Positions 1 to 64,000 of a stretch of 64,000 bases of DNA are shown in pieces. Within the stretch, counting starts at the first letter, position 1. The number at the start of each line of letters is the position of its first letter. Under the pieces are notes generated by a model. The model searched no databases. It saw nothing but the letters and a program-made list of their open reading frames with translations, and was not told the origin of the DNA. Source of the DNA: Halanaerobium hydrogeniformans. Lineage in GTDB: Bacteria > Bacillota > Halanaerobiia > Halanaerobiales > Halanaerobiaceae. Made by a program: the position numbers and the translations under genes. Where the stretch lies: positions 1,302,001-1,366,000 of the forward strand of contig NC_014654.1 in assembly GCF_000166415.1 (NCBI RefSeq), written 5' to 3'.

Positions 1-280
1 TGATGGAGGTGCGGTAGTTAACGAATTTTTAATGCAGTTTCAGGCAGATATTTTAAATATACCGGTTGATGTACCTGCAATAACAGAGACAACTGCTTTA
101 GGTGCAGCATATTTAGCAGGTTTGGGAATAGGTATTTTTAATAATTTAGATGAAATCTCGAAAAAATGGAAATTAGCAAAACGCTATGAACCACAAATGA
201 GCAGCAAAAAAAGAGAATTTTTAACCGGCCGCTGGAAAGAAGCTGTTAAACGCTCAAGAGACTGGGCTAAAGGAGAATAA
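1..280 (+). CDS. glpK: Glycerol kinase, C-terminal end (partial)
   Basis: The reading frame is open from base 2 to a TAA at 278-280, so the gene starts before the window. The visible residues begin [18 protein letters not shown] and continue through [15 protein letters not shown], which is the conserved end of the second FGGY domain of glycerol kinase. The enzyme phosphorylates glycerol with ATP to sn-glycerol-3-phosphate in the cytoplasm. The next gene, 44 bp downstream, is a GlpA-like glycerol-3-phosphate dehydrogenase, which supports the call over other FGGY sugar kinases. About 92 C-terminal residues are present. The ATP site and most of the catalytic core lie outside the window. Confidence 0.93.
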
Positions 281-324
281 TCATTTCACTTAATTTTTAA
301 TATATAAATAAGGAGAGGATTAAG

Positions 325-1764
325 ATGAAAGAGCACTATGATATTGTAATAATTGGTGCTGGTGCAATTGGTAGTGCAATTGCCAGAGAACTATCAAGAT
401 ATAAATTAGATGTTTTACTCTTAGAAAAAAATGTGGAAATCGGTGGAGAAGCAACTACTTCTAATAGTGCTATAATCCATACGGGTTATGATGCTAAACC
501 TGGTACTTTAGAATCGAAGTTAGTTGTAGGGGCCAATCCGATGTATGATCAGCTTTGTGATGAGTTAGATGTTCCTTTTAAAAAAGTAGGGGCCATTTTA
601 GCAGCTGTAACAGAAGAAGAACTAAAAGCATTACCTCAGATAATGAAAAAATCATATCAAAATGGAGTATATGATATTGAATATTTAACTGGAGAAGAAA
701 TAAAACGTAGAGAAAAAGATCTAAGTGATGATGTAAAGGGTGGTATTTATATCCCTAGGGAAAGCATTATTGATCCATTTATTTTAAATATAGCTTATGC
801 AGAAAATGCTTATACAAATGGAGTAGATGTTAGCTTATCTACTAAAGTAACTGATATTAAAACAGCAGATAATAGAGTAAAAAGTGTGGTGACAAACAAA
901 GGAGAAATAAATTGTGATTATATTGTCAATGCAGCTGGAGTATACTGTGATCAAATAGCTGAAATGGTAAATTTATGTGATTTTAAAGAACATCCTCGAA
1001 AAGGGGAATTCTTTATTCTCGATAAAAATGTTTCATATGAGTTAGACCACATTATTTTACCAGTACCAACTAAATTAACGAAAGGCAAGCTGATTACTCC
1101 CACTATTCATGGTAATCTATTATTGGGACCAACTGCTGAAGATATTGAAGATAAAAAAGATAAATCAACAACAAGGGAGGGTTTAGAAAGCATTATCGAA
1201 GATGTGCAAAAAAGAGTTCCTAAAGTAAGTGCCAGGGATTCAATTAAGCAATATGCCGGTTTAAGGCCAACCAGGACTCCAGAGGGCTATCACATTGAGA
1301 GCTATGATTTAAAGGGATTTATTGGCTTATCAGGTATTAGATCGACCGGTTTAACCTCTTCACCATCTGTAGCTAAATATGTTGTAGATTTGCTTAATGA
1401 AGAAGGTGTTAAACTAATTGCTGATCCTGATTTTAACCCCAATCGAGAAGGCATAAGAAAATTTAGTGAATTATCCTGGTCAGAAAAAGAAGAATTAAAA
1501 AAAGAAAACAGTAAATATGGCCAGCTGATCTGCAGATGTGAAGAAGTACCTGAAGCAGAAATAATTGCAGCTATTAATAGACCACTGGGAGCTACAACTT
1601 TGGATGGAATTAAAAGAAGAGTACGCCCGGGAGCGGGAAGATGCCAGGGTGGTTTTTGTAAGCCAAGGATTTTAAAAATACTTGCCAGAGAATTAAATAT
1701 TCCTGTAAGTGAAATTCTCAAAAAAGAAAAGGGAAGTAAAGTTATTTCCAGAAGTAAAATTTAA
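325..1764 (+). CDS. glpA: GlpA-like FAD-dependent glycerol-3-phosphate dehydrogenase with C-terminal [2Fe-2S]-type domain
   Basis: 479 residues. The N-terminus carries the dinucleotide-binding motif GAGAIG (residues 11-16), followed by a DAO-type FAD oxidoreductase domain with LSGIRSTGLTSSPSVAKY near residue 340. The C-terminal 80 residues form a BFD-like domain with four cysteines (C403, C405, C440, C445), as in GlpA of anaerobic glycerol-3-phosphate dehydrogenase. It should oxidise glycerol-3-phosphate to dihydroxyacetone phosphate. It follows glpK by 44 bp with GGAGAGG at about 311-317 as ribosome site, so the two are probably one operon. In related bacteria a second FAD protein and a DUF1667 protein often follow glpA. 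Here a GNAT gene follows instead, so its electron partner is not visible. Confidence 0.87.
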   Translation: MKEHYDIVIIGAGAIGSAIARELSRYKLDVLLLEKNVEIGGEATTSNSAIIHTGYDAKPGTLESKLVVGANPMYDQLCDELDVPFKKVGAILAAVTEEELKALPQIMKKSYQNGVYDIEYLTGEEIKRREKDLSDDVKGGIYIPRESIIDPFILNIAYAENAYTNGVDVSLSTKVTDIKTADNRVKSVVTNKGEINCDYIVNAAGVYCDQIAEMVNLCDFKEHPRKGEFFILDKNVSYELDHIILPVPTKLTKGKLITPTIHGNLLLGPTAEDIEDKKDKSTTREGLESIIEDVQKRVPKVSARDSIKQYAGLRPTRTPEGYHIESYDLKGFIGLSGIRSTGLTSSPSVAKYVVDLLNEEGVKLIADPDFNPNREGIRKFSELSWSEKEELKKENSKYGQLICRCEEVPEAEIIAAINRPLGATTLDGIKRRVRPGAGRCQGGFCKPRILKILARELNIPVSEILKKEKGSKVISRSKI

Positions 1765-1782
1765 TAATTGAGGATGATAGCC

Positions 1783-2412
1783 ATGTATAATATAAAAATA
1801 TTAAATGCAGGAAAAGATGATTTAAAAGAGGTTTTTACTGTTTTTAGCAATGCTTTTGTAAATGAAGGAATTAGTAGTTATATTTTTGATTTCTCTAAAA
1901 AGAACAGTAAAGAAGTATTTTGTCGTCTCAACATTTTAATAGGTGAGTTATATTTAGCAAAAGGAAATCAGATTCTGGCTGCTAAAAAAGAAAAGAAAAT
2001 TGTTGGGAGTGCTATACTTGCTAAAGAGTATGAACTTTCTGATGCTCAACTATTTAAACATATTTTAACTAAAGATATTGTTTGATTTGCAGCAGTTTTA
2101 AAGAGTTTAAATTTCATCAGGGCATATAAAGTACATAAAGCATCTAAAAAGCCTGACATTCTTCCTGATAACTATATTACCCTTGATATGCTGGCAGTAG
2201 ATCCTGCCTGTCAAAATCAGAGCATTGGCACTCAATTGTTAAATAAGGTTCATAAAATTTCTGAAGAAAGTGGAAAATATAAAGGAGTTTATTTAATTAC
2301 AGGTGAGAAAGAAAATGAAGAACTTTATCAATATTTCGGCTATAAAACTATAGAGGTCAAAAAAGTAGGTGATTTAAACATTTATCATATGTTTAGAGAA
2401 AACAATCTTTAA
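1783..2412 (+). pseudogene. GNAT N-acetyltransferase interrupted by an in-frame TGA
   Basis: One frame stays open from ATG 1783 (GAGG at 1770-1773, 9 nt upstream) to TAA 2410-2412, except for a single TGA at 2083-2085, codon 101 of about 209. Downstream of the TGA the frame reads FAAVLKSLNFIRAY and then MLAVDPACQNQSIGTQLLNK, the acetyl-CoA-binding motif A of the GNAT fold. The N-terminal half alone (KILNAGKDDLKEVFTVF) lacks this motif, so it cannot be an active acetyltransferase. ATG 2188 has no good ribosome site. A TGG-to-TGA change (Trp to stop) is the simplest cause. A sequencing error or stop readthrough is possible. The substrate is unknown. Confidence 0.8.
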
Positions 2413-2510
2413 ATAAAAGTATAATACTTACTTTTAAACAGTAATGATAATTGTTAAAATTAAAAAAATGATTAGATTTGTCATACTGTTTAGAGATAAG
2501 GAGGAAAAAT

Positions 2511-3713
2511 ATGAGTAATATAATTATACTTTTATTAACATTTTTATTAGTTCTTAGTACGATTAATACAGTTCAGGCAGAAAGCCAGATTTCTTTTGAT
2601 CAAAAAATGAGAAATATTGAAACAGAAACTGCAACCTTTGCTTTAGGCTGTTTTTGGGGTCCAGATGCTTCTTTTGGTGCTTTAGAAGGTGTTGTGAGGA
2701 CAAGGGTTGGTTATGCAGGAGGAACTACTGAGAATCCGAGCTATAAAGCAATTGGTGATCATACTGAAACGATAGAAATTGATTATGATCCTGAAGTTAT
2801 TTCATATAGAGAATTGCTAGAAATATTTTTTAAGAGTCATAATCCATTTCAGAGATCTTATTCCAAACAATATGCTTCATTAATATTATTTCACAATGAA
2901 GTACAAAAAAATATGGCACTTGAAGTTAAAGCAGAGCTTAATGCTGAAAGATCTGCTGAGATTAAAACGAATATAAAAAAATTAGATGAATTTTATTTAG
3001 CTGAAGATTATCATCAGAAATTTAGATTACAGCAGAGTTCGAAATTTAAAAATCATTATTTAACTAAGATGTCAATGGAAGAATTTATTAATTCACCTGC
3101 TGTCACAAAAGCCAATGGGTATATAAGTGGTAATGGTTTAAAAGACAACATTATTAAAAACATTGGCGAGCTTGGACTTTCTGAGCAACTACAGGAAGAA
3201 CTCCTGGAATTAAATGATATTGATCCAGCCGAATGTACAAGTTTTTGTGCAACCCAGGCTGCTGATAGTGTAGAAATAAATGAAGCAGAAAGTGATGCAG
3301 AATTAAGGGAACGTTTAACTGATCTGCAGTATAAAGTAACTCAGCTTGATGCTACTGAACCTGCTTTCAATAATAAGTACTGGGATAATAAAGAACCTGG
3401 TATATATGTTGATATAGTTTCTGGTGAACCACTATTTTCTTCTAAGGATAAATTTGAGTCAGGTTCAGGCTGGCCCAGTTTCACTAAACCACTGGTGGAT
3501 GAAAATATAGTCGAAAAAGAGGATAACTCATTTTGGATGAAAAGAATAGAGGTTAGAAGTAAAAACGCTGACTCACATTTAGGGCATGTATTTAATGATG
3601 GTCCTCAACCAACTGGTTTAAGGTACTGTATTAATTCAGCTGCTTTAAGGTTTATACCAGTTGAAAACCTGACTGAAGAAGGTTATTCTGAGTTTAAAGA
3701 ATTATTTGAGTAA
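2511..3713 (+). CDS. msrAB: Exported bifunctional peptide methionine sulfoxide reductase MsrA-MsrB
   Basis: 400 residues from ATG 2511, chosen because AAGGAGG at 2498-2504 lies 6 nt upstream; an upstream in-frame extension to 2478 lacks a site. Residues 1-23 form a Sec signal peptide ending VQA, so the enzyme acts outside the cytoplasmic membrane. The MsrA domain follows with its catalytic cysteine in GCFWG (C47). The MsrB domain near the C-terminus has SGSGWPSF and [11 protein letters not shown] with catalytic C373. It reduces both S- and R-methionine sulfoxide in proteins. The MsrB half lacks the two CxxC pairs of zinc-containing MsrB. A linker with two cysteines ([10 protein letters not shown] and just before it) joins the domains. 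No partner thioredoxin-like gene is adjacent. Confidence 0.95.
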
Positions 3714-3726
3714 AATTGCAGATCAG

Positions 3727-3765
3727 GTCCTTGGCAGTTTTGTTAATGCTGAGGACTTTTTTATC
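3727..3765 (+). terminator. Rho-independent terminator after msrAB
   Basis: GTCCTTGGCA (3727-3736) pairs with TGCTGAGGAC (3747-3756) over 10 bp with two G-U pairs, followed by six T. It lies 14 bp after the msrAB stop. Confidence 0.8.
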
Positions 3766-3830
3766 TTTATTTAAAGCGAGAATTTGCACTAAAAAAAATA
3801 CCAAAAAGAATTTAATAATTTAATTGATTA

Positions 3831-3887
3831 AAGTATCTAATCTATGTTAAAATTAGGATACTTAATAAGTCTGAGCAGAATTGCTCA
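3831..3887 (+). promoter_or_regulatory. Two-hairpin leader upstream of the YuiF-type transporter
   Basis: AAGTATCTAAT (3831-3841) can pair with ATTAGGATACTT (3852-3863) with one bulge. TGAGCA (3872-3877) pairs perfectly with TGCTCA (3882-3887) around a GAAT loop. Both lie between the msrAB terminator and the ribosome site at 3901-3907. Neither has a T-run, so they are not terminators. Their function is unknown. Confidence 0.35.
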
Positions 3888-3915
3888 AATAAATAGAAAA
3901 AAAGGAGGATTTATT

Positions 3916-5229
3916 TTGTTAACTAACCCAGTAGTAATCTCAGTAATTGTTATGACAGTGTTATCATTATTAAAATTAAATGTAATTTTAGCTTTAATCA
4001 TGGCGGCTATAGTAGGTGGAACACTTTCCGGTCTTTCAATTGGAGAAACAATGTCAACTCTGGTTAATGGAATGGGAGGGAATGCAGAAACTGCTCTAAG
4101 CTATATTTTATTAGGAGCTTTAGCTGCATCCATTCATAAAACAGGATTGGCTGCATTATTAGCAAAAAATATGGCCAGATGGATGAAGGGGAAAGGAACT
4201 GTTTTAATTTTAATTATTGCTTTTGTTGCTTCTTTATCTCAGAATTTAATTCCGGTACATATAGCTTTTATTCCAATTTTGATACCACCTTTAATTGGTG
4301 TTATGAATAAACTTAAAATTGACAGAAGAGCTGTTGCAGTAGCTCTTACCTTTGGTTTGAAAGCACCATATCTTGCTTTACCAGTTGGTTTTGGATTGAT
4401 CTTTCATAATATAATTAGAGACCAGATGATTGAAAATGGCATGGAAGTAACGAATTCTATGATTACAAGTGTAATGTGGGTTCCAGCCCTGGGAATGGTA
4501 GTTGGTCTTATCCTGGCAGTTTTCTTTACTTATAAAAGTGGTAGAGAATATAAATCACTGGAAGAGTTGGATCTTGCAGATAAAATAAATGGTAAGCAGG
4601 AAACTGAAGAATTTAATTCAAGACATTTTGTAGCTTTAGTCGGGGCAGTTGCAGCTTTAGCCATTCAGCTTTTAACAGACTCTTTGCCATTGGGTGCTAT
4701 AGTTGCTTTAACAATAATGTTAGTTTTTAGAGCAATCCAATGGAAAGATATCGATGAGCTTGTAAATGAGGGAATAGGAATGATGGGCTTTATTGCCTTT
4801 GTAATGTTAGTTGCATCCGGTTATGGTGAAGTTATCAGGGAAACCGGTCAGGTTGCAGTTTTAGTAGAAAATGCTTCTGCTTTAATGGGAGGCAGTTCTT
4901 TTGTTTCAGCCTTTATTATGGTTTTCGTTGGTTTAATAGTTACAATGGGGATTGGAACTTCTTTTGGGACTATTCCTATCTTAGCAGTAATCTATGTACC
5001 ACTGGCAACAGCTACCGGTTTTAGTCCTTTAGCGACAATAGCTTTAATTGGTACAGCAGCAGCTTTAGGTGATGCTGGTTCACCGGCTTCTGATAGCACC
5101 TTAGGCCCTTCAGCAGGACTGGATATTGATGGGCAACATGATCATATCTGGGATACCTGTGTGCCAACTTTTATACATTTTAACATTCCAATTATGATCT
5201 TTGGTATAATAGCAGCACTTGTATTTTAA
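3916..5229 (+). CDS. YuiF/NhaC-family Na+/H+ antiporter-type membrane transporter
   Basis: 437 residues from TTG 3916, chosen because AAAGGAGG (3900-3907) sits 8 nt upstream; the longer reading from ATG 3844 has no ribosome site and starts inside the leader hairpins. The protein is hydrophobic throughout with about 11 membrane segments. The conserved C-terminal block GDAGSPASDSTLGPSAGL followed by DGQHDHIWDTC is typical of the YuiF group of the ion transporter superfamily. Members are annotated as Na+/H+ antiporters or amino acid carriers, and the substrate cannot be read from sequence. It is monocistronic: terminators lie before (3727) and after (5268). Confidence 0.8.
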   Translation: MLTNPVVISVIVMTVLSLLKLNVILALIMAAIVGGTLSGLSIGETMSTLVNGMGGNAETALSYILLGALAASIHKTGLAALLAKNMARWMKGKGTVLILIIAFVASLSQNLIPVHIAFIPILIPPLIGVMNKLKIDRRAVAVALTFGLKAPYLALPVGFGLIFHNIIRDQMIENGMEVTNSMITSVMWVPALGMVVGLILAVFFTYKSGREYKSLEELDLADKINGKQETEEFNSRHFVALVGAVAALAIQLLTDSLPLGAIVALTIMLVFRAIQWKDIDELVNEGIGMMGFIAFVMLVASGYGEVIRETGQVAVLVENASALMGGSSFVSAFIMVFVGLIVTMGIGTSFGTIPILAVIYVPLATATGFSPLATIALIGTAAALGDAGSPASDSTLGPSAGLDIDGQHDHIWDTCVPTFIHFNIPIMIFGIIAALVF

Positions 5230-5267
5230 TTATTATTAAAGCATGAATTTAATATAAGATTTATTTG

Positions 5268-5315
5268 TCGCCTGCCAGAATTATGAATTAAAATTCTATC
5301 TGGGAGGCGATTTTT
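5268..5315 (+). terminator. Rho-independent terminator after the YuiF-type gene
   Basis: TCGCCT (5268-5273) pairs with AGGCGA (5305-5310), extended inward by AGAAT/ATTCT pairing, and is followed by five T. Confidence 0.8.
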
Positions 5316-5351
5316 GATTTCCGTGAAAAATTATTAAAATCACAAATATGA

Positions 5352-5380
5352 TTGAAGATGAAATAACAATGATTTATAAT
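5352..5380 (+). promoter_or_regulatory. SigmaA-type promoter for the phosphohexomutase gene
   Basis: TTGAAG (5352-5357), a 17-bp spacer and TATAAT (5375-5380) lie 89 bp upstream of the TTG start at 5470 and after the preceding terminator. Confidence 0.65.
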
Positions 5381-5469
5381 AATAAGTGAAGGTTTGTTAT
5401 AAAAATAATTATCTATCTAATAGTTTTAGTAAATTTCAAACAAATTTAATAAAAATTGGAGTGATAAAT

Positions 5470-7005
5470 TTGTCAAAAATTAATTGGTCAAAATTATTAA
5501 GTGGTACAGATATTAGAGGTAAAGCAGTAGGAAGTAAGGATTCTCAGATCGAATTAACCGATCAAGTAGTTTATGGAATAGGAATTAGTTTCTGCACCTG
5601 GCTTGCTGATAAAAAAAATAAAGAAGTTAAGAATCTTACAATTGCAGTTGGACATGATTCTAGGGTGTCTGCCCAGAGGCTAAAAGATGCTCTGTTTAAA
5701 GGTCTGTCTCATTATGATGCCAGGGTCTTTGATGCTGGTTTGGCTTCTACTCCAGCAATGTTTATGGCAACTGTTTTAGAAGGTCATCAATATGATGGAG
5801 CAATCATGATTACAGCCAGTCATCTTCCCTTTGATAAAAATGGATTTAAATTCTTTAGTCGAGAGGGTGGACTGGAAAAAGAAGATGTCAAAAATATATT
5901 GAGCTTTGCTGCTCAAAATGAAACAGATATTTTAGAAAACTATAAAAAAGAGCAGTTAAAGGAAATAAAAGCTAATAAAATTAATTTGATTTCTGATTAC
6001 TGTAGTCATTTAAAAGCTATAATTAGAAATGAGTTAAATAAAGATATTGATAAAGATAAACCTTTAGCCGGCTCAAAAATTATTGTTGATGCTGGTAATG
6101 GAGCAGGAGGCTTTTTTGCTGATCAAATATTAAAGGATCTTGGTGCTGATATTGATGGAAGTCAATTTTTAGAAGCTGATGGTTATTTTCCTAACCATCC
6201 CCCAAATCCAGAAGATAAAGAGGCAATTAAGTCTATCAAAAAAGCTGTAGTTGAAAATGATGCTGACCTTGGCATTATTTTTGACACAGATGTGGATCGA
6301 GCAGCAGTTGTTGATGGTGATGGACAGGCAATTAATAGAAATAAGTTGATTGCTTTAGCAGCAAAAATTGTTTTAGAAGATTATCCGGGAACAACTATAG
6401 TTACCGATTCTGTAACTTCAGTTGGTTTAAATAAATTTATAGAAAATAAACTGGGTGGTATTCATCACCGTTTTAAAAGAGGCTATAAAAATGTAATTAA
6501 TGAAGCCAAAAGATTGGAAGAAGAAGGCCAAACGGTTCCACTTGCTATAGAAACCTCAGGCCATGCAGCATTTAAAGAAAATTATTTTTTAGATGATGGT
6601 GCTTATATGGTTGCTAAAGTTTTAATTAAAATGGCTAATTTAAAAGCTGAGGGAATTAATAATATAGGAGAATTAATTTCTGATTTAGAAGAAGCAGAAA
6701 TTAAAAAAGAATATAGAATGCAAATTGAATTGGAAGATTTTCATCAATATGGACAGGATATAATTGATAACTTAAAAAATTATATAAAAGTTATTGATAA
6801 TTGGGAGCTTGCTCCTAAAAATTATCAGGGTATTAGGGTAAATTGTGGTAATAAAGACTGGTTTTTATTGAGAATGTCTTTACATGACCCGGTATTAGTT
6901 TTAAATGTAGAATGTGATGATAATTCTAAACTGGAGTATATTAAAGAACAATTAAGAAAATTTTTAAGTAATTATGAAAAAGTTAAGCTTGAAAATTTAA
7001 GATAA
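5470..7005 (+). CDS. Phosphomannomutase/phosphoglucomutase family protein
   Basis: 511 residues from TTG 5470, with GGAG 5458-5461 placed 8 nt upstream; a GTG at 5386 would lie only 5 bp after the -10 box. The alpha-D-phosphohexomutase order is complete. The phosphoserine loop is TASHLPFDKNGFK, the metal loop DTDVDRAAVVDGDGQ and the sugar-binding loop ETSGHAAFKENYF. The C-terminal phosphate-binding region reads RMSLHDPVLVLNVE instead of the usual RxSGTEP. It interconverts hexose-6- and hexose-1-phosphates for sugar nucleotide or glycogen synthesis. Sequence does not separate mannose from glucose specificity. It has its own promoter; the aldo/keto reductase follows 30 bp later. Confidence 0.87.
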   Translation: MSKINWSKLLSGTDIRGKAVGSKDSQIELTDQVVYGIGISFCTWLADKKNKEVKNLTIAVGHDSRVSAQRLKDALFKGLSHYDARVFDAGLASTPAMFMATVLEGHQYDGAIMITASHLPFDKNGFKFFSREGGLEKEDVKNILSFAAQNETDILENYKKEQLKEIKANKINLISDYCSHLKAIIRNELNKDIDKDKPLAGSKIIVDAGNGAGGFFADQILKDLGADIDGSQFLEADGYFPNHPPNPEDKEAIKSIKKAVVENDADLGIIFDTDVDRAAVVDGDGQAINRNKLIALAAKIVLEDYPGTTIVTDSVTSVGLNKFIENKLGGIHHRFKRGYKNVINEAKRLEEEGQTVPLAIETSGHAAFKENYFLDDGAYMVAKVLIKMANLKAEGINNIGELISDLEEAEIKKEYRMQIELEDFHQYGQDIIDNLKNYIKVIDNWELAPKNYQGIRVNCGNKDWFLLRMSLHDPVLVLNVECDDNSKLEYIKEQLRKFLSNYEKVKLENLR

Positions 7006-7035
7006 TTTCAAAAGAGATTATTAGGAGGAATTAAT

Positions 7036-7992
7036 ATGCAGTATAGAGAAATTGCTGGAACTGATCTCAAGGTATCTGCAGTTGGCCTGGGTACCTGGGC
7101 ATACGGAAATGATACATTTGGTAGGGTTGATGATCAAAAATCTATTCAGGCTATTAAAACAGCAGTGTTTTCTGGAATTAATTTAATTGATACTGCTCCA
7201 GCTTATGGAGATGGACATGCAGAAAAGATAGTTGGAAAAGCAATAAAAGGCATTAAAGATCAAGTGATAATTGCAAGTAAATGTGGAACTTATAGAGATG
7301 GTTCAAAATATATTAGAGATTTAAGTCCTGCCAGGATAAGAAAAGATCTTGAGCTTTCTTTAGATAGGCTTGAGGTTGAAGAAATCGATATTTATCAAAT
7401 CCACTGGCCTGATCCTGATACACCACTTGAAGAAAGTATTGAAGAACTAAAGAAATTAAAAAATGAGGGTAAATTTAAGTATTTAGCTGTCTGCAATTTT
7501 GATATTAATTTACTGGATAAAATTAGAGAATTAGCAGACATTATTAGTTTGCAGCCTCAGTATTCGCTTTTAAAAAGAGATATTGAAGCTAAAATAATAC
7601 CCTATTTAATTGAGCATCAATTAGCAGCCATAAGTTATGGAACCCTGGGTGGTGGAATTTTAAGCGGTAAATACAAAAAAAGACCTGACTTTAGTTCTGA
7701 TAAAGAAAATCGAGATTCATTTTATCCTTTTTTTAAAAAAGAGAACTGGGGTCTAGTACAAAAGCTGATTAAAGTTATTGAAGAAATTGCAGCAGCAAAT
7801 AGAAAAACTCCAGCTCAGGTTGCAATTAACTGGGCTATAAATAGAGCCGGGATCACAACTGCTTTGGTTGGAGCTAAAAACAAAAAACAGGCTGCAGAAA
7901 ATGCTGGAGCAGCAGAGTTTAACTTAAGTGAAAAAGAAATGGAGTTATTAACAGAAAAATCTGATCAAATAATTTCTAAACTTGAATTGTAA
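7036..7992 (+). CDS. Aldo/keto reductase
   Basis: 318 residues, ATG 7036 with AGGAGG about 8 nt upstream. The family landmarks are present: NLIDTAPAYGDG with the catalytic Asp and Tyr, the Lys in IIASKCGT, the His in IYQIHWPDPDTP, and the C-terminal nucleotide segment TTALVGAKNKKQAAENAG. It should be a NAD(P)H-dependent reductase of small carbonyl compounds with a TIM-barrel fold. The substrate is not predictable. It lies 30 bp after the phosphohexomutase gene and is probably cotranscribed with it; a strong terminator follows. Confidence 0.9.
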   Translation: MQYREIAGTDLKVSAVGLGTWAYGNDTFGRVDDQKSIQAIKTAVFSGINLIDTAPAYGDGHAEKIVGKAIKGIKDQVIIASKCGTYRDGSKYIRDLSPARIRKDLELSLDRLEVEEIDIYQIHWPDPDTPLEESIEELKKLKNEGKFKYLAVCNFDINLLDKIRELADIISLQPQYSLLKRDIEAKIIPYLIEHQLAAISYGTLGGGILSGKYKKRPDFSSDKENRDSFYPFFKKENWGLVQKLIKVIEEIAAANRKTPAQVAINWAINRAGITTALVGAKNKKQAAENAGAAEFNLSEKEMELLTEKSDQIISKLEL

Positions 7993-8012
7993 ATATGAAC
8001 TATTATACTGAA

Positions 8013-8062
8013 AAAAGCGGACAAAAAATGGTTTTGCCTTTCTTGTCCGCTTAATTATTTTT
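8013..8062. terminator. Bidirectional terminator between convergent genes
   Basis: AAGCGGACAA (8015-8024) pairs perfectly with TTGTCCGCTT (8043-8052). A run of A before it serves as the U-tract for the minus-strand ytfI-ytfJ operon. On the plus strand AATTATTTTT follows. Confidence 0.85.
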
Positions 8063-8110
8063 AGCTTTTAATTTTAATTAGGTGGATTTTTGCTGATAGC
8101 TTTTGCTAAA

Positions 8111-8479
8111 TTACTCTTCGTTTTCTATATCACTTTCTTGCTTTTTCTTTTCTCGGCAGGAATTTATTTTTTCCAAAAGTTCTGGTACTTTTTCAATAAG
8201 CTTATCTAGAGAACCACGAGTATTTACAGGCATCATCTCAACTTGATTATCTTTAATGACTAATATTGCATCTGGGGAGATTTTGCAGCCTAAACCACCT
8301 CCACCCCCACTTTCATTATTTTCTTCTCCAATACCGCCACCTAAACCAAAAGAAGCAGTTATGATTGGAATTAATTTTATATTGTCTACAACTATTGGTT
8401 CACCAATTACTGTTTCTGTTTTCAAAAAATTATCCAGCTTATCATACATTGATTGTAGTACTTTTTGGGTTGTCTCCAT
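8111..8479 (-). CDS. ytfJ: GerW/YtfJ-family sporulation protein
   Basis: 122 residues. After an N-terminal segment with TVIGEPIVVDNIKLIPI comes the family hallmark, a glycine-rich stretch ending SGGGGGLGCKISPDAILVI, then VEMMPVNTRGSLDKLIEKVP. This is GerW (YtfJ), needed in Bacillus spores for germination on some nutrients, but homologues also occur in bacteria not known to sporulate. The gene follows the ytfI-like gene (stop at 8500) by 20 bp, the same order as ytfI-ytfJ in Bacillus. The start is ATG 8479 with GGAAGGTG upstream. The biochemical function is unknown. Confidence 0.9.
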   Translation of the reverse strand: METTQKVLQSMYDKLDNFLKTETVIGEPIVVDNIKLIPIITASFGLGGGIGEENNESGGGGGLGCKISPDAILVIKDNQVEMMPVNTRGSLDKLIEKVPELLEKINSCREKKKQESDIENEE

Positions 8480-8499
8480 ATCAATTCACCTTCCATTTT

Positions 8500-9174
8500 T
8501 TAGTTTTTTGCTATTTTGTAAAATTGTTTTAAAAGTCTTAAGGTTTTCATTGAAAAAAGAAATGAGATTAAAATCCAGAGCAGTCTAATTACAATAACAT
8601 TACCTGTCAATTCTAAATCAGCTTTTAATTTAGTTTCCTGCCAGCAAATATTTGTTTCTAACACTCCTTTCTTAAATATTTTTTTAAAATTATAATAATA
8701 AGCAAAAAATAAACCAAGATAATAGGGGTCAGAGAGTGAAAAGTTGAGTTTTATTTTTATTAAAGTATCTTTGAAATAATCAAATAACCTAATTAAAAAT
8801 TTAAAAATATGGCTAAAATTTTCCTGATTAATTATTAAAGAAAATTCTTTAAAGTTGATTTTATTTTTAAATGATTTAACCTTTTTTTTATCAGAGCCCT
8901 TACTTTTTTTTGGTTTAGAGAGGGTGCTTAAATCTTTATTCTTTAAAAAAGGAATTTCAGCTAAATTAATATTGTAATCAAAAAAACTTATGGTCAGCTC
9001 AGTACTTAATAACTTTCCTTTGATTTTAAAAGAAATAAAGGCAAATTTTATTAACATTAAGTATTTTAGATCATCAGCATAAGCTAAATTAATTTTATAA
9101 TCATATGGAATTAATAATAGGGTTATGAGAAAAAATAATATTAAAGCAAATAATATAAATATAAATTGTAGCAA
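8500..9174 (-). CDS. ytfI: DUF2953 (YtfI-like) membrane-anchored protein
   Basis: 224 residues from TTG at 9174 (read on the minus strand), chosen because GAGGGG lies 8 nt upstream; a longer frame to 9240 has no site. One N-terminal membrane helix (FIFILFALILFFLITLLLI) is followed by a basic soluble region. The C-terminal segment LSDPYYLGLFFAYYYNFKK then DLELTGNVIVIRLLW matches the DUF2953 pattern. It stands directly upstream of ytfJ/gerW, which is the conserved ytfI-ytfJ pair of Firmicutes and supports the call. Its function is unknown; a spore- or envelope-related role is inferred from the partner only. Confidence 0.75.
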   Translation of the reverse strand: MLQFIFILFALILFFLITLLLIPYDYKINLAYADDLKYLMLIKFAFISFKIKGKLLSTELTISFFDYNINLAEIPFLKNKDLSTLSKPKKSKGSDKKKVKSFKNKINFKEFSLIINQENFSHIFKFLIRLFDYFKDTLIKIKLNFSLSDPYYLGLFFAYYYNFKKIFKKGVLETNICWQETKLKADLELTGNVIVIRLLWILISFLFSMKTLRLLKQFYKIAKN

Positions 9175-9244
9175 TTTATCCACCCCTCTATTAGTTATAT
9201 TATACAAAAAATTATCAAATTTGTATATTAATATTTTCATTTAA

Positions 9245-9273
9245 TAGACATCAGGTGCAACATTCGATATAAT
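9245..9273 (+). promoter_or_regulatory. SigmaA-type promoter for thrC
   Basis: TAGACA (9245-9250), a 17-bp spacer and TATAAT (9268-9273) lie 34 bp before the thrC start. I see no T-box or other attenuator in the short leader. Confidence 0.7.
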
Positions 9274-9307
9274 AGTAATTGATCATATAAATTGGGGGTT
9301 AAAAAGA

Positions 9308-10801
9308 ATGGAGTATTTGAGTACAAGAGGAAAACATAAAAATGTAAGTGCTGCAGAAGCAATCCGTTTAGGATTATCTCCTGATGGAGGTCTTTTTGTT
9401 CCTGCAGAAATAAAAAAAATAAGTAGAGAAGAAATAATGGGGAATAAAGATAAAAGCTACCAGGAAATAGCAGTCTGGATTTTAGAATATTTTTTAAGTG
9501 ACTACAGTAGAAAAGAAATTGAGGAGGCAGTTAATGCTGCCTATTCAAAACAAAACTTTCCAGCCGCTAAAGTAACTCCTTTAAAGAAATTGGATACTGA
9601 TAGATATATTCTTGAATTATGGCATGGACCTACAGCTGCATTTAAAGATCTTGCTCTTCAGATAATGCCATATTTACTTGTTATTGCTGCAGAAAAAAGC
9701 GAGATAGATGATGAGATAGTTATTCTTGTTGCTACTTCAGGTGATACTGGTAAGGCCGCTTTAGAAGGTTTTAAAGATGTTGATGGGGTAAAGATAATTG
9801 TTTTTTATCCAGAAGCTGGTGTGAGTAGGGTCCAAAAAGATCAGATGAACACAACAACTGGTAGAAATACTGAGGTTGTTTCTTTACAGGGTAATTTTGA
9901 TGACTGCCAAAATGCTGTAAAAGAAGTTTTTAGTGATCAAAAATTTAAAGAAAAAATGGAGAGAAATTCATATCGTTTTTCTTCAGCTAACTCAATAAAT
10001 TGGGGTAGGTTATTACCCCAAATAGTATATTATTTTTCGGCCTATTTTCAATTGATAAATGATAATGCGATTGATAAAGGTGAAGAAATTAATATTACAG
10101 TACCTACAGGCAATTTTGGTAATATACTTGCAGCTTATTATGCCTATAAGTTGGGTCTGCCAGTTAATAAATTTATCTGTGCCTCAAATGACAATAAGGT
10201 TTTAACTGACTTTTTAAAAACAGGTGTTTATGATATAGATAGAGAATTCAAAAAAACTATTAGTCCTTCTATGGACATTTTAATTTCTTCAAATTTGGAG
10301 AGATTTTTATTTGAGATCACTGAACACGATAGTGAACAGATAAATAAGTGGTATGAAGAACTAAAAGAAAACAACAGATTTAAAATAGACAGTAAAAGTT
10401 TAGCTAAAATCCAGGATAAATTTGTTGGTCAATTTAGTCAGGAAGATGAGGCAAAACAAGCTATAAAGATTTGTTATCAAAACTTTGACTATTTAATTGA
10501 TCCTCATACTGCTGTTGCTTATGATTCTTTAGATAAATATCGAAAAGAGAGTTCGGATTTAACTACTGCTGTGATTGATTCTACTGCCAGCCCTTATAAA
10601 TTTAGTCGGGCTGTTCTGGAAGCATTAAAAGATAAAACTGTTGAGAAGGATGAATACAGAATAATAGAGGAACTTAAAGAGCTAACCGGTACAGAAATTC
10701 ATCGGGCGATCAAAGGTTTAGAAAATATGGAAGAAAAACACCAAAGAAACTGTGCTAAAGATGGGGTTAAAGCTCAATTAAAAGATATTTTAGCTATTTA
10801 A
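9308..10801 (+). CDS. thrC: Threonine synthase
   Basis: 497 residues, ATG 9308 with GGGGG 9 nt upstream. The N-terminus MEYLSTRGKHKNVSAAEAI is that of the longer, fungal/E. coli-type threonine synthases. The PLP lysine lies in HGPTAAFKDLALQ (K113), and ATSGDTGKAALEGF is the phosphate loop. It converts O-phosphohomoserine to threonine using pyridoxal phosphate. The pathway partner homoserine dehydrogenase is 32 kb away at 42711, and no homoserine kinase is visible in the window. It has its own promoter. The next gene, an EAL protein, starts about 32 bp later. Confidence 0.95.
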   Translation: MEYLSTRGKHKNVSAAEAIRLGLSPDGGLFVPAEIKKISREEIMGNKDKSYQEIAVWILEYFLSDYSRKEIEEAVNAAYSKQNFPAAKVTPLKKLDTDRYILELWHGPTAAFKDLALQIMPYLLVIAAEKSEIDDEIVILVATSGDTGKAALEGFKDVDGVKIIVFYPEAGVSRVQKDQMNTTTGRNTEVVSLQGNFDDCQNAVKEVFSDQKFKEKMERNSYRFSSANSINWGRLLPQIVYYFSAYFQLINDNAIDKGEEINITVPTGNFGNILAAYYAYKLGLPVNKFICASNDNKVLTDFLKTGVYDIDREFKKTISPSMDILISSNLERFLFEITEHDSEQINKWYEELKENNRFKIDSKSLAKIQDKFVGQFSQEDEAKQAIKICYQNFDYLIDPHTAVAYDSLDKYRKESSDLTTAVIDSTASPYKFSRAVLEALKDKTVEKDEYRIIEELKELTGTEIHRAIKGLENMEEKHQRNCAKDGVKAQLKDILAI

Positions 10802-10833
10802 ATAACTGAATTAATATTTTCGCTTTAATTGAG

Positions 10834-12507
10834 GTGATTATTATTAAAACTGATTTTTTTGCTTATAATAAACTTAAAACATTTAAAAATCATTCTAAAG
10901 CACTACAGGGCTTTTTGCTGATATTTATTCTTTTAATAGGAGCTTTAGTATATTATACAGGTGGAACTAGAAACAGTTATGCTCATTTAATTTATCTACC
11001 GATTGTTCTTTCAGGATATTTTTATGGTTTAAAGGGAGGCATTACTGCTGCAGTGATCAGTGGGCTTGTGCTGGGCCCTTTTATGCCTATTGATACTGAG
11101 ACAATGTTAATGCAGCAGCCGCAAAACTGGCTTTTTAGAATGGTATTTTTAATTATTATTGGAAGTTTTGTGGGCTATCTTTTTGCAAATCTAGAAAGGC
11201 AGGTAATTAAAAATAGGAAAATAGCTTATTTTAATCAAGAAACAGGTTTGCCTAATAAAAGTACTTTGAAAAATGTTATAGATAATAAAATAGATAATAA
11301 AAAGGAATTTCATTTATTTATTTTGACCATTAACAACCTTTTAAATATCTATAAATTGACCGGTTTTAGCAATTTTACGGATTATATGGATCTTTTAATT
11401 GAACATATTAAGCAATATCCAGCCTTAGGAAAACAAATTTATTATATTAATGAAAATCACTATGGAATAATTTTGGATAAAGATAAAGTTGATGATCTAG
11501 TTGAATTCTCAAATGATTTTTTAAAATACCTTGATAAACCTGTTAACTTTGGTAATATTTCAATTTATAATAATTTTACAATGGGAATCACAACTTATCC
11601 AGATTATGCGAAAAAAACCGATAAAATTATTAATCAGGCTTTTTTATCGATTAAAAAAGCCAAAAACAAAAAACTTCCTTTCTGGCATTATGAGAATATT
11701 AATTTTAAAGAAAAAAATATTAATCTGGATTTGCTAGCAGAAATTAATAATTCTATTGAGAACAATAATTTTGAAATTTATTATCAGCCTAAAATTAACT
11801 TAAAAAACAATAAGGTACAGACTTTTGAAGCTTTACTTCGCTGGAACCATCCTGGTAAAGGCTATATATCTCCAGGAGACTTTATTCCCCTTGTTGAAAA
11901 AAGCAGTTTAATTGAACCTTTAACAGAGTGGGTAATTAATGAAGTTTTAAAAGATATTAGCAATTTTAAAGCTAAAAATAATAGTTTTAAATATGATATT
12001 GCCATAAATATCTCAGCTCGCAATCTTCAGCAGCCTAATTTTGTCGAATTATTAATTGATTATCTTAAGCAATATAATGTTAACCCAGAAAGATTTAGCA
12101 TTGAATTAACAGAAACTGACCTGATGGTTGAAATAGATAAAAATATAAAGAAGTTGAATCAATTAAAGGAAAAAGGGATAAATATTTATCTAGATGATTT
12201 TGGTAAGGGATATTCCTCTTTGAAATATCTAAAGGAAATTCCAATTGATTTTATCAAAATTGACCAATATTTTATCAAAAACTTGACTAAAGAAAAAAAG
12301 TCTCTAGATATAGTTCGTTCGATTATAGAATTAGCTCATGCCCTTAATATTGAAGTTGTTGCAGAAGGTGTAGAAACTGAAGCTCAACTTGAAGTGCTAA
12401 AAGATATTAATTGTAATTATGCACAGGGTTATTTATTTGCTAAACCGGATAAAAAAGAAAAGATAATAGAGTTTTTAAAAGAATTGGAAGCAGAAAGTTA
12501 TGCTTAA
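10834..12507 (+). CDS. Membrane-bound EAL-domain c-di-GMP phosphodiesterase with degenerate GGDEF domain
   Basis: 557 residues. About four N-terminal membrane helices (residues 25-120) precede a GGDEF-like domain (about 130-280) that lacks the GGDEF signature: IYYINENHYGIIL stands there. The EAL domain (about 300-550) keeps the catalytic set: EALLRW, NISARN, ELTETD, DDFGKGYSS, IKIDQYF, AEGVE and AQGYLF. It should hydrolyse c-di-GMP, with the GGDEF fold perhaps sensory. The start is unusual. GAGGTG at 10831-10836 overlaps GTG 10834, and the next in-frame candidates are ATT codons at 10837-10845, so either GTG or a rare ATT start is used. The 3' end overlaps the Mut7-C gene by 8 bp. Confidence 0.88.
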   Translation: MIIIKTDFFAYNKLKTFKNHSKALQGFLLIFILLIGALVYYTGGTRNSYAHLIYLPIVLSGYFYGLKGGITAAVISGLVLGPFMPIDTETMLMQQPQNWLFRMVFLIIIGSFVGYLFANLERQVIKNRKIAYFNQETGLPNKSTLKNVIDNKIDNKKEFHLFILTINNLLNIYKLTGFSNFTDYMDLLIEHIKQYPALGKQIYYINENHYGIILDKDKVDDLVEFSNDFLKYLDKPVNFGNISIYNNFTMGITTYPDYAKKTDKIINQAFLSIKKAKNKKLPFWHYENINFKEKNINLDLLAEINNSIENNNFEIYYQPKINLKNNKVQTFEALLRWNHPGKGYISPGDFIPLVEKSSLIEPLTEWVINEVLKDISNFKAKNNSFKYDIAINISARNLQQPNFVELLIDYLKQYNVNPERFSIELTETDLMVEIDKNIKKLNQLKEKGINIYLDDFGKGYSSLKYLKEIPIDFIKIDQYFIKNLTKEKKSLDIVRSIIELAHALNIEVVAEGVETEAQLEVLKDINCNYAQGYLFAKPDKKEKIIEFLKELEAESYA

Positions 12508-13246
12508 AAAAACTATTAGATTAAGATTTTACGCAGCTTTAAATGATTTTATTGATGTTGATAGAAAAAAGAATTTGAGAGCAGTTGGTAGAGAATATCT
12601 ACATTATTATCAGGGGAGACAAACTATTAAAGATAGGATTGAAAGCATTGGCATTCCACATCCTGAAGTTTCTTTAATATTAAAAAATTCACAAGCAGTG
12701 GATTTTTCTTATCTGGTTAAAGCAGGGGATAGATTTTCTATTTATCCCTATTTTTATGAATTTAAACTTGATGATAAGATCAAGCTTATCAATGAATATC
12801 AGGGTAAACCTGCCTTTATTCTTGATGTACATCTTGGTAAATTAGCCCGTTATTTGCGCCGTTTTAATTTCGATACTGTTTACAGCAATAAATATGATGA
12901 TCAAGAAATTGTAGATAGATCTCTTCAAGAAAAAAGAATTATTATAAGCAGAGATCTTGGTTTACTGATGAGAAAGAGGGTCAAATGGGCTAAGTTCATC
13001 AAAAGTGATGATCCTAAAAAGCAGTTTAAAGAGATTTTAGAACGTTTTGATTTAGCTGCATATTATAATGGAAAAGAAAGTAGATGCCCTGACTGCAATA
13101 AATTATTACAAAAAATTGAAAAACATAAAATTCTTAATCGGCTAGAGAAAAAACAAAAAAATATTATAATGATTTTAAAATTTGTCCTGCGTGCAGAAAA
13201 ATTTACTGGAAAGGTTCTCATTTTAAGAGCACAGAAGATTTATTGA
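12500..13246 (+). CDS. Mut7-C RNase-like protein with N-terminal ubiquitin-like domain, C-terminus frameshifted
   Basis: The 248-residue frame has an N-terminal Mut7-C ubiquitin-like domain (residues 5-90). It is followed by a PIN-like Mut7-C domain with AFILDVHLGKLARYLRRF and IIISRDLGLLMRKRVKW. The zinc ribbon begins with SRCPDCNKLL but its second half is missing: after LEKKQKN the frame turns into unrelated sequence. The expected end (ICPACRKIYWKGSHF) is encoded in the -1 frame from 13162 to a TAA at 13258-13260. A run of seven A at 13155-13161 marks the shift. The gene overlaps the EAL gene by 8 bp, so translation is probably coupled. Function: putative RNase; no substrate is known. Confidence 0.82.
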   Translation: MLKKTIRLRFYAALNDFIDVDRKKNLRAVGREYLHYYQGRQTIKDRIESIGIPHPEVSLILKNSQAVDFSYLVKAGDRFSIYPYFYEFKLDDKIKLINEYQGKPAFILDVHLGKLARYLRRFNFDTVYSNKYDDQEIVDRSLQEKRIIISRDLGLLMRKRVKWAKFIKSDDPKKQFKEILERFDLAAYYNGKESRCPDCNKLLQKIEKHKILNRLEKKQKNIIMILKFVLRAEKFTGKVLILRAQKIY

Positions 13247-13260
13247 AAAAATTTTGTTAA
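13154..13260 (+). other. Frameshift site and -1 frame zinc-ribbon tail of the Mut7-C gene
   Basis: Zero-frame codons are CAA AAA AAT. The heptamer A AAA AAT fits the X XXY YYZ slippery pattern, and a -1 slip gives TAT TAT AAT GAT and so on, encoding YYNDFKICPACRKIYWKGSH and ending at 13260. The restored CPAC completes the CPDC of the zero frame. Loss of one A from an ancestral run of eight explains it equally well. Confidence 0.75.
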
Positions 13261-13283
13261 AAATTGATTATAATATTTTCTTG

Positions 13284-13309
13284 AATTGCAATGTTAAATT
13301 GAACTAGTT
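13284..13309. repeat. IS30 terminal inverted repeat, left
   Basis: Begins AATTGCAATGTTAAATTGAA. It matches the complement of 14467-14492 at 20 of 26 bases counted by eye. Confidence 0.6.
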
Positions 13310-13325
13310 TCAAACTGTAATAATT

Positions 13326-14375
13326 TTAATTGTATAGAATTAGTTTTAGTTGGTCTTCAAAAGCTTCATCAGGAGTTAAATATCCTAATATTTTTCTAGG
13401 TAAAGTATTACACCAATTTTGAACTCTAGCAATAGCTTCAATTGAAAATTCATTTATACTTCTACCTTTAGGTATAAACCTTCTTATCAAGCCATTGTGA
13501 CGTTCATTTGTTCCTCTTTCCCAGGCTGAATAGGGATGAGTATAATAAATTTTAGTGCCAACTATTTCTTCTACACTGGCTAGCTCTGAGAATTCAGAAC
13601 CATTGTCACTGGTAATGCTTTTAAAGACTGTAGAAAAAAGATCTCCAGTTTCTTTGATTAGCTTTGTCATAGCTTCCTGAACAGAACAAGATGTTTTGTC
13701 ATCAATTTTGCGAATAATTTGTGAGCGAGTTGTACGTTCTGTCATAGTAAGTAGTGCTGCTTCATCTTTAGTCTTTTTACCAATAATAGTATCAATTTCC
13801 CAGTGGCCAAATTCGCTGCGATCATTAACGCTTTCAGGGCGTTCATCAATGCTGGTACCCAGTTTCTTTTTATTCTGCTTAATACGTTTTGGTTTTGTAG
13901 AACGCTTTAATTTCAATGGTAGATCAATATTTTTAATCTTAAGTAGTCCAGCATCTATGTAATTATAGAGAGTTTTGGTGCAAACCATCTTTGAATTTGG
14001 AAATTTATTATGCACCTGAGCTGATCCACAAATAGAATCAATTGAATGATCTGAGTTGTAAAATTTATCTAAAACATGTTCTATGAAATCTTCGCACTCT
14101 AGGAGTTTAAACTTAGGTCCGCAATTTTTACGATTATTTTCATAAACTCTTTGACCAACATCAGGGAAATAAATATCAACCTTTTTATTGGCCTTTATTT
14201 GAGAAACTGTACCACGTTTCAACTCGTTTCTAATTGTATTTGAAGCTCTACCTAAGCGTTTACCAATTGCATAAGGTGACATTCCTTCTGAATGTAATAA
14301 AGCAATTTGACCGCGATCATAAGCATTAAGGTGTTTATTTTTTCGAGAATTTGGTGTATCATATAAGTAGTCCAT
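13326..14375 (-). CDS. IS30-family transposase
   Basis: 349 residues from ATG 14375, chosen because AGGAGGG lies about 8 nt upstream; an in-frame GTG at 14384 overlaps that site. The N-terminal helix-turn-helix (YDRGQIALLHSEGMSPYAIG, then SNTIRNELKRG) is that of IS30 transposases. The DDE catalytic residues are visible in FGHWEIDTIIGKK, SITSDNGSEF and AWERGTNERHNG. The frame is intact, so the element could be active. An 8-bp inverted pair (CCATAGTG at the start codon, CACTATGG at 14437) lies in its leader. Confidence 0.95.
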   Translation of the reverse strand: MDYLYDTPNSRKNKHLNAYDRGQIALLHSEGMSPYAIGKRLGRASNTIRNELKRGTVSQIKANKKVDIYFPDVGQRVYENNRKNCGPKFKLLECEDFIEHVLDKFYNSDHSIDSICGSAQVHNKFPNSKMVCTKTLYNYIDAGLLKIKNIDLPLKLKRSTKPKRIKQNKKKLGTSIDERPESVNDRSEFGHWEIDTIIGKKTKDEAALLTMTERTTRSQIIRKIDDKTSCSVQEAMTKLIKETGDLFSTVFKSITSDNGSEFSELASVEEIVGTKIYYTHPYSAWERGTNERHNGLIRRFIPKGRSINEFSIEAIARVQNWCNTLPRKILGYLTPDEAFEDQLKLILYN

Positions 14376-14466
14376 AGTGTGCACCCTCCTGTAATGTTTA
14401 TTGTTTGTAGTAATTCAATTATATTACAGTTTGTGCCACTATGGGCATTTTTTATTAGTTTTTTTT

Positions 14467-14492
14467 AATTAGTTCAAGTTCATTTTACAATT
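14467..14492. repeat. IS30 terminal inverted repeat, right
   Basis: Partner of 13284-13309. Its complement begins AATTGTAAAATGAACTTGAA. Confidence 0.6.
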
Positions 14493-14528
14493 AAGCATTA
14501 TAATATTTTATGAATGGGGAGATTATAA

Positions 14529-16034
14529 ATGGAAAATGGTTTAAATAACTCAGAAAAAGAAAAAAAACTAAAAAAAGGTGGAAGATTTTTAGTTGATAAT
14601 TTTGGGGTAGATATGGGCCAAATTTCTTACATACTTATCGGGCCATTAATTTTTCTAGCGATTATGCTTATTCCAATTCCAACTCTTGACTGGCAGGCTA
14701 GAGGAGGACTGGGTGTTTTAATTTGGATGGCTTTTTGGTGGACAAGTGGCCATATTGCTGTTGCAATAACAGCCCTTGTACCAATTTTTGTAACTACATT
14801 TATTCCAATAGCTCCAGTTGGTGAGATCGTTTCTGTATTTAGCCACAGGATAGTTTTTTTAATTGCAGGAAGTTGTGCAATGGGGGCTGCCTGGCAGAGA
14901 TGGGGGATAGCCCGGAGATTATCCCTTAAAATCTTATCTTTATTTGGGAATAGTGCCCGAAAACAGATTTGGGCCTGGTTTTTAATTTCTGCGCTTTTAA
15001 GTTCTATTATTGCAGATACTGTAACCGCAGCTGTTTTTGTGCCGGTAGCAGTTACATTATTAAAATATTTAGGTTATGATTCTAATTCTAAACGCTGGAA
15101 TAATGCTGCTGCAACAAATATCTTGCTTGCGATTGCCTGGGGAGCCTCAATTGGTAGTTTACCGACTCCACTTGGAGGAGGTCAGAATTTATTAATTTAT
15201 GAATTTCTTACAGAGGCTGTAGGTAGACAGATATATTTTTATGAATGGACAATTAGAATGCTTCCCTTTACTCTATTTTTTATACCCTTTATTGGTTTTT
15301 ATTTAACAAGAATTTTGCAAAAAGAAGATGTAATTTTACCTGGTTCTAAAGAAATATATCAAAAAGAATTAGATAAGATGGGAAAATTAAGTAAGGGAGA
15401 ATTATATTCTGGTTTGGTATTTGTTCTTGCTGTTTCAGCAGCTTTTTTAGAGCCTTTATATACGAATTTTTTACCTTTTTTAGACCCGGCATTTATATTT
15501 TTTAGTCTGGCATTTCTCTTATTTTTCATCCCGACTGAAGAACATGAAAATGTATTATCTATTAAAAGCATGGGCAATTTCCCCATAACAGTTATGATAG
15601 TCTGGCCAAGTGCTTTAGCTTTAGCAAAAGTTTTAGAGCATTCTGGTTTAGCAGAAATTATTGGAGAGAATCTCAGTTTTTTTGCTACTGGACATGGAAT
15701 AATTACCTTTTTAATCTTTGCTGGAGTGACAGTTTTACTGACAAATATATCTACTAATACAGCTTCAGCTGCTTTGTTAATGCCTGTTATAATTCAGCTT
15801 TTTATAGCACAGGGGATTAATCCGGTTCCTATCATATTGCTATTAACTGTATCAGTTAATTTATCATTTGCAATTGCATCTGGAAATGGTTGTCTTGCTG
15901 TAAGTGCTGGCTATGGTGTAAATCTTAAAACCATGTTCAAACATGGTATTATTATAGCTTTTTTGGGTTTTTTCCTTTCAACATTTTTTGCATTTTTTCT
16001 GGATAATATTCTTCCCTGGTGGGGAGTGCTCTAA
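14529..16034 (+). CDS. SLC13/DASS-family sodium:anion symporter
   Basis: 501 residues, ATG 14529 with GGGGAG about 8 nt upstream. The protein has about 12 membrane segments. The divalent anion:sodium symporter fold is supported by the first half (SSIIADTVTAAVFVPVA, then PTPLGGGQNLLIYEFL) and by the second half LTNISTNTASAALLMPVI, which corresponds to the conserved SNT motif of the family. Likely substrates are di- or tricarboxylates such as malate or citrate, or sulfate; specificity cannot be read. It lies just right of the IS30 element. No RNA hairpin with a clear T-run follows; a short CAGGAA/TTCCTG dyad is at 16082-16096. Confidence 0.85.
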   Translation: MENGLNNSEKEKKLKKGGRFLVDNFGVDMGQISYILIGPLIFLAIMLIPIPTLDWQARGGLGVLIWMAFWWTSGHIAVAITALVPIFVTTFIPIAPVGEIVSVFSHRIVFLIAGSCAMGAAWQRWGIARRLSLKILSLFGNSARKQIWAWFLISALLSSIIADTVTAAVFVPVAVTLLKYLGYDSNSKRWNNAAATNILLAIAWGASIGSLPTPLGGGQNLLIYEFLTEAVGRQIYFYEWTIRMLPFTLFFIPFIGFYLTRILQKEDVILPGSKEIYQKELDKMGKLSKGELYSGLVFVLAVSAAFLEPLYTNFLPFLDPAFIFFSLAFLLFFIPTEEHENVLSIKSMGNFPITVMIVWPSALALAKVLEHSGLAEIIGENLSFFATGHGIITFLIFAGVTVLLTNISTNTASAALLMPVIIQLFIAQGINPVPIILLLTVSVNLSFAIASGNGCLAVSAGYGVNLKTMFKHGIIIAFLGFFLSTFFAFFLDNILPWWGVL

Positions 16035-16163
16035 AATTAATAATAAATTTTTACCATATCTTTATTAATTTTAATCCTTTGCAGGAAAAGTTCCTGATAA
16101 CTAGAATAATGTTATATAGACTTCTTTAAAAAATATCTGTAATTATTAAGGAGTTAATTGAAA

Positions 16164-16691
16164 ATGGAATTTAGATTAGCTGAAAAAAAAGATTTAAAAG
16201 CTATTATGAAAATAATTAATGCGGCCAAAGACTTCTTAAAATCTGAAGGAATAGATCAGTGGCAGCAGGGTTATCCAGATTGTAAAGTTATGAGAAAAGA
16301 TATTTTAAATCACAATTGTTATATTTTAGCTGAAAAAGATAAAATATTTGCCCATGCAGCTGTAACATTTTCTGAAGAGAAAAGTTATAATAAGATATAT
16401 CAGGGTAAATGGCTGAGCAATGCTAACTATGCTGTTGTGCACAGATTAGCTGTTGATAATGAATATAAAGGTAAAGAACTGGCAAAACTACTGCTGGATA
16501 AAATAGAAGAATTAGTTTTTAAAAATGGAATAAATAGCATTAAGATTGATACCCATCAAGATAATATTTCCATGCAGAGATTATTAAAAAAAAGTAATTT
16601 TAAATATTGTGGGATAATATATTTAGAAGATGGAAGTAAAAGGTTGGCTTATGAGAATCATTTGGAGGGAGATAACTTATGGAAGAATTAA
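16164..16691 (+). CDS. GNAT-family N-acetyltransferase
   Basis: 175 residues from ATG 16164, with AAGGAG at 16148-16153 about 10 nt upstream; an in-frame TTG at 16158 is too close. The N-terminal SEGIDQWQQGYP and the acetyl-CoA-binding VHRLAVDNEYKGKELAKLL identify a GNAT. The C-terminal SMQRLLKKSNFKYCGII is the usual strand near the active site. The substrate is unknown. The last 13 bp overlap the start of the fbp gene, so the two are translated from one message. There is no functional reason in sequence for the pairing. Confidence 0.87.
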   Translation: MEFRLAEKKDLKAIMKIINAAKDFLKSEGIDQWQQGYPDCKVMRKDILNHNCYILAEKDKIFAHAAVTFSEEKSYNKIYQGKWLSNANYAVVHRLAVDNEYKGKELAKLLLDKIEELVFKNGINSIKIDTHQDNISMQRLLKKSNFKYCGIIYLEDGSKRLAYENHLEGDNLWKN

Positions 16692-18637
16692 AATATTTAA
16701 AGCTTTTATCTAAGCAATTTCCAAATATACCAGCTGTGAGCACAGAAATTATAAACTTAAAGGCAATTTTAAATCTGCCTAAAAGTACAGAACATTTTCT
16801 TACTGACCTTCATGGTGAGCATGAGGCGTTTCAGTATATGCTTAAAACAGCTTCTGGAGTAATAGAATACAAGATTAATAATATTTTTGATAAAGAGTTA
16901 AATGAGGTTGAAAAAAGAGATTTAGCAACTTTAATTTTTTATCCAGAAGAAAAAATGGAGAAGATCGAAAATAAAAATATAGATGGTTTAACTGAAGAAT
17001 GGTATAAAGATTCTTTAGATAAAATTATTAAATTATGTAAAGAAGTTTCTTCAATTTATACCCGGTCTAAAGTAAGAAAAGCTTTGCCTGAAGAATTTGC
17101 CTATATTATAGAAGAACTTCTTCACTTAAGAGACGATGATGAAAACAAAAAAGATTATCATGAGCAGATTACTTCAACAATTATTGAAATTGGACAGGCT
17201 AAAAATTTTATAAAGTCTCTTTCAGAATTAATTCAAACATTTGCTGTCGATAAACTTCATATTATTGGCGATATATATGACAGAGGGCCAAATCCTCATA
17301 AAATAATGGATGTTTTAAAAAATCATCATAATGTAGATATACAGTGGGGAAATCACGATATACTCTGGATGGGAGCAGGTTTAGGCCATAAGCCGTTGAT
17401 TGCAACTGCTATTAGAATTGCTTTAAGATATGGTAATTTAGAAATGATTGAAGAAGGTTATGGTATTAACATGAGACCTTTAGCAAGACTGGCTATGGAA
17501 AATTACAAAGGGGATATTTGTGATGTTTTTTGTCCGAAATTACTTGATAAAGAACTAGAAGAAAAAGAACTTAGAATAAGTACTCAGATGCAAAAAGCTA
17601 TAGCTATAATTCAGTTTAAGTTAGAAGGTAGTTTGATTAAAAGAAGAGCCGAGTTTAATATGAATGAAGCACTTTATTTAGAAAAGATAGATTATGATAA
17701 AGGAATACTTTATTTAAATGACAATGAAATTGAGCTGACTGATAAAAACTTTCCAACTATTGATCCTGATGATCCATATCAATTAAGTCCTCAAGAAGAG
17801 GAGGTAATTAATCAATTAAGTGAGTCATTTAAAAATAATGATAAACTTCAGGAAGATATAAGATTTTTATTTAATAATGGCAGTATGTATAAAAAATATA
17901 ATGGAAATCTCTTATTTCATGGCTGTGTACCTTTAAATGAAGATGATGATTTTGCCTGTGTTGATGTTGGTGGACGGAGAGCAAAAGGTAAAGAACTCCT
18001 TGATTTCTTCCAGGATATAATCCGTAAAAGTTATTCTGATACAAATGGAGATGAAGATCAAAGAGATTGGCTCTGGTATCTCTGGAGAGGTGAATACTCA
18101 CCTTTATTCGGTAAAGATAGAATGACAACATTTTTACGTTACTTTACTGATGAAGATGATAAATCTTTATATAAAGAAAATAAGAATCCTTATTATAAAG
18201 CAAGAGAAAATGAGTTCACCTGTAAAAAGATCTTATCTGAATTTGGTGTTGATCCTGAAAAAGGTCATATTATTAATGGGCATACACCAGTTGAAGAAAA
18301 AAGGGGTGAAAGCCCAATTAAGGGAAATGGAAGACTGCTTGTAATTGATGGTGGAATTTCAGCTGCCTATCAAAAGAAAACTGGTATAGCAGGTTATACT
18401 TTAGCATATACTCATTCTGAATTGAGATTAATCTCTCATGAACCGTTTATCTCTAAAGAAGAAGCTTTAACAAAAAGAAGTCATGATACTGTGTCATCAA
18501 TCAGAATAATGAAATTTGATGGTCAACAAAAAATTGCAGACACAGATAATGGAGCAAAATTACAGGATGATGTAAAATATTTAAATAAACTTCTTGAAGC
18601 ATATGAAAAAGGCATTATTAAAGAAAAGTATAAGTAA
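16679..18637 (+). CDS. fbp: Fructose-1,6-bisphosphatase class III
   Basis: 652 residues, the usual length of the Firmicutes-type class III enzyme. Metallophosphatase motifs are visible: FLTDLHGEHEAFQ, HIIGDIYDRGPNPHKIMDVL and IQWGNHDILWMGAG, with VDVGG and NGHTPVEEKRGESPIKGN further on. It hydrolyses fructose-1,6-bisphosphate to fructose-6-phosphate in gluconeogenesis. In Bacillus the enzyme is activated by phosphoenolpyruvate. The start ATG 16679 has GGAGGGAG upstream and overlaps the GNAT gene by 13 bp. A terminator follows at 18725. Pyruvate carboxylase (59464) and malic enzyme (39041) in the same window fit gluconeogenic growth. Confidence 0.96.
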   Translation: MEELKYLKLLSKQFPNIPAVSTEIINLKAILNLPKSTEHFLTDLHGEHEAFQYMLKTASGVIEYKINNIFDKELNEVEKRDLATLIFYPEEKMEKIENKNIDGLTEEWYKDSLDKIIKLCKEVSSIYTRSKVRKALPEEFAYIIEELLHLRDDDENKKDYHEQITSTIIEIGQAKNFIKSLSELIQTFAVDKLHIIGDIYDRGPNPHKIMDVLKNHHNVDIQWGNHDILWMGAGLGHKPLIATAIRIALRYGNLEMIEEGYGINMRPLARLAMENYKGDICDVFCPKLLDKELEEKELRISTQMQKAIAIIQFKLEGSLIKRRAEFNMNEALYLEKIDYDKGILYLNDNEIELTDKNFPTIDPDDPYQLSPQEEEVINQLSESFKNNDKLQEDIRFLFNNGSMYKKYNGNLLFHGCVPLNEDDDFACVDVGGRRAKGKELLDFFQDIIRKSYSDTNGDEDQRDWLWYLWRGEYSPLFGKDRMTTFLRYFTDEDDKSLYKENKNPYYKARENEFTCKKILSEFGVDPEKGHIINGHTPVEEKRGESPIKGNGRLLVIDGGISAAYQKKTGIAGYTLAYTHSELRLISHEPFISKEEALTKRSHDTVSSIRIMKFDGQQKIADTDNGAKLQDDVKYLNKLLEAYEKGIIKEKYK

Positions 18638-18724
18638 AGAAAAAATCAGATTATGATAGAACGTGTTTAAAAATGATTAAATATGTTTGTTGTTATTAAA
18701 ATAAAATACTTTACTTTTATTTAA

Positions 18725-18753
18725 AACAGCTCTTTAATGGAGCTGTTTTTTTT
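18725..18753 (+). terminator. Rho-independent terminator after fbp
   Basis: AACAGCTC (18725-18732) pairs perfectly with GAGCTGTT (18740-18747), followed by a run of T. Confidence 0.85.
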
Positions 18754-18931
18754 CTTTATATTAAAATTTAATTTTTTTTTAAATATAAAGTGGTATGAAT
18801 TACAGGATGTAACTGACATTTTTAAAGATTATAAATTCTGTCATTTGTGATAATTGACATATCTATTTTTCTTTAGCTTGCATTATTGGAAGCATACGAG
18901 TAAAATTAAATTAGCGCTGAAGAAAAGCAGG

Positions 18932-18997
18932 TATAATAATTTTAATAAGTGACACAATTTAATAGTAGCTCTATTAAATTGAAAAGTACCTGGTACC
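18932..18997 (+). promoter_or_regulatory. Promoter -10 box and operator-like dyads before the PTS operon
   Basis: The 410-bp gap 18638-19047 holds the fbp terminator and this control region; nothing else stands out in it. TATAAT is at 18932-18937, with no convincing -35 box. AATTTAATAG (18956-18965) and CTATTAAATT (18971-18980) form a perfect 10-bp inverted repeat with a 5-bp spacer. GTACC-T-GGTAC (18986-18996) forms a second dyad. The weak -35 and the dyads suit a regulated promoter, possibly autoregulated by the MtlR-like protein encoded next. The regulator assignment is inference. Confidence 0.5.
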
Positions 18998-19047
18998 TTC
19001 AATAGATTTGATTACATTAATTTATGATTATCTTGGAGGGTAAAAAA

Positions 19048-21168
19048 ATGAAAATTAGTTCTAGAACTAAGAAGATATTGGAAATACTGCTCACAAACGA
19101 AAATTATGTTGTTATTGATTTTATAGCAGAAAAACTTGGAGTTAGTTCTCGTACTATTTTAAGAGCTTTACCCAGGGTAGAATCCTGGCTTGAAAAAAAT
19201 GACTTTAAGCTAGAGAAAAAAAAGGGGACAGGAATTCGACTTGACTGCAGTCTAGAAGAAAAAGAGAAGATTAAAAATCTACTTAATATTGAATCTGTTG
19301 AGAATTATTATTCTCCTGAAGAAAGAAGACTGATAATCTTGGCTGAGTTATTGAAAACTCAAGAGGCTACAAAGTTATTTAACTTTACAATGCTGACAAA
19401 TGTATCTGAAGCAACAATAAGTCATGACTTAGATGAAATTGAAGAATGGATAGAAAAGTATAATTTAAAACTAGTTCGCAAACCTGGTCTGGGTGTTTAT
19501 CTAAAGGGTAGAGAAAAAGATATCAGAAGAGCAAGCATAAATTTACTTTATGATAATTTAGATCTACAGGAAATATTTGATATCATGCAGAACAAATTTA
19601 ACGAAAATACTAAGGATACAAAGAGAACAAATTTATCAAGAAGTAGACTTTTAAATCTGATTGGCTTAGATACAATTCATCTCCTCGATAATTTTATTCA
19701 AGAACTAGAAGAAAATTTAGATTATAAGTTGGCTGATGATTCATATGTGGCTTTGATGGTTCATTTAGCAATCGCTTTAAAAAGAATAAAAAATGGAGAA
19801 AAAATTGTAATAAAAGAAGAAATATTAGATGAATTAAAAAAGAGCAAAGAATATCCAATTGCTGTCTCACTAATTGCTAAGATAGCTGAAGCATTTTCTA
19901 TGGATATTCCAGAAGCAGAAATCGGCTATGTGACAATGCATCTTAGGGGAAGTAAAGGTAGAGGTGGTTTTTATAACGATAATATCTCTATAACTGATGA
20001 TTATAAATTAGTATTATTGACCAAAAAAATTATTGAAAAAGCAGAAATTGAACTCGGCATTTATCTAGAAGATGATGATGAATTATTGATTGGATTGGTT
20101 AGACATTTAGAACCTACGATTAACAGAATTAAGTTAAACCTTGATATTCGAAATCCTCTCTTAGATGAAATAAAAGAACAATATGCTGAACTTTTTAAAG
20201 TTTCACAAAAATGTGCAGATATTATTGCTGAAAATGAAAAGATAGATGTGCCAGATTCAGAAGCAGCTTATATTGCCATGCATTTAGGAGCAGCAATAGC
20301 TAGAAAAAAAACACCTGTTAAGAAATTCAGAGCAGCAGTGGCCTGTACTAGTGGGATAGGAGCTTCAAGACTTCTAGCTTCGAGATTAAACTCAGAGTTT
20401 GAAAATTTAGAAGTGGTTGCATTAATTTCAACGATAGATTTTAACAATCAAGAAATATCTAAAATGAATGTTGATCTTATTATATCAACGGTTTCTATTC
20501 CTAAAAGCAATGTTCCAGTTATTGTAGTTAATCCTCTTTTAACTGATAAGCATCAAAGAAAGATAAATGAATTTCTAGCAACTCATAAAGCTGCTAAAAG
20601 AAAAATTAATAGTAATAACATCAGTCTTAAAGAAAAATTATCAATTATAAATAAATATAACCAAAGAATTTTAGAAGTTTTAAATAATTTTGAACTTCAA
20701 AATAATTATAAATACAAAAATCTTGAGCAATTATTAAGTGATGCTGCAGAACTATTAGCTGATAATGGAGACGAAAAAAAGGTTATACAAAAAGATTTAT
20801 CTTTGCGTGAAGAAAAGGGAAGTACAGTATTAGAACACAATAAAATACTATTATTACACTGCAGAAGTAAGGTAGTAGAAGAAGTTAAATTTATCGTTAT
20901 CAGACCGGAAAATAAATTTAAAATTTTAAATGAAGATAAAAATAAGGCAGAAATTGAGATTGTTGTTGTTATGGCAGCACCTTTAAAAGGAGCTGAACAG
21001 GGAAGAGAAGTTTTAAGTGAAATCAGTCGACTCTTAATTGAAAGTACAAGTTTTATTAAAGCAATTAATTCAGGACTAAAAAATGAAGTTTATTTTGAGA
21101 TGGCAGAGTATTTTGATCATTTTTTACAACAAAAAAGTACTATGGAATATCACAAGGAGGAAAAATAA
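19048..21168 (+). CDS. mtlR: MtlR-like PRD-domain PTS transcriptional regulator
   Basis: 706 residues from ATG 19048 (GGAGGG 19035-19040, 7 nt upstream); an in-frame ATG at 19024 lacks a site. Domains in order: a DeoR-like helix-turn-helix (LGVSSRTILRALPRVE), a second HTH (about 85-150) and PRD1 around LADDSYVALMVHLAIALKR. PRD2 follows around LIGLVRHLEPTINR and AAYIAMHLGAAIARK, then an EIIB-like domain with AVACTSGIGASRLLASRL, and an EIIA-like C-terminus. This is the architecture of mannitol activator MtlR, whose activity is set by phosphorylation from HPr and the EII proteins. It is the first gene of a five-gene operon and abuts the EIICBA gene directly. Confidence 0.88.
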   Translation: MKISSRTKKILEILLTNENYVVIDFIAEKLGVSSRTILRALPRVESWLEKNDFKLEKKKGTGIRLDCSLEEKEKIKNLLNIESVENYYSPEERRLIILAELLKTQEATKLFNFTMLTNVSEATISHDLDEIEEWIEKYNLKLVRKPGLGVYLKGREKDIRRASINLLYDNLDLQEIFDIMQNKFNENTKDTKRTNLSRSRLLNLIGLDTIHLLDNFIQELEENLDYKLADDSYVALMVHLAIALKRIKNGEKIVIKEEILDELKKSKEYPIAVSLIAKIAEAFSMDIPEAEIGYVTMHLRGSKGRGGFYNDNISITDDYKLVLLTKKIIEKAEIELGIYLEDDDELLIGLVRHLEPTINRIKLNLDIRNPLLDEIKEQYAELFKVSQKCADIIAENEKIDVPDSEAAYIAMHLGAAIARKKTPVKKFRAAVACTSGIGASRLLASRLNSEFENLEVVALISTIDFNNQEISKMNVDLIISTVSIPKSNVPVIVVNPLLTDKHQRKINEFLATHKAAKRKINSNNISLKEKLSIINKYNQRILEVLNNFELQNNYKYKNLEQLLSDAAELLADNGDEKKVIQKDLSLREEKGSTVLEHNKILLLHCRSKVVEEVKFIVIRPENKFKILNEDKNKAEIEIVVVMAAPLKGAEQGREVLSEISRLLIESTSFIKAINSGLKNEVYFEMAEYFDHFLQQKSTMEYHKEEK

Positions 21169-23055
21169 ATGACTAAGAGTAGTTTTCAAAATAGTGTACA
21201 GAGTTTTGGTAGATTTTTAAGTGGGATGGTTATGCCTAATATTGGAGCATTTATTGCCTGGGGTTTAATCACAGCCCTATTTATTCCAACTGGTTGGCTT
21301 CCTAATGAAGGGCTTGCTTCTTTAGTTGGACCTATGATTACTTATCTATTACCTCTATTAATCGCATTTTCTGGTGGTAAATTAGTAGCAGGTATTAGAG
21401 GTGGAGTAATCGGTGCTGTAGCGACTATGGGTGTTATCGTTGGTTCTGATATCCCAATGTTTATTGGAGCAATGTTGATGGGACCACTTGGTGGGTATAC
21501 TATAAAAAAAGTTGATCAGCTTTTTGAAGGCAATGTTAAATCTGGCTTTGAAATGCTCGTCAGTAACTTTTCAGCGGGTATTGTTGGTGGTGCACTTGCA
21601 ATATTAGCCTTCCAGATTATAGGACCTGTTGTTTATGGGCTAAATACGGTTTTAGCAGCTGGAGTTGAATTTATAGTTAATCAGGGATTATTACCTTTAT
21701 CATCTCTGTTTGTAGAACCTGCTAAAATACTCTTTTTAAATAATGCTATAAATCATGGTGTATTAAGTCCACTGGGAATCCAAGAGGCAGCAGAAGCCGG
21801 AAGATCGATCTTCTTTATGTTAGAAACTAATCCTGGCCCGGGTTTAGGTGTTTTACTGGCTTACTGGGTATTTGCAAAAGGGATGATAAAACAATCAGCA
21901 CCTGGTGCAATTATTATCCATTTCTTTGGTGGAATTCATGAAATTTATTTCCCATATGTATTAATGAAACCATCACTTTTATTAGCTGTTATTGGTGGTG
22001 GAGCAAGTGGAGTATTCGTATTCAATTTGTTAGGAGCTGGTTTAGTTGCTACTCCTTCTCCTGGTAGTATATTTGCCTATATCGCAATGACACCAAGGGG
22101 AGCTTTGTTTTCAGTACTCTCAGGTGTAGTGGTTTCAACGGTTGTTTCTTTTGCAATAGCCTCTGCATTAATTAAAAGATCTGCTGATAAAGGTGAGGAA
22201 TTAAGCCTGGATGCAGCAACTAATAAATTAAGAGACATGAAAGGTAGAGATTTGCATAATGAAAAAAAATCAGGTGAAAAGTCATATAGTGCTGATGAAA
22301 TTAATAAAATAGTATTTGCCTGTGATGCTGGTATGGGTTCAAGTGCAATGGGAGCAAGTCGACTTCGTAAAAAATTAGAAAATGTTGGCTCTGATATTAC
22401 TGTTGTTAATAAAGCAATCGAAGAAATACCACAGGATGCACAAATAGTTATTACTCATAAAAATTTAACCGAGCGGGCCAAAAAAGCTGCTCCCAAGGCA
22501 GAACATGTCTCAATAGATGATTTTTTACAGACTCCTGCCTATGACATGTTAGTTAATAGAATTAAAAAAGGTTTAGAAGAAAAAAAAACTGAAGTAAAAA
22601 CAGTAAAAAAAGAATCTGAAGAAAAATTAAATAAAAATATATTGAAGAAAAAAAATATTAAACTTGGCCTTGAAAGTGTTGAAAGAGATGAAGCAATTAA
22701 AATGGCTGGTAATCTTCTTTATGAAAGCGGATATGTAGATGAAGACTATATCGATGCTATGCTTGACAGGGAAGAAGAGTTAACAACTTATATTGGTCAG
22801 GGTGTAGCAATACCACATGGTGTTGGAAGTGCTAAAAAGAAAATAAAGAAAACTGGTATTTCAATTCTTCAGTTTCCAGAAGGAGTAGATTTTGATGGAG
22901 AAACTGCCTATCTTGTAATTGGTATTGCAGGCCTTGGTAATGAACACTTAAAAGTACTGGCTAATTTATCAGAACTGATTGAAAATGACGAAACAGCAGA
23001 AAAACTAAGAAAAACAGATGATCTTGATTATATTTATAATAAGTTTACATTATAA
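21169..23055 (+). CDS. mtlA: PTS mannitol-type EIICBA transporter
   Basis: 628 residues, ATG 21169, immediately after the regulator stop, with AAGGAGG 9 nt upstream inside that gene. The EIIC domain (1-340) has GMVMPNIGAFIAWGLITALF and FFGGIHEIYFPYVLMKP, both typical of mannitol EIIC. EIIB follows with the phosphocysteine in FACDAGMGSSAMGASRL (C385), then EIIA with the phosphohistidine in GVAIPHGVGSAKKK (H550). It imports a hexitol and phosphorylates it during transport. The match is to the mannitol class. Unlike most mannitol operons there is no mtlD; a kinase and a SorE-like dehydrogenase follow instead, so the true substrate or route may differ. Confidence 0.9.
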   Translation: MTKSSFQNSVQSFGRFLSGMVMPNIGAFIAWGLITALFIPTGWLPNEGLASLVGPMITYLLPLLIAFSGGKLVAGIRGGVIGAVATMGVIVGSDIPMFIGAMLMGPLGGYTIKKVDQLFEGNVKSGFEMLVSNFSAGIVGGALAILAFQIIGPVVYGLNTVLAAGVEFIVNQGLLPLSSLFVEPAKILFLNNAINHGVLSPLGIQEAAEAGRSIFFMLETNPGPGLGVLLAYWVFAKGMIKQSAPGAIIIHFFGGIHEIYFPYVLMKPSLLLAVIGGGASGVFVFNLLGAGLVATPSPGSIFAYIAMTPRGALFSVLSGVVVSTVVSFAIASALIKRSADKGEELSLDAATNKLRDMKGRDLHNEKKSGEKSYSADEINKIVFACDAGMGSSAMGASRLRKKLENVGSDITVVNKAIEEIPQDAQIVITHKNLTERAKKAAPKAEHVSIDDFLQTPAYDMLVNRIKKGLEEKKTEVKTVKKESEEKLNKNILKKKNIKLGLESVERDEAIKMAGNLLYESGYVDEDYIDAMLDREEELTTYIGQGVAIPHGVGSAKKKIKKTGISILQFPEGVDFDGETAYLVIGIAGLGNEHLKVLANLSELIENDETAEKLRKTDDLDYIYNKFTL

Positions 23056-23100
23056 ATGTTTGCAGTAAACTATAATTAACAATTAAGGATGGATAAAAAA

Positions 23101-24030
23101 ATGATTAAAACATTAACTTTAAATCCAGCTCTTGATAAAACAATAATTGTGGAAGATTTTAAAATTGATAGTTTAAATAGAATTAAAAAAGTTTTTCGTG
23201 ATGCTGGAGGTAAGGGAATAAATGTATCAAAAATGATAAGCAATTTAGGTGGCATTACCACTGCTTCAGGTTTTTTAGGTGGTGATGCCGGTTCATTTAT
23301 CAAAAATGAGCTGGAAAAAGAGAATATAAAGCACGATTTTATTGAGGTTGAAGGAGAGACAAGAACCAATCTGAAAATGGTTGATAAAATTCAAAATACT
23401 TTTACTGACATTAACGAAAAAGGTGTTTATGTTAGTAATAATAAGCTAAATGAAATAAAAAAAGAACTTTTTTCTGATTTAAATAAAGGGGACATACTGG
23501 TTTTATCAGGTAGTGTTCCAGATGGAGTAGAAGCTAATATTTATCAGGAATTAATTGAAATAGCTCACCAAAAAGAAGTTAAAACTATTTTAGATGCAGA
23601 TGGAGTTCTTTTTGAAAATGCATTAAAAGCTTGCCCAAGCTTAATAAAACCAAATGAACATGAACTGGCTCTTTATTATGGTAGAGATTTTAATAATCAA
23701 GAAGAAATGATTGAAGCAGCAAAAGAGTTTTTTCGCTATGGAGTGGAGAAAATTATGCTGTCACTTGGTAAAGAAGGAGCAGTATTTTTAACAGAAGAGG
23801 AAGTTATAAAAATAGAAGCACTAGAATTAGATGTTAAAAGTACGTTTGGAGCTGGAGATGCAATGGTTGCAGGACTTGCAATAGCCCTAGAAAATAATCT
23901 TAAAATAAACGAAATGATAACTCTTGCAGCAGCTTGCAGTAGTGCAAGTTTAATTAATGAGGGTACTGAGATGGGTAAAAAAGAAGATGTCAATAATCTA
24001 AAGAATAAAATAAGATATTACTATATTTAG
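23101..24030 (+). CDS. fruK: 1-phosphofructokinase-like PfkB-family kinase
   Basis: 309 residues from ATG 23101 (MIKTLTLNPALDKT, the usual FruK start); AAGGATGG lies 9 nt upstream and overlaps an alternative ATG at 23089. PfkB signatures are AGGKGINVSKMISNLGG near the N-terminus and STFGAGDAMVAGLAIALE near the C-terminus, with the catalytic Asp in GAGD. The family phosphorylates ketohexose-1-phosphates (fructose-1-phosphate, or tagatose-6-phosphate in LacC) to bisphosphates. Its place between the mannitol-type EII and a SorE-like dehydrogenase suggests that the operon produces a ketose-1-phosphate. Fructose-1-phosphate is the most likely substrate, with tagatose- or sorbose-phosphates as alternatives. 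Confidence 0.82.
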   Translation: MIKTLTLNPALDKTIIVEDFKIDSLNRIKKVFRDAGGKGINVSKMISNLGGITTASGFLGGDAGSFIKNELEKENIKHDFIEVEGETRTNLKMVDKIQNTFTDINEKGVYVSNNKLNEIKKELFSDLNKGDILVLSGSVPDGVEANIYQELIEIAHQKEVKTILDADGVLFENALKACPSLIKPNEHELALYYGRDFNNQEEMIEAAKEFFRYGVEKIMLSLGKEGAVFLTEEEVIKIEALELDVKSTFGAGDAMVAGLAIALENNLKINEMITLAAACSSASLINEGTEMGKKEDVNNLKNKIRYYYI

Positions 24031-24043
24031 AAAGGTGATTATA

Positions 24044-25300
24044 ATGAAAACAAGAGCTGTTAGATTATATGGAGAAAATGATTTAAGACTGGAAGAGTTT
24101 GAATTACCAGAAATTAATGATGATGAGATATTAGCAAAAATTATTTCAAATAGCATCTGCATGTCAACTTACAAAGCTGTTATACAGGGAGCGAGACATA
24201 AAAGAGTTCCCAATGATGTTGCTGATAATCCAACTTTAACCGGACATGAATTTGCAGGTGAAATTGTAGAGGTTGGGGCTGATCTAAAAGATGAATTTGA
24301 AGTTGGTCAAAAATTTGCTGTACAACCGGCTTTAAATTATAAAGGTAGTCCTTATGCACCTGGATATTCCTATCCACATTTTGGTGGTAATAGTGAATAT
24401 GCAATAATCCCTAAAGAAGTAATGGAATTAGGCTACTTATTAAAATATGAAGGAGAAGCTTTTTACGAAGCATCTCTATCAGAACCAATGTCATGTATTA
24501 TTGGTGGATATCATGCAGTTTATCACACCGAAAGCAATAACTATATTCATAAAATGGGAATTGTTGAAGGTGGTAAAACTGCTTTACTTGGAGCTGCTGG
24601 ACCAATGGGCTTAGGAGCAATTGATTATGCACTTCATGCAGATAGAAAACCCTCTGTTTTAGTTGTTACTGATATTGATCAGGACCGTCTTGATAGAGCA
24701 GCTTCTTTATTTACTCAAGAGGAAGCTCAAAAGCAGGGTGTAGAACTCCATTTTATTAATACTGCTGATTTAGATGATGTTCCTGCAGAGTTGAGAAAAA
24801 TTGTTGATGGGGACGGTTATGATGATGTATTTGTATATGCTCCTGTAAGAGAATTAGTTGAACAGGGTGATCAAATATTAGGCAAAGATGGCTGTATGAA
24901 CTTTTTTGCCGGACCAACAGACAAAGAATTTTCTGCAGAAGTTAATTTTTATAAAATCCATTATTCACCAACCCACATTATGGGTTCAACCGGTGGAAAT
25001 GATGATGATATGAGAGAATCATTAAAAATGTCTGCAGAAGGTAAAATTAATCCGGCAACCATGATTACCCATGTCGGCGGGCTTGATAGTGCAGCTGATA
25101 CTATTTTAAATCTTCCGGATATACCAGGTGGTAAAAAGTTGGTTTATACAGGCATTGATATGGAATTAACTGCAATTGATGATTTTAAAAACAAAGCAGA
25201 TCAAAGTCAAATTTTTGCAGACTTGGCAGAGATAATCGAGAAGCATAATGGACTCTGGTCAGAAGAAGCAGAAAAATATCTGCTTAAAAAATGCAAATAA
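24044..25300 (+). CDS. SorE-like zinc-dependent polyol/ketose-phosphate dehydrogenase
   Basis: 418 residues from ATG 24044 (AAAGGTG at 24030-24036). The medium-chain dehydrogenase fold is clear: zinc-site segments NSICMSTYK and LTGHEFAGEIVEVG, and the nucleotide loop LLGAAGPMGLGAIDYA. The N-terminus RLYGENDLRLEEFELPEI and the block GARHKRVPNDVADNP resemble L-sorbose-1-phosphate reductase (SorE), which interconverts a ketose-1-phosphate and a hexitol-6-phosphate. Here it probably oxidises the phosphorylated hexitol imported by the EIICBA. With D-mannitol-1-phosphate, oxidation at C2 would give fructose-1-phosphate, the substrate of the upstream kinase. Family recognition is from memory, and the substrate is inferred. 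Confidence 0.75.
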   Translation: MKTRAVRLYGENDLRLEEFELPEINDDEILAKIISNSICMSTYKAVIQGARHKRVPNDVADNPTLTGHEFAGEIVEVGADLKDEFEVGQKFAVQPALNYKGSPYAPGYSYPHFGGNSEYAIIPKEVMELGYLLKYEGEAFYEASLSEPMSCIIGGYHAVYHTESNNYIHKMGIVEGGKTALLGAAGPMGLGAIDYALHADRKPSVLVVTDIDQDRLDRAASLFTQEEAQKQGVELHFINTADLDDVPAELRKIVDGDGYDDVFVYAPVRELVEQGDQILGKDGCMNFFAGPTDKEFSAEVNFYKIHYSPTHIMGSTGGNDDDMRESLKMSAEGKINPATMITHVGGLDSAADTILNLPDIPGGKKLVYTGIDMELTAIDDFKNKADQSQIFADLAEIIEKHNGLWSEEAEKYLLKKCK

Positions 25301-25321
25301 CTTATAAGGAGTAAGATATTA

Positions 25322-25600
25322 ATGGTAAAAACTGAAATTGAACTGAAACATGAAGAAGGCTTTCATGCAAGACCGGCAGGACTTTTTGTTAAAACTGCCT
25401 CAAAATATAATTCAGAGATTAAGCTTTTAAAAAATGGTGATCAAAATAAAGAATATAATCCTAAAAGCATTATTTCAATTATGAGTATGGGAGCAATTAA
25501 AGGTGACAGAATAACTATCATTGCTGATGGCCAGGATGAAAAAGAAGCCGTTGAAAATTTAAGATCACTGGTAGAAAATGATTTTGTAATTCCAAATTAG
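25322..25600 (+). CDS. ptsH: Phosphocarrier protein HPr
   Basis: 92 residues with the phosphohistidine in EEGFHARPAGLFVK (H15). The regulatory serine region is NPKSIISIMSMGA, where S49 matches Ser46 of Bacillus HPr, so HPr kinase control is possible. HPr passes phosphate from enzyme I to EIIA domains. AAGGAG lies about 12 nt before ATG 25322. It is the last gene of the operon, 21 bp after the dehydrogenase, and a strong terminator follows. No enzyme I gene is visible in the window, so this may be either the general HPr or one dedicated to this operon. Confidence 0.92.
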   Translation: MVKTEIELKHEEGFHARPAGLFVKTASKYNSEIKLLKNGDQNKEYNPKSIISIMSMGAIKGDRITIIADGQDEKEAVENLRSLVENDFVIPN

Positions 25601-25624
25601 AGAATAAATAGAATAAATAAATGG

Positions 25625-25666
25625 AAACCCAGCATTCACTTTTTAATAAGTGTTTGCTGGGTTTTT
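25625..25666 (+). terminator. Rho-independent terminator ending the PTS operon
   Basis: AAACCCAGCA (25625-25634) pairs perfectly with TGCTGGGTTT (25655-25664), with inner CACTT/AAGTG pairing, and ends in T. Confidence 0.9.
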
Positions 25667-25842
25667 AACTTTTATAGGTTTTTTTAGGTTAGTAATAATA
25701 TTAATTTTTAAAAAATTATTAATAATAGTTACTATTTTCGTGTTATTTTCGATTTTTATTCGAGTAAATTTCTTAATTATTTTGATAAAATATTTTCAGA
25801 AGATATGAATAAATTATTATTTTGAGCTGGGAGGTGAGAACT

Positions 25843-28800
25843 GTGATAAAATTGAATCAAAAATTTTCATTATTTTTATTAATATTAATTCTATCCATAA
25901 TTTATAATATGCAAGTACAGGCAGAAATCTATCCAACTCAGGTAAAACTTATAATACAGTCCAGACAGGCAATAGTAGGACAGGATGATTTTTTTGAAAT
26001 TATAGAAATGGATGAGTATATATTAATACCTTTAGTATCACTTTCTAGATGGCTTGATATTGACTTAAATTATGACCGAAATAATAAGTTGCTAACAGTT
26101 TATTATGAAGAAAAAGATATTAATTTAATTGTAGATTTAAAATATAAAATTTATTATGATTTTCCAGATTGGTCAAAAGATCCTCCCAAAATTGTAGAGG
26201 GAGATTTTTATGTCGCAGTAGATCTGATTGAACATTTAACAGGTGCTAAAGTTGATTGGCAGCCTAGAAGACAGGAGTTGGTGCTTGATTATGACTATTC
26301 TGAGTTAGAAGATGGAGAAAAGATCACTGAAGTCAGAATTAAAAAAAGGCCGGATGAAATTATAATAGAACCTGAAGTCACTGGCCCTGATTTTTATCTA
26401 GCAGCTATTCAATATAAATTTGGTTTTGATTATGAATTTACCGATGAACCTGATGATGATTCTTTAGAGTTTAATAAGATTCTTTATTTGTATGGGCGAG
26501 CAGGTGACTGGGCAATATCTACAGGTCACACATTAGAATATGATTTTGATAGTGAAGAATATGAGTTTGAAAACAAGCTTTTAAGAGCTAGAAATATAGA
26601 AAATGATCGAATAATAATAATCGGAGATAATAAATTTAGATTTCCCAACACAATTGGAAGAACAGATATCAGAGGTTTTTATCTTCAATATCCGCTTCAA
26701 CAGATAAGTGACAGAAGAGCATATACTGCTGTAAGTGGTGAAGCGGAAGAAGGAAGCAATGTTACTTTATATGTTAATGATAGAAAGATAGACAACAAAT
26801 ATCTATATCAAGGTGAAAGTGAATATTATTTTGAAAATGTTCCTATAACAGAAGAAAGAACAAATATAATTAGAATATTAATAGAAGATATTGATGGCAG
26901 GGAAACTGAAATAGTTAAAAAGGTTGCTGGTAGTTTAAATGTTTTTCCAAAAGGCACTAATGAAGGGGTATATACTTTTGGCAGCAACAACAGAAGAACT
27001 GATTCAGAATCATTTTTTGAACTTGGTGGTATGCAGATAAAATATGCACCTTCTGCAGGTACTTCTTTGTTCTGGGAGCTTGGAGTGGAAAAAATTTATA
27101 ATAATTCTGATTCTGATGATTATAATCTTGGTAATTTACTTCGCGTTGCTGTAAGTCCTGAAGACCTTCCTTTAGTTTTTTTAGCAGATTGGTTAGCTGG
27201 CAGAGATGTAGATTTAGTTGAGCACGGTGTAAGAGCAAGTACACTTTATACTAAGGAAGACGGATATATAAAAGCGTCAGTTGCTTATGTTCCTCCATTA
27301 GTTGAAAAAAGAGTAAATGCAGATGCCGGACAACAGGCTTTAATAAACTTAGAAAAAGAGCTCAATCAAAACTGGAATTTAGATTTAGGATTAGAAAATC
27401 ATCGTTCAATCCTGGATATGGATAATTTTGAAGTAAGTACTATCAATTTAGCTTTTGACTATAGTGATAAGGCTAGAAATACATTAACTATTGCAGCTGA
27501 ATATGGAAACAGAGAAGAAGAAATTTACTGGAGAAGTTTAGATTTCACAGAAACTGGGCGTGATTGGTTTGATATTAGCTTAACTGGTAGAACTTTTAGG
27601 GGACCAGCTCGTCTGGGAAGCGAAATAATCTATGTCATCTCTGATATTGATTTCTATGATGATTTAGAAGATATTGATCTTTCAAAAAGAGAAGATTTTG
27701 CTTCAGTAAAATTAAATTTAAGCAGTAGTTTAACAGATAATTTAGTTTTAAGTGGTGGTTTATCATCTTCATTTACCTGGCTGGAAGGTGATCGACTTGA
27801 AAGTGATGCTGATGTTGATTTAAGGGTTAGGTTAAAAACTGGAGATTATACCTCAATTACTGCGGGAATTTCTACTGATATTGATTACAGAAAAGATAAA
27901 TACGGATTTGAATCAACATCTGAAGTACAGGAAGTGGAATTATTTTTAAGGCACGATATTCCAAGAAGTATTACTCTGACAACTGGTGTGAAAAAAACTT
28001 TTTTAGATGATGAAAGTTATCTGAGAAGTAATGCCGGTTTGGATTATGATAATCCAGATAATGACTGGAGATTGAGCTTAGACTATGAATATATAGCTCC
28101 ATATGGGACTAGAGAAAATCCACAACAGAAATATGGAATTGGATTTAAAAAACATTTATTTTCAGGCTTAGAAGCTCTATTTAATTTTGAGAGAACCTTT
28201 GCTTCTTCTAGAAGTGAAGAGCCTGTTTATGAAGCTTCTATATATTTGAGTCAGGTTCTTGGTTTTACAAAGGATAGAGTTATTGGTCAAAAATATCCTA
28301 GAATACAAAGAGAAACTTATAATTCATTTATTGCAGGTCTTGTTTATTTAGATATAAATGGAACTGGAAAAAGAGATCCAGGTGATCCCCTTTTATCAGG
28401 GATAAGTATTTCTAACGATGGTCGTAGGATAAATACAGATGAGGAAGGCTATTTTATTTTTGAAAACCTTAGAAGTGGATTATATAAAATAGGTTTTAAC
28501 TTAAGAGAGCTTCCCGAAGAATATAAGGTGCTTACCCAGGATAAGGTTATACAAATTAGAGAAAACGAAAATATATTTCTTGAATTTGCTTTGACACAAA
28601 TGGGAGAACTAAAAGGAAAAATTACTCTTGATCAAGATAAATTCATTGAAAAATATACAGAAGATATCCAGATAAACTTAATCAAATTTGAAATTGTAGA
28701 ACTTAATCGGATTATTTTCAGTAGAAGTGATGGTAGTTTTATAGCTAGAAATATCCCTTTGGGTCAATACAAATTGCGAGTTGTAGAAGATTCTTTACCT

Positions 28801-28902
28801 GAAGGAACTATGCTGGAAGAAAAAGGAATTTATGAGTTCGATATAACTACTGATAGTTTAGTAAATCAGGATATTAAAATCACTTTAGTTCCGAGCAATT
28901 AA
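25843..28902 (+). CDS. Large exported usher-like/outer-membrane beta-barrel protein with SdrD-like and CnaB-like ends
   Basis: 1019 residues from GTG 25843, with GGGAGGTGAG at about 25829-25838. A signal peptide (LFLLILILSIIYNMQVQA) is followed by copper-amine-oxidase-N-like folds (about 25-145; LIPLVSLSRWLDIDL, then YVAVDLIEHLTGAKVDW). Next is an usher-like region with IIGDNKFRFPNTIGRTDIRG and VSGEAEEGSNVTLYVND. Residues about 380-825 alternate polar and hydrophobic positions with many aromatic strand ends, as in a beta-barrel. An SdrD-like B domain (GLVYLDINGTGKRDPGDPLL, from about 830) and a second Ig/CnaB-like domain end it. It should sit in an outer membrane, so the host would be diderm. 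Role: secretion pore or surface assembly, by inference. No chaperone gene is adjacent. Confidence 0.65.
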   Translation: MIKLNQKFSLFLLILILSIIYNMQVQAEIYPTQVKLIIQSRQAIVGQDDFFEIIEMDEYILIPLVSLSRWLDIDLNYDRNNKLLTVYYEEKDINLIVDLKYKIYYDFPDWSKDPPKIVEGDFYVAVDLIEHLTGAKVDWQPRRQELVLDYDYSELEDGEKITEVRIKKRPDEIIIEPEVTGPDFYLAAIQYKFGFDYEFTDEPDDDSLEFNKILYLYGRAGDWAISTGHTLEYDFDSEEYEFENKLLRARNIENDRIIIIGDNKFRFPNTIGRTDIRGFYLQYPLQQISDRRAYTAVSGEAEEGSNVTLYVNDRKIDNKYLYQGESEYYFENVPITEERTNIIRILIEDIDGRETEIVKKVAGSLNVFPKGTNEGVYTFGSNNRRTDSESFFELGGMQIKYAPSAGTSLFWELGVEKIYNNSDSDDYNLGNLLRVAVSPEDLPLVFLADWLAGRDVDLVEHGVRASTLYTKEDGYIKASVAYVPPLVEKRVNADAGQQALINLEKELNQNWNLDLGLENHRSILDMDNFEVSTINLAFDYSDKARNTLTIAAEYGNREEEIYWRSLDFTETGRDWFDISLTGRTFRGPARLGSEIIYVISDIDFYDDLEDIDLSKREDFASVKLNLSSSLTDNLVLSGGLSSSFTWLEGDRLESDADVDLRVRLKTGDYTSITAGISTDIDYRKDKYGFESTSEVQEVELFLRHDIPRSITLTTGVKKTFLDDESYLRSNAGLDYDNPDNDWRLSLDYEYIAPYGTRENPQQKYGIGFKKHLFSGLEALFNFERTFASSRSEEPVYEASIYLSQVLGFTKDRVIGQKYPRIQRETYNSFIAGLVYLDINGTGKRDPGDPLLSGISISNDGRRINTDEEGYFIFENLRSGLYKIGFNLRELPEEYKVLTQDKVIQIRENENIFLEFALTQMGELKGKITLDQDKFIEKYTEDIQINLIKFEIVELNRIIFSRSDGSFIARNIPLGQYKLRVVEDSLPEGTMLEEKGIYEFDITTDSLVNQDIKITLVPSN

Positions 28903-29052
28903 CATCATTAAAATAAGAGCTAAACAATATCATTTATTTGATAATAGCTTTTTAAATAAAAATATTTTTTTAAAAAGGTGGTGATAACTAAAAAGTGAGA
29001 TAATAATATTTATTATGTTGAATTGTAGAGTACTAAATAAATTTGTCAAAAC

Positions 29053-29149
29053 TTATTGGATGCTGAGATCTGCCAGGATAAAATGGTCACCAGATTAATT
29101 GGCAGTGAGCTAAATGGTGAAACCGGCCAAAATTGATTAAGACCAATAA
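29053..29149 (+). promoter_or_regulatory. Structured 97-nt leader RNA before the CnaB-repeat gene
   Basis: TTATTGG (29053-29059) pairs perfectly with CCAATAA (29143-29149), whose end overlaps the ribosome site AAGGAGG (29148-29154). Inside are GCT/AGC (29062, 29108), TGCCA/TGGCA (29071-29075, 29100-29104) and TGGT/ACCA (29084-29087, 29089-29092). A competing pair is TGGTC (29084-29088) with GACCA (29141-29145), which would open the outer stem. No known riboswitch consensus fits: I checked for c-di-GMP, T-box and SAM motifs. Control of translation by alternative folding is inferred. Confidence 0.5.
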
Positions 29150-29162
29150 GGAGGAAATTTAA

Positions 29163-30905
29163 ATGAATAAAAAAAGCTTATTTTCTATTTCAGTAGTCCT
29201 TATTTTAACACTATTGATGGTTTTTGGTGTGTTTTTAACTACAAATGTTTTGGCAGTTGAACCTGAATATATTTCTGGAAATGATCAAGCCCTTCCAAGT
29301 GATATACGAGCATTGGATTCATATAAATTTGATCCAGTTGATCTTGGTATAACAACTAGAAGTGGTATTACAATTGATGTATATGACACCACAAGAGGTC
29401 AGGAGTTTGACTGGGAATCTAATAGGGCGATCGCATATGTTTTTGTTAAAGGTGGCCCTGGTGGTAATCTTTACGATTATACTCCTGGAGCAACTTCAGG
29501 GGATGGCCTTCATGCACCTGAAGCACCTAGTGGAAATTGGCATGGTTTAAGCCATATAACATTTTATTTTTCTGATGAAGAGTTAACAGGTGAGCTATTG
29601 ATAACCAAACAGTTTGAGTTAGGCGATGTAGTAGGAGATGTAGACTTCCCTGATTCTATCACAGTGGAAGTAACAGGTCCTTCCTATCTTGAAGGCGAAC
29701 TAGTTACCATAGATATCGATGCTGATGGTTATGGTGATATACTTTTAGAGAACCTGATCCCCGGTGACTATGATGTAGAAGAATTGGACTTTGAAGGCTC
29801 AGATGCCTGGGATTCCGATATAGTCGGTTCACCAGCAACAGTTGTGGCAGGAGCTACAGCAGTAGTAGAGGTTAATATCACCAACAGCTATTTAACAGGT
29901 GAGCTATTGATAACCAAACAGTTCGAGTTAGGAGATGTAGTAGGAGATGTAGACTTCCCTGATTCTATCACAGTGGAAGTAACAGGTCCTTCCTATCTTG
30001 AAGGCGAACTAGTTACCATAGATATCGATGCTGATGGTTATGGTGATATACTTTTAGAGAACCTGATCCCCGGTGACTATGATGTAGAAGAATTGGACTT
30101 TGAAGGCTCAGATGCCTGGGATTCCGATATAGTCGGTTCACCAGCAACAGTTGTGGCAGGAGCTACAGCAACAGTAGAGGTTAATATCACCAACAGCTAT
30201 TTAACAGGTGAGCTATTGATAACCAAACAGTTCGACTTAGGCGATGTAGTAGGAGATGTAGACTTCCCTGATTCTATCACAGTTGAAGTAACAGGTGAAT
30301 CATATCCTAATGGTGAGTTAGTTACCATAGATATCGATGCTGATGGTTATGGTGAAAAACTCTTAGAGAACCTGATCCCTGGTCTCTATTATGTAGAAGA
30401 GTTGGACTTTGATGGCTCAGAAATCTGGGATTCTATTATAGTCGGTTCCCCAGCAGAAGTTGTAGCAGGAGCTGCAGCAGCAGTAGAGGTTAATATCTTT
30501 AATAACTTTATAATGGCTGCTGAAACTGCCTGGGCTGCTCACGATGTTGGAGAATTTAGATATAATCCTGGCAGAGGTGGTAACTGGGCAACTTATGTTG
30601 AATATGCAGTTATTCTTGAAGATGGTGGCGTAGCAAATATTTATGCAGGTCAATCTGAATATGTAGGTTATGTAGTATTTATAGAAGATGGTAATTATGT
30701 AGACATTGAAGTTTATCTAGAAGATTGGGCATTTGAACCTGGTACCATTAATTTATATGTCCAGGATTATAGTGACCAACCTAGTGGAAATCCTGCTCCT
30801 GGAAGATTTGATTTTAAAGCAACAGAATCAGGTCTTGAAGCTAGTATTAGAGTTCCACTAAATGATTACTATGGTATCCACTTAAATGTCTATCAACTAT
30901 ATTAA
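29163..30905 (+). CDS. Secreted protein with three tandem CnaB-like repeats
   Basis: 580 residues, ATG 29163 with AAGGAGG 8 nt upstream. A signal peptide ends near NVLA. An N-terminal domain (about 32-140) is followed by three 103-residue repeats, each starting LTGELLITKQF and ending VNITNSY or similar. Each repeat has a Lys in ITKQF, a Glu in VEELDF and an Asn near the end, the arrangement that forms internal Lys-Asn isopeptide bonds in CnaB domains. A distinct C-terminal domain (about 450-580) follows. There is no LPXTG motif or lipobox. It lies 260 bp after the usher-like gene and is probably displayed or exported by the same system (inference). Confidence 0.72.
   Translation: MNKKSLFSISVVLILTLLMVFGVFLTTNVLAVEPEYISGNDQALPSDIRALDSYKFDPVDLGITTRSGITIDVYDTTRGQEFDWESNRAIAYVFVKGGPGGNLYDYTPGATSGDGLHAPEAPSGNWHGLSHITFYFSDEELTGELLITKQFELGDVVGDVDFPDSITVEVTGPSYLEGELVTIDIDADGYGDILLENLIPGDYDVEELDFEGSDAWDSDIVGSPATVVAGATAVVEVNITNSYLTGELLITKQFELGDVVGDVDFPDSITVEVTGPSYLEGELVTIDIDADGYGDILLENLIPGDYDVEELDFEGSDAWDSDIVGSPATVVAGATATVEVNITNSYLTGELLITKQFDLGDVVGDVDFPDSITVEVTGESYPNGELVTIDIDADGYGEKLLENLIPGLYYVEELDFDGSEIWDSIIVGSPAEVVAGAAAAVEVNIFNNFIMAAETAWAAHDVGEFRYNPGRGGNWATYVEYAVILEDGGVANIYAGQSEYVGYVVFIEDGNYVDIEVYLEDWAFEPGTINLYVQDYSDQPSGNPAPGRFDFKATESGLEASIRVPLNDYYGIHLNVYQLY
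29583..30509 (+). repeat. Three tandem 309-bp repeats inside the CnaB-repeat gene
   Basis: Units are 29583-29891, 29892-30200 and 30201-30509. Units 1 and 2 differ at four bases by my count; unit 3 is clearly diverged around SYPNGELVT and in its last third. The near identity at silent sites shows a recent duplication or gene conversion. Confidence 0.9.
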
Positions 30906-30964
30906 TCATTTAAAATTTATTATAATATACAGCCTTTAAATGATTATAGCTAAAGCAAATAAGT

Positions 30965-30993
30965 TAAACCCCGAATTTTAATTTCGGGGTTTA
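30965..30993. terminator. Hairpin between convergent genes, likely terminator
   Basis: TAAACCCCGAA (30965-30975) pairs perfectly with TTCGGGGTTTA (30983-30993). T-runs on either side are weak, but it lies exactly between the CnaB-repeat gene and the minus-strand DUF3159 gene. Confidence 0.6.
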
Positions 30994-30998
30994 GCTTA

Positions 30999-31670
30999 TT
31001 AAAATCCTTTTTTCTGTCCTTCCCAGGGAGGTTTTTTATTATTTTTAAATTCTTCAACTCCTGGGCCACCTAAGTTTTTAAGCCTCCAGAGTCCATAGAT
31101 ATAACTAATAATTAAAATTGTTATTGTAAATGGCCAGCCAAGTAAAATATTAGACCAGGCAAGGAATAAGGGGCTTGCAGATTGAAATAGTAATATTTGA
31201 ATGCTTAGTCTAAAGGCTATAAATATTGCCCAAAAAATACTTACTTCTCTATAAGCAGGTTTAATATCTTTTCTCCAAAACCATTCTAAAGGCCATGATC
31301 TTGAGATATGACTTGCCAGGGCAGCTATTGGTTTGCCTAATATTAGTGAAATTATTGTAATAATAAGTAGCAAAGAACTACTGAAGATTGCAGGAAGAAA
31401 ATAGCTGCTTGCATTATCTGTTAAAAAAGCAAGAGCAGATGCAAATATAACTATAAATAAACCGACAAAAGAATATTTCCAGTTCTCTTTTTTAATAATT
31501 CTTTTAAAAATTATTGCTAAAGCAGTAAAAACTGCAAAAATCAGGGCATAGTTAAGTGTGAAAAAATTATTAATTATAGCAAAGACTAAGGGTGGTAATA
31601 TAGCATCAAAAGTTCTACTGAAAACTATAGATTTTAATTCAGATAATATTTCCTGAGCATTTATTTTCAT
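30999..31670 (-). CDS. DUF3159-family membrane protein
   Basis: 223 residues. About six membrane segments are spread over the length. The C-terminus is soluble and basic (NLGGPGVEEFKNNKKPPWEG). The pattern of paired helices with FKRIIKKENWKYSFVG and LGKPIAALASHISRSWP in between fits DUF3159, mostly known from Actinobacteria. No function is known. The start ATG 31670 has AAAGGAG upstream on the minus strand. It is transcribed away from the macro-domain gene, with a 227-bp intergenic region that must hold both promoters. Confidence 0.6.
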   Translation of the reverse strand: MKINAQEILSELKSIVFSRTFDAILPPLVFAIINNFFTLNYALIFAVFTALAIIFKRIIKKENWKYSFVGLFIVIFASALAFLTDNASSYFLPAIFSSSLLLIITIISLILGKPIAALASHISRSWPLEWFWRKDIKPAYREVSIFWAIFIAFRLSIQILLFQSASPLFLAWSNILLGWPFTITILIISYIYGLWRLKNLGGPGVEEFKNNKKPPWEGQKKGF

Positions 31671-31897
31671 AGTTATATCTCCTTTTTAAATACAAATCAA
31701 CTAGCTTTGTATAGATGCTATAATTATTTTTTTATAATAACAAGTAAAGATTTAACTAAAATCAAAATAGTTATAGATCATATTATTATATATAGTAGAG
31801 CAGGCAGGAAATAGTGATTGATTATCGAATATAAAAAATAGAAATATATAATAATTTTTAAAATACTTGTTATTTTAAATTAAGGAGGTATCTAAAT

Positions 31898-32443
31898 ATG
31901 TATAGGATTCAAATCTCTGATCTTGAATTAGAATTTGTTCAGGGAGATATTGTTGGCCAGCCCGATTTAGATGCCATTGTTAATGCAGCCAATGCAGAAC
32001 TTAGAATGGGGGGAGGGGTTGCTGGTGTTATTCACAGAGCAGCTGGTCCAGAACTTGAAAAAAAATCAAGCTCATTAGCTCCACTAAAACCAGGAGAAGC
32101 CGTTATTACTGATGGATATCAACTGGAAAATGATTTTGTTATCCATACTTTAGGACCTGTTTATGGTGTGGATAAACCAGAAGAAAGACTGCTTGCTAAA
32201 TGTTATCAAAATAGTTTAAAAATTGCAGAAAAAACTAATATAGAATCTATTGGTTTCCCGGCTATCTCAACAGGAGCATTTAATTATCCCATTCAAGAAG
32301 CTGCTGCTGTTTCACTGCAGACAGTTAAAGAAGAAATTTATGAACTAAAAAGCATTAAATTAATAAGATTTATACTTTATAATGAAGATGATTATAATAT
32401 CTATAAAAATATAGCTGAGAAAATATTTATAACTGATGAGTGA
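31898..32443 (+). CDS. Macro-domain protein
   Basis: 181 residues, ATG 31898 with AAGGAGG upstream. The macro fold is clear: DAIVNAANAELRMGGGVAGV with the ADP-ribose loop, HRAAGPELEKK, and SIGFPAISTGAFNYPIQEAA. Such stand-alone macro proteins bind ADP-ribose and often remove it from proteins or deacetylate O-acetyl-ADP-ribose. The active-site Asn and the GGGVAG loop are present, so hydrolase activity is plausible. It lies 52 bp before a gene of unknown function and shares a terminator with it (33097), so the two may be one operon. Confidence 0.92.
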   Translation: MYRIQISDLELEFVQGDIVGQPDLDAIVNAANAELRMGGGVAGVIHRAAGPELEKKSSSLAPLKPGEAVITDGYQLENDFVIHTLGPVYGVDKPEERLLAKCYQNSLKIAEKTNIESIGFPAISTGAFNYPIQEAAAVSLQTVKEEIYELKSIKLIRFILYNEDDYNIYKNIAEKIFITDE

Positions 32444-32495
32444 ACTTAATAACTAGTGAATTCTTTTTTTATGAAAACTAAAAGGAGGGTTAAAG

Positions 32496-33086
32496 ATGGA
32501 CATTACCTGTGATCAGGACTGTGATATGGGATATATCTACCTTAAAGAAAGTTATTCTGGCAATTATGAACAATTTAAATTAAAAGAAACTATATCACAG
32601 CAAAATATAGATAATACTATCAATAATATTTATCTGCAGCTTAATAGATTAAATTGGCCAAAAAAAACTTACAGAAAAGCTTTAAATGACGGTGATTTTA
32701 TAGAAGAATTTCAAAATGATTTAGATGAGAATGGCTATATGAAGGGTATTGAACTAAAATTAACCAGCAAAAAGTTAAAAGAAATAGTTGATAATCTAGA
32801 AATATCTACTTTTGAATTTGCTAATTCGCAATTTTATTACATTCCTTTAGCCAGAAAGGATGAAATATTTTCTGATAAAAATTTTATTTATCCTTTTAGC
32901 AAAGCTGAAGATGCTTATGTAATTTTATCAATATCCAAACAAAGTCGATATGAAATAAATAAAGATGGTGGAAAAACTAATGTTTATGCTGTTGCATATA
33001 TTAAAGCTATAATGTTCACAGATAAATCACCTTATGATATAAATTACTTTAAAAATTTAAAGATTTATAAAGCATCTAACACTTAA
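32496..33086 (+). CDS. Unknown protein with possible N-terminal DUF2283-like segment
   Basis: 196 residues, ATG 32496 with AAAGGAGG 12 nt upstream. I do not recognise the full-length family. The first 30 residues (DITCDQDCDMGYIYLKE) faintly resemble the short DUF2283 fold, in which an acidic stretch precedes a YIxL strand. The rest is mixed alpha/beta, with no membrane segment and no signal peptide. YAVAYIKAIMFTDKSPYD near the C-terminus looks like an exposed strand pair. It follows the macro-domain gene in the same direction and ends at a strong terminator. Confidence 0.55.
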   Translation: MDITCDQDCDMGYIYLKESYSGNYEQFKLKETISQQNIDNTINNIYLQLNRLNWPKKTYRKALNDGDFIEEFQNDLDENGYMKGIELKLTSKKLKEIVDNLEISTFEFANSQFYYIPLARKDEIFSDKNFIYPFSKAEDAYVILSISKQSRYEINKDGGKTNVYAVAYIKAIMFTDKSPYDINYFKNLKIYKASNT

Positions 33087-33096
33087 ATAATTATTT

Positions 33097-33130
33097 AAGG
33101 CCGGGGGAGTATTTCAATCCCTCGGTCTTT
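33097..33130 (+). terminator. Rho-independent terminator
   Basis: AAGGCCGGGGGA (33097-33108) pairs with TCCCTCGGTCTT (33118-33129) over 12 bp with two G-U pairs. Confidence 0.75.
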
Positions 33131-33293
33131 AGATATATCTATCATTTTAAAGCTATATAGAAAATTATTTTAGCAATATATGTCTTTAAATACTTTCATT
33201 GTATTTAAATTACCTTGAAACTCTGATATAATAAATTTTAATAATAATTATTAAAAATATATTAAATTATCCAAAATACAAAAGGAGAATTTT

Positions 33294-33914
33294 ATGAAAA
33301 AATTAATAGATTTAAGTCACGAAATTAGATCAAACATGCCTGTTTATCCTGGAGACAGAAAAGTTAATTTGGAAAAAGATCGTGATTTAGAAAAAGATGA
33401 ATACATTAATCATAATTTAAGCATGGGAATGCATGTTGGCACTCATATTGATTTGCCAATGCATATGATTAAAAGCAACTATGCTGTTAGTGATCTTACA
33501 CTAAATAAATTATCAGGACCAGCAAAGCTGATTTACGCTAAAGGAGAAAAAGTAATACAGTATAAAAGCGCTTATGAAAAGCTAATTAAAAAAGATGATA
33601 TTGTTATTATTTATACAGGGTTTGCTGAAAAATTTAATAGTCAAGAATATTATCATGAGCATCCTTTAATCAGCAAAGGACTAGCTGAGTTTTTTGCTAA
33701 AAAAGAAATAAATATCCTTGCTTTTGATATGCCATCTCCAGATAAATCGCCGTATGAGATTCATAAAATTTTATTCAAAAAAAATATACTTATTTTGGAA
33801 AACCTATGTAATTTAGAAAAATTACTTGGTTTTAAAAAGTTTAATTTATTTATCTTTCCATTAAAAGTTAAGACATCTGGAGCACCTGTTAGAGTAGCAG
33901 CAGAGCTTCCTTAA
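33294..33914 (+). CDS. Cyclase/kynurenine-formamidase-like metal hydrolase
   Basis: 206 residues, ATG 33294 with AAAGGAG upstream. The family signature MHVGTHIDLPMHMI (HxGTHxDxPxH) provides the metal ligands. The N-terminus IDLSHEIRSNMPVYPGD is also typical of the cyclase family, and AFDMPSPDKSPYEIHKILF is its usual distal loop. Members hydrolyse N-formylkynurenine or related amides and isatin; the substrate here is unknown. No tryptophan degradation gene is adjacent. The DUF1385 gene follows by 50 bp in the same direction. Confidence 0.88.
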   Translation: MKKLIDLSHEIRSNMPVYPGDRKVNLEKDRDLEKDEYINHNLSMGMHVGTHIDLPMHMIKSNYAVSDLTLNKLSGPAKLIYAKGEKVIQYKSAYEKLIKKDDIVIIYTGFAEKFNSQEYYHEHPLISKGLAEFFAKKEINILAFDMPSPDKSPYEIHKILFKKNILILENLCNLEKLLGFKKFNLFIFPLKVKTSGAPVRVAAELP

Positions 33915-33964
33915 AAAACCTGCATAATATTTCTAAAAATTTTTATTAAATAAGGAGATTTTAA

Positions 33965-34711
33965 ATGAATAAAAACGAAAGTATTGGTGGTCGAGCATAT
34001 AGCAATGGTGTTCAGCTTATGAATAGTAGTAAAGCTGTTAAAGCTTATTACAACAAAGCTGGAGACTTAAAAGTTGATATTAAACGTTCTAGAAAAATAA
34101 AAAAAGCAAATTTTTTAAAAAAGATTCCTGTGATAAGAGGTATTTTAAGTATTTTTATTGCTCTCTGGGTATTTTTAAAAGAAGTATTAAAAAACCCAAT
34201 CAAATACTGGTTTATATTTTTAATTATACTTTTCGATCTTATTTTCTGGTTTGGTGGTAATGGTGAGGTTACTACTTTTAGGGCTCTGTTTTTATTAAGT
34301 TATTTTTTCCTGCCTTTATTTTTGATCTTTTATTTTCGAAATAATATATCTGAAGTTTTAAAATTTCACGGGGCAGAACATATGGCAGTAAATTATTATG
34401 AAAATGACTGTCAGGGCCAGATAAAAAATTATTCTCGAATTCATAAAAGCTGTGGAAGCAACTTTATTTTTTATTTTATTTTATTTCAAATAATAGGTAG
34501 TCTACTTGCTCTTGATTTAAATATTATTATTCGCCAGCTTTTATATATTGGTTTAGCTTATGAAGCAATGAAATATACTCCTGATAGTTTGCTTTTTATT
34601 GTGACTATTATTCAGAGGTTTGTGGCAAAAAAACCGGATAAAAAACAAATTATTGCTGCAGAAAAAGCATTAAATGTTTTGATGGACGAAAAAGTAGATA
34701 ATTATATATAA
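33965..34711 (+). CDS. DUF1385-family membrane protein
   Basis: 248 residues, ATG 33965 with AAGGAG upstream. The N-terminus SIGGRAYSNGVQLMNSSKAV corresponds to the GGQAVxEGVMM start of DUF1385. FHGAEHMAVNYYENDCQGQI and IHKSCGSNFIFYF are the conserved central motifs, here with Met replacing the more common Lys after GAEH. Four to five membrane helices are visible. The protein is somewhat shorter than the usual 300 residues. It is a conserved bacterial membrane protein of unknown function. Confidence 0.85.
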   Translation: MNKNESIGGRAYSNGVQLMNSSKAVKAYYNKAGDLKVDIKRSRKIKKANFLKKIPVIRGILSIFIALWVFLKEVLKNPIKYWFIFLIILFDLIFWFGGNGEVTTFRALFLLSYFFLPLFLIFYFRNNISEVLKFHGAEHMAVNYYENDCQGQIKNYSRIHKSCGSNFIFYFILFQIIGSLLALDLNIIIRQLLYIGLAYEAMKYTPDSLLFIVTIIQRFVAKKPDKKQIIAAEKALNVLMDEKVDNYI

Positions 34712-34738
34712 AAAAATGCCCTAATTTTATTAGGGCAT
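34709..34738 (-). terminator. Terminator for the minus-strand Cys-rich gene
   Basis: ATGCCCTAAT (34716-34725) and ATTAGGGCAT (34729-34738) form a perfect 10-bp stem. The T-run exists only in the minus-strand reading. Confidence 0.75.
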
Positions 34739-34762
34739 AAAACATTGTATATTTAGATTTAT

Positions 34763-34957
34763 TTAAGAATTAAGCTGAACAAAATGATTTATACTGCGAT
34801 CATAGGTTTTTTCAGCATCTGCACTAAAATAACAGGCAGGTAATTCGCCTCTTTTGCGGTGATAGTGGAGGCATTCACAGCAATAACCTTTTTTAGAACA
34901 GCTATAAGTGCAGTTGCAAATTTCTTTGTTATCATTAAAATTTTTGCAGTCTGCCAT
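34763..34957 (-). CDS. Small cysteine-rich protein (DUF6485-like)
   Basis: 64 residues with nine cysteines, arranged C4, C14, C16, C20, C26, C27, C29 and C42 in blocks such as [20 protein letters not shown], then GELPACYF and AEKTYDRSI. The pattern matches short DUF6485-type proteins of anaerobes and probably binds zinc or an Fe-S cluster. The function is unknown. The ATG at 34957 has AGGGGGAA upstream on the minus strand. It stands alone between plus-strand genes and has its own terminator. Confidence 0.8.
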
Positions 34958-35104
34958 TTCTATTCCCCCTTTTTAAAATTTTCTAATTTTATTTTAACTA
35001 AAAATAAGCTTTTTGTCCAATTAATTAGCTTGCTGTAATTTTTAAAAATTATATATTTTTTCAATTATATAATATTAATAATAAATATAAATGGAGTGAT
35101 TAAA

Positions 35105-35905
35105 TTGAATACCAAATTATTGGCATTAGACTTAGATGGAACTTTATTAAAAGATGACTTGACTATTTCTTCTAGAAATAAAGAAGCAATAAAAAAAGCT
35201 AGACAAAAGGGAGTAGAGGTTGTTATAGCAACTGGAAGGCCTAACTCAGCTGCAATGAAGTATATAGAAGAATTAGAGTTAGATAGTTACCTTATTACAT
35301 ATAATGGTGCTTTAATCAAAGATCTTAAAAAAGACAGGATAGTTAAACATTCTCCTGTTGAATTAGAGATGAGCTATGAGATTTTAGATTATGTTAAAGC
35401 AAATGATTTGTATTTAAATATTTATTTACAGGATCAAATATTTTGCAATAAAGAATGTGAAGAAAGACAATATTATGAAGAATTAATGGGGGTAGAGCCA
35501 ACTTTAGTAAAAAATAAATTTAAGAAAGTTTTTGATCAACAATCTACTAAATTATTAATAATAGAAAAAGACCTTGAGGAAACTGAAAAAATATTTAATC
35601 ATTTAAGTGCAAAGTATGCAGATAAATTAAAATTTAATAGATCTATAATTGATTGTATTGATATTATGGATAAAAGCGTTTCAAAAGGTAATGCTTTAAA
35701 GACATTAGTAGATTTATTGGGACTAAATTCTGAGCAGCTTGTTGCAATCGGAGACAGAAATAATGATCTAGAAATGATTAAATATGCCGGGGTTGGAGTT
35801 GCTGTCTCAAGTGGTGAAAAAATATTGAAAGATGCTGCCGATTATATTACCACTTCAAATAATGAAGATGGGGTAGCAGAATATATAGAAAAGTTTATTC
35901 TTTAG
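35105..35905 (+). CDS. Cof-type HAD-superfamily phosphatase
   Basis: 266 residues from TTG 35105, 8 nt after GGAG (35093-35096); a GTG at 35096 overlaps that site. HAD motifs: LALDLDGTLL (nucleophile Asp), VIATGRP (Thr), a Lys in SKGNALKTLVDLLG, and AIGDRNNDLEMIKYAGVGVA with the metal Asp residues. The large C2-type cap between residues 85 and 190 is that of Cof/YidA proteins, which act on sugar phosphates or similar metabolites. The specificity is unknown. It is a single gene; the D-amino-acylase gene begins 60 bp later. Confidence 0.92.
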   Translation: MNTKLLALDLDGTLLKDDLTISSRNKEAIKKARQKGVEVVIATGRPNSAAMKYIEELELDSYLITYNGALIKDLKKDRIVKHSPVELEMSYEILDYVKANDLYLNIYLQDQIFCNKECEERQYYEELMGVEPTLVKNKFKKVFDQQSTKLLIIEKDLEETEKIFNHLSAKYADKLKFNRSIIDCIDIMDKSVSKGNALKTLVDLLGLNSEQLVAIGDRNNDLEMIKYAGVGVAVSSGEKILKDAADYITTSNNEDGVAEYIEKFIL

Positions 35906-35965
35906 TAAAAATAAAATGAATTAATTTGAAAGAATTGTTACTGAAAGAAAAAGGAGGTGATCTAT

Positions 35966-37318
35966 TTGTATGATCTATTAATAAAAAACGGAACAATTGT
36001 TGACCCGATCAAGGGGAAAGAAAAATTAAATATTGCTGTAAAAAATGGTATAATTGCAAAGTTAACTAAAGAATTTTTGCCTACAAATAAAGAAATTAAT
36101 GTAGACGGTCAATATATAAGTCCTGGATTCATAGACATTCATATCCATGAAGATAAATTAGAAAATAATAAGATTGAATTTGACATTTTTAAAACTATGG
36201 CTTTAATGGGTGTAACAACAGCAGTAGGTGGTAATTGTGGTTTTAGTTCTCAAAATCTATCGAATTATTTTGAGTCTTTAGAAAGACAAAAACCTTTAAT
36301 CAATTACTTAGGTTTAAGTGGTTATGGTAGTTTGAGGGAAAAAGCAGGTGTAAAAGATAATTATAAGCATATTTCAGACTCTAAAATTAAAGAAATCAAA
36401 AGGCTCTTAAAAGAAGATTTAGAAGCAGGTAGTTTAGGACTTTCTTTTGGTTTAGAATATACTCCCGGACTAACTACTAAGGAAATGATTGAACTTTCTG
36501 AGCTTGTTGCAGAATATCCTCAGCGTTTAGTTACAGCGCATTATAGATTTGATTCTGTAAGGGCTTTAGAATCAATAGCAGAATTGATCATTATTGCTAG
36601 AGAAGCAGGAAACAAGATGCAGATATCTCATTTAGGCAGCTGTACTGCTTATGGGCAAACAGCTGAGGCCTTAAAAATGATCGAGCAGGCAAATAAAGCA
36701 GGGATTGATATAATGGCTGATATTTATCCCTATGATGCTTTTAGCAGTTATATTGGTAGTGCAGTTTTTGATGCTGGTTGTTTTGAAAAGTGGGGAATTG
36801 ATTATGAAGCAGTTAAAATTTTAGAAGGAAAATATAAAGGTCAAGAGTGTACAGAAAAAATCTTTAATTATTTGAGAAAAAATGAAGTAGATACTCTTGT
36901 AGCCGTTTCTGCAATGGATGAATCGGAAATTGTGGAAGCTATTAAAAATCCCCTGCTGATGATTGCAAGTGATGGACTTCTCAATCAAGGCCAGGGCCAT
37001 CCGCGTTCAGCTGGAACTTGCCCCAGAGTAATTGCAAAGTATGTTAGAAAAGAAAAACAGATAAGCTTAAAAAATGCAGTAAATAAAATGACTAATCTTC
37101 CTGCTCAAAGAATAGGTCTTAGTAAAAAAGGGAGAATCAAAGAAGGTTATGATGCAGATCTAACAATCTTTGATTTTAATACAATTGAAGATAATGCTAG
37201 TTTTGAGCAGCCGACAAAAGCTCCAACAGGAATTAACCATGTACTTATAAAGGGAGTTGAAATAGTGAAAAACTCTGAATTAACCGGTCAAAGATCTGCT
37301 GAAGTAATAAAGTTATAG
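35966..37318 (+). CDS. N-acyl-D-amino-acid deacylase-family amidohydrolase
   Basis: 450 residues from TTG 35966, 8 nt after AAGGAGG (35951-35957). The amidohydrolase order is complete: metal pair in GFIDIHIHED (H59, H61), the cysteine ligand in VGGNCGFSS (C91), histidines in VTAHYRF and QISHLGSC, and the catalytic Asp in MIASDG. HPRSAGTCPRVI follows. The Cys ligand and the HPR segment are marks of the D-aminoacylase group. It releases D-amino acids from N-acyl derivatives. A YfcC-type carrier gene follows 48 bp later and probably imports a substrate or removes a product. Confidence 0.85.
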   Translation: MYDLLIKNGTIVDPIKGKEKLNIAVKNGIIAKLTKEFLPTNKEINVDGQYISPGFIDIHIHEDKLENNKIEFDIFKTMALMGVTTAVGGNCGFSSQNLSNYFESLERQKPLINYLGLSGYGSLREKAGVKDNYKHISDSKIKEIKRLLKEDLEAGSLGLSFGLEYTPGLTTKEMIELSELVAEYPQRLVTAHYRFDSVRALESIAELIIIAREAGNKMQISHLGSCTAYGQTAEALKMIEQANKAGIDIMADIYPYDAFSSYIGSAVFDAGCFEKWGIDYEAVKILEGKYKGQECTEKIFNYLRKNEVDTLVAVSAMDESEIVEAIKNPLLMIASDGLLNQGQGHPRSAGTCPRVIAKYVRKEKQISLKNAVNKMTNLPAQRIGLSKKGRIKEGYDADLTIFDFNTIEDNASFEQPTKAPTGINHVLIKGVEIVKNSELTGQRSAEVIKL

Positions 37319-37366
37319 AATTTTAATTTTTTTAATTAAAAAAAGATAAAAGGAGGAAAATTAGCA

Positions 37367-38773
37367 ATGAGTAGTGAAAAAAAGAGAGTAGGATTTGCTG
37401 AAAAGTTCCCACATGTATTAGTTTTACTGTTTGTAATTATAATACTGGCCGCCCTTTCCACTTATATAGTGACCCCAGGTTCTTATGAGCGGGTGATAGT
37501 AGAGGGGAGAGAGGTCATTGATCCCGGTTCTTATCAGGTAGTAGAGAGGACACCAGTTGGTATTTTCGGGATCTTAAAAGCTATTCCGGAGGGTTTAAAT
37601 GAGGTAGGTTTTATAATATTCTTTATCTTTATCGTTGGTGGTTCATTTGGAATAATATCTAAAACTGGAGCCGTTGATGCTGGTATAGCTTCTTTGACAA
37701 GACTCTTAGAGGGAAGAGAGAAAATTATAATCCCGGCAATTATGGGAGTTTTTGCCTTGGGAGGTTCAACCCTGGGAATGGCCGAAGAAACCCTGGTTTT
37801 TATACCGGCAATGGTACCACTTGCAATAGCATTAGGTTTTGATTCGATTACAGGGGTAGCAGTTGTTTTAATTGGAGCTGGAGCAGGTTTTGCAGGTGCA
37901 TTTATGAACCCTTTTACAATTGGAATAGCTCAGGGAATTGCTGAACTACCAATCTTTTCGGGGATGGGTTTTAGAATAGGAGTTTGGTTCGTTATTACAG
38001 GGATAGCAGTTGCTTTTGTTTATAGATATGCAGCAAAAATAAAAGAGAATCCAGAATTAAGTCCGATGTATGAAGAAGATCGTCAGAGAAATCTTTCAGT
38101 AGATATTTCTGAGTTTGAGAAATTAGAAAAACATCATAAAAATGTATTAGCAGTTGTTATTATTGGTTTTTTAATGTTAATCTGGGGAGTAACTCAATAT
38201 GGATGGTATATAACTGAAATATCTGCCCTTTTTCTTGGGATTGGAATAGCTGCTGGTTTAATAGGTAAATTAGGTGTTAATGGGACTGCAGAATCATTTG
38301 TAGAAGGAGCAAAGGATTTGACAATGGCAGCTATAATTGTTGGTGTTGCTCGTGCTATATTAGTAGTTTTAAATGATGGCAATATTATTGACACAATCTT
38401 ATTTTCTGTATCTAATGCAATTGAAGGACTTCCGTCTTATTTTTCTGCACTTGGAATGTATTTTTTCCAGAGTCTTTTAAATATCATAGTTCCTTCTGGT
38501 AGTGGGCAGGCAGCACTAACAATGCCCATCATGTCACCTCTGTCAGATTTAGTAGGTGTTTCCAGACAAACTGCCGTTCTTGCCTATCAATTAGGTGATG
38601 GCTTTACAAATATCTGGTCCCCAACTTCAGGCTATTTTATGGCAGGTTTAGGATTAGCGGGAGTCGGTTGGGAAAAATGGGCTAAATGGTTTATGCCTTT
38701 ATTGTTGATTTGGTTTGCTGCAGGAGGGGTTTTAGTAACAATTGCTCATCTGATTCAATATGGCCCATTTTAA
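37367..38773 (+). CDS. YfcC-family (C4-dicarboxylate/amino acid) membrane carrier
   Basis: 468 residues, ATG 37367 with AAAGGAGG upstream. About 12 membrane segments are present. The early periplasmic segment TPGSYERVIVEGREVIDPG, then FALGGSTLGMAEETLVFIPA and VPSGSGQAALTMPIMSPL, match the YfcC/DcuC-related family. Members are called C4-dicarboxylate or basic amino acid/arginine-ornithine carriers. The substrate is not readable, but cotranscription with an N-acyl-D-amino-acid deacylase points to acylated amino acids or peptides. A hairpin follows at 38812. Confidence 0.85.
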   Translation: MSSEKKRVGFAEKFPHVLVLLFVIIILAALSTYIVTPGSYERVIVEGREVIDPGSYQVVERTPVGIFGILKAIPEGLNEVGFIIFFIFIVGGSFGIISKTGAVDAGIASLTRLLEGREKIIIPAIMGVFALGGSTLGMAEETLVFIPAMVPLAIALGFDSITGVAVVLIGAGAGFAGAFMNPFTIGIAQGIAELPIFSGMGFRIGVWFVITGIAVAFVYRYAAKIKENPELSPMYEEDRQRNLSVDISEFEKLEKHHKNVLAVVIIGFLMLIWGVTQYGWYITEISALFLGIGIAAGLIGKLGVNGTAESFVEGAKDLTMAAIIVGVARAILVVLNDGNIIDTILFSVSNAIEGLPSYFSALGMYFFQSLLNIIVPSGSGQAALTMPIMSPLSDLVGVSRQTAVLAYQLGDGFTNIWSPTSGYFMAGLGLAGVGWEKWAKWFMPLLLIWFAAGGVLVTIAHLIQYGPF

Positions 38774-38811
38774 ATTAATTGTTTAATATAACAATGACTT
38801 TAAGCCCTGCT

Positions 38812-38840
38812 TGAAAGTTGAAAGCAGGGCTTAATTTGAG
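38812..38840 (+). terminator. Rho-independent terminator after the YfcC-type gene
   Basis: AAGCCCTGCTT (38812-38822) pairs with AAGCAGGGCTT (38822-38832) around a short loop, with AATTT after it. Confidence 0.7.
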
Positions 38841-39040
38841 TAATTTTTTTTAAGCTGAAGGAATAATATTAATTATGAAGAAAAAATAAGGTAGGAGAAT
38901 GATTTAACTCAAAGAGTAAGTTAATGATTTTCTTCATCAAGTTAAAGGTAATTTGAATTTTATAGAGAATAATCTAATAGGATTATTTTTAATGTGCAAG
39001 CTAATACTATCTTTATTTATAGAAGGAGAGAATAAATTAT

Positions 39041-40264
39041 ATGAATTTAAAAGAAGAAGCTCTAAAGTTACATAAGGACAATCAGGGTAAATTGATGGTC
39101 AAAACAAAGGTTGCGGTAAATGACGAACATGATCTTTCTTTAGCTTATTCACCTGGAGTTGCTGAACCATGTTTAGAGATCGAAAGAGAACCTAATAAAA
39201 TCTATGAGTATACAAACAAAGCAAACTTTGTGGCGGTAGTTAGTGATGGTAGTGCAGTTTTAGGCCTGGGCGATATTGGAGCAGCAGCTTCGATGCCAGT
39301 TATGGAAGGAAAAGCAGTTCTTTTTAAAGAATTCGGTGGTGTAGATGCATTTCCAATCTGTCTTGACGAATCTGACCCAGACAAAATAATAGAAATAGTT
39401 AAAAAAATGGAATCTGTCTGGGGTGGAATTAACTTAGAGGATATTAAGGCTCCAAAGTGTTTTTATATAGAAGATAGACTTAAAAAAGAGCTCAGTATTC
39501 CTGTTTTTCATGATGACCAGCATGGAACAGCTATTATAACTTTAGCAGGTTTGATTAACTCTCTTAAAATTGTTGACAAAAAGATGGAAGAGATAAAGGT
39601 TGTTGTCAATGGTGCTGGAGCTGCTGGAGTAAGTATTATCGATTTACTTTTAGCAGAAGGAGTCAAGGATATAATCGCTTTAGACAGCAAAGGGGCTATT
39701 TATGAAGGTAGAGATAATCTTAATGAGAGCAAAGAAGAGTTAGCAAAATTAACAAATAAAAATAATAAAAGTGGAGATCTTGCCGAGATTATGAAGGATA
39801 CAGATGTATTTATTGGAGTATCAATTGCCAATTTGGTTTCAAAAGATATGGTTAAATCAATGAATGCCGATCCAATAATCTTTGCAATGGCCAATCCCGT
39901 TCCAGAAATCATGCCTGATGAGGCTTTTGCAGCAGGTGCAAAAATCGTTGGTACAGGTCGTTCTGATTTTCCAAATCAGGTTAATAATGTACTTGCATTT
40001 CCCGGTATTTTCAGGGGTGCCCTTGATGTAAGAGCTAGAGAGATCAACAAAAAAATGAAACAGGCAGCAGCATATGCTTTAGCTGATCTAATTGCTGAAG
40101 ATGAACTTAAGCCTGATTATGTAATACCAAAACCATTTGATCCAAGGGTAGGACCATATGTGGCAGCTGCAGTCGCTCAAGCAGCGATAGATACCAATGT
40201 AGCCAGAATAAAATTAAGTTATGAAGAAGAATTAGAAAATGCCAAAAAAATTATGGCAAAATAA
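39041..40264 (+). CDS. NAD-dependent malic enzyme (malate dehydrogenase, decarboxylating)
   Basis: 407 residues, ATG 39041 with AAGGAG upstream. The short bacterial malic enzyme is recognised by SLAYSPGVAEPCLEI, VSDGSAVLGLGDIG, VFHDDQHGTAIITLAGLIN and the dinucleotide loop VVNGAGAAGVSIIDLLL. It converts malate to pyruvate and CO2 with NAD(P)+. The short form without a phosphotransacetylase domain usually prefers NAD. The 267-bp upstream region contains a small hairpin AATAATC/GATTATT at 38968-38987. It is monocistronic, with terminators on both sides. Confidence 0.95.
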   Translation: MNLKEEALKLHKDNQGKLMVKTKVAVNDEHDLSLAYSPGVAEPCLEIEREPNKIYEYTNKANFVAVVSDGSAVLGLGDIGAAASMPVMEGKAVLFKEFGGVDAFPICLDESDPDKIIEIVKKMESVWGGINLEDIKAPKCFYIEDRLKKELSIPVFHDDQHGTAIITLAGLINSLKIVDKKMEEIKVVVNGAGAAGVSIIDLLLAEGVKDIIALDSKGAIYEGRDNLNESKEELAKLTNKNNKSGDLAEIMKDTDVFIGVSIANLVSKDMVKSMNADPIIFAMANPVPEIMPDEAFAAGAKIVGTGRSDFPNQVNNVLAFPGIFRGALDVRAREINKKMKQAAAYALADLIAEDELKPDYVIPKPFDPRVGPYVAAAVAQAAIDTNVARIKLSYEEELENAKKIMAK

Positions 40265-40305
40265 ATGAGTTTAGCTTTTCTTAAGTATAAATTAATCAAA
40301 AATAG

Positions 40306-40334
40306 GACAGTTCTTTTTTAGAGCTGTCTTTTTT
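40306..40334 (+). terminator. Rho-independent terminator after malic enzyme
   Basis: GACAGTTCT (40306-40314) pairs with AGAGCTGTC (40320-40328) and is followed by six T. Confidence 0.8.
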
Positions 40335-40382
40335 CATTAACTTTAAACTACTTATCAGGGAATTTAAGATAGGAGTGAAATT

Positions 40383-40925
40383 ATGAAAAAGATTTTATTG
40401 AATATAGCAGAAAACTTTAATAGAGACAATATTAACTGGGCAATTGGGGCTTCATATTTATTGAAAATTCATAACATTGTTGATACAGCAAATGATTTAG
40501 ATATTTTAGTTGTGAAAACTGATTTTAAAAAGGCCGCTTCTCTTTTAGATAGGATAGGACAGAAAGAAAAAGCAGAAAAAAAACAAAAATATTTTTCAAA
40601 TGAATTTTATAAGTATCAAGTTGATGGTGTTGAAGTTGATTTATTTGTTGATTTAGTTTTAAACTATAATAATAGTTTTTTAAATTATCAATTTAAAAAA
40701 GAATCGATCACAGAGTATAAAAAGATTAACCGGGTTCAAATCCCACTGGCTTCACTAGAAGACTGGTATATTTTATACTCATTAATGCCTGACAAAGAAA
40801 ACAAAATTAAATTACTGGAAGATTATTTTAAACAGCATGGGGTAAAAAAACCTGAAATATTTCATAAAATTCTAAAAGAAGACCTTCCTAATGAGCTAAA
40901 GAAAAGGATTAATAGATTTTTATAA
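40383..40925 (+). CDS. Nucleotidyltransferase-fold protein
   Basis: 180 residues, ATG 40383 with AGGAGTG upstream. NINWAIGASYLLKIHNI followed by NDLDILV gives the GS/GA and DxD features of a minimal nucleotidyltransferase fold, and VDGVEVDLFVDLVL supplies the third acidic strand. Such proteins include MNT-type and AbiEii-like enzymes as well as uncharacterised housekeeping members. The usual GS motif reads GAS here. It lies 57 bp before a RelA/SpoT-type alarmone synthetase on the same strand. Activity and target are unknown. Confidence 0.65.
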   Translation: MKKILLNIAENFNRDNINWAIGASYLLKIHNIVDTANDLDILVVKTDFKKAASLLDRIGQKEKAEKKQKYFSNEFYKYQVDGVEVDLFVDLVLNYNNSFLNYQFKKESITEYKKINRVQIPLASLEDWYILYSLMPDKENKIKLLEDYFKQHGVKKPEIFHKILKEDLPNELKKRINRFL

Positions 40926-40982
40926 TAATTTGATTATATTTTGATATAATTAACTTAACTTTAAGTGGAAGGAGCATATAAA

Positions 40983-42005
40983 ATGGCTGATAAAATAACA
41001 GTTGAAAAAGCTGTAGAAGATTACAAAAAAAATAGAGAGAAATTCATTTATTTAACTTCAGAAGTAGAGAAAATCATAAAAGAAGTTTTAAATGATAAAG
41101 AGATAGAATATCATAACATTGAAAAACGCACCAAAAGTATTGAAAGTTTTAAAAGAAAAGCAAAGAGAGAAAAATATAAAGATCCAATTAACGAGATAAC
41201 TGATTTAGCTGGAATAAGAATAGTAACCCTTTTTGAAAAAGATGTTTATAAAATTAGTACAATTATAAAAGAAATATTTAAAATTGATTATGAAAATAGT
41301 GTAGATAAATCTGATTTTTTAGAAGCAGACAAAATGGGGTACAAATCTGTTCATTATATTGCTGCTTTAACTGACAAAAGAATAACGGATTCTAAATTGG
41401 AATCTTTTAAAGACTTCTATTTTGAGATACAAATTAGAAGTATTCTTCAACATGCCTGGGCTGAAATAGAACATGACAGAAACTACAAATTCAAAGGCAA
41501 TTTACCCAAACATTTACAGAGGAGATTTTATTCTCTAGCCGGAATGCTGGAAATGGCAGACCGAGAATTTAATCAACTTGCTAAAGAGGTAGAGGAATAT
41601 AAATCAAGGGTAAAAGATATTACAAAAGATGGAGAAATAGAATTAGAATTAACCCTTAATTCATTAAAAAAATACTCATTAAATAAATTTAATGAGGCAA
41701 TAAATTCCAGTTTGATAAGTGTTGATTTTGATAACGAAACAATTTTAAAAGAATTAAAAATTTATGGGATTAATAATTTAATAGAATTAGATGATATTGT
41801 ACCAGAAAATTTTTGCGAGTTTATAAAGAAAATTCTAAATAAAAAAAGAATAGTAAAATTATCACCATTAATTCGAACCATGATGATAATAAATGATCAT
41901 CATAAATATTTTGAAATTGTCTGTGATAACAATGAACTAAATCCAGACAACTTTTATCTAAGATTATTAAAAGAATATGATATTACTATTAATAAGATTA
42001 TTTAA
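40983..42005 (+). CDS. RelA/SpoT-domain (p)ppGpp synthetase with a C-terminal extension
   Basis: 340 residues from ATG 40983, with GGAAGGAG at about 40967-40974; a GTG at 40965 lies inside that site. The synthetase domain (about 45-215) is complete: KRTKSIESFKRK, TDLAGIRIV, MGYKSVHYIA and EIQIRSILQHAWAEIEHD hold the ATP, metal, G-loop and acidic residues. There is no hydrolase HD domain. The last 130 residues are helical, with LKELKIYGINNLIELDD, and I do not recognise them. It could be a small alarmone synthetase or a toxic SAS type; the longer C-terminus argues against plain RelQ. A nucleotidyltransferase-like gene precedes it. Confidence 0.87.
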   Translation: MADKITVEKAVEDYKKNREKFIYLTSEVEKIIKEVLNDKEIEYHNIEKRTKSIESFKRKAKREKYKDPINEITDLAGIRIVTLFEKDVYKISTIIKEIFKIDYENSVDKSDFLEADKMGYKSVHYIAALTDKRITDSKLESFKDFYFEIQIRSILQHAWAEIEHDRNYKFKGNLPKHLQRRFYSLAGMLEMADREFNQLAKEVEEYKSRVKDITKDGEIELELTLNSLKKYSLNKFNEAINSSLISVDFDNETILKELKIYGINNLIELDDIVPENFCEFIKKILNKKRIVKLSPLIRTMMIINDHHKYFEIVCDNNELNPDNFYLRLLKEYDITINKII

Positions 42006-42198
42006 CTGTCCATTGAAACCCGGATTACACTCAAATTTAAGACAATATTTACTATTAATTTACTATTAGATTAGAATAAGATTAGAATCTAAAAAATCAG
42101 CAGGAAAAATCTAAAATATCAATAATATAAAAATAGAGACACATTTTGTTCAGACTTAATAATCCTGTTTTTTGAAAATCATTAATTATTTATAATTT

Positions 42199-42230
42199 TA
42201 GCCTTTTCAAATAAAGAACAAGGCTATTTT
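42199..42230 (+). terminator. Terminator between the synthetase and lipoprotein genes
   Basis: TAGCCTT (42199-42205) pairs with AAGGCTA (42220-42226) and is followed by TTTT. It is about 190 bp after the synthetase stop. Confidence 0.6.
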
Positions 42231-42265
42231 CATAAGATCATTAATTTTTGAAAGGAGGTTTAAGG

Positions 42266-42472
42266 ATGAGAAATTTGAGAAACAAGAAACTAATAATTCT
42301 CTTAAGTATCTTAGCTTTATTTGCTTTAGTTCTTGTTGGATGTGGTGTTGATGATATTGAGGAAGAGCCTGTTGAAGAACCAATGCAGGAAGAGCCTATG
42401 GAAGAGCCAGCTCCTCCTATGGAGGAAGAGCCTGCTCCAGCACCTGAAGATGATATGAATGGAGAATTTTAA
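42266..42472 (+). CDS. Small acidic proline/glutamate-rich lipoprotein
   Basis: 68 residues from ATG 42266 (AAAGGAGG about 9 nt upstream). A lipoprotein signal ends in ALVLVGC with the lipidated cysteine at C26. The mature part of 42 residues is almost entirely Glu, Pro, Met, Ala and Asp, in imperfect repeats of EEPxxEEP type, and is probably unstructured. It would be anchored to the outer face of the inner membrane or to the outer membrane. The function is unknown. It has terminators before and after, so it is a single-gene unit. Confidence 0.82.
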   Translation: MRNLRNKKLIILLSILALFALVLVGCGVDDIEEEPVEEPMQEEPMEEPAPPMEEEPAPAPEDDMNGEF

Positions 42473-42520
42473 TTAAAAATATATTTGACGTTATCTAAAA
42501 TAACATTTAAGTTATTATAA

Positions 42521-42560
42521 ACAAGAGGTTCCTGAATATTCAGGAGCCTCTTGTTATTTA
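42521..42560 (+). terminator. Strong rho-independent terminator after the lipoprotein
   Basis: ACAAGAGGTTCCTGAA (42521-42536) and TTCAGGAGCCTCTTGT (42539-42554) form a near-perfect long stem, followed by a T-rich stretch. Confidence 0.9.
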
Positions 42561-42615
42561 TATGGCATAAAATTATCACAATCACATTATACAGGTTTAA
42601 TTATTAAAAAAAAGA

Positions 42616-42671
42616 TGGTATAATAAATTTATAAAATAATAATAGGTTTTAATCCCTAATAATTAGGGATT
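42616..42671 (+). promoter_or_regulatory. Extended -10 promoter and leader hairpin of hom
   Basis: TGGTATAAT (42616-42624) is an extended -10 box with no clear -35. The leader then has the perfect dyad AATCCCTAA (42651-42659) / TTAGGGATT (42663-42671), followed a few bases later by a run of T. No T-box or threonine-rich leader peptide is visible. Confidence 0.5.
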
Positions 42672-42710
42672 TCCTTAATTTTTTATAAAAAATATTGGGA
42701 GGTTAAAAAT

Positions 42711-43994
42711 TTGCTTAAGATAGGTATTTTAGGATTAGGAACTGTTGGTAGTGGAGTAGTAAAGATTATGCAGCAAAATAGTGTGAACATCCATAATAAA
42801 GTAGGGACAGATTTAAAGATTGAAAAAATCTTAGTAAATAACATAAATAAAGAAAGAATTGTAGATATTGAGCCAGGTGTATTAACTGAAAATGAATCTG
42901 ATATATTGGATAATCCGGCTATCGATATTGTTGTAGAATTAATTGGTGGAGAAGAACCTGCTTATAAATACATAATGAGAGCAATTGAAAATGGAAAACA
43001 CATAGTAACGGCCAATAAATTAGTTATAGCAAAACATGGTAAAGAAATTTTCAAAAAAGCAGAAGAAAAAAATGTGCAGGTTAGTTATGAAGCAAGTGTT
43101 GCGGGCGGTTTGCCGATTATCAGGCCTCTCCAAAACTCATTAGCAGCTAACAGAATTGAAAAAATATATGGAATTTTAAATGGTACAACAAATTATATTT
43201 TGACTAAGATGAGTGAAGATAATCAGAGCTTTGAAGAGGCATTGCTTAAAGCTCAGGAAATGGGTTATGCCGAAAGTGACCCTACTTCAGATGTAGATGG
43301 TTATGATGCTGCCTATAAAATAACTATTTTGTCTTCTTTAGCTTATCAAAGATTTGTAGATGTAGAAAATGTCTATGTTGAAGGTATCAGAAATATTGCT
43401 ATTGATGATATTAAATTTGCGAAAGAAATGGGTTATGTAATTAAACTTTTAGCAATTGCTAAAAATTCTGATGAGGGGCTTGATATTAGAGTTCATCCTG
43501 CTTTCGTTCCAGAAAATCACACCTTAGCAATGATTAATAATACTTATAATTGTGTTTATTTACACGGTGATGCAGTTGGAGAAGTAATGTCTTCTGCAGA
43601 AGGTGCAGGTCAAATGCCGACTGGAAGCGCTGTAGTTGCTGACATAATCTATATTAGTAAAAATATAAATTATAATAAACAGGAGTATCCTAAAATTGAT
43701 TCCTGTCAAAAAAATAATATTATTGATACAAAAGAAATAGAAAGCAGTTTTTATATTAGATTAAGTGTTTTTGACAAGCCTGGTGTAATGGCAAAAATAG
43801 CTAAGATTTTTGGCGATAATAATGTTAGTCTGGCATCTGTATTACAAAAAGAACGTTTGAATCCAGTTGTGCCGCTTGTTTTAATTACTCATTCTGTTAA
43901 GGAAAAATATCTTTACAAATCAATTTCTGAAATCAAAGAATTAGAAGATGTTAATGATATTAATAGTGTTATTAGGGTAGAAAAGCATATTTAA
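42711..43994 (+). CDS. hom: Homoserine dehydrogenase
   Basis: 427 residues from TTG 42711, 8 nt after GGGAGG (42697-42702). The NAD loop is GILGLGTVGSGVV; the catalytic domain has VTANKLVIAKHG, EASVAGGLPII, NGTTNYILTKM and AESDPTSDVDGYDAAYK. A C-terminal ACT domain begins at SSFYIRLSVFDKPGVMAKIA. It reduces aspartate semialdehyde to homoserine for threonine and methionine, and the ACT domain usually gives threonine feedback. The threonine synthase gene is far away at 9308, and aspartokinase is not seen. It has its own promoter with a leader hairpin. Confidence 0.96.
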   Translation: MLKIGILGLGTVGSGVVKIMQQNSVNIHNKVGTDLKIEKILVNNINKERIVDIEPGVLTENESDILDNPAIDIVVELIGGEEPAYKYIMRAIENGKHIVTANKLVIAKHGKEIFKKAEEKNVQVSYEASVAGGLPIIRPLQNSLAANRIEKIYGILNGTTNYILTKMSEDNQSFEEALLKAQEMGYAESDPTSDVDGYDAAYKITILSSLAYQRFVDVENVYVEGIRNIAIDDIKFAKEMGYVIKLLAIAKNSDEGLDIRVHPAFVPENHTLAMINNTYNCVYLHGDAVGEVMSSAEGAGQMPTGSAVVADIIYISKNINYNKQEYPKIDSCQKNNIIDTKEIESSFYIRLSVFDKPGVMAKIAKIFGDNNVSLASVLQKERLNPVVPLVLITHSVKEKYLYKSISEIKELEDVNDINSVIRVEKHI

Positions 43995-44085
43995 TAATGG
44001 ATAACCTAATATTTAACTATAATAATTAAATAAATCAATCAATCTAGATGACAGGCTTAAGGCTAATTATCTGGAGGAAAAAATT

Positions 44086-45105
44086 ATGAAGAAAAACAAA
44101 AAGGACAAAAAGTTAGTTGTCAGGTTTTTCGAGTTTATAGTTTATTTAATTGTGCAGATAATCTTTATACCTGTAACCTTATTAGGTATTCTAATTATTA
44201 GTTATACAAAAAGAGATCACAGAGCCAAAGACAAATTTCCGTATGAATTAGAAAATTTATCTGCTAAAGTGTTAATGCATTATTGTAATATTAGAAGTGA
44301 CGAAGAGTCTGTAAAATTATTAAAAAACATATCTAAAAATTATTATTATGGCTTAATATTAACTATGGCTCCAGTTATTATTGCAAATAATAAATCAGAA
44401 TATTTACCTAAAATTGTTTCAATACCATATCCGGAAAATGAAACTATGTTTTTGATGCCAAATATTAAAATTATTCAATTTGATAAAATTATAAAAAAAT
44501 ATAAAGGTGATTATGAACAGATAGTCTTTGTTGAAGCAGGTTATGACACAAGATCATTTATGTTAACAAAAACTGAAAATCCAGATATTAAGATATTTGA
44601 AATTGATCAGCCTAAAAGGCAAAAGATAAAACTTAAAGCATCAGAAAAAGCTGATATTTCAAGAAAAAATATAATTTTTATTCCAATGGATTTAAAGCAG
44701 GGAGTATTATTTGAATCTTTAATAGAACAGGGATTTATAACTTCTCAAAAAACATTATTTTTATTGGAAGGTTTAAGTTATTATCAGGAGGAAAAAATAG
44801 TAAAGAAAATACTTTCTTCAATAAAAGAAAATTGTGCAAAAGAGAGTATTATAGTTTTTGATTTTTTATCTAGAGTTGTAGAAGAAGAGAATATACCAAT
44901 TGACTTTAAATTTCGTAAAAAATATTTAGGGTTAATTGAAGAAAAATTATTATTTAGTTTAGATATTCAGCAGAACCCTGAAGCCAGGGTTAGGGATTTT
45001 GTTGAAGAGATTGGCCTGAGTTTAAAAAGTTATTATTGTGGTGGCAGCAAAAATGATAATACCCCTAATTTTATGGCAGTAATTGAATTACTTAAAACCG
45101 ACTAG
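44086..45105 (+). CDS. Membrane-anchored LCM-type SAM methyltransferase
   Basis: 339 residues, ATG 44086 with TGGAGG upstream. Residues about 10-42 are a hydrophobic, probably membrane-anchored segment. The leucine carboxyl methyltransferase fold is shown by FVEAGYDTRSFML (SAM loop), KIFEIDQPKRQKIK (the acidic residue binding the ribose) and TLFLLEGLSYYQEEKIV. Bacterial members are often tied to polyketides or are uncharacterised, and the acceptor is unknown here. The membrane anchor is unusual for this family. It is followed 57 bp later by an Fe-S protein. Confidence 0.78.
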   Translation: MKKNKKDKKLVVRFFEFIVYLIVQIIFIPVTLLGILIISYTKRDHRAKDKFPYELENLSAKVLMHYCNIRSDEESVKLLKNISKNYYYGLILTMAPVIIANNKSEYLPKIVSIPYPENETMFLMPNIKIIQFDKIIKKYKGDYEQIVFVEAGYDTRSFMLTKTENPDIKIFEIDQPKRQKIKLKASEKADISRKNIIFIPMDLKQGVLFESLIEQGFITSQKTLFLLEGLSYYQEEKIVKKILSSIKENCAKESIIVFDFLSRVVEEENIPIDFKFRKKYLGLIEEKLLFSLDIQQNPEARVRDFVEEIGLSLKSYYCGGSKNDNTPNFMAVIELLKTD

Positions 45106-45162
45106 AATTGATTTATAAGCTGCAAAAATATATTAAAACATAAAATTTTGGAGGCAGAAATG

Positions 45163-45918
45163 ATGAGAGAGAAAATTGAAACTTTAATTAAAGATTTTGT
45201 AGCTTGTTATCAGAGAACAGAGGATGTAAAAAGCAATTGGAGAGAAGCCATTGTGAGATTTGCGGATGCTGATCAAAATTTCAAAGAATTAATTTCCCCT
45301 GCGCATGCTTTAGCTACAGATTATCTAACAGGAGCTAAAACCATTATAGCTTATTTTTTGCCATATGCTAAAGAAATTGTTGATTCAAATATTGAGGGTA
45401 GGTACAGTTCTCATGAATGGGCATTGGCTTATATAGAAACAAATAACTTGATTGTAGAACTTGATGAATATTTAAAACAGGAACTTAATAAATTGGGTTT
45501 TAATTCTGCAGTTATTTCTCCAAGAGAGAATTTTTATCAAGCTGAAAAACCTGCAGATTGGTCACATAGACATATGGCCTATTATGCTGGAATGGGTGCT
45601 TTTGGTTTAAACAATATGTTAATTACTGATCAAGGATGTTGTGGGCGATTTGGAAGTATTATAACAACTCTAGATATTACTACAGATCGAACTACTAATA
45701 GAGAATACTGTCTATATAAAAATGGAGAAGGGTGTCAACTTTGTGTTGAAAACTGTATAACTAATGCTTTAAAAGTTGATTCTTTTAATGGGGAAAAATG
45801 CTATAAAATTTTGTTATATAACGATGTTTTGCATTCAGATATTCATGTACCTACTGAAGTATGTGGCAAATGCTGTGTGGGAGTTCCCTGTTCAATGAGC
45901 AATCCAGTAAAAATATAA
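45163..45918 (+). CDS. QueG-like 4Fe-4S double-cluster protein
   Basis: 252 residues; ATG 45163 is placed 8 nt after GGAGG, and an ATG at 45160 is also possible. The N-terminal part has the epoxyqueuosine-reductase-like TDYLTGAKTIIAYFLPYA and MAYYAGMGAFGLNNMLIT. The C-terminus carries two ferredoxin-like cysteine groups (EGCQLCVENCITNAL and EVCGKCCVGVPCSM). It is shorter than true QueG (about 310-380 residues) and lacks its HEAT-repeat end, so a role in queuosine synthesis is not secure. Corrinoid-reducing proteins of anaerobes share this fold. Confidence 0.72.
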   Translation: MREKIETLIKDFVACYQRTEDVKSNWREAIVRFADADQNFKELISPAHALATDYLTGAKTIIAYFLPYAKEIVDSNIEGRYSSHEWALAYIETNNLIVELDEYLKQELNKLGFNSAVISPRENFYQAEKPADWSHRHMAYYAGMGAFGLNNMLITDQGCCGRFGSIITTLDITTDRTTNREYCLYKNGEGCQLCVENCITNALKVDSFNGEKCYKILLYNDVLHSDIHVPTEVCGKCCVGVPCSMSNPVKI

Positions 45919-45947
45919 AAAGAAGTAATCGTTGTTGGGGGTAGAGG

Positions 45948-46523
45948 ATGAATAAAAATTGGTATAAATTTTTGTTATTAATTTTTGTTATAGTTATCGG
46001 AATGTTTTTGCTATACTATTTTGGCGCAGTTGATTATTTTACACTAGAAAATTTAGAACAGATAAGAGATCAAATAGAAGGATATGGGTTTTGGGGGCCA
46101 TTAATATATATTTCTGTATTTACAATCGGGACTCTATTTTTTTTGCCTGCTATTCCTTTTGCTATTTTAGGAGGCTTATTGTTTGGATTTTTTTGGGGAT
46201 TGATCTGGGTTTTAATAGCAACAAGCACTGCAATCTCTTTAGCTTTTTTTGCAGGAAGATATGCAATCCATGATCTGGCAGAAGATATTTTTAAACACAA
46301 AGATTATTATCAGAAAATACAAAGTGGATTTAATGAATATGGATGGAAAGTAATTTTAATTACTAGACTTTTACCGATGTTTCCTTTTATTCCCCAGAGC
46401 TATATTTATGGGTTGATAAAAATAAGGTTTAGAACCTATTTTATTTTTTCTTTTATAGGAAAAATACCTGCCAGTATGGTATACGTATATATTGGTTCAT
46501 CACTGATGCACTGGGTAGTTTAA
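45948..46523 (+). CDS. TVP38/TMEM64-family (DedA-related) membrane protein
   Basis: 191 residues, ATG 45948 with GGGGG 8-12 nt upstream. About five membrane segments are seen. The conserved VTT-domain motif is ITRLLPMFPFIPQSYIYGL, with FFLPAIPFAILGGLLFGFFW before it and FIGKIPASMVYVYIGSS after it. Related proteins are implicated in lipid movement across membranes; the exact role here is unknown. It ends 11 bp before the convergent acyltransferase gene. Confidence 0.88.
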   Translation: MNKNWYKFLLLIFVIVIGMFLLYYFGAVDYFTLENLEQIRDQIEGYGFWGPLIYISVFTIGTLFFLPAIPFAILGGLLFGFFWGLIWVLIATSTAISLAFFAGRYAIHDLAEDIFKHKDYYQKIQSGFNEYGWKVILITRLLPMFPFIPQSYIYGLIKIRFRTYFIFSFIGKIPASMVYVYIGSSLMHWVV

Positions 46524-46534
46524 ATAATTATATT

Positions 46535-47695
46535 TTATACTAAATTTTGGATTGATTTTTTTAGTTGTTGATATAGCTTGATATAAAGTTCACTAAATAA
46601 ATAACTAAATATAAAACTAGCTACAAAAACAAGCATAAATTTAGTGGAAATAGCAATGTTAAAGTTTAGCAAATAATACTGAAGTATTACTAAAATTATC
46701 ATATGGATAAAATAGATTCGGTAGGAGTTAACTGCCAGACGATTAAGGATTTTGAAAGGTTTGTCCAGATATTTTTTGAAAAATAATAATAGGCTGCTAA
46801 ATATTAAAAAACAGAGCGAAAAGTGTAAAAAAGCATTAAGTAATTGTAATGGTCTTGTTTTATTAGCTAATGTCATAAAATTTATTTTAAAAGCTAAATA
46901 AAGAATTGATAAAATTGCTGTTGAAATAAGAAAAAACGGCAATTTTTTTGTCATAGCAGTAGTAATTTTTATTTTGTTTAGATATGCAAAAATTCCAAAA
47001 GAAAAATAGAGAATATAAATGGTCCATCTTGTTGGTTGAAAAACAAGCAAGTTCAAAATGGATACCCAGCTATCATCAGCACTAAATTGACTAACAAGAA
47101 AAAATGATAAAATTCCTAACGCAAAAAAGCCAATTAAAAATTTATTAAGTTCATTTTTGCTGATGCTTTGGCTATTATACATAGAATCAATTTTGTCTTT
47201 ATTTAACCTGTAAATTACTACAAAAGCTAAATAAAATACAAAAAGTGAAGATAAAAACCAGTAATGACCTGCATGTTCTGCTTGAATAAAATTATTAAAA
47301 TATAAATTCGTCCAGTATTCAAAATAGCTAAGATTTGGTGAAATATACTCTAGGGCATAAAAATAGTTCATTATTGGTGATAAAAATATAACCCCGACCA
47401 CAAAGGGAAGCAAAATCCTTTTACTTTTTTTAGTTATAAAAAGCTTAGCACCATACTTTTTTAAAGAATAATAACAAAAATAACCTGCAATGAAAAACAT
47501 TATGGGCATTATGAAAACATCAATTAAAAGGCTTAAAAGACCAAATAAATCACTTTTAGGTGTATCATTGACATACCACTCATAACCATGCACATGGGGC
47601 AGCAGAGAATGAAGTAAAACTACTAATGTTATAATAAATACTCTTAAATAATCAAAATAATACATTCTATTATTTGTTTTGCTTTTAATTGACAT
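46535..47695 (-). CDS. Acyltransferase-3 family membrane protein
   Basis: 386 residues, ten or more membrane helices. YYFDYLRVFIITLVVLLHSL at the N-terminus contains the conserved region with the catalytic His (H in LLHS), and EHAGHYWFLSSLFVFYL is the second conserved region. Members transfer acetyl or succinyl groups to cell-surface or periplasmic sugars. The acceptor is unknown. The start at 47695 has AAAGGGTG upstream on the minus strand. It is convergent with the TVP38 gene, and no glycan genes are adjacent. Confidence 0.88.
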   Translation of the reverse strand: MSIKSKTNNRMYYFDYLRVFIITLVVLLHSLLPHVHGYEWYVNDTPKSDLFGLLSLLIDVFIMPIMFFIAGYFCYYSLKKYGAKLFITKKSKRILLPFVVGVIFLSPIMNYFYALEYISPNLSYFEYWTNLYFNNFIQAEHAGHYWFLSSLFVFYLAFVVIYRLNKDKIDSMYNSQSISKNELNKFLIGFFALGILSFFLVSQFSADDSWVSILNLLVFQPTRWTIYILYFSFGIFAYLNKIKITTAMTKKLPFFLISTAILSILYLAFKINFMTLANKTRPLQLLNAFLHFSLCFLIFSSLLLFFKKYLDKPFKILNRLAVNSYRIYFIHMIILVILQYYLLNFNIAISTKFMLVFVASFIFSYLFSELYIKLYQQLKKSIQNLV

Positions 47696-47832
47696 TTATA
47701 TCACCCTTTGCTAAAATAAATAAACTACATTTTACATTATAAGCTTTTTAGGAAATTTTTTCAAGCAATATTGAGAAAATTTGAACAAATATTGACTAAA
47801 TTAATTTTTTTGTTTATTATATTCAATAATTA

Positions 47833-47841
47833 TGATATAAT
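47833..47841 (+). promoter_or_regulatory. Extended -10 promoter before the rhodanese gene
   Basis: TGATATAAT (47833-47841) gives TGn plus TATAAT, 67 bp before the rhodanese start. No good -35 box is seen. Confidence 0.5.
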
Positions 47842-47907
47842 TATAAAAGAAAAGTAATATTTGGTATTTAGTTATTTATTTACAATAAAAATAGGGAGGA
47901 ATTAATT

Positions 47908-48243
47908 ATGATTAAAGATCTTATAGCAGGTGTTTTTGGCAAAGGCGTAGAAAAGATTGATGCAGAAGAAGTTGTAGAAAAAGACTTAAAAATAGTTGAT
48001 TTAAGAAATAAAAAAGATTATGAAGAAGGTCATATTCCTGATTCCATAAACATCCCGTATGGAGAATTCAAAACTGACCATCCCAAATTATCAGAATTTG
48101 ATAAAGATGAAGAGTTTTGCGTTGCCTGTATTGCAGGTATTTCTAGCCAAAAAATAACCAGATTATTAAATGAAGCCGGTTATAAAAATGCTAAAAGTTT
48201 AAAGGGTGGAATTAAATCCTGGAGCCATGATTGGGTAGAATAA
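47908..48243 (+). CDS. Single-domain rhodanese-like protein
   Basis: 111 residues, ATG 47908 with GGAGG upstream. The rhodanese core reads [20 protein letters not shown] and the active loop is CIAGISS with the catalytic cysteine at C74; [12 protein letters not shown] is the usual end. It may carry persulfide sulfur or detoxify sulfide. An N-terminal segment of about 20 residues precedes the core, with no signal peptide. It lies 38 bp before the YyaL-like gene, so it is probably cotranscribed with it. Confidence 0.9.
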
Positions 48244-48280
48244 TAATGTTAAATATTTCTTTAAAAAAGAGGTGTTAAAT

Positions 48281-50224
48281 TTGACTTCATATAATAAATT
48301 AAAGGATGAGAACAGTCCCTATCTTAAACAACATGCAGACAACCCGGTAAACTGGTACCCCTGGGGAGAAGAAGCATTTAAATTGGCTAAAGACAAAAAT
48401 CTTCCCATATTTTTATCTATCGGTTATTCTACCTGTCACTGGTGTCATGTAATGGAAAAAGAATCTTTTGAAGATGAAGAAGTCGCTCAAATGCTCAATC
48501 AGTTTTTTATTTCAATAAAGGTAGATAGAGAAGAAAGGCCAGAAATTGATAGCTTATATATGGATGTCTGTCAGACGATGACAGGTAGTGGAGGTTGGCC
48601 ATTAAGCATTTTTATGACTGCAGATAAAAAACCATTTTATGCAGCTACTTATATACCCAAAGAAAATAAATATGGCAGAAAAGGTTTATTGACCATTCTA
48701 CCGGAAATTCATTATTTATGGACTGAGGAGAGAAAAAAATTACTTCAAGCTTCAGAAAATATTGTTTCCCATTTGTCTAAAATAAATCAAAATCAAAAAG
48801 CAGAATTGGCAAGTAATATATTTGAAAAAACTGTAGAGGCAATAGAGAGTAATTATGATCATCAATATGGTGGGTTTGGTAGTTCACCCAAATTTCCTAT
48901 GTATCAATACCTTTTATTTTTACTTCATTATTGGAAGAAAACCGGTGAAGATAAGTATTTATCAATTTTAGAAACAACACTTCAGCAAATGCGGGCTGGA
49001 GGAATATATGATCAACTGGCATTTGGTTTTCATAGATATTCTACAGATCGAGAATGGAAAATGCCTCACTTTGAAAAAATGCTCTATGATCAAGCATTAA
49101 TGATCTATATTTACACTGCAGCTTATCAAGCAACTGCTAAAGAAATTTATGCAGATGTTGTAAAGGAAATTGTTAGTTTTTTAGAAAGTGAAATGTTAGC
49201 AAAAGAAGGTGCTTTTTTTACAGCAATTGATGCTGACAGTGGAGGTGAAGAGGGGAAATATTATCTCTGGGAAAAATCAGAACTTAAATCTATTCTTAAT
49301 GAAGCTCAATTTAATAGATTAAATAAAATTTTTGATATACAAGCTAATAAAAATATAAATTTGAGTTTAAAGAATGTTCAAGATTATAATCAGTTAGCAG
49401 AGCTTAAAGATAAACTACTAAAGCATAGAAAAGAAAGGATCCATCCCAGTAAGGACAAAAAGATCTTAACAGACTGGAATGGTCTTCTAATTGCAGCTTT
49501 AGCAAAAGCAGGCTTTGTTTTAAAAGAAGACAGGTACTTAAAATTAGCTGATGATGTTGAAAAATTTATTCATAATAACATGAAAACCAATAAAGGTAGA
49601 TTGGCTCACAGTTATTATGAAGGAGAAAAATCTAAAATAGATAATTTGAATGATTACAGCTTTTTGCTCTGGGGATTAATAGAATTATATCAGGCAACTT
49701 TAAAAGATGAATATTTAATAAAAGCAGAAAAAACTGCTAAAATAATGAAAGAATATTTCTGGGATCAAAAAGAGGAAGCTTTTTATTTTAGTGCTAAGGA
49801 TAATGAAGATCTCTTTATAAAACAAATTAATGCTAATGATCATTCATTGCCATCAGCTAATTCTATTGCAGCCTTTAACTTTTTAAAACTAGCTCATCTT
49901 AAAGATAATTTAGCATACCAAAAAGATGCCCAAAAAATTATTGCAGCTTTTTCTGATCAAATTAACAAAGCACCGAGTAATTATATTTTTCTGGTTTTGA
50001 GTAATTACTATTTTAATAATCCTTTTATAGAGATTAAGATTCATGGTGATAAAAAATATCCTTTAGCCCAGGAATTAATTGAGAATATTAGAGATAGATA
50101 TCTACCTGATTATCTAATCAAACAGCAAAAAGGTGATAAGAATAACAAATTATCGCTTTGTAAAGATTTTGTCTGTGGAATTCCAACTGATAAATTAAAT
50201 GATATTTTAAAAGAACTAAATTAG
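48281..50224 (+). CDS. YyaL/DUF255 thioredoxin-like protein
   Basis: 647 residues from TTG 48281, 6 nt after AAGAGGTG. The N-terminal thioredoxin-like domain has [20 protein letters not shown] and the redox motif CHWC (C52, C55) in [15 protein letters not shown]. The rest is an (alpha/alpha)6-type region with [20 protein letters not shown] and a C-terminal tail resembling spermatogenesis-associated protein 20. Its function in bacteria is unknown; redox or sugar-epimerase-like activity has been suggested for the fold. It is cotranscribed with rhodanese. The convergent Fe-S gene ends 9 bp away. Confidence 0.92.
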
Positions 50225-50233
50225 TTTGCTTAA

Positions 50234-51496
50234 TTAACTAAACTTTTTTATCATTTTAGCAAGATATTTTGATTTTAGCTGTTTATTGGCCATAATCTGC
50301 TTTATTGGTGGCAGTTTTAATACAGCAGAAATTACTGCCGCCATCGCTCTATGGCTGGCAAAAACCTGTTTATCAAAAATTAGATTTTGCAATTTACCTC
50401 TTTCAATTGCCATCATAACAGTTCTATGGACAGAATTAACAGGTGTAATTATTTTTTCTTTACGTCTTTTTAGCTTAATATTATTTTCAGGACATGTTCT
50501 TAGACAGACACCACATCCTAAGCAGAGTTCTTTATCAACAACAATTTTTTTGCCTTCTTCATCTTCAATCTCAGAGATAGCATTAACAGGACAAATCGAA
50601 AGACATTTCTGGCATTGACTGCATTTGTTATTAGTGAGCTCAGCTAAATAATGAGTTGTTTGAATAGGATGTAAGGCCCCAAATTCTTTTGCAGCTACAA
50701 GTGCCTCACAACAACATCCACAGCAGTTACAGATAAAACTAGGATTATTTTTAACATTTTCTCCACACTGGACTAAGTTGTTTTCATAGGCTTTATGTAA
50801 TAATTCAAGACATTCTGAACTTTCTACTCTGCGAGCATGGTCATGTCTAATTAAAGAATCTGCGGTATTATTAAAAGTCATACAGATATCTAAAGGTGCA
50901 GAACAAGCTTTATCTAAATGATGCATTTTATGTCTGCAATAACAGGTGCTTATCCCAATATAATCTGCAGTTTTTATTATATGACTTGCTTTTTCAAAAT
51001 CAAGAATATGGACTAAATTATCTCTTGATAGTACCTTCTCATTAACATATACTCTGCCTAATTTAGTTTCTCCACCTAAAAAAAGATCTTTTATAAAGTC
51101 TTCTTCAACATTTAAATACTGATAATATAGCTCAGCTAATAGTTTTTGATTAATATCATTTCTAGTTCTCATCATTGAGAACTCAAAAAATCCTGCCATT
51201 GGTGGAGGAAGTATATAATATTTTTTATCTTTATTTTGTGAATCTAATAAAATTGCTCTTGTTGCAAGCTCGTTTAATATTTTTTCACTTTCTGTTTTGT
51301 CTATCTTTAGTATTTTAGCTGCTTCATCAGCAGTAAAAGGTTTTATGGGTAATTGAGCAACTATTTCTGCTTCTTTTTCACTAAATAACATCGCTAAAAT
51401 TTCATAAAGAGTTTTTGATGGGGGAGCACCCTGGGGGAATTTGTTTAATCTTTCGACAAGATTCTCATATGACTTTTTTGCAGTTTTATGTGACAT
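50234..51496 (-). CDS. Winged-helix and 4Fe-4S ferredoxin-domain protein
   Basis: 420 residues from ATG 51496 (minus strand), with AGAGGTGAG upstream; a GTG at 51505 overlaps it. A short N-terminal winged-helix-like region (FTADEAAKILKIDKTESEKI) precedes a middle domain with scattered cysteines (ISTCYCRHK, FICNCCGCCCEALV). Two 4Fe-4S clusters follow: CSQCQKCLSICPVNAI and CLGCGVCLRTCPENNI. Such proteins occur in many strict anaerobes, and their role is not established. A redox-linked regulator or electron-transfer protein is possible. It is a single gene on the minus strand. Confidence 0.75.
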   Translation of the reverse strand: MSHKTAKKSYENLVERLNKFPQGAPPSKTLYEILAMLFSEKEAEIVAQLPIKPFTADEAAKILKIDKTESEKILNELATRAILLDSQNKDKKYYILPPPMAGFFEFSMMRTRNDINQKLLAELYYQYLNVEEDFIKDLFLGGETKLGRVYVNEKVLSRDNLVHILDFEKASHIIKTADYIGISTCYCRHKMHHLDKACSAPLDICMTFNNTADSLIRHDHARRVESSECLELLHKAYENNLVQCGENVKNNPSFICNCCGCCCEALVAAKEFGALHPIQTTHYLAELTNNKCSQCQKCLSICPVNAISEIEDEEGKKIVVDKELCLGCGVCLRTCPENNIKLKRRKEKIITPVNSVHRTVMMAIERGKLQNLIFDKQVFASHRAMAAVISAVLKLPPIKQIMANKQLKSKYLAKMIKKFS

Positions 51497-51611
51497 AATT
51501 CTCACCTCTAATTAAATAATTAATTGTTTGTCTTTAATCTCCTCTATATGATTTAAATGAATTCAATTTATTTTCAAAGGTTACTTGACACAATCCCTAT
51601 TGAGCTAAATA

Positions 51612-51640
51612 TTGACTAAAAAAATTTTAAATGATACAAT
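51612..51640 (+). promoter_or_regulatory. SigmaA-type promoter of the nucleoside phosphorylase gene
   Basis: TTGACT (51612-51617), a 17-bp spacer and TACAAT (51635-51640) lie 60 bp before the TTG start at 51700. Confidence 0.75.
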
Positions 51641-51699
51641 TTTATAATATAGATATATTTATATAGTTTTAAATTGGCCTTATATAAGGGGGTAATAAA

Positions 51700-52470
51700 T
51701 TGAAAAAAGCTGTAATAGGTGGAACAGGTATTTATGATTTGAACATTAAAAGTATCAGCAAAGAAGTAAAAACCAGGTATGGAGTAGTAAAAGTTGATAT
51801 TGTAAATCATTATGGAGAAGAAATAGTTTTTTTAGCTAGACATGGCAAAGAACATACAAAACCACCCCATCAGATTAACTATAGGGCTAATCTGAAGGCT
51901 TTAGAAAAGCTAGGTGTTAAATATATATATGCTACAGCTGCTGTAGGATCTTTCAATGAAAATTATGAACCCGGTGATATAGTTATAATAAAAGATTTTA
52001 TTGATTTTACTAAAACTAGAGTTCAAAGCTTTGTTGATTCTCAAACTGAATCTGTAAAACACTATGATATGAGTGATCCTTATTGTCAGAACATGCGCGG
52101 TAAATTTTCTAAAAGGTCTTTAACAAAACAACTAAAGATTAAAGGTGATGCAGTATATGTTTGTACAGAAGGTCCTAGGTTTGAAACAGCTGCAGAAATT
52201 CAGATGTTTAAAAAACTTGGTGGAGATGTTGTTGGTATGACAGGAGTTCCAGAAGTGGTTTTAGCCAAAGAATTGGGAATCTGTTATGCTTCAATTGCAA
52301 TTATTACTAATTGGTCTACTGGCATAAGAGATGAATTAAATAGCCATAATATTAAAGACTTAATTTCAGCAAATAAGTCTAAAATTACTGAGGTGTTTAT
52401 GCATATATTTCTAGAGGGAATTGATCAAAAAAACTGTAACTGCGGTGATTCTCTAATAGAAATTGGATAA
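51700..52470 (+). CDS. Nucleoside phosphorylase of the MTAP/MTIP/PNP class
   Basis: 256 residues from TTG 51700, preceded by AAGGGGG about 8 nt upstream. IGGTGIYDLN, FLARHGKEHTKPPHQINYRA, VCTEGPRFETAAEI and VGMTGVPEVVLAKELGICYA define this class. True methylthioadenosine phosphorylases carry Asp residues where this protein has ITNWSTG. An Asn at that place is usual for 6-oxopurine enzymes such as methylthioinosine phosphorylase or purine nucleoside phosphorylase. I therefore expect a preference for hypoxanthine- or guanine-type nucleosides, by inference from that position. Citrate synthase follows. Confidence 0.82.
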   Translation: MKKAVIGGTGIYDLNIKSISKEVKTRYGVVKVDIVNHYGEEIVFLARHGKEHTKPPHQINYRANLKALEKLGVKYIYATAAVGSFNENYEPGDIVIIKDFIDFTKTRVQSFVDSQTESVKHYDMSDPYCQNMRGKFSKRSLTKQLKIKGDAVYVCTEGPRFETAAEIQMFKKLGGDVVGMTGVPEVVLAKELGICYASIAIITNWSTGIRDELNSHNIKDLISANKSKITEVFMHIFLEGIDQKNCNCGDSLIEIG

Positions 52471-52617
52471 ATCAATTATAAATGATATAATTAATTTAAG
52501 AATTATATTTTTTAATAAATGAATATATAAAATTTATTTTGCTGCTTAAATTTTTTGGTAGGAATTTTTTTGATTTAAGCAAATACATATTTTAAAGTAA
52601 ATAATAGGAGTGAGAAT

Positions 52618-53958
52618 ATGAGTATTAAAAAATGGTTAAAAGAAGTTTCTTCTACTGTTGAGGAAGTAAATAAAATTGACAAAAGATATTATAAAAAATA
52701 TGACATTAAACAGGGTTTGAGAAATGCAGATGGTACAGGTGTGGTCGTTGGTTTTACCAAAATTGGTTCTGTTCACGGTTATACTAAATGTGATGGTAAA
52801 AAAATTCCTACTGAAGGAAGATTATTTTACAGAGATATAGAAATTGGTGAGTTAATTGAAAAAACAGGTAAGTTTGGATATGAAAGTATAATCTATTTAT
52901 TGTTATTCGGGGAACTTCCCGGCAAGAGAAATCTAAGAGATTTTAATGCCATTTTGGACAGATTTAGAAAACTACCACCTCATTTTACTGAAAACACAAT
53001 TTTAAAAAGTCCCAGCAATGATATTATGAATAAACTGCAGAGAAGTATTTTAGTTCTTTATTCATATGATAATAATCCGGATTGTCTTGATATTGAAAAA
53101 ATATTATTACAGAGCATTAAACTAATCGCCAGGTTCCCAACTATCATTTCTTATGGTTACCAGGCTAAAGCTCATTATTTTGATAATCAAAGTCTTTATC
53201 TCCATAATCCTAAAAAAGGTATAGGAACTGCCGCTAATATCCTGCATATGATTAGAGCAGATAATAAATATTCTAAATTAGAACTGGACACACTTGATTT
53301 ATTACTAATTCTTCATGCTGAACATGGAGGAGGTAATAATTCAGCTTTTGCTACCCATGTTGTCTCTTCAAGTGGGACTGATACTTATTCAGCTGTAGGG
53401 GCAGCAGTTGGCAGCCTTAAAGGGCCAAAACATGGTGGAGCTAATCTACGGGTGAGAGCTATGATAGAGGATATGAAAGAAAATATTAAAGATTATGGTG
53501 ATGAAAAAGAGGTAAAAGATTATCTAATAAAAATTTTAAAAGGAGAAGTTTTTGATAAAAAAGGTTTAATTTATGGAATGGGACATGCGGTATATACGAA
53601 GTCTGATCCTAGAGCCGAAATTTTAAAAGAAAAATCATTAGAATTAGCAAAAGCTAAAGGTAGAGTTGAAGAGTTTAAACTATATAATAATATAGAAAAA
53701 TTAACAAAAGAAATTTTTAAAGAAATAAGGGGTGAAGATACAGAAATTTGTGCCAATGTTGACCTGTATTCTGGTTTTGTTTATGATTTACTTAATATAC
53801 CTAAGGAATTATATACACCGTTATTTGCAACATCAAGGGTAGCAAGCTGGTGTGCCCACAGAATAGAACAGGTAGTTAGTGATCATAAGATTATCAGACC
53901 AGCTTACAAGTCAATTAAAAATGAGGAAAAATGCAATTTTGAAGATATAAAGCGATAG
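52618..53958 (+). CDS. Citrate (2-methylcitrate) synthase-family protein
   Basis: 446 residues, ATG 52618 with AGGAGTGAG upstream. The active-site His regions are LHAEHGGGNNSAFATHV, GPKHGGANLR and YGMGHAVYT; the catalytic Asp lies in NVDLYSGFVYDLL. An unusually long N-terminal part (residues 1-60) includes KQGLRNADGTGVVVGFTKIG, as in a clostridial-type citrate synthase. It condenses oxaloacetate and acetyl-CoA, and with pyruvate carboxylase at 59464 it would feed glutamate synthesis. The Re- or Si-type stereochemistry cannot be told by eye, but the GHAVY motifs are those of the Si family. Confidence 0.93.
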   Translation: MSIKKWLKEVSSTVEEVNKIDKRYYKKYDIKQGLRNADGTGVVVGFTKIGSVHGYTKCDGKKIPTEGRLFYRDIEIGELIEKTGKFGYESIIYLLLFGELPGKRNLRDFNAILDRFRKLPPHFTENTILKSPSNDIMNKLQRSILVLYSYDNNPDCLDIEKILLQSIKLIARFPTIISYGYQAKAHYFDNQSLYLHNPKKGIGTAANILHMIRADNKYSKLELDTLDLLLILHAEHGGGNNSAFATHVVSSSGTDTYSAVGAAVGSLKGPKHGGANLRVRAMIEDMKENIKDYGDEKEVKDYLIKILKGEVFDKKGLIYGMGHAVYTKSDPRAEILKEKSLELAKAKGRVEEFKLYNNIEKLTKEIFKEIRGEDTEICANVDLYSGFVYDLLNIPKELYTPLFATSRVASWCAHRIEQVVSDHKIIRPAYKSIKNEEKCNFEDIKR

Positions 53959-53983
53959 TTTGAGCTATTATATCATTTAAAAA

Positions 53984-54008
53984 GCCCTCCCTAAATAATG
54001 AGGGAGGG
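53984..54008. terminator. Bidirectional terminator between convergent genes
   Basis: GCCCTCCCT (53984-53992) pairs with AGGGAGGG(T) (54001-54009). It lies between citrate synthase and the minus-strand SoxZ-like gene, with a T-run for the minus strand. Confidence 0.75.
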
Positions 54009-54021
54009 TTAATAATATTTC

Positions 54022-54366
54022 TTATTCAATAAGCATTTCTTCTTCTAGTGAGCCAAATTGATTACAGTAGGCAATAATTTTAATAGTATCACCTTCTACA
54101 ACACCAGGCATTAGATAAAGCAAATTTTGTTGATCATTATTTGATTGGATTAAGAAATCTTGCTTAATCATTAGTTCATCATTAAGAAAAATTTCGACTT
54201 TTTCAACAAAATGATCCTGGTTATTTTGGGATCTGTGAGTTACAGAAGCTTCTAAAATATTATTTTCAAGTTCAAATGCCATTTCAATGTCTGCAGGTGG
54301 ATGAGAAAATGCAGTAAGACTGAAAAGAAAAATGATTACTGCAGTTATTAAAAACACTTTTTTCAT
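54022..54366 (-). CDS. Exported SoxZ-like small protein
   Basis: 114 residues with a signal peptide (VFLITAVIIFLFSLTAFS). The mature part starts HPPADIEMAFELENN and continues as an all-beta domain with THRSQNNQDHFVEKVEIFLN and DTIKIIAYCNQFGSLEEEM. The pattern HPP-strand-SH-(x)n-HYVxKIE is reminiscent of SoxZ/desulfoferrodoxin-like Ig folds found in anaerobe envelope proteins, with one cysteine. The function is unknown. It is divergent from the SDR gene at 54529, and the GCAATAC repeat cluster lies between them. Confidence 0.6.
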   Translation of the reverse strand: MKKVFLITAVIIFLFSLTAFSHPPADIEMAFELENNILEASVTHRSQNNQDHFVEKVEIFLNDELMIKQDFLIQSNNDQQNLLYLMPGVVEGDTIKIIAYCNQFGSLEEEMLIE

Positions 54367-54444
54367 AATTTTCTCCTTTCTTTTATTGATAACTAATCTT
54401 AACTATTATATTATACAAGAACTCAGAAATCCCTTTATTTTTAA

Positions 54445-54499
54445 GCAATAATTGCAATATATGTGTATTGCTAAATGTATTGCAATACAAAAGCAATAC
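54445..54499. promoter_or_regulatory. Operator-like cluster of GCAATAC/GTATTGC palindromes
   Basis: Within 55 bp the half-site GCAAT(AC) or its complement occurs six to seven times: GCAAT 54445-54449, ATTGCAAT 54451-54458, GTATTGC 54465-54471, the perfect 12-bp palindrome GTATTGCAATAC 54477-54488, and GCAATAC 54493-54499. The outer GTATTGC (54465) and GCAATAC (54493) lie symmetrically about the palindrome, giving a nested dyad. It is 30 bp before the SDR start and 80 bp from the divergent gene. Regulator binding is inferred. Confidence 0.6.
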
Positions 54500-54528
54500 A
54501 GATAACAGGAAAGTGAGGTTTCATATAT

Positions 54529-55368
54529 ATGGAGAAAAAAGTTGTTTTGATAACCGGTGCTTCAAGTGGTATAGGAAAAGTGACTGCTGAAAAGCTCTTA
54601 AAAGCTGGCTATACAGTTTATGGCGCAGCAAGATCAATTGATAAGTTAAAATATTTAGAAGAATATAATCAAGGTTATTACAAATATCTAGATCTTAGAG
54701 ATACTAAATCTATTAAAAACTGTATTTCCGAAATACTAAATTCAGAAAGTAGAATTGACATTTTAATTAACAATGCAGGTTATGGAGCTTTTGGAGCCTT
54801 GGAAGATTTGGATATTTCTGAAGCAAAAAATGAATTTGAAGTTAATCTTTTTGCAGCTGCAGAAATGATAAAACAGCTTTTACCTAATATGCGGAAAAAC
54901 AAAAATGGTAAAATAATCAATATTTCTTCTGTAGCAGGTAAAATATGGTTTCCTTTTGCAGGTTGGTATAATGCTAGCAAATTTGCTCTTGAAGGATTAA
55001 GTGATGTTTTAAGAAATGAATTAAAGGGATTTGGTATAGATGTTATTATTATTCAACCAGCTGCTGTTAAGTCAAACTGGGTTAATAAAGCTACAAATAG
55101 TTTATTAGAAAATTCGGCTGAAGGAGTATATGCAGATAACGCGAAAAAAACTGCTGCAGCATTTAAAAATATTTATGCAAAAAATGGTCTGGCAGTAGAT
55201 GCTGAGATTATTGCAAATGTAATTTTAAAAGCAGTTAAAGCTAAAAAACCAAAAGCTAGATATAGCACTCCATTTTATGCAAAATTATTGATCCTTTTCA
55301 GAACTATTTTACCTGATAGTGTTTTTGATTATATGACTAATAAAATAATGACTTTCTTTGCCAAATAG
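54529..55368 (+). CDS. Short-chain dehydrogenase/reductase
   Basis: 279 residues, ATG 54529 with GTGAGG about 12 nt upstream. Classical SDR features: the cofactor loop LITGASSGIGKVTAEKLL, the NNAG motif in ILINNAGYGAFGAL, and the catalytic Ser in NISSVAGKIWF with YNASK (Tyr, Lys) after it. Oxidoreductase of unknown substrate, probably NADP-dependent by its AARSIDKL segment. The upstream GCAATAC palindrome cluster suggests tight control by a dedicated repressor. PepC follows 43 bp later. Confidence 0.9.
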   Translation: MEKKVVLITGASSGIGKVTAEKLLKAGYTVYGAARSIDKLKYLEEYNQGYYKYLDLRDTKSIKNCISEILNSESRIDILINNAGYGAFGALEDLDISEAKNEFEVNLFAAAEMIKQLLPNMRKNKNGKIINISSVAGKIWFPFAGWYNASKFALEGLSDVLRNELKGFGIDVIIIQPAAVKSNWVNKATNSLLENSAEGVYADNAKKTAAAFKNIYAKNGLAVDAEIIANVILKAVKAKKPKARYSTPFYAKLLILFRTILPDSVFDYMTNKIMTFFAK

Positions 55369-55410
55369 ATAGAATTTTAAATAAATATATAACTTATGGG
55401 AGGAATACAA

Positions 55411-56757
55411 ATGAATAGACAGATAATTAATTTTGAACAGTTAGAAAAATTCTCTAGTAAATTTAAGCAAAGAGAAAATAATAAGGTTATTGCAAATGCA
55501 ATAATCAAAAATGGAATTAATAATACTGCTTTAAATAATGAATCAGTTAAAAAAATGCACCATGATTTTTCTCAAGAAATAGATGTTGGTTCAGTAACTA
55601 ACCAGAAAAAAAGTGGTAGATGCTGGATGTTTGCAGCTTTAAATAATATCCGCTATAGTATTTCAAAAAGTTTAAATATTAAAGAACATAACTTTGAATT
55701 ATCACAATCATATACAATGTTTTGGGATAAACTTGAAAAAGCAAATTACTTTTTAGAAAATATAATTTCAACTGCTGACTTAGAACTTGACAGTCGTAGG
55801 GTTATGTGGCTTTTAAATGAACCCACAAATGATGGAGGTCAGTGGGATATGTTTACTGCTTTAATCGAAAAATATGGTATTGTTCCTAAATATGTTATGC
55901 CTGAAACTTATCACAGCAGTAATTCTCGCTTAATGAATAAAATTTTAAATCTTAAGCTTCGTGATCAAGCACATACTTTACGTAGTGATTTTAATCATGG
56001 AGCTGATAAGGAAAGTTTAAGAGAAGAAAAAGAGGTATTATTAGAGGAGATATATTCTCTGTTAGCTTATTTTTTAGGTGAACCTCCTCAAGAATTCGAC
56101 TTCGAATATAAGGATAAAGAAGGGCATTTTTATAGAGATTCCAGCTTAAGTCCGATGGAGTTTTATAATAAATATTCTAAAGTTAAAATGACAGATTATG
56201 TTAGTATTATTAATGCACCCACAACTGACAAAGATTTTTATAAAACTTATACAGTTGAATTTTTAGGAAATGTTAAAGAGGGACAAAAAATACATTATCT
56301 AAATTTACCTATTGAAAAACTTAAAGAATTAAGTAAATCACAAATTAGCGATGGTGAACCTGTTTGGTTTGGCTGTGATGTTGGACAGTGGTATGATAGA
56401 GATTTAGGTATAATGGATACTGAATTATTTAATTATGAAGAAGTTTTAGATACAAAATTCAAACTTGATAAAGGCAGTAGACTTCAATATGGAGAAAGTG
56501 TTTTAACCCATGCAATGGTATTTACTGGTGTTAATATAGATAACAATGGAAATGTTAATCGCTGGAAAGTTCAAAATAGCTGGGGAGATAAGGTAGGTAA
56601 AGATGGATTTTTTATTATGAGTGAACAATGGTTTGAAGAATTTAATTATGAAGTTGTAATTAATAAGAAATATCTTTCTGATGAATTATTAGAAGCATAT
56701 GCAAAAGATCCAATTGTTTTAAAACCATGGGATCCAATGGGATCACTAGCAAGATAG
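55411..56757 (+). CDS. pepC: Aminopeptidase C (bleomycin hydrolase family)
   Basis: 448 residues from ATG 55411 (GGGAGG about 8 nt upstream). This is a papain-type cysteine aminopeptidase: VTNQKKSGRCWMFAALN holds the nucleophile C71, LTHAMVFTGVN the His (H367) and VQNSWGDKVGKDGFF the Asn (N389). It removes N-terminal amino acids from peptides in the cytoplasm and usually forms a hexamer. The C-terminus ends PWDPMGSLAR, which occupies the active-site groove in this family. The csaA-like gene follows by 82 bp. Confidence 0.95.
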   Translation: MNRQIINFEQLEKFSSKFKQRENNKVIANAIIKNGINNTALNNESVKKMHHDFSQEIDVGSVTNQKKSGRCWMFAALNNIRYSISKSLNIKEHNFELSQSYTMFWDKLEKANYFLENIISTADLELDSRRVMWLLNEPTNDGGQWDMFTALIEKYGIVPKYVMPETYHSSNSRLMNKILNLKLRDQAHTLRSDFNHGADKESLREEKEVLLEEIYSLLAYFLGEPPQEFDFEYKDKEGHFYRDSSLSPMEFYNKYSKVKMTDYVSIINAPTTDKDFYKTYTVEFLGNVKEGQKIHYLNLPIEKLKELSKSQISDGEPVWFGCDVGQWYDRDLGIMDTELFNYEEVLDTKFKLDKGSRLQYGESVLTHAMVFTGVNIDNNGNVNRWKVQNSWGDKVGKDGFFIMSEQWFEEFNYEVVINKKYLSDELLEAYAKDPIVLKPWDPMGSLAR

Positions 56758-56838
56758 CATTTTGATTTAAAAAGCTGAATTGCTCCTTTAGCGTCAACCC
56801 TTTTTGATTTTAAATTTTGATGAAAAGGAATGATAAAA

Positions 56839-57168
56839 ATGGCTAAATTTAAAGACTTTTTAAAACTTGATATTAGAGTTGGTGAAATAATTGCAGTGGA
56901 AGATTTTTCGGAAGCAAACAATGCTGCTTATAAACTTAAAATAGATTTTGGAGAAGAAATTGGGATAAAAGACTCTAGTGCTCAAATTACTGAGTGTTAT
57001 AAAAAAGATGATTTATTTAATAAGCAAATCTTAGCTGTTGTAAATTTTCCTCCAAAACAAATAGCAAATTACATCTCAGAAGTTCTGGTTTTAGGAACAT
57101 ATTCCAGCGAAGGAGTTGTTTTGATTACCCCAGATAAAAAAGTAAGAAAAGGAGATAGATTAGGCTAA
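56839..57168 (+). CDS. csaA: CsaA-type tRNA-binding-domain protein
   Basis: 109 residues from ATG 56839, chosen because AAAAGG lies 10 nt upstream; an ATG at 56830 abuts that site. The OB-fold tRNA-binding domain has LDIRVGEIIAVEDF, SSAQITECYKKDDL, VVNFPPKQIANYISEVLVLG and ends VRKGDRLG. CsaA has been proposed as an export-related chaperone and RNA-binding protein. It may be cotranscribed with pepC. The stop at 57166-57168 overlaps the SHOCT-like fragment that follows. Confidence 0.9.
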   Translation: MAKFKDFLKLDIRVGEIIAVEDFSEANNAAYKLKIDFGEEIGIKDSSAQITECYKKDDLFNKQILAVVNFPPKQIANYISEVLVLGTYSSEGVVLITPDKKVRKGDRLG

Positions 57169-57322
57169 AAAAAGATATGCAAAAGGTGAGATTAATAGTG
57201 AAAAATATAAAGAAATGATAGCAGAATTATTAAAAATTAAAAGAAATCCCCTTAAAGCTAATTATTTTAATTTAAATTTCTTAGCTAAAGGGGATTATTG
57301 CTTTAAAGAAATATTTTTCTAA
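57167..57322 (+). pseudogene. SHOCT-domain remnant without a start codon
   Basis: The frame that begins just after TAG 57161-57163 reads AKKRYAKGEINSEKYKEMIA and ELLK, which matches the SHOCT module (short C-terminal domain). It stays open to TAA 57320-57322 but has no start codon, and it overlaps the csaA end in another frame. It looks like a fragment of a gene whose 5' part has been lost. Alternatively it is a chance match; the Tyr, Gly-Glu-Ile and Tyr-Lys-Glu-Met spacing argues against chance. Confidence 0.45.
57245..57296. terminator. Hairpin between csaA and the convergent YihY gene
   Basis: AATCCCCTT (57245-57253) pairs with AAGGGGATT (57288-57296), with an inner AGCTAA/TTAGCT segment. 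No clear T-run follows on either strand, so efficiency is uncertain. Confidence 0.5.
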
Positions 57323-57333
57323 ATTTAAAATCT

Positions 57334-58641
57334 TTACTTTTTCTTAGTTAATAAATCTTTAATTTTAACTTCTCTAAGACTTTTATTAAGATTTTGACTG
57401 AGGTGGTCATAAAATGCTTCCATTTCTGGATCAAGGAAAACTTCTTTTATATCTATTTCAGCTTTAAGAGTTGGAGAATCATAAATTTCCCAAAGGGATA
57501 ATGAAGAAACATCAGTTAAAAGTGTATAGTTTCCTTCTTTTGTTTCAGTTATTAAATTTTTGCTCTGCATTTCTTTAAGAACTTCTTTTATTTTTTCTGT
57601 TGGCAATTTTATTTTATTAATTAAATCTTTGAATTCCAAACCATTGCTGTCTTTTTTTAAAAAATCTTTTTGTAGAGCAATTAAAACTGCTGCAGGGATA
57701 AGAGCTTTAAATCCTTTTTTGTTTTCCTGTCCTTCTTTTAAATATTCTAGATCGTTTCTATAATGGAATACATAAGATATTACAGCACCAATAAGGACAA
57801 TAAGCCAGATTAAATAAAGCCAGACTAAAAAGAATGGAATTACATATAATGAACCATAAATTTGCCTTTCATAACTGTGAACAACCAGATTGCGAGTATA
57901 GATAGTATAAATATTTTTACTTAAAATAAAGAGTCCTCCACTTATTAAACCTGCAAAAGTTGCAGCCAGTGGATCCACATCTCTATTAGGAATAAAATAA
58001 TAGGCAATTATAAATACTAAAAAATTAAAGCTAAAAAGTATCCAATTAAAAATATTACTTTCACTTATTCTTGAGCCGGGCATCCCCAGACCAAGATATT
58101 GTTCTGCTAAAACCAGTGTTGCTGTTAAAAGCAAAGTGATTAAAAATGTTCCTAAAGTAATAAATGTCCAAAATGCAACAAATCTTTTTACTATATCTCT
58201 ATGTTCTCTAACAGACCAGATTTGATTAAAAGTTACTTCGACCCTTGCCAGCATAAAGACTATTAAGATGATCAAGGAAAGAAAACTGACTGCACCTAAT
58301 TGCTCAATATCAACATTAAAGATATAGATTTCTAAATAATTAATTAGAGTTTCACCGGTACCAGCTGCTAAATTATTTAAAATTACATTTTTGATTTGTT
58401 CTACAATAGTATCTAATCTCCCGAAAAAATTAAAGAGTGTCATGATATAAAACGAAAAGATTAAAAAAGGCACAATGGTTAGTATAGAGATATAAGCCAT
58501 ACCCATAGCCTGGATTAATATATCATTTTCTCTCGATTTTTGATATACTCTAATTATAAACATTTTCCATTTTGCGGGAGAAAGCTGAATGTTTTTAAGA
58601 TTATTTTTAATTTTATTTAAAAAGTTTTTTTCTTTTGTCAT
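57334..58641 (-). CDS. YihY/UPF0761-family inner membrane protein with C-terminal winged helix
   Basis: 435 residues from ATG 58641 (AAAGGTG upstream on the minus strand). The membrane part (about 30-300, six helices) has QAMGMAYISILTIVPFLIF, LARVEVTFNQIWSV and RQIYGSLYVIPFFLVWLYL, typical of the family formerly called ribonuclease BN. It is not an RNase and its function is unknown. The C-terminal 110 residues form a winged-helix-like domain (KLPTEKIKEVLKEMQSKNLI). That tail is common in this subgroup. It is convergent with csaA. Confidence 0.88.
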   Translation of the reverse strand: MTKEKNFLNKIKNNLKNIQLSPAKWKMFIIRVYQKSRENDILIQAMGMAYISILTIVPFLIFSFYIMTLFNFFGRLDTIVEQIKNVILNNLAAGTGETLINYLEIYIFNVDIEQLGAVSFLSLIILIVFMLARVEVTFNQIWSVREHRDIVKRFVAFWTFITLGTFLITLLLTATLVLAEQYLGLGMPGSRISESNIFNWILFSFNFLVFIIAYYFIPNRDVDPLAATFAGLISGGLFILSKNIYTIYTRNLVVHSYERQIYGSLYVIPFFLVWLYLIWLIVLIGAVISYVFHYRNDLEYLKEGQENKKGFKALIPAAVLIALQKDFLKKDSNGLEFKDLINKIKLPTEKIKEVLKEMQSKNLITETKEGNYTLLTDVSSLSLWEIYDSPTLKAEIDIKEVFLDPEMEAFYDHLSQNLNKSLREVKIKDLLTKKK

Positions 58642-58766
58642 TTTAATCACCTTTGTTTTAAATTTAAAATAATTTTTTAACGCAATCTAACCTATTATAA
58701 TTATTCAACAAAGAATTTTTTTAACCTTTAAAGAAATCAAATTATAATTTTAGGAGGGGTTTAATT

Positions 58767-59252
58767 ATGGATAAAAAGAAATTAGGTATTATTTTAATAG
58801 TCATAGGAATATTTTTGCTATTAAACACTTTAAATTTAATAGGGGAAGACATATTTATCTATATTTTAGGTGGTGGTTTTATCTTTGCCTATTTTTCATT
58901 TGGAGCAAGAAAACATTACAGAAACATTGGTTTTTTAATTCCAGGAACTATTTTACTTGCACTAGCTTTATTTTCTGATCTGCAGCGAATAGAATTCTTT
59001 CGAAATATTGGTGGTGGATTATTTTTTGTCTTACTTGGTAGTGCCTTTTTGATCGTTTTTATTCACACTAGAGCTTTCTCCAAATGGGATTGGCCAATTT
59101 ATCCTGGATTGGCTTTATTGATTTTTGGTCTTTTTATAATTACAGTTGAAAAGACCGAGCTATTAAGAGATTTAACTGTACTTAACTATTTAATACCAGT
59201 TATTTTAATCGCTGCTGGCAGCTTATTGATTTTTAAGCAAAAAAATAATTGA
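58767..59252 (+). CDS. Small five-helix membrane protein of LiaF/DUF5668 type
   Basis: 161 residues, ATG 58767 with AGGAGGGG upstream. Five hydrophobic segments are visible, the first in KLGIILIVIGIFLLLNTLNLI. The repeated pattern GxxxhhxGxhhLhhxxxhh and the last RDLTVLNYLIPVILIAAGSLL resemble the transmembrane half of LiaF-like (DUF5668) proteins, but no C-terminal LiaF domain is present. Its function is unknown. It is separated from pyruvate carboxylase by 211 bp with its own leader. Confidence 0.6.
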   Translation: MDKKKLGIILIVIGIFLLLNTLNLIGEDIFIYILGGGFIFAYFSFGARKHYRNIGFLIPGTILLALALFSDLQRIEFFRNIGGGLFFVLLGSAFLIVFIHTRAFSKWDWPIYPGLALLIFGLFIITVEKTELLRDLTVLNYLIPVILIAAGSLLIFKQKNN

Positions 59253-59333
59253 TTCCAAGTGAACATTAGTTAATTTTCGCATTATTTTAAAAATTATAAA
59301 TCTAGCTATGAATTAGATATTAGCAAATAAATA

Positions 59334-59418
59334 TGATATACTATAAAAAATATTGAAAAGCAGAATAATGTGTTAATAATTTCTACCTAAAATAGGTAGG
59401 ATTTTATTAAATATAACT
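59334..59418 (+). promoter_or_regulatory. Extended -10 promoter and leader hairpin of pyc
   Basis: TGATATACT (59334-59342) is an extended -10 box. About 50 bp later CTACCTA (59393-59399) and TAGGTAG (59403-59409) form a perfect 7-bp hairpin with an AAA loop, followed by GATTTTATT. This resembles the arrangement before hom. It may act as an attenuator or a transcript stabiliser. Confidence 0.45.
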
Positions 59419-59463
59419 ACTTTAAAGAGCAAGTAATAACTTTGTATGAAGGGAGATTAGAGT

Positions 59464-62400
59464 ATGCCAAAAAAGTTTAAAAGAGTTTTAGTGGCCAATC
59501 GAGGAGAAATAGCAATTAGAGTAATTAGGGCCTGTCAAGAACTAGGAATTAGAACAGTAGCAATTTATTCTGAAGAAGATAAAACTGCTTTATTTAAAAC
59601 TAAGGCAGATGAAGCTTATCAAATTGGTGGTAACAAGGGACCAATTGGAGCTTATTTAAGTATTAATGAAATTATTGACCTGGCAATCAAAAAAGATGTG
59701 GATGCAATTCATCCTGGCTATGGTTTCTTAGCCGAAAATCCAGATTTTGTGCGCAAATGTAAGGAAGCAGATATTAAATTTATTGGACCAGATGCTGAAA
59801 TAATGGATAAATTGGGGGATAAGATTAAATCCAAAATTTTAGCCAATAAATTAGGGGTTCCAACTATTCCAGGTTTAGAAAGACCCATAAAAAAAGAACA
59901 GGAAATCAAAGATTTTGCAGAAAAAAATAATTATCCTTTAATGCTTAAAGCTGCTGCAGGTGGTGGTGGCCGTGGCATGAGGATTGTAAGATCTGATGAT
60001 GAATTACTTGAATCATTTAGGGATGCTCGTGAAGAAGCACGTAAGGCTTTTGGGGTAGAAGATATTTTTGTTGAAAAATATCTGGAAAACCCAAAACATA
60101 TAGAGGTTCAGATACTTGGTGATGAGCACGGGAATATTGTTCATCTTTATGAAAGAGATTGTTCTATTCAAAGAAGACACCAAAAGATTATTGAGTTTAC
60201 ACCAGCTATTTCTTTAAGTGATAAAAAAAGAAATGAAATTTTAGAAGATGCTTTAAAGCTATGCAAAGGAGCAAATTATAAAAATGCTGGTACAGTAGAA
60301 TTTTTAGTTGACAAATATGATAATCATTATTTTATAGAAGTTAACCCAAGAATTCAGGTTGAACACACTGTTAGTGAAATGGTTACTGGAATAGATATTG
60401 TACAGAGCCAGATTTTAGTTGCAGAGGGATACAGACTGGATTCTCCGGAGATAAATATCAAATCACAGGATGAAATAAAAGTTAGTGGATATTCTATTCA
60501 GTGCAGGGTTACTACTGAAGATCCTACAAATAACTTTATACCTGATACAGGAAAACTTGATCATTATCGCACTGGTTCAGGTTTTGGAATTAGACTTGAC
60601 GGAGGAAATGGATACACAGGTTCTATTATCCAACCTTATTATGACAGCCTCTTAGTTAAAACTATTTCCTGGTCTAGGACTTTTGAAGATGCAATTCGCA
60701 AAGTGCTTCGTTCTGTTGAAGAAATGAAGGTAAGAGGAGTTAAAACTAATGCTTCCTTTTTGATTAATGTATTAAATCATGAAGATTTCAAAAAAGGAAT
60801 TTGTGATACTGGCTTTATAGAAAATAATCCTGATCTATTTGATATCACTCCTAAGTCTAATCAAGAATATAAAATTTTAAAGTATTTAGGAGAAATTATT
60901 GTAAATAAAACAAGAGGTCATAAACCTGACTTTGATGTACCAAAAGTGCCTAAATTCGAAAAAATCGACAATTTAAGTGGCACAAGACAACTTTTAGAAA
61001 ATGAAGGACCTGAAGCACTTGTAGAATGGATTAAAAATAAAGAAGAAATTCTTTTAACTGATACAACTTATAGAGATGCTCATCAATCATTAATGGCTAC
61101 AAGAATGAGAACAGTTGATATGGAAAAAATAGCTGAAGCAACTTCTCATCTAGCTTCAAATTTATTTTCGCTTGAAATGTGGGGTGGAGCTACCTTCGAT
61201 GTTTCCTACAGATTTTTAAAAGAATCTCCCTGGGAGAGAATAGAAAGGTTAAGAGATAAAATACCAAATATCTTATTCCAGATGTTATTAAGAGGTTCAA
61301 ATGGAGTTGGATATAAAAACTATCCTGATAATGTTATCAGAAATTTAGTTAAAGAAGCTTCAGATGCAGGGATTGATATCTTTAGAATCTTTGATTCTTT
61401 AAACTGGCTTCCTGGTATGGAAGTTTCCATTGACGAAGTAATCAAAAATGATAAAATTGCAGAAGTTTCTATTTGTTATACAGGTGATATATTAGACATT
61501 GAAAGAGATAAGTTTGATCTGGATTATTATTTAGATTTAGCAAAGAAAATTGAAGATATGGGTGCTCATATACTGGGTATTAAAGATATGGCAGGTTTAT
61601 TAAAACCTTATGCAGCTTATGAATTAATTAAAGCTTTAAAAGCAGAGATATCTATACCAATCCATCTTCATACACATGATACCAGTGGAAATGGTGTAGC
61701 AACTTTATTAATGGCTGCAGAAGCTGGAGTTGATATAATTGATACAGCCTTCAACACTATGGCTGGATTAACAAGTCAACCACCTTTAAATTCCATTGTT
61801 GCTGCTTTAGAAAATACTTACAGACAACCTGATATTGATATAGAAAATTTACAAAAAATATCTAACTATTGGGGTGCAGTAAGACCAGTTTATGCTGAGT
61901 TTGAGTCTGACCTTAAATCTGGTACTGCAGAGATATATAAATATGAAATACCTGGTGGCCAATATTCTAACCTTAAACCACAGGTTGAAAGTTTAGGTTT
62001 AGGCCATAGATTTAAAGACGTAAAAGAGATGTATAGAAAAGTTAACTTTATGTTAGGAGATATACCAAAAGTAACTCCATCTTCTAAGGTTGTTGGAGAT
62101 TTAGCTATTTTTATGGTTAAAAATGATTTAACTCCTGACAATATTCTCGAGAAAGCTAAAAATATGGCTTTCCCAGATTCAGTACACGCTTATTTTAAAG
62201 GTATGTTAGGCCAGCCTCCTGGAGGATTTCCAGAAGATTTACAAAAACTGGTTTTAAAAGGTGAAGAGCCAATTACAGTTAGACCTGGTACTCTTTTGGA
62301 GCCTTTTGATTATGAAGAAGCTAATAAACTTTTAAAAGAAAAATATAATAAAGATGCTACTCAAAAAGAACTTATAAGCTATTCTCTATATCCAAAGGTT

Positions 62401-62895
62401 TATCAAGATTATTTAGATTATGTTGATCAATATGGAGATTTAAGCCATATGGGTAGTGATATATATTTCCATGCCCTTGCTGAAGGAGAAACTAGTGAAA
62501 TAAAACTTGAAGAAGGAAAAACTCTTGTAGTTAAGCTACTTGAAATTGGCAAGGTTAATGATAAAGGTTATAGAAGACTTGACTTTGAGGTAAATGGTTT
62601 CAGAAGAGAGATAGAAATCTTAGATGAGGCTACTAATGTTGTAGTAGATGGTTCTGCTCAACAATTTGCTAATCCTGATAATGAGCTTGAAATAGGAGCC
62701 AGTTTACCGGGTAATATAGTTGATATCCTGGTAGAAGAGGGAGAAGAAGTTAAGAAAAATCAGAGCCTTGTTATCATGGAAGCCATGAAAATGGAAACAA
62801 ATATTACAGCACCTGTTGATGGAGTAGTAAGTTCTATTCATGTTAGCAAAGGACAGCAGCTCGATTCTGGAGAATTAATAATGGAACTTGAGTAA
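59464..62895 (+). CDS. pyc: Pyruvate carboxylase
   Basis: 1143 residues, the single-chain full-length form. The biotin carboxylase domain (1-450) starts KRVLVANRGEIAIRVIRACQ and has KAAAGGGGRGMRIV and FIEVNPRIQVEHTVSEMVTG. The carboxyltransferase domain (about 540-820) has LTDTTYRDAHQSLMATRMRT, RIFDSLNWLPGM and PIHLHTHDTSGNG. The biotin carrier ends the protein with VIMEAMKMET, biotin on K1109. It carboxylates pyruvate to oxaloacetate, feeding aspartate and citrate synthesis. The start ATG 59464 has GGGAG upstream. A leader hairpin precedes it and a strong terminator follows. Confidence 0.98.
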   Translation: MPKKFKRVLVANRGEIAIRVIRACQELGIRTVAIYSEEDKTALFKTKADEAYQIGGNKGPIGAYLSINEIIDLAIKKDVDAIHPGYGFLAENPDFVRKCKEADIKFIGPDAEIMDKLGDKIKSKILANKLGVPTIPGLERPIKKEQEIKDFAEKNNYPLMLKAAAGGGGRGMRIVRSDDELLESFRDAREEARKAFGVEDIFVEKYLENPKHIEVQILGDEHGNIVHLYERDCSIQRRHQKIIEFTPAISLSDKKRNEILEDALKLCKGANYKNAGTVEFLVDKYDNHYFIEVNPRIQVEHTVSEMVTGIDIVQSQILVAEGYRLDSPEINIKSQDEIKVSGYSIQCRVTTEDPTNNFIPDTGKLDHYRTGSGFGIRLDGGNGYTGSIIQPYYDSLLVKTISWSRTFEDAIRKVLRSVEEMKVRGVKTNASFLINVLNHEDFKKGICDTGFIENNPDLFDITPKSNQEYKILKYLGEIIVNKTRGHKPDFDVPKVPKFEKIDNLSGTRQLLENEGPEALVEWIKNKEEILLTDTTYRDAHQSLMATRMRTVDMEKIAEATSHLASNLFSLEMWGGATFDVSYRFLKESPWERIERLRDKIPNILFQMLLRGSNGVGYKNYPDNVIRNLVKEASDAGIDIFRIFDSLNWLPGMEVSIDEVIKNDKIAEVSICYTGDILDIERDKFDLDYYLDLAKKIEDMGAHILGIKDMAGLLKPYAAYELIKALKAEISIPIHLHTHDTSGNGVATLLMAAEAGVDIIDTAFNTMAGLTSQPPLNSIVAALENTYRQPDIDIENLQKISNYWGAVRPVYAEFESDLKSGTAEIYKYEIPGGQYSNLKPQVESLGLGHRFKDVKEMYRKVNFMLGDIPKVTPSSKVVGDLAIFMVKNDLTPDNILEKAKNMAFPDSVHAYFKGMLGQPPGGFPEDLQKLVLKGEEPITVRPGTLLEPFDYEEANKLLKEKYNKDATQKELISYSLYPKVYQDYLDYVDQYGDLSHMGSDIYFHALAEGETSEIKLEEGKTLVVKLLEIGKVNDKGYRRLDFEVNGFRREIEILDEATNVVVDGSAQQFANPDNELEIGASLPGNIVDILVEEGEEVKKNQSLVIMEAMKMETNITAPVDGVVSSIHVSKGQQLDSGELIMELE

Positions 62896-62920
62896 AATAC
62901 AACTTAGATTGATTTATAAT

Positions 62921-62950
62921 ACCCTGCTCTTGATCTGGAGCAGGGTTTTT
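62921..62950 (+). terminator. Rho-independent terminator after pyc
   Basis: ACCCTGCTC (62921-62929) pairs perfectly with GAGCAGGGT (62938-62946), followed by TTTT. Confidence 0.9.
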
Positions 62951-63114
62951 AATATTACTCAACATCTAATGCTTTAAATTTTAAATATTGATCAATATTT
63001 AAAATTAGAATGTAATTTTTCCATAAATATGATACTATATAAGTAGATACTAAAGATTCACCTTGTGTTTAAAATATTTATATTATAATTTGTCAAACAG
63101 AAGGGGGAATAACT

Positions 63115-63465
63115 ATGTATCATAAAAAAACTTCTTTAGGAATGGATGAGAATATTGAATCTATACTTTGTTATGCTGGAATCTGGGTTACAGGATTATT
63201 TTTTCTCTTTTTTGAAAAAGAAAATAATCATGTTAGATTTCATGCCATGCAGTCTTTATTAACTTTTTTCTCTTTATTTATTGTTTCTTCTCTTATTCTT
63301 ATACTTCCTGGTATAGGATTAATAATAGCTTCTTTGATAACTTTTTTTGGAACTATACTCTGGATATTTTTGATGTATAAAGCTTATATCGGAGAAGTTT
63401 ATAAGCTGCCTTTTATTGGTGATGTAGCAGAAGAAATGGTTTTTGGAGATAGTTTTGATGATTAA
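63115..63465 (+). CDS. DUF4870-family membrane protein
   Basis: 116 residues, ATG 63115 with AGGGGG about 6 nt upstream. TSLGMDENIESILCYAGIWV and ENNHVRFHAMQSLLTFF are the conserved start and the signature HVRFHAMQS of DUF4870 (Tic20-like fold). Three membrane helices follow, and the end is KAYIGEVYKLPFIGDVAEEM. The function is unknown. It is monocistronic with a terminator 24 bp after the stop. Confidence 0.9.
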   Translation: MYHKKTSLGMDENIESILCYAGIWVTGLFFLFFEKENNHVRFHAMQSLLTFFSLFIVSSLILILPGIGLIIASLITFFGTILWIFLMYKAYIGEVYKLPFIGDVAEEMVFGDSFDD

Positions 63466-63488
63466 AAAAATAATATTTAAAATTATTT

Positions 63489-63525
63489 GCCTGTAGAAGT
63501 AAATGTCTACAGGCTTAATTTGTTA
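63489..63525 (+). terminator. Rho-independent terminator after DUF4870
   Basis: GCCTGTAGA (63489-63497) pairs perfectly with TCTACAGGC (63506-63514), followed by TTAATTTG. Confidence 0.8.
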
Positions 63526-63600
63526 ATGAATTGATTAGAAAAGGGTTTAGAAGATTTATCTAGAAATTTATAGTTAGAATAACTTTTGGGGGAGAAAGAT

Positions 63601-64000
63601 ATGGGAAAAAAATTTTACTACTTTTTGGCACGATTTACTATTGTCCATTTAATTACATATGTTTTTATCGGTGTATTGTTTATGAATATACAAAATTATC
63701 CCAATATTTTTATTGGTGTTGAGCAATTTGAAAGCCTTCGAGTAAGCAATTCCTTAATTATTAGAACTGCACCCTTATGGCAGGTCTTAAGAGGATTGTT
63801 TTTGGCAACAATTTTATATCCTTTTTATGAAATCATTATTAAAAGCAAATATGCTATATTAAAATTATTTTTTTTGATTTTAGGTTTATCTCTTATTGGA
63901 GGTCTTTTCCCGGCACCTGGTACTATAGAAGGCTTTATTTATAGAAGTTTAACTCTAACAGAGCATTTAAATTCACTTGCAAAAGCAGCAGTTCAAATAT
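63601..64000 (+). CDS. Uncharacterised membrane protein (partial, runs off the window)
   Basis: ATG 63601 with GGGGGAG 7 nt upstream opens a frame that stays open to the end of the window, 133 codons so far. The first segment (FYYFLARFTIVHLITYVFIG) is a membrane helix; a second lies in GLFLATILYPFYEIII and a third in ILKLFFLILGLSLIGGLFP. Between them is a short loop with GVEQFESLRVSNSLIIRTAP. I do not recognise the family. It probably has more helices beyond the window. Confidence 0.75.
   Translation, partial: MGKKFYYFLARFTIVHLITYVFIGVLFMNIQNYPNIFIGVEQFESLRVSNSLIIRTAPLWQVLRGLFLATILYPFYEIIIKSKYAILKLFFLILGLSLIGGLFPAPGTIEGFIYRSLTLTEHLNSLAKAAVQI

Follow-up and report, generated by a model that had tools for sequence, protein, structure and literature searches.

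We analysed a window of 64,000 nucleotides from the genome of Halanaerobium hydrogeniformans, and all coordinates of the locus given below are those of this window. On its forward strand, the open reading frame of a putative outer-membrane usher homologue is followed by the gene of a predicted secreted repeat protein. The features are:

25626-25668, + strand: terminator-like hairpin 5' of the usher gene, between PTS/HPr genes and the usher (direct sequence reading)
25843-28902, + strand: putative orphan usher homologue, 1019 aa (open reading frame, ribosome-binding site, usher homology)
25843-25923, + strand: signal-peptide-like N-terminus, residues 1-27 (sequence reading)
25930-26322, + strand: predicted N-terminal periplasmic domain, residues ~30-160, Cu_amine_oxidN1-like (Pfam, 33 bits)
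26398-26712, + strand: predicted first barrel strands, residues ~186-290 (aligned by profile with FimD-type ushers)
26713-26952, + strand: predicted plug domain, residues ~291-370, Ig-like (profile alignment, AF2 fragment)
26953-28287, + strand: predicted rest of the barrel, residues ~371-815 (strand alternation and bridging-usher alignment; weak in isolation)
28318-28899, + strand: two predicted C-terminal beta-sandwich domains (SdrD_B-like, SpaA-like), residues ~826-1019 (Pfam; weak usher-CTD profile match with bridging sequences)
29163-30905, + strand: candidate cargo, predicted secreted protein of 580 aa in which three CnaB-like repeats lie between a conserved N-terminal domain and a C-terminal module (sequence and profile)
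29163-29627, + strand: N-terminal domain of the candidate cargo, ~155 aa with signal peptide, the domain itself ~120 aa (profile search)
29583-30497, + strand: three tandem repeats of 309 bp (93% matches) encoding the CnaB-like repeats (repeat analysis)
30965-30993, strand not assigned: palindromic terminator-like hairpin of 11 pairs past the candidate cargo gene (score from the - strand)

The usher frame starts with GTG at 25843 and its stop codon ends at 28902. Since GGAGGTG lies immediately 5' of this GTG, the TTG at 25822 is unlikely to be the start; the Pfam residue numbers that follow refer to the 1026-aa frame opening at this TTG, and the protein read from the GTG comprises 1019 aa. Pfam called a Cu_amine_oxidN1 domain (residues 61-152; 33 bits against a cut-off of 24.2), which occupies the place of the usher N-terminal domain, and a SpaA domain of CnaB-like prealbumin fold (residues 965-1012; 27.4 bits against 23.1). 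SdrD_B stayed below its threshold (residues 840-907; 27.6 against 29.7), no Pfam domain was called in the central region and, even at E-values up to 5, Pfam reported no POTRA domain anywhere in the frame. Single-sequence searches (phmmer) delivered neither an NCBIfam nor a PDB match. A preliminary description of the locus had its coordinates and layout right, including the barrel-like centre discussed below. It had also called the domain order unusual. This holds for the Cu-amine-oxidase-like domain, which is odd at the N-terminus, but the SdrD/SpaA-like domains at the C-terminus match in position the pair of domains with which ushers end, and that part of the order is thus usher-like.

The gene is present in a single copy in the genome of H. 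hydrogeniformans, which consists of one contig of 2.61 Mb. Its nearest named relative, Halanaerobium polyolivorans, carries an intact and syntenic copy with 82% identity, and dN/dS between the two is 0.13, within the range of neighbouring genes. Being intact at this identity in a second species and given this dN/dS, the frame is not a chance ORF, and the data support that the gene is under purifying selection. Upstream lies a fructose-PTS-like operon (regulator, EII, 1-phosphofructokinase-like, dehydrogenase and HPr-like genes; 19024-25600), which is kept in H. polyolivorans as well and is separated from the usher gene by the first of the two hairpins.

A profile of the window usher family (A1) was built from 23 sequences of the class Halanaerobiia; the family is present in 22 of the 61 genomes searched. 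Compared by hhalign with nine FimD-type ushers, A1 reached a probability of 82.5 and a score of 59.7 over 264 collinear columns, with residues 135-424 aligned to 130-407, which covers the first strands and the plug. The control scores were far lower, with a maximum of 22.6 among 60 column shuffles and 25.0 for the reversed profile. Most single FimD-type ushers gave their best A1 alignment at the plug position too, while no such alignment was obtained with LptD, FhuA, BamA, FepA, PgaA and two other barrels. Divergent usher-like genes of other Halanaerobial genomes (G018, G030, G042, G046), which adjoin chaperone-like genes, bridge the two groups: in profile comparison they match A1 at 99.9 over 760 columns and the FimD-type ushers at 97.7 over 588 columns, near full length.

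Tested part by part, the profile similarity is strong for the first strands and the plug, whereas the remaining barrel and the C-terminal domains gave weak signals. The N-terminal domain scored 16.2 against that of ushers, which is not significant given a shuffle maximum of 14.8. For the C-terminal domains, A1 alone gave no match to those of ushers, and inclusion of the bridging sequences led to a weak match (29.8 against a shuffle maximum of 14.7). One C-terminal stretch of the family resembles that of EcpC, whereas the alpha-usher profile did not match the family. A profile search of the PDB with the family returned matches to SdrD-type and similar domains only, and the Pfam Usher model (PF00577) exceeded its curated cut-off in none of 59 genomes. 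Weak matches to this model at G057:C16 and C4:62716 were rejected, as they belong to other barrel-like proteins that are apparently peptidase-like. In genome G057, two proteins of ~850 aa (L079, 5413-7926; L080, 5282-7852) combine a peptidase-like N-terminus with a barrel-like C-terminus and match the Pfam model weakly by chance. On these comparisons, the window ORF is supported as a divergent outer-membrane usher homologue, beyond mere resemblance. The proposal of an usher-like outer-membrane protein in a diderm is thereby sustained, by FimD-type profile homology, controlled with shuffled and reversed profiles and with other barrels, and by the relatives that are linked to chaperone genes; the profile comparison suggested along with it succeeded for the FimD type and failed for alpha ushers. 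As far as testable, the protein would be a divergent usher with no new fold, and not the new type of pore that had been envisioned.

Structural signals point in the same direction. Over ~450 residues of the central region, hydrophobicity alternates with a period of two residues, with z = 5.0 in the orphan clade described below and z = 7.7 in the whole family; the same measure gave z = 4.0 for the barrel of the FimD family. This alternation and the usher alignment suggest that the region may form an outer-membrane barrel, which in the usher superfamily has ~24 strands. A plug domain appears to be inserted after the first barrel strands, as in the usher superfamily. Structure prediction, also suggested in the preliminary description, was informative for one part: full-length AF2 with two input sequences delivered no usable fold (pLDDT 29), whereas the plug fragment modelled alone reached a pLDDT of 79.7 and is Ig-like. 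Foldseek retrieved generic Ig folds for this fragment, with the plugs of Caf1A (Z 7.3) and FimD (Z 7.0) tied with titin. Because of this tie with unrelated Ig domains, the structural match merely corroborates the alignment.

Relatives of the window gene occur next to chaperone genes. In 13 genomes, a gene of ~270 aa (F1b) precedes the usher-like gene, usually with genes of ~280 aa (F1a) and ~265 aa (F2) ahead of it; all three products have signal-like N-termini. This gene order is that expected of a subunit-subunit-chaperone-usher operon, and because of it we refer to F1a and F2 as candidate subunits. The F1b profile matches FimC-like and EcpB-like chaperones with probabilities of 94.3 and 93.9, comparable to the 95.6 between these two groups, and scored 56-57 against at most 21 for shuffled profiles; its sole PDB match is EcpB. 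By its profile, F1b is a predicted remote chaperone of the PapD/EcpB superfamily. At the loci of the bridging ushers, two chaperone-like genes pass Pfam PapD_N in a protein scan, and DUF4402 genes are present. Apart from the signal peptide, F2 had no real resemblance to FimA, EcpA, SCPU or DUF4402, and F1a matched DUF4402 weakly (probability 67, without a null comparison). The profiles and gene order indicate that a chaperone-usher branch exists in diderm Firmicutes and that the Pfam usher model misses it; no published description of such a branch in Halanaerobiia was found in the literature searched.

Further loci add to the diversity of these systems. Tandem operons with two ushers occur in three genomes (L036, L037 and L038 in G047, G049 and G051), the second usher comprising ~925 aa without the last C-terminal domain. 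A decayed chaperone-usher locus (L056, G049:C133, 5757-10813) shows internal stops, a fused F1a-F1b frame and an inserted transposase-looking ORF. A gene family of ~390 aa (F6), possibly a transcriptional regulator, is often found upstream of chaperone-linked operons (L036, L038, L044, L046, L048, L049). Besides, secreted proteins of ~505-544 aa are clustered with other secreted proteins at L088, L093, L094, L099 and L114 (G028, G022, G045, G049 and G036, respectively). Four of them are hit by the chaperone profile, in some cases along repeated stretches, and the clusters may belong to an assembly system of a related kind that has WxLIP-like domains.

The window usher itself belongs to a monophyletic clade (support 100) of six members (genomes G000, G010, G003, G020, G026 and G032), G000 being the window genome (H. 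hydrogeniformans), which is one contig and 99% complete. This clade is sister (support 98) to the second ushers of the tandem operons in G047, G049 and G051. Profile searches detected no chaperone, F2 or F1a in G000, G010, G020 and G026. In G000, two chaperone profiles, PapD_N and DUF4402 found nothing genome-wide; the observation that no chaperone gene lies nearby was therefore correct and extends to the whole genome. G032 yielded no chaperone or F1a and one F2-like protein, and G003 carries, besides its orphan usher, a chaperone-linked locus of another type. The F2-like protein of G032 (L097, G032:C106, 3-1001) adjoins a lipoprotein-like ORF of 845 aa and could be a second cargo candidate. 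Since chaperone and subunits were searched for and none was found, we name the window locus an orphan usher homologue and not a chaperone-usher system. Within the clade, the plug (0.68) and the N-terminal domain (0.62) are among the best-conserved parts, and the second C-terminal domain is the least conserved (0.43).

The downstream gene at 29163-30905 has its own ribosome-binding site and encodes a signal peptide. No terminator-like site was found on the + strand between it and the usher gene; as hairpins lie before the usher and after its neighbour, both genes may share one transcript. Among 59 genomes, a profile of the neighbour's N-terminal domain found exactly one copy in each of G000, G010, G020 and G032, and elsewhere a single marginal match (G023, E = 9e-4); as these same four members had gone into the profile, more distant homologues could escape it. 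All four genomes are among the six with orphan ushers, which by counting corresponds to p = 3e-5, uncorrected for kinship. In three of the four, the gene adjoins the orphan usher, downstream in G000 and G010 and divergently in G020; given that G000 and G010 are syntenic, the adjacency is seen in just two arrangements. The neighbour in G020 comprises 767 aa and shares the N-terminal domain (28.5% identity over ~180 residues) with different repeats, the homologue in G032 lies on another contig than the usher, and the domain was not found in the fragmented assemblies of G003 and G026. The C-terminal module occurs in genomes without orphan ushers as well and was left out of the cargo evidence. A pilin-like identity of the N-terminal domain was rejected, as it lacks similarity to pilin-type subunits.

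How might such a pair function? The window protein most likely works like an usher. As the neighbour is present in one copy, has an N-terminal domain limited to orphan-usher genomes and is mostly adjacent, we favour a stand-alone gated pore for this one dedicated, Sec-exported repeat protein, a reading to which we give slightly better than an even chance. Gene linkage and phylogenetic profile thus speak, short of proof, for the secretion pore for the CnaB-repeat protein proposed in the preliminary description. In known ushers, the N-terminal domain recruits the cargo, the plug gates the barrel and the C-terminal domains hold the passing chain. By analogy, the repeat protein would be exported by Sec and recognised, probably via its conserved N-terminal domain; the N-terminal domain of the usher would receive it, the plug would gate the barrel that it is inserted in, and the two C-terminal domains would hold the chain as it passes the outer membrane through the pore. 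Barrel formation, secretion, plug gating and cargo recognition are what we infer here, like every step after Sec export. By descent, the orphan usher stands closest to the second ushers of the tandem operons, and chaperone and subunit genes are gone in its clade. The fuller scenario, in which a duplicated usher of a fimbrial operon evolved into a chaperone-free two-component secretion system with export directed by the N-domain, we put forward tentatively, at somewhat less than an even chance.

Other readings share parts of this evidence. The usher could still build a fimbria from a chaperone and subunits encoded elsewhere and too divergent to detect; the conserved N-terminal domain and plug of the orphan clade, the F2-like protein of G032 and class chaperones so divergent that Pfam misses most of them would all fit. 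However, the chaperone, PapD_N and DUF4402 searches were negative in the complete genome G000, from which F2 and F1a are likewise absent, and we regard this reading as unlikely. Quite unlikely, too, is a repurposed outer-membrane protein that exports nothing, such as a structural protein or a gated porin, its neighbour being linked otherwise, for example by co-regulation. The lack of chaperone and pilin and the poor conservation of the second C-terminal domain agree with it, but the plug and N-terminal domain, the gating and recruitment parts of known ushers, are among the best-conserved ones, and the N-domain of the candidate cargo co-occurs with orphan ushers. Finally, the domains recognised by Pfam are beta-sandwich or small mixed folds and the plug model is Ig-like, as would be expected of a secreted stack of beta-sandwich domains without any barrel. 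Against the collinear usher alignment, the bridging ushers and the strand alternation over 450 residues, we consider such a stack very improbable.

In Halanaerobiia, a whole chaperone-bearing branch lies below Pfam usher detection, and one of its clades is orphan yet conserved and likely has a cargo of its own. This would bear on the age of usher pathways in diderm Firmicutes and make the chaperone-free working of an usher testable; export of the single neighbouring protein would be an unusual use of an usher. Classical and alternative chaperone-usher pathways were described as confined to beta- and gamma-proteobacteria, and archaic ones as occurring in proteobacteria, Cyanobacteria and Deinococcus-Thermus (PMC4654587); among the 458 operons of an E. 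coli survey, no orphan usher was found (PMC3559732).

Compared with FimD/PapC-type ushers (gamma, pi and archaic sigma), the window usher is alike in its signal peptide, the collinear first strands and plug, the two predicted C-terminal beta-sandwich domains and the chaperone gene that its relatives follow. It differs in falling below the Pfam Usher cut-off, in its Cu-amine-oxidase-like N-terminal and SdrD/SpaA-like C-terminal domains and in standing without chaperone or subunit genes. With the alpha pathway (EcpBC/CfaAC) the family shares the EcpC-like C-terminal stretch, and its relatives' chaperone has EcpB as only PDB match, whereas the usher family itself does not match the alpha-usher profile. 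The nearest precedent is CupB3/CupB5 of P. aeruginosa, where an usher is required to secrete a large non-pilin partner encoded nearby: this partner, the TpsA-like CupB5, is not secreted without the P-usher CupB3 (Ruer 2008, as described in PMC3031594), which has a POTRA domain and operates with two chaperones and pilins. In contrast, neither chaperone or pilin genes nor a Pfam POTRA were detected at the window locus. Two-partner (type Vb) secretion differs in that the window pore is a putative usher homologue for which Pfam calls no POTRA, yet it is alike by analogy, as it pairs one pore with one large cargo of conserved N-terminal domain and variable body.

Follow-up and report, generated by a model that had tools for sequence, protein, structure and literature searches.

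What kind of leader RNA lies in the 260-nt gap that separates a gene ending at position 28902 from the next one, which starts at 29163, and how may that leader act on the gene behind it? The gap lies in the window, the 64,000-nt stretch of the Halanaerobium hydrogeniformans genome (one contig of 2,613,117 bases) that was analysed here. In the initial annotation, a foldable leader was placed at 29053-29149. It was said to fit none of the known riboswitch patterns and was proposed to be a new riboswitch, a protein-binding leader or a temperature or salt sensor. The leader is real, but it is no new riboswitch class. Its aptamer is a diverged member of the known c-di-GMP-II family that falls below the usual detection cut-off. 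The coordinates first given were nearly right; the whole element covers 29049-29154 (Table 1).

A search of the whole 64-kb window in Rfam gathering mode gave no match, and the leader therefore looked unclassified. When region 28900-29260 was searched in E-value mode, the c-di-GMP-II model RF01786 matched with 41.0 bits (E 1e-7) over model positions 1-84 of 84, and the second-best Rfam family reached E 0.88. The RF01786 gathering score of 53.5, which is a listing rule and not a structural feature, is not reached. The window aptamer was also scored with R1, a lineage model built from an alignment (A1) of 25 relatives from the same order, which omits the window, L003, L009 (near-identical to L008), L020 and L030. 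R1 gave 68.2 bits (E 2e-15), a score inside the range of 59-90 bits found for intact copies in the order. Of the order's 38 genomes, 22 contained RF01786 matches at E <= 0.1 and 17 had matches above the gathering cut-off; at E <= 1e-6, the family was found in 41 of 59 genomes of the class. The claim to novelty falls because a known Rfam family was found at the leader, which is the finding that the initial annotation had itself named as decisive against it. An apparent orphan leader is settled in this way as a known signalling RNA that is missed at the standard cut-off.

Table 1. Features of the leader and the gene behind it (window positions).
Feature	Position	Strand	Basis
c-di-GMP-II aptamer, diverged, below Rfam cut-off	29049..29137	+	RF01786 41.0 bits; model R1 68.2 bits
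Aptamer P1, predicted ligand-bound state: UUGG 29056-29059 / CCAA 29127-29130, 4 pairs	29056..29130	+	alignment to R1
P2: GC 29062-29063 / GC 29109-29110	29062..29110	+	alignments
Kink-turn: bulge 29064-29066; GA 29067-29068 opposite GA 29107-29108	29062..29110	+	alignments
P3: 29070-29075 / 29100-29105	29070..29105	+	alignment to R1; columns covary in relatives
Pseudoknot: UCACC 29087-29091 / GGUGA 29116-29120	29087..29120	+	5 Watson-Crick pairs
Putative ligand-contact core AACCGGCC	29121..29128	+	A69 A70 C71 C72 G73 of PDB 3Q3Z, own mapping
Alternative (OFF) stem: CUUAUUGG 29052-29059 / CCAAUAAG 29143-29150, competes with P1	29052..29150	+	pairing; relatives
Shine-Dalgarno (SD) sequence AAGGAGG	29148..29154	+	sequence
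Predicted controlled gene: 580-aa secreted or surface protein, SpaA/CnaB-like repeats	29163..30905	+	weak Pfam SpaA match

Covariation, which had been suggested as a check, is present in the c-di-GMP-II aptamer alignment of the relatives (n = 25, window excluded). With the pseudoknot included, 95.4% of 475 cells were paired, a measure that is favoured because the A1 structure was read off A1 itself, and 15 of 19 pairs changed on both sides. None of 500 shuffles reached any of the five measures, and slid controls were 30-53% paired. The pseudoknot alone was 100% paired in the 25 relatives, with changes on both sides at four of its five pairs. What the computation establishes is family membership, a conserved core and, in the relatives, a covarying pseudoknot and covarying helices. 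In the 27-row alignment 15 columns do not vary, and the window conforms to every one of them.

The window aptamer resembles the c-di-GMP-II aptamer of Clostridium acetobutylicum (RF01786; PDB 3Q3Z) in its order of P1, P2, kink-turn and P3, its P3-loop pseudoknot and its AACCG core (29121-29125 in the window), which was kept in 25/25 relatives. It is likewise located upstream of a surface protein gene in a genome with many GGDEF proteins. The kink-turn consists of a 3-nt bulge followed by GA opposite GA, in columns that are invariant or near-invariant. Unlike the family model, the window scores below the gathering cut-off, has a short P1 of only four standard pairs, carries U/U at the third P2 pair (29061/29111) and has one extra base between P2 and the pseudoknot. 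Most relatives have A-U or G-C at 29061/29111, and four of 25 deviate from standard pairing at this position as well. One pseudoknot pair is A-U in the window and G-C in the consensus, a change that is common in this class. In a review (PMC7288161), the ligand contacts of 3Q3Z are given as A13, A14, U37, G39, U60, A61, C68, A69, A70, C71, C72, G73 and A74. By our own mapping, in which this numbering was transferred by counting from ACCG, the window retains A69, A70, C71, C72 and G73, and A14/U60 correspond to the U/U position. The equivalent of C68 is A, as in most relatives, and pairs with a U that replaces the consensus G.

How could this aptamer be connected to translation? The start codon lies 25 nt past the aptamer end, and the P1 5' strand has two mutually exclusive partners: CCAA, or the downstream strand that runs into GGAGG. 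The second pairing contains the perfect 7-bp closing stem noticed from the outset, TTATTGG (29053-29059) with CCAATAA (29143-29149), which C29052-G29150 extends to 8 bp. Its described run into the ribosome site also stands, since G29150 is the first G of GGAGG and lies inside the 8-bp stem. The reported TGGT/ACCA hairpin is partly present in the minimum-energy fold (three pairs), not in full. Its proposed exchange for TGGTC/GACCA is feasible in the window sequence but was rejected as unconserved: GACCA precedes the SD in one of 37 relevant leaders of the class, that of the window only, and the relatives instead keep UGGNCACC as the pseudoknot strand pairing with GGUGN. The aptamer match and the competing stem support the broader proposal that a surface protein is governed by a riboswitch whose alternative pairings end at the ribosome site. 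The folding energy of the 97-mer (z -1.74; 8 of 200 shuffles as good) is weak evidence when taken alone. Folding of the single sequence hides the aptamer because the alternative stem is preferred.

The alternative stem was compared across 82 leaders of the class, a set that from the start excludes the degenerate L003 and also L030, whose aptamer is truncated by a contig end. Near-identical copies are contained in this set and were removed only in the test of distinct combinations below. A start codon and SD were located <=45 nt from the aptamer in 37 leaders (near-start leaders). In a row-by-row count, the P1 5' strand forms a run of at least seven Watson-Crick or G-U pairs with the SD region in 30 of the 37, and the other seven lack a comparable 7-pair stem. 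One of the 30, L017, has a P1 5' strand that pairs with AGGAGGAA itself. Among 30 CC-anchored leaders (the per-pair table leaves out seven of the 37 near-start leaders, which have no usable CC anchor), pair 5 was AU in 15, UA in 10, GU in 3 and GC in 1, and pair 6 was CG in 25 and UA in 4; the alternative stem therefore covaries. With duplicates reduced to 11 distinct strand combinations, the six unanchored positions gave 52 Watson-Crick pairs out of 66 (shuffle mean 44.0; 2 of 5000 reached 52). The CC/GG ends were not counted as evidence because they were used as anchors in this test. In the order alone, the own-pair Watson-Crick run at 19 loci with assigned near starts averaged 7.42, whereas shuffles averaged 5.06 (0 of 500 as high) and pairings across loci 4.89; the own-pair mean is lowered because the set includes L005 (terminator type) and L003, whose runs are short. 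Nine leaders with distant starts had a mean run of 4.2, in a comparison of distant-start and terminator leaders in which the P1 strand of L020 was mis-anchored. A terminator-like hairpin near or overlapping the aptamer 3' part was found in 32 of the 45 other leaders, versus 1 of the 37 near-start leaders.

The 8-bp stem is likely the expression platform of the leader, and the leader as a whole is probably a c-di-GMP-II riboswitch that switches translation on. We infer c-di-GMP binding, the ON direction and translational control alike. Without c-di-GMP, the P1 5' strand would pair with CCAAUAAG, run into the SD and hinder binding of the 30S subunit. c-di-GMP would stabilise P1 together with the pseudoknot and the kink-turn. 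Once P1 is locked, its 5' strand would be withdrawn, CCAAUAAGGAGG would be freed and the surface protein could be translated. In the ligand-free fold, the OFF state is favoured by 8.1 kcal/mol (-26.7 vs -18.6, with the pseudoknot left out of the model). This preference could be outweighed if the aptamer folds during transcription, ahead of SD synthesis, and binds its ligand. In the OFF fold, 29150 is fully paired and is the only G of GGAGG (the first) to be so, and 29151-29154 are 0.50-0.83 unpaired; in the ON fold, 29153-29154 are just 0.36-0.44 unpaired. The computed change in exposure is for this reason mainly at 29146-29150, and the computed masking of the SD core is only partial. Because 29151-29154 stay mostly open in the OFF stem, repression would act through a helix that abuts the SD, not through burial of it.

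In PMC6366702 and PMC6200980, C. difficile class II switches are described as ON switches for adhesins and pili. The ON reading of the window leader would agree with them, and C. difficile Cdi-2-4 before pilA1 resembles it in the predicted direction and the adhesin or pilus type of target. Cdi-2-4 acts by transcription termination, whereas in the window the start codon closely follows the aptamer and P1 pairs with the SD region. Both platform designs would read as ON because the ligand-bound aptamer lifts the block in each. The class around Halanaerobium probably uses two c-di-GMP-II ON designs, a terminator design that re-uses the aptamer 3' strand and a translational design in which the P1 5' strand masks the SD region. 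Under the latter, c-di-GMP would directly control the translation of curlin amyloids, pili-like subunits and CnaB-type surface proteins. In E. coli, control of curli by c-di-GMP runs via the protein CsgD. The leaders studied here point to a lineage-wide route, in halophilic diderm Firmicutes, of direct translational control of amyloid and adhesin genes. No description of a platform in which the P1 5' strand pairs with the SD region was found in searches confined to an open-access library.

Could the leader be something else? A strong ligand-free stem adjoining the SD, and a gathering-level Rfam match that is absent, are what a new riboswitch class, a protein-binding leader or a temperature or salt sensor would have in its favour. 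The sub-cut-off RF01786 match is highly significant, covers the full model and is confirmed by the independent lineage model R1, which makes these proposals very improbable. An aptamer of the c-di-GMP-II-GAG variant family (RF03169), with a possibly shifted ligand preference, shares the architecture and the U-A pseudoknot pair, and its model also matches the window (37.9 bits, E 9.4e-6). Furthermore, a Coriobacteriia gene (L120) that shares the N-terminal region of the 580-aa product sits under an RF03169 aptamer of 59.4 bits. However, RF03169 misses its own cut-off of 40 here and RF01786 scores the window higher. The A-U pseudoknot pair is common to the window and GAG, but the adjoining A is canonical. 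Directly before ACCG, the GAG consensus has G (GA before CCG), and the window and 25/25 aligned relatives have A (AA before CCG). GAG identity was placed second to c-di-GMP-II on the missing G and the 37.9 bits, and is quite unlikely. Since A and not G precedes ACCG and the RF03169 score stays below its cut-off, the aptamer sequence leads us to expect c-di-GMP, not an altered ligand. The initial annotation had aptly named c-di-GMP among the ligands to probe.

It is also unlikely, if somewhat conceivable, that a once-working aptamer is losing ligand binding and turning into a constitutive leader hairpin. The closest orthologue of the gene (G012 / H. polyolivorans, 79-85%) has a clearly decayed aptamer in the same place in its leader, with 21.5 bits and an altered pseudoknot and ACCG; aptamer control is thus dispensable in one sister species, because only this decayed form is kept. 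The second copy in the source genome is broken as well, and the U/U at P2 and the inserted base of the window fit the same course. Against decay, the window keeps every position that is invariant in the 27-row alignment, together with a complete pseudoknot and an undisturbed alternative stem. The translational c-di-GMP-II switch remains the preferred reading.

The 580-aa product begins with a signal-like sequence, and its Pfam SpaA match (E 6.6e-4) is below the cut-off. Its N-terminal region recurs behind other c-di-GMP-II-type aptamers, in L022 (52% identical across 156 aa; aptamer of 49.1 bits) and L032 (29%, E 6e-11; aptamer 52 bits); at L119, an R1 search found no aptamer. Among 20 downstream proteins scanned, eight have curlin repeats (PF07012; one of them is L003, with its broken aptamer) and three have DUF4402. 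The products of L017, L025 and L026 were read from sequence as having a type IV pilin-like start. Curli homologues are noted in Halanaerobium in a review (PMC4551309). The source genome has 28 GGDEF matches and three c-di-GMP-I riboswitches, and therefore encodes the means of making and sensing c-di-GMP. These riboswitches precede a long secreted-looking ORF (L033, genome position 299132), a transposase-like ORF pair (L034, 2552413) and a PAS-GGDEF-like protein (L035, 314539). A weak GGDEF match (29.6 bits) is located at 11236-11673 of the window.

A scan of the plus strand just upstream of the leader gave no convincing promoter. At 28974-28988, an SD-like AAAAAGGTGGTGATAAC has no ORF behind it; the same place in G012 reads AGGAGGTGATTATC. 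The upstream gene (25822-28902) encodes SdrD_B/SpaA-like domains and a copper amine oxidase N-terminal domain. L003, the second c-di-GMP-II-like leader of the source genome (2012606-2012691, minus strand), precedes a 271-aa curlin-repeat protein and scores 18.5 bits with RF01786 and 45.6 bits with R1. It was not taken for another functional copy, since it lacks an alternative stem and has lost conserved G and C positions as well as several pairs. Tandem c-di-GMP-II aptamers (L096 / L109) were found in G050 (contig 4, 58524-58702), where it is the first aptamer, not the second, whose P1 5' strand matches CCAATGAGG before the gene.
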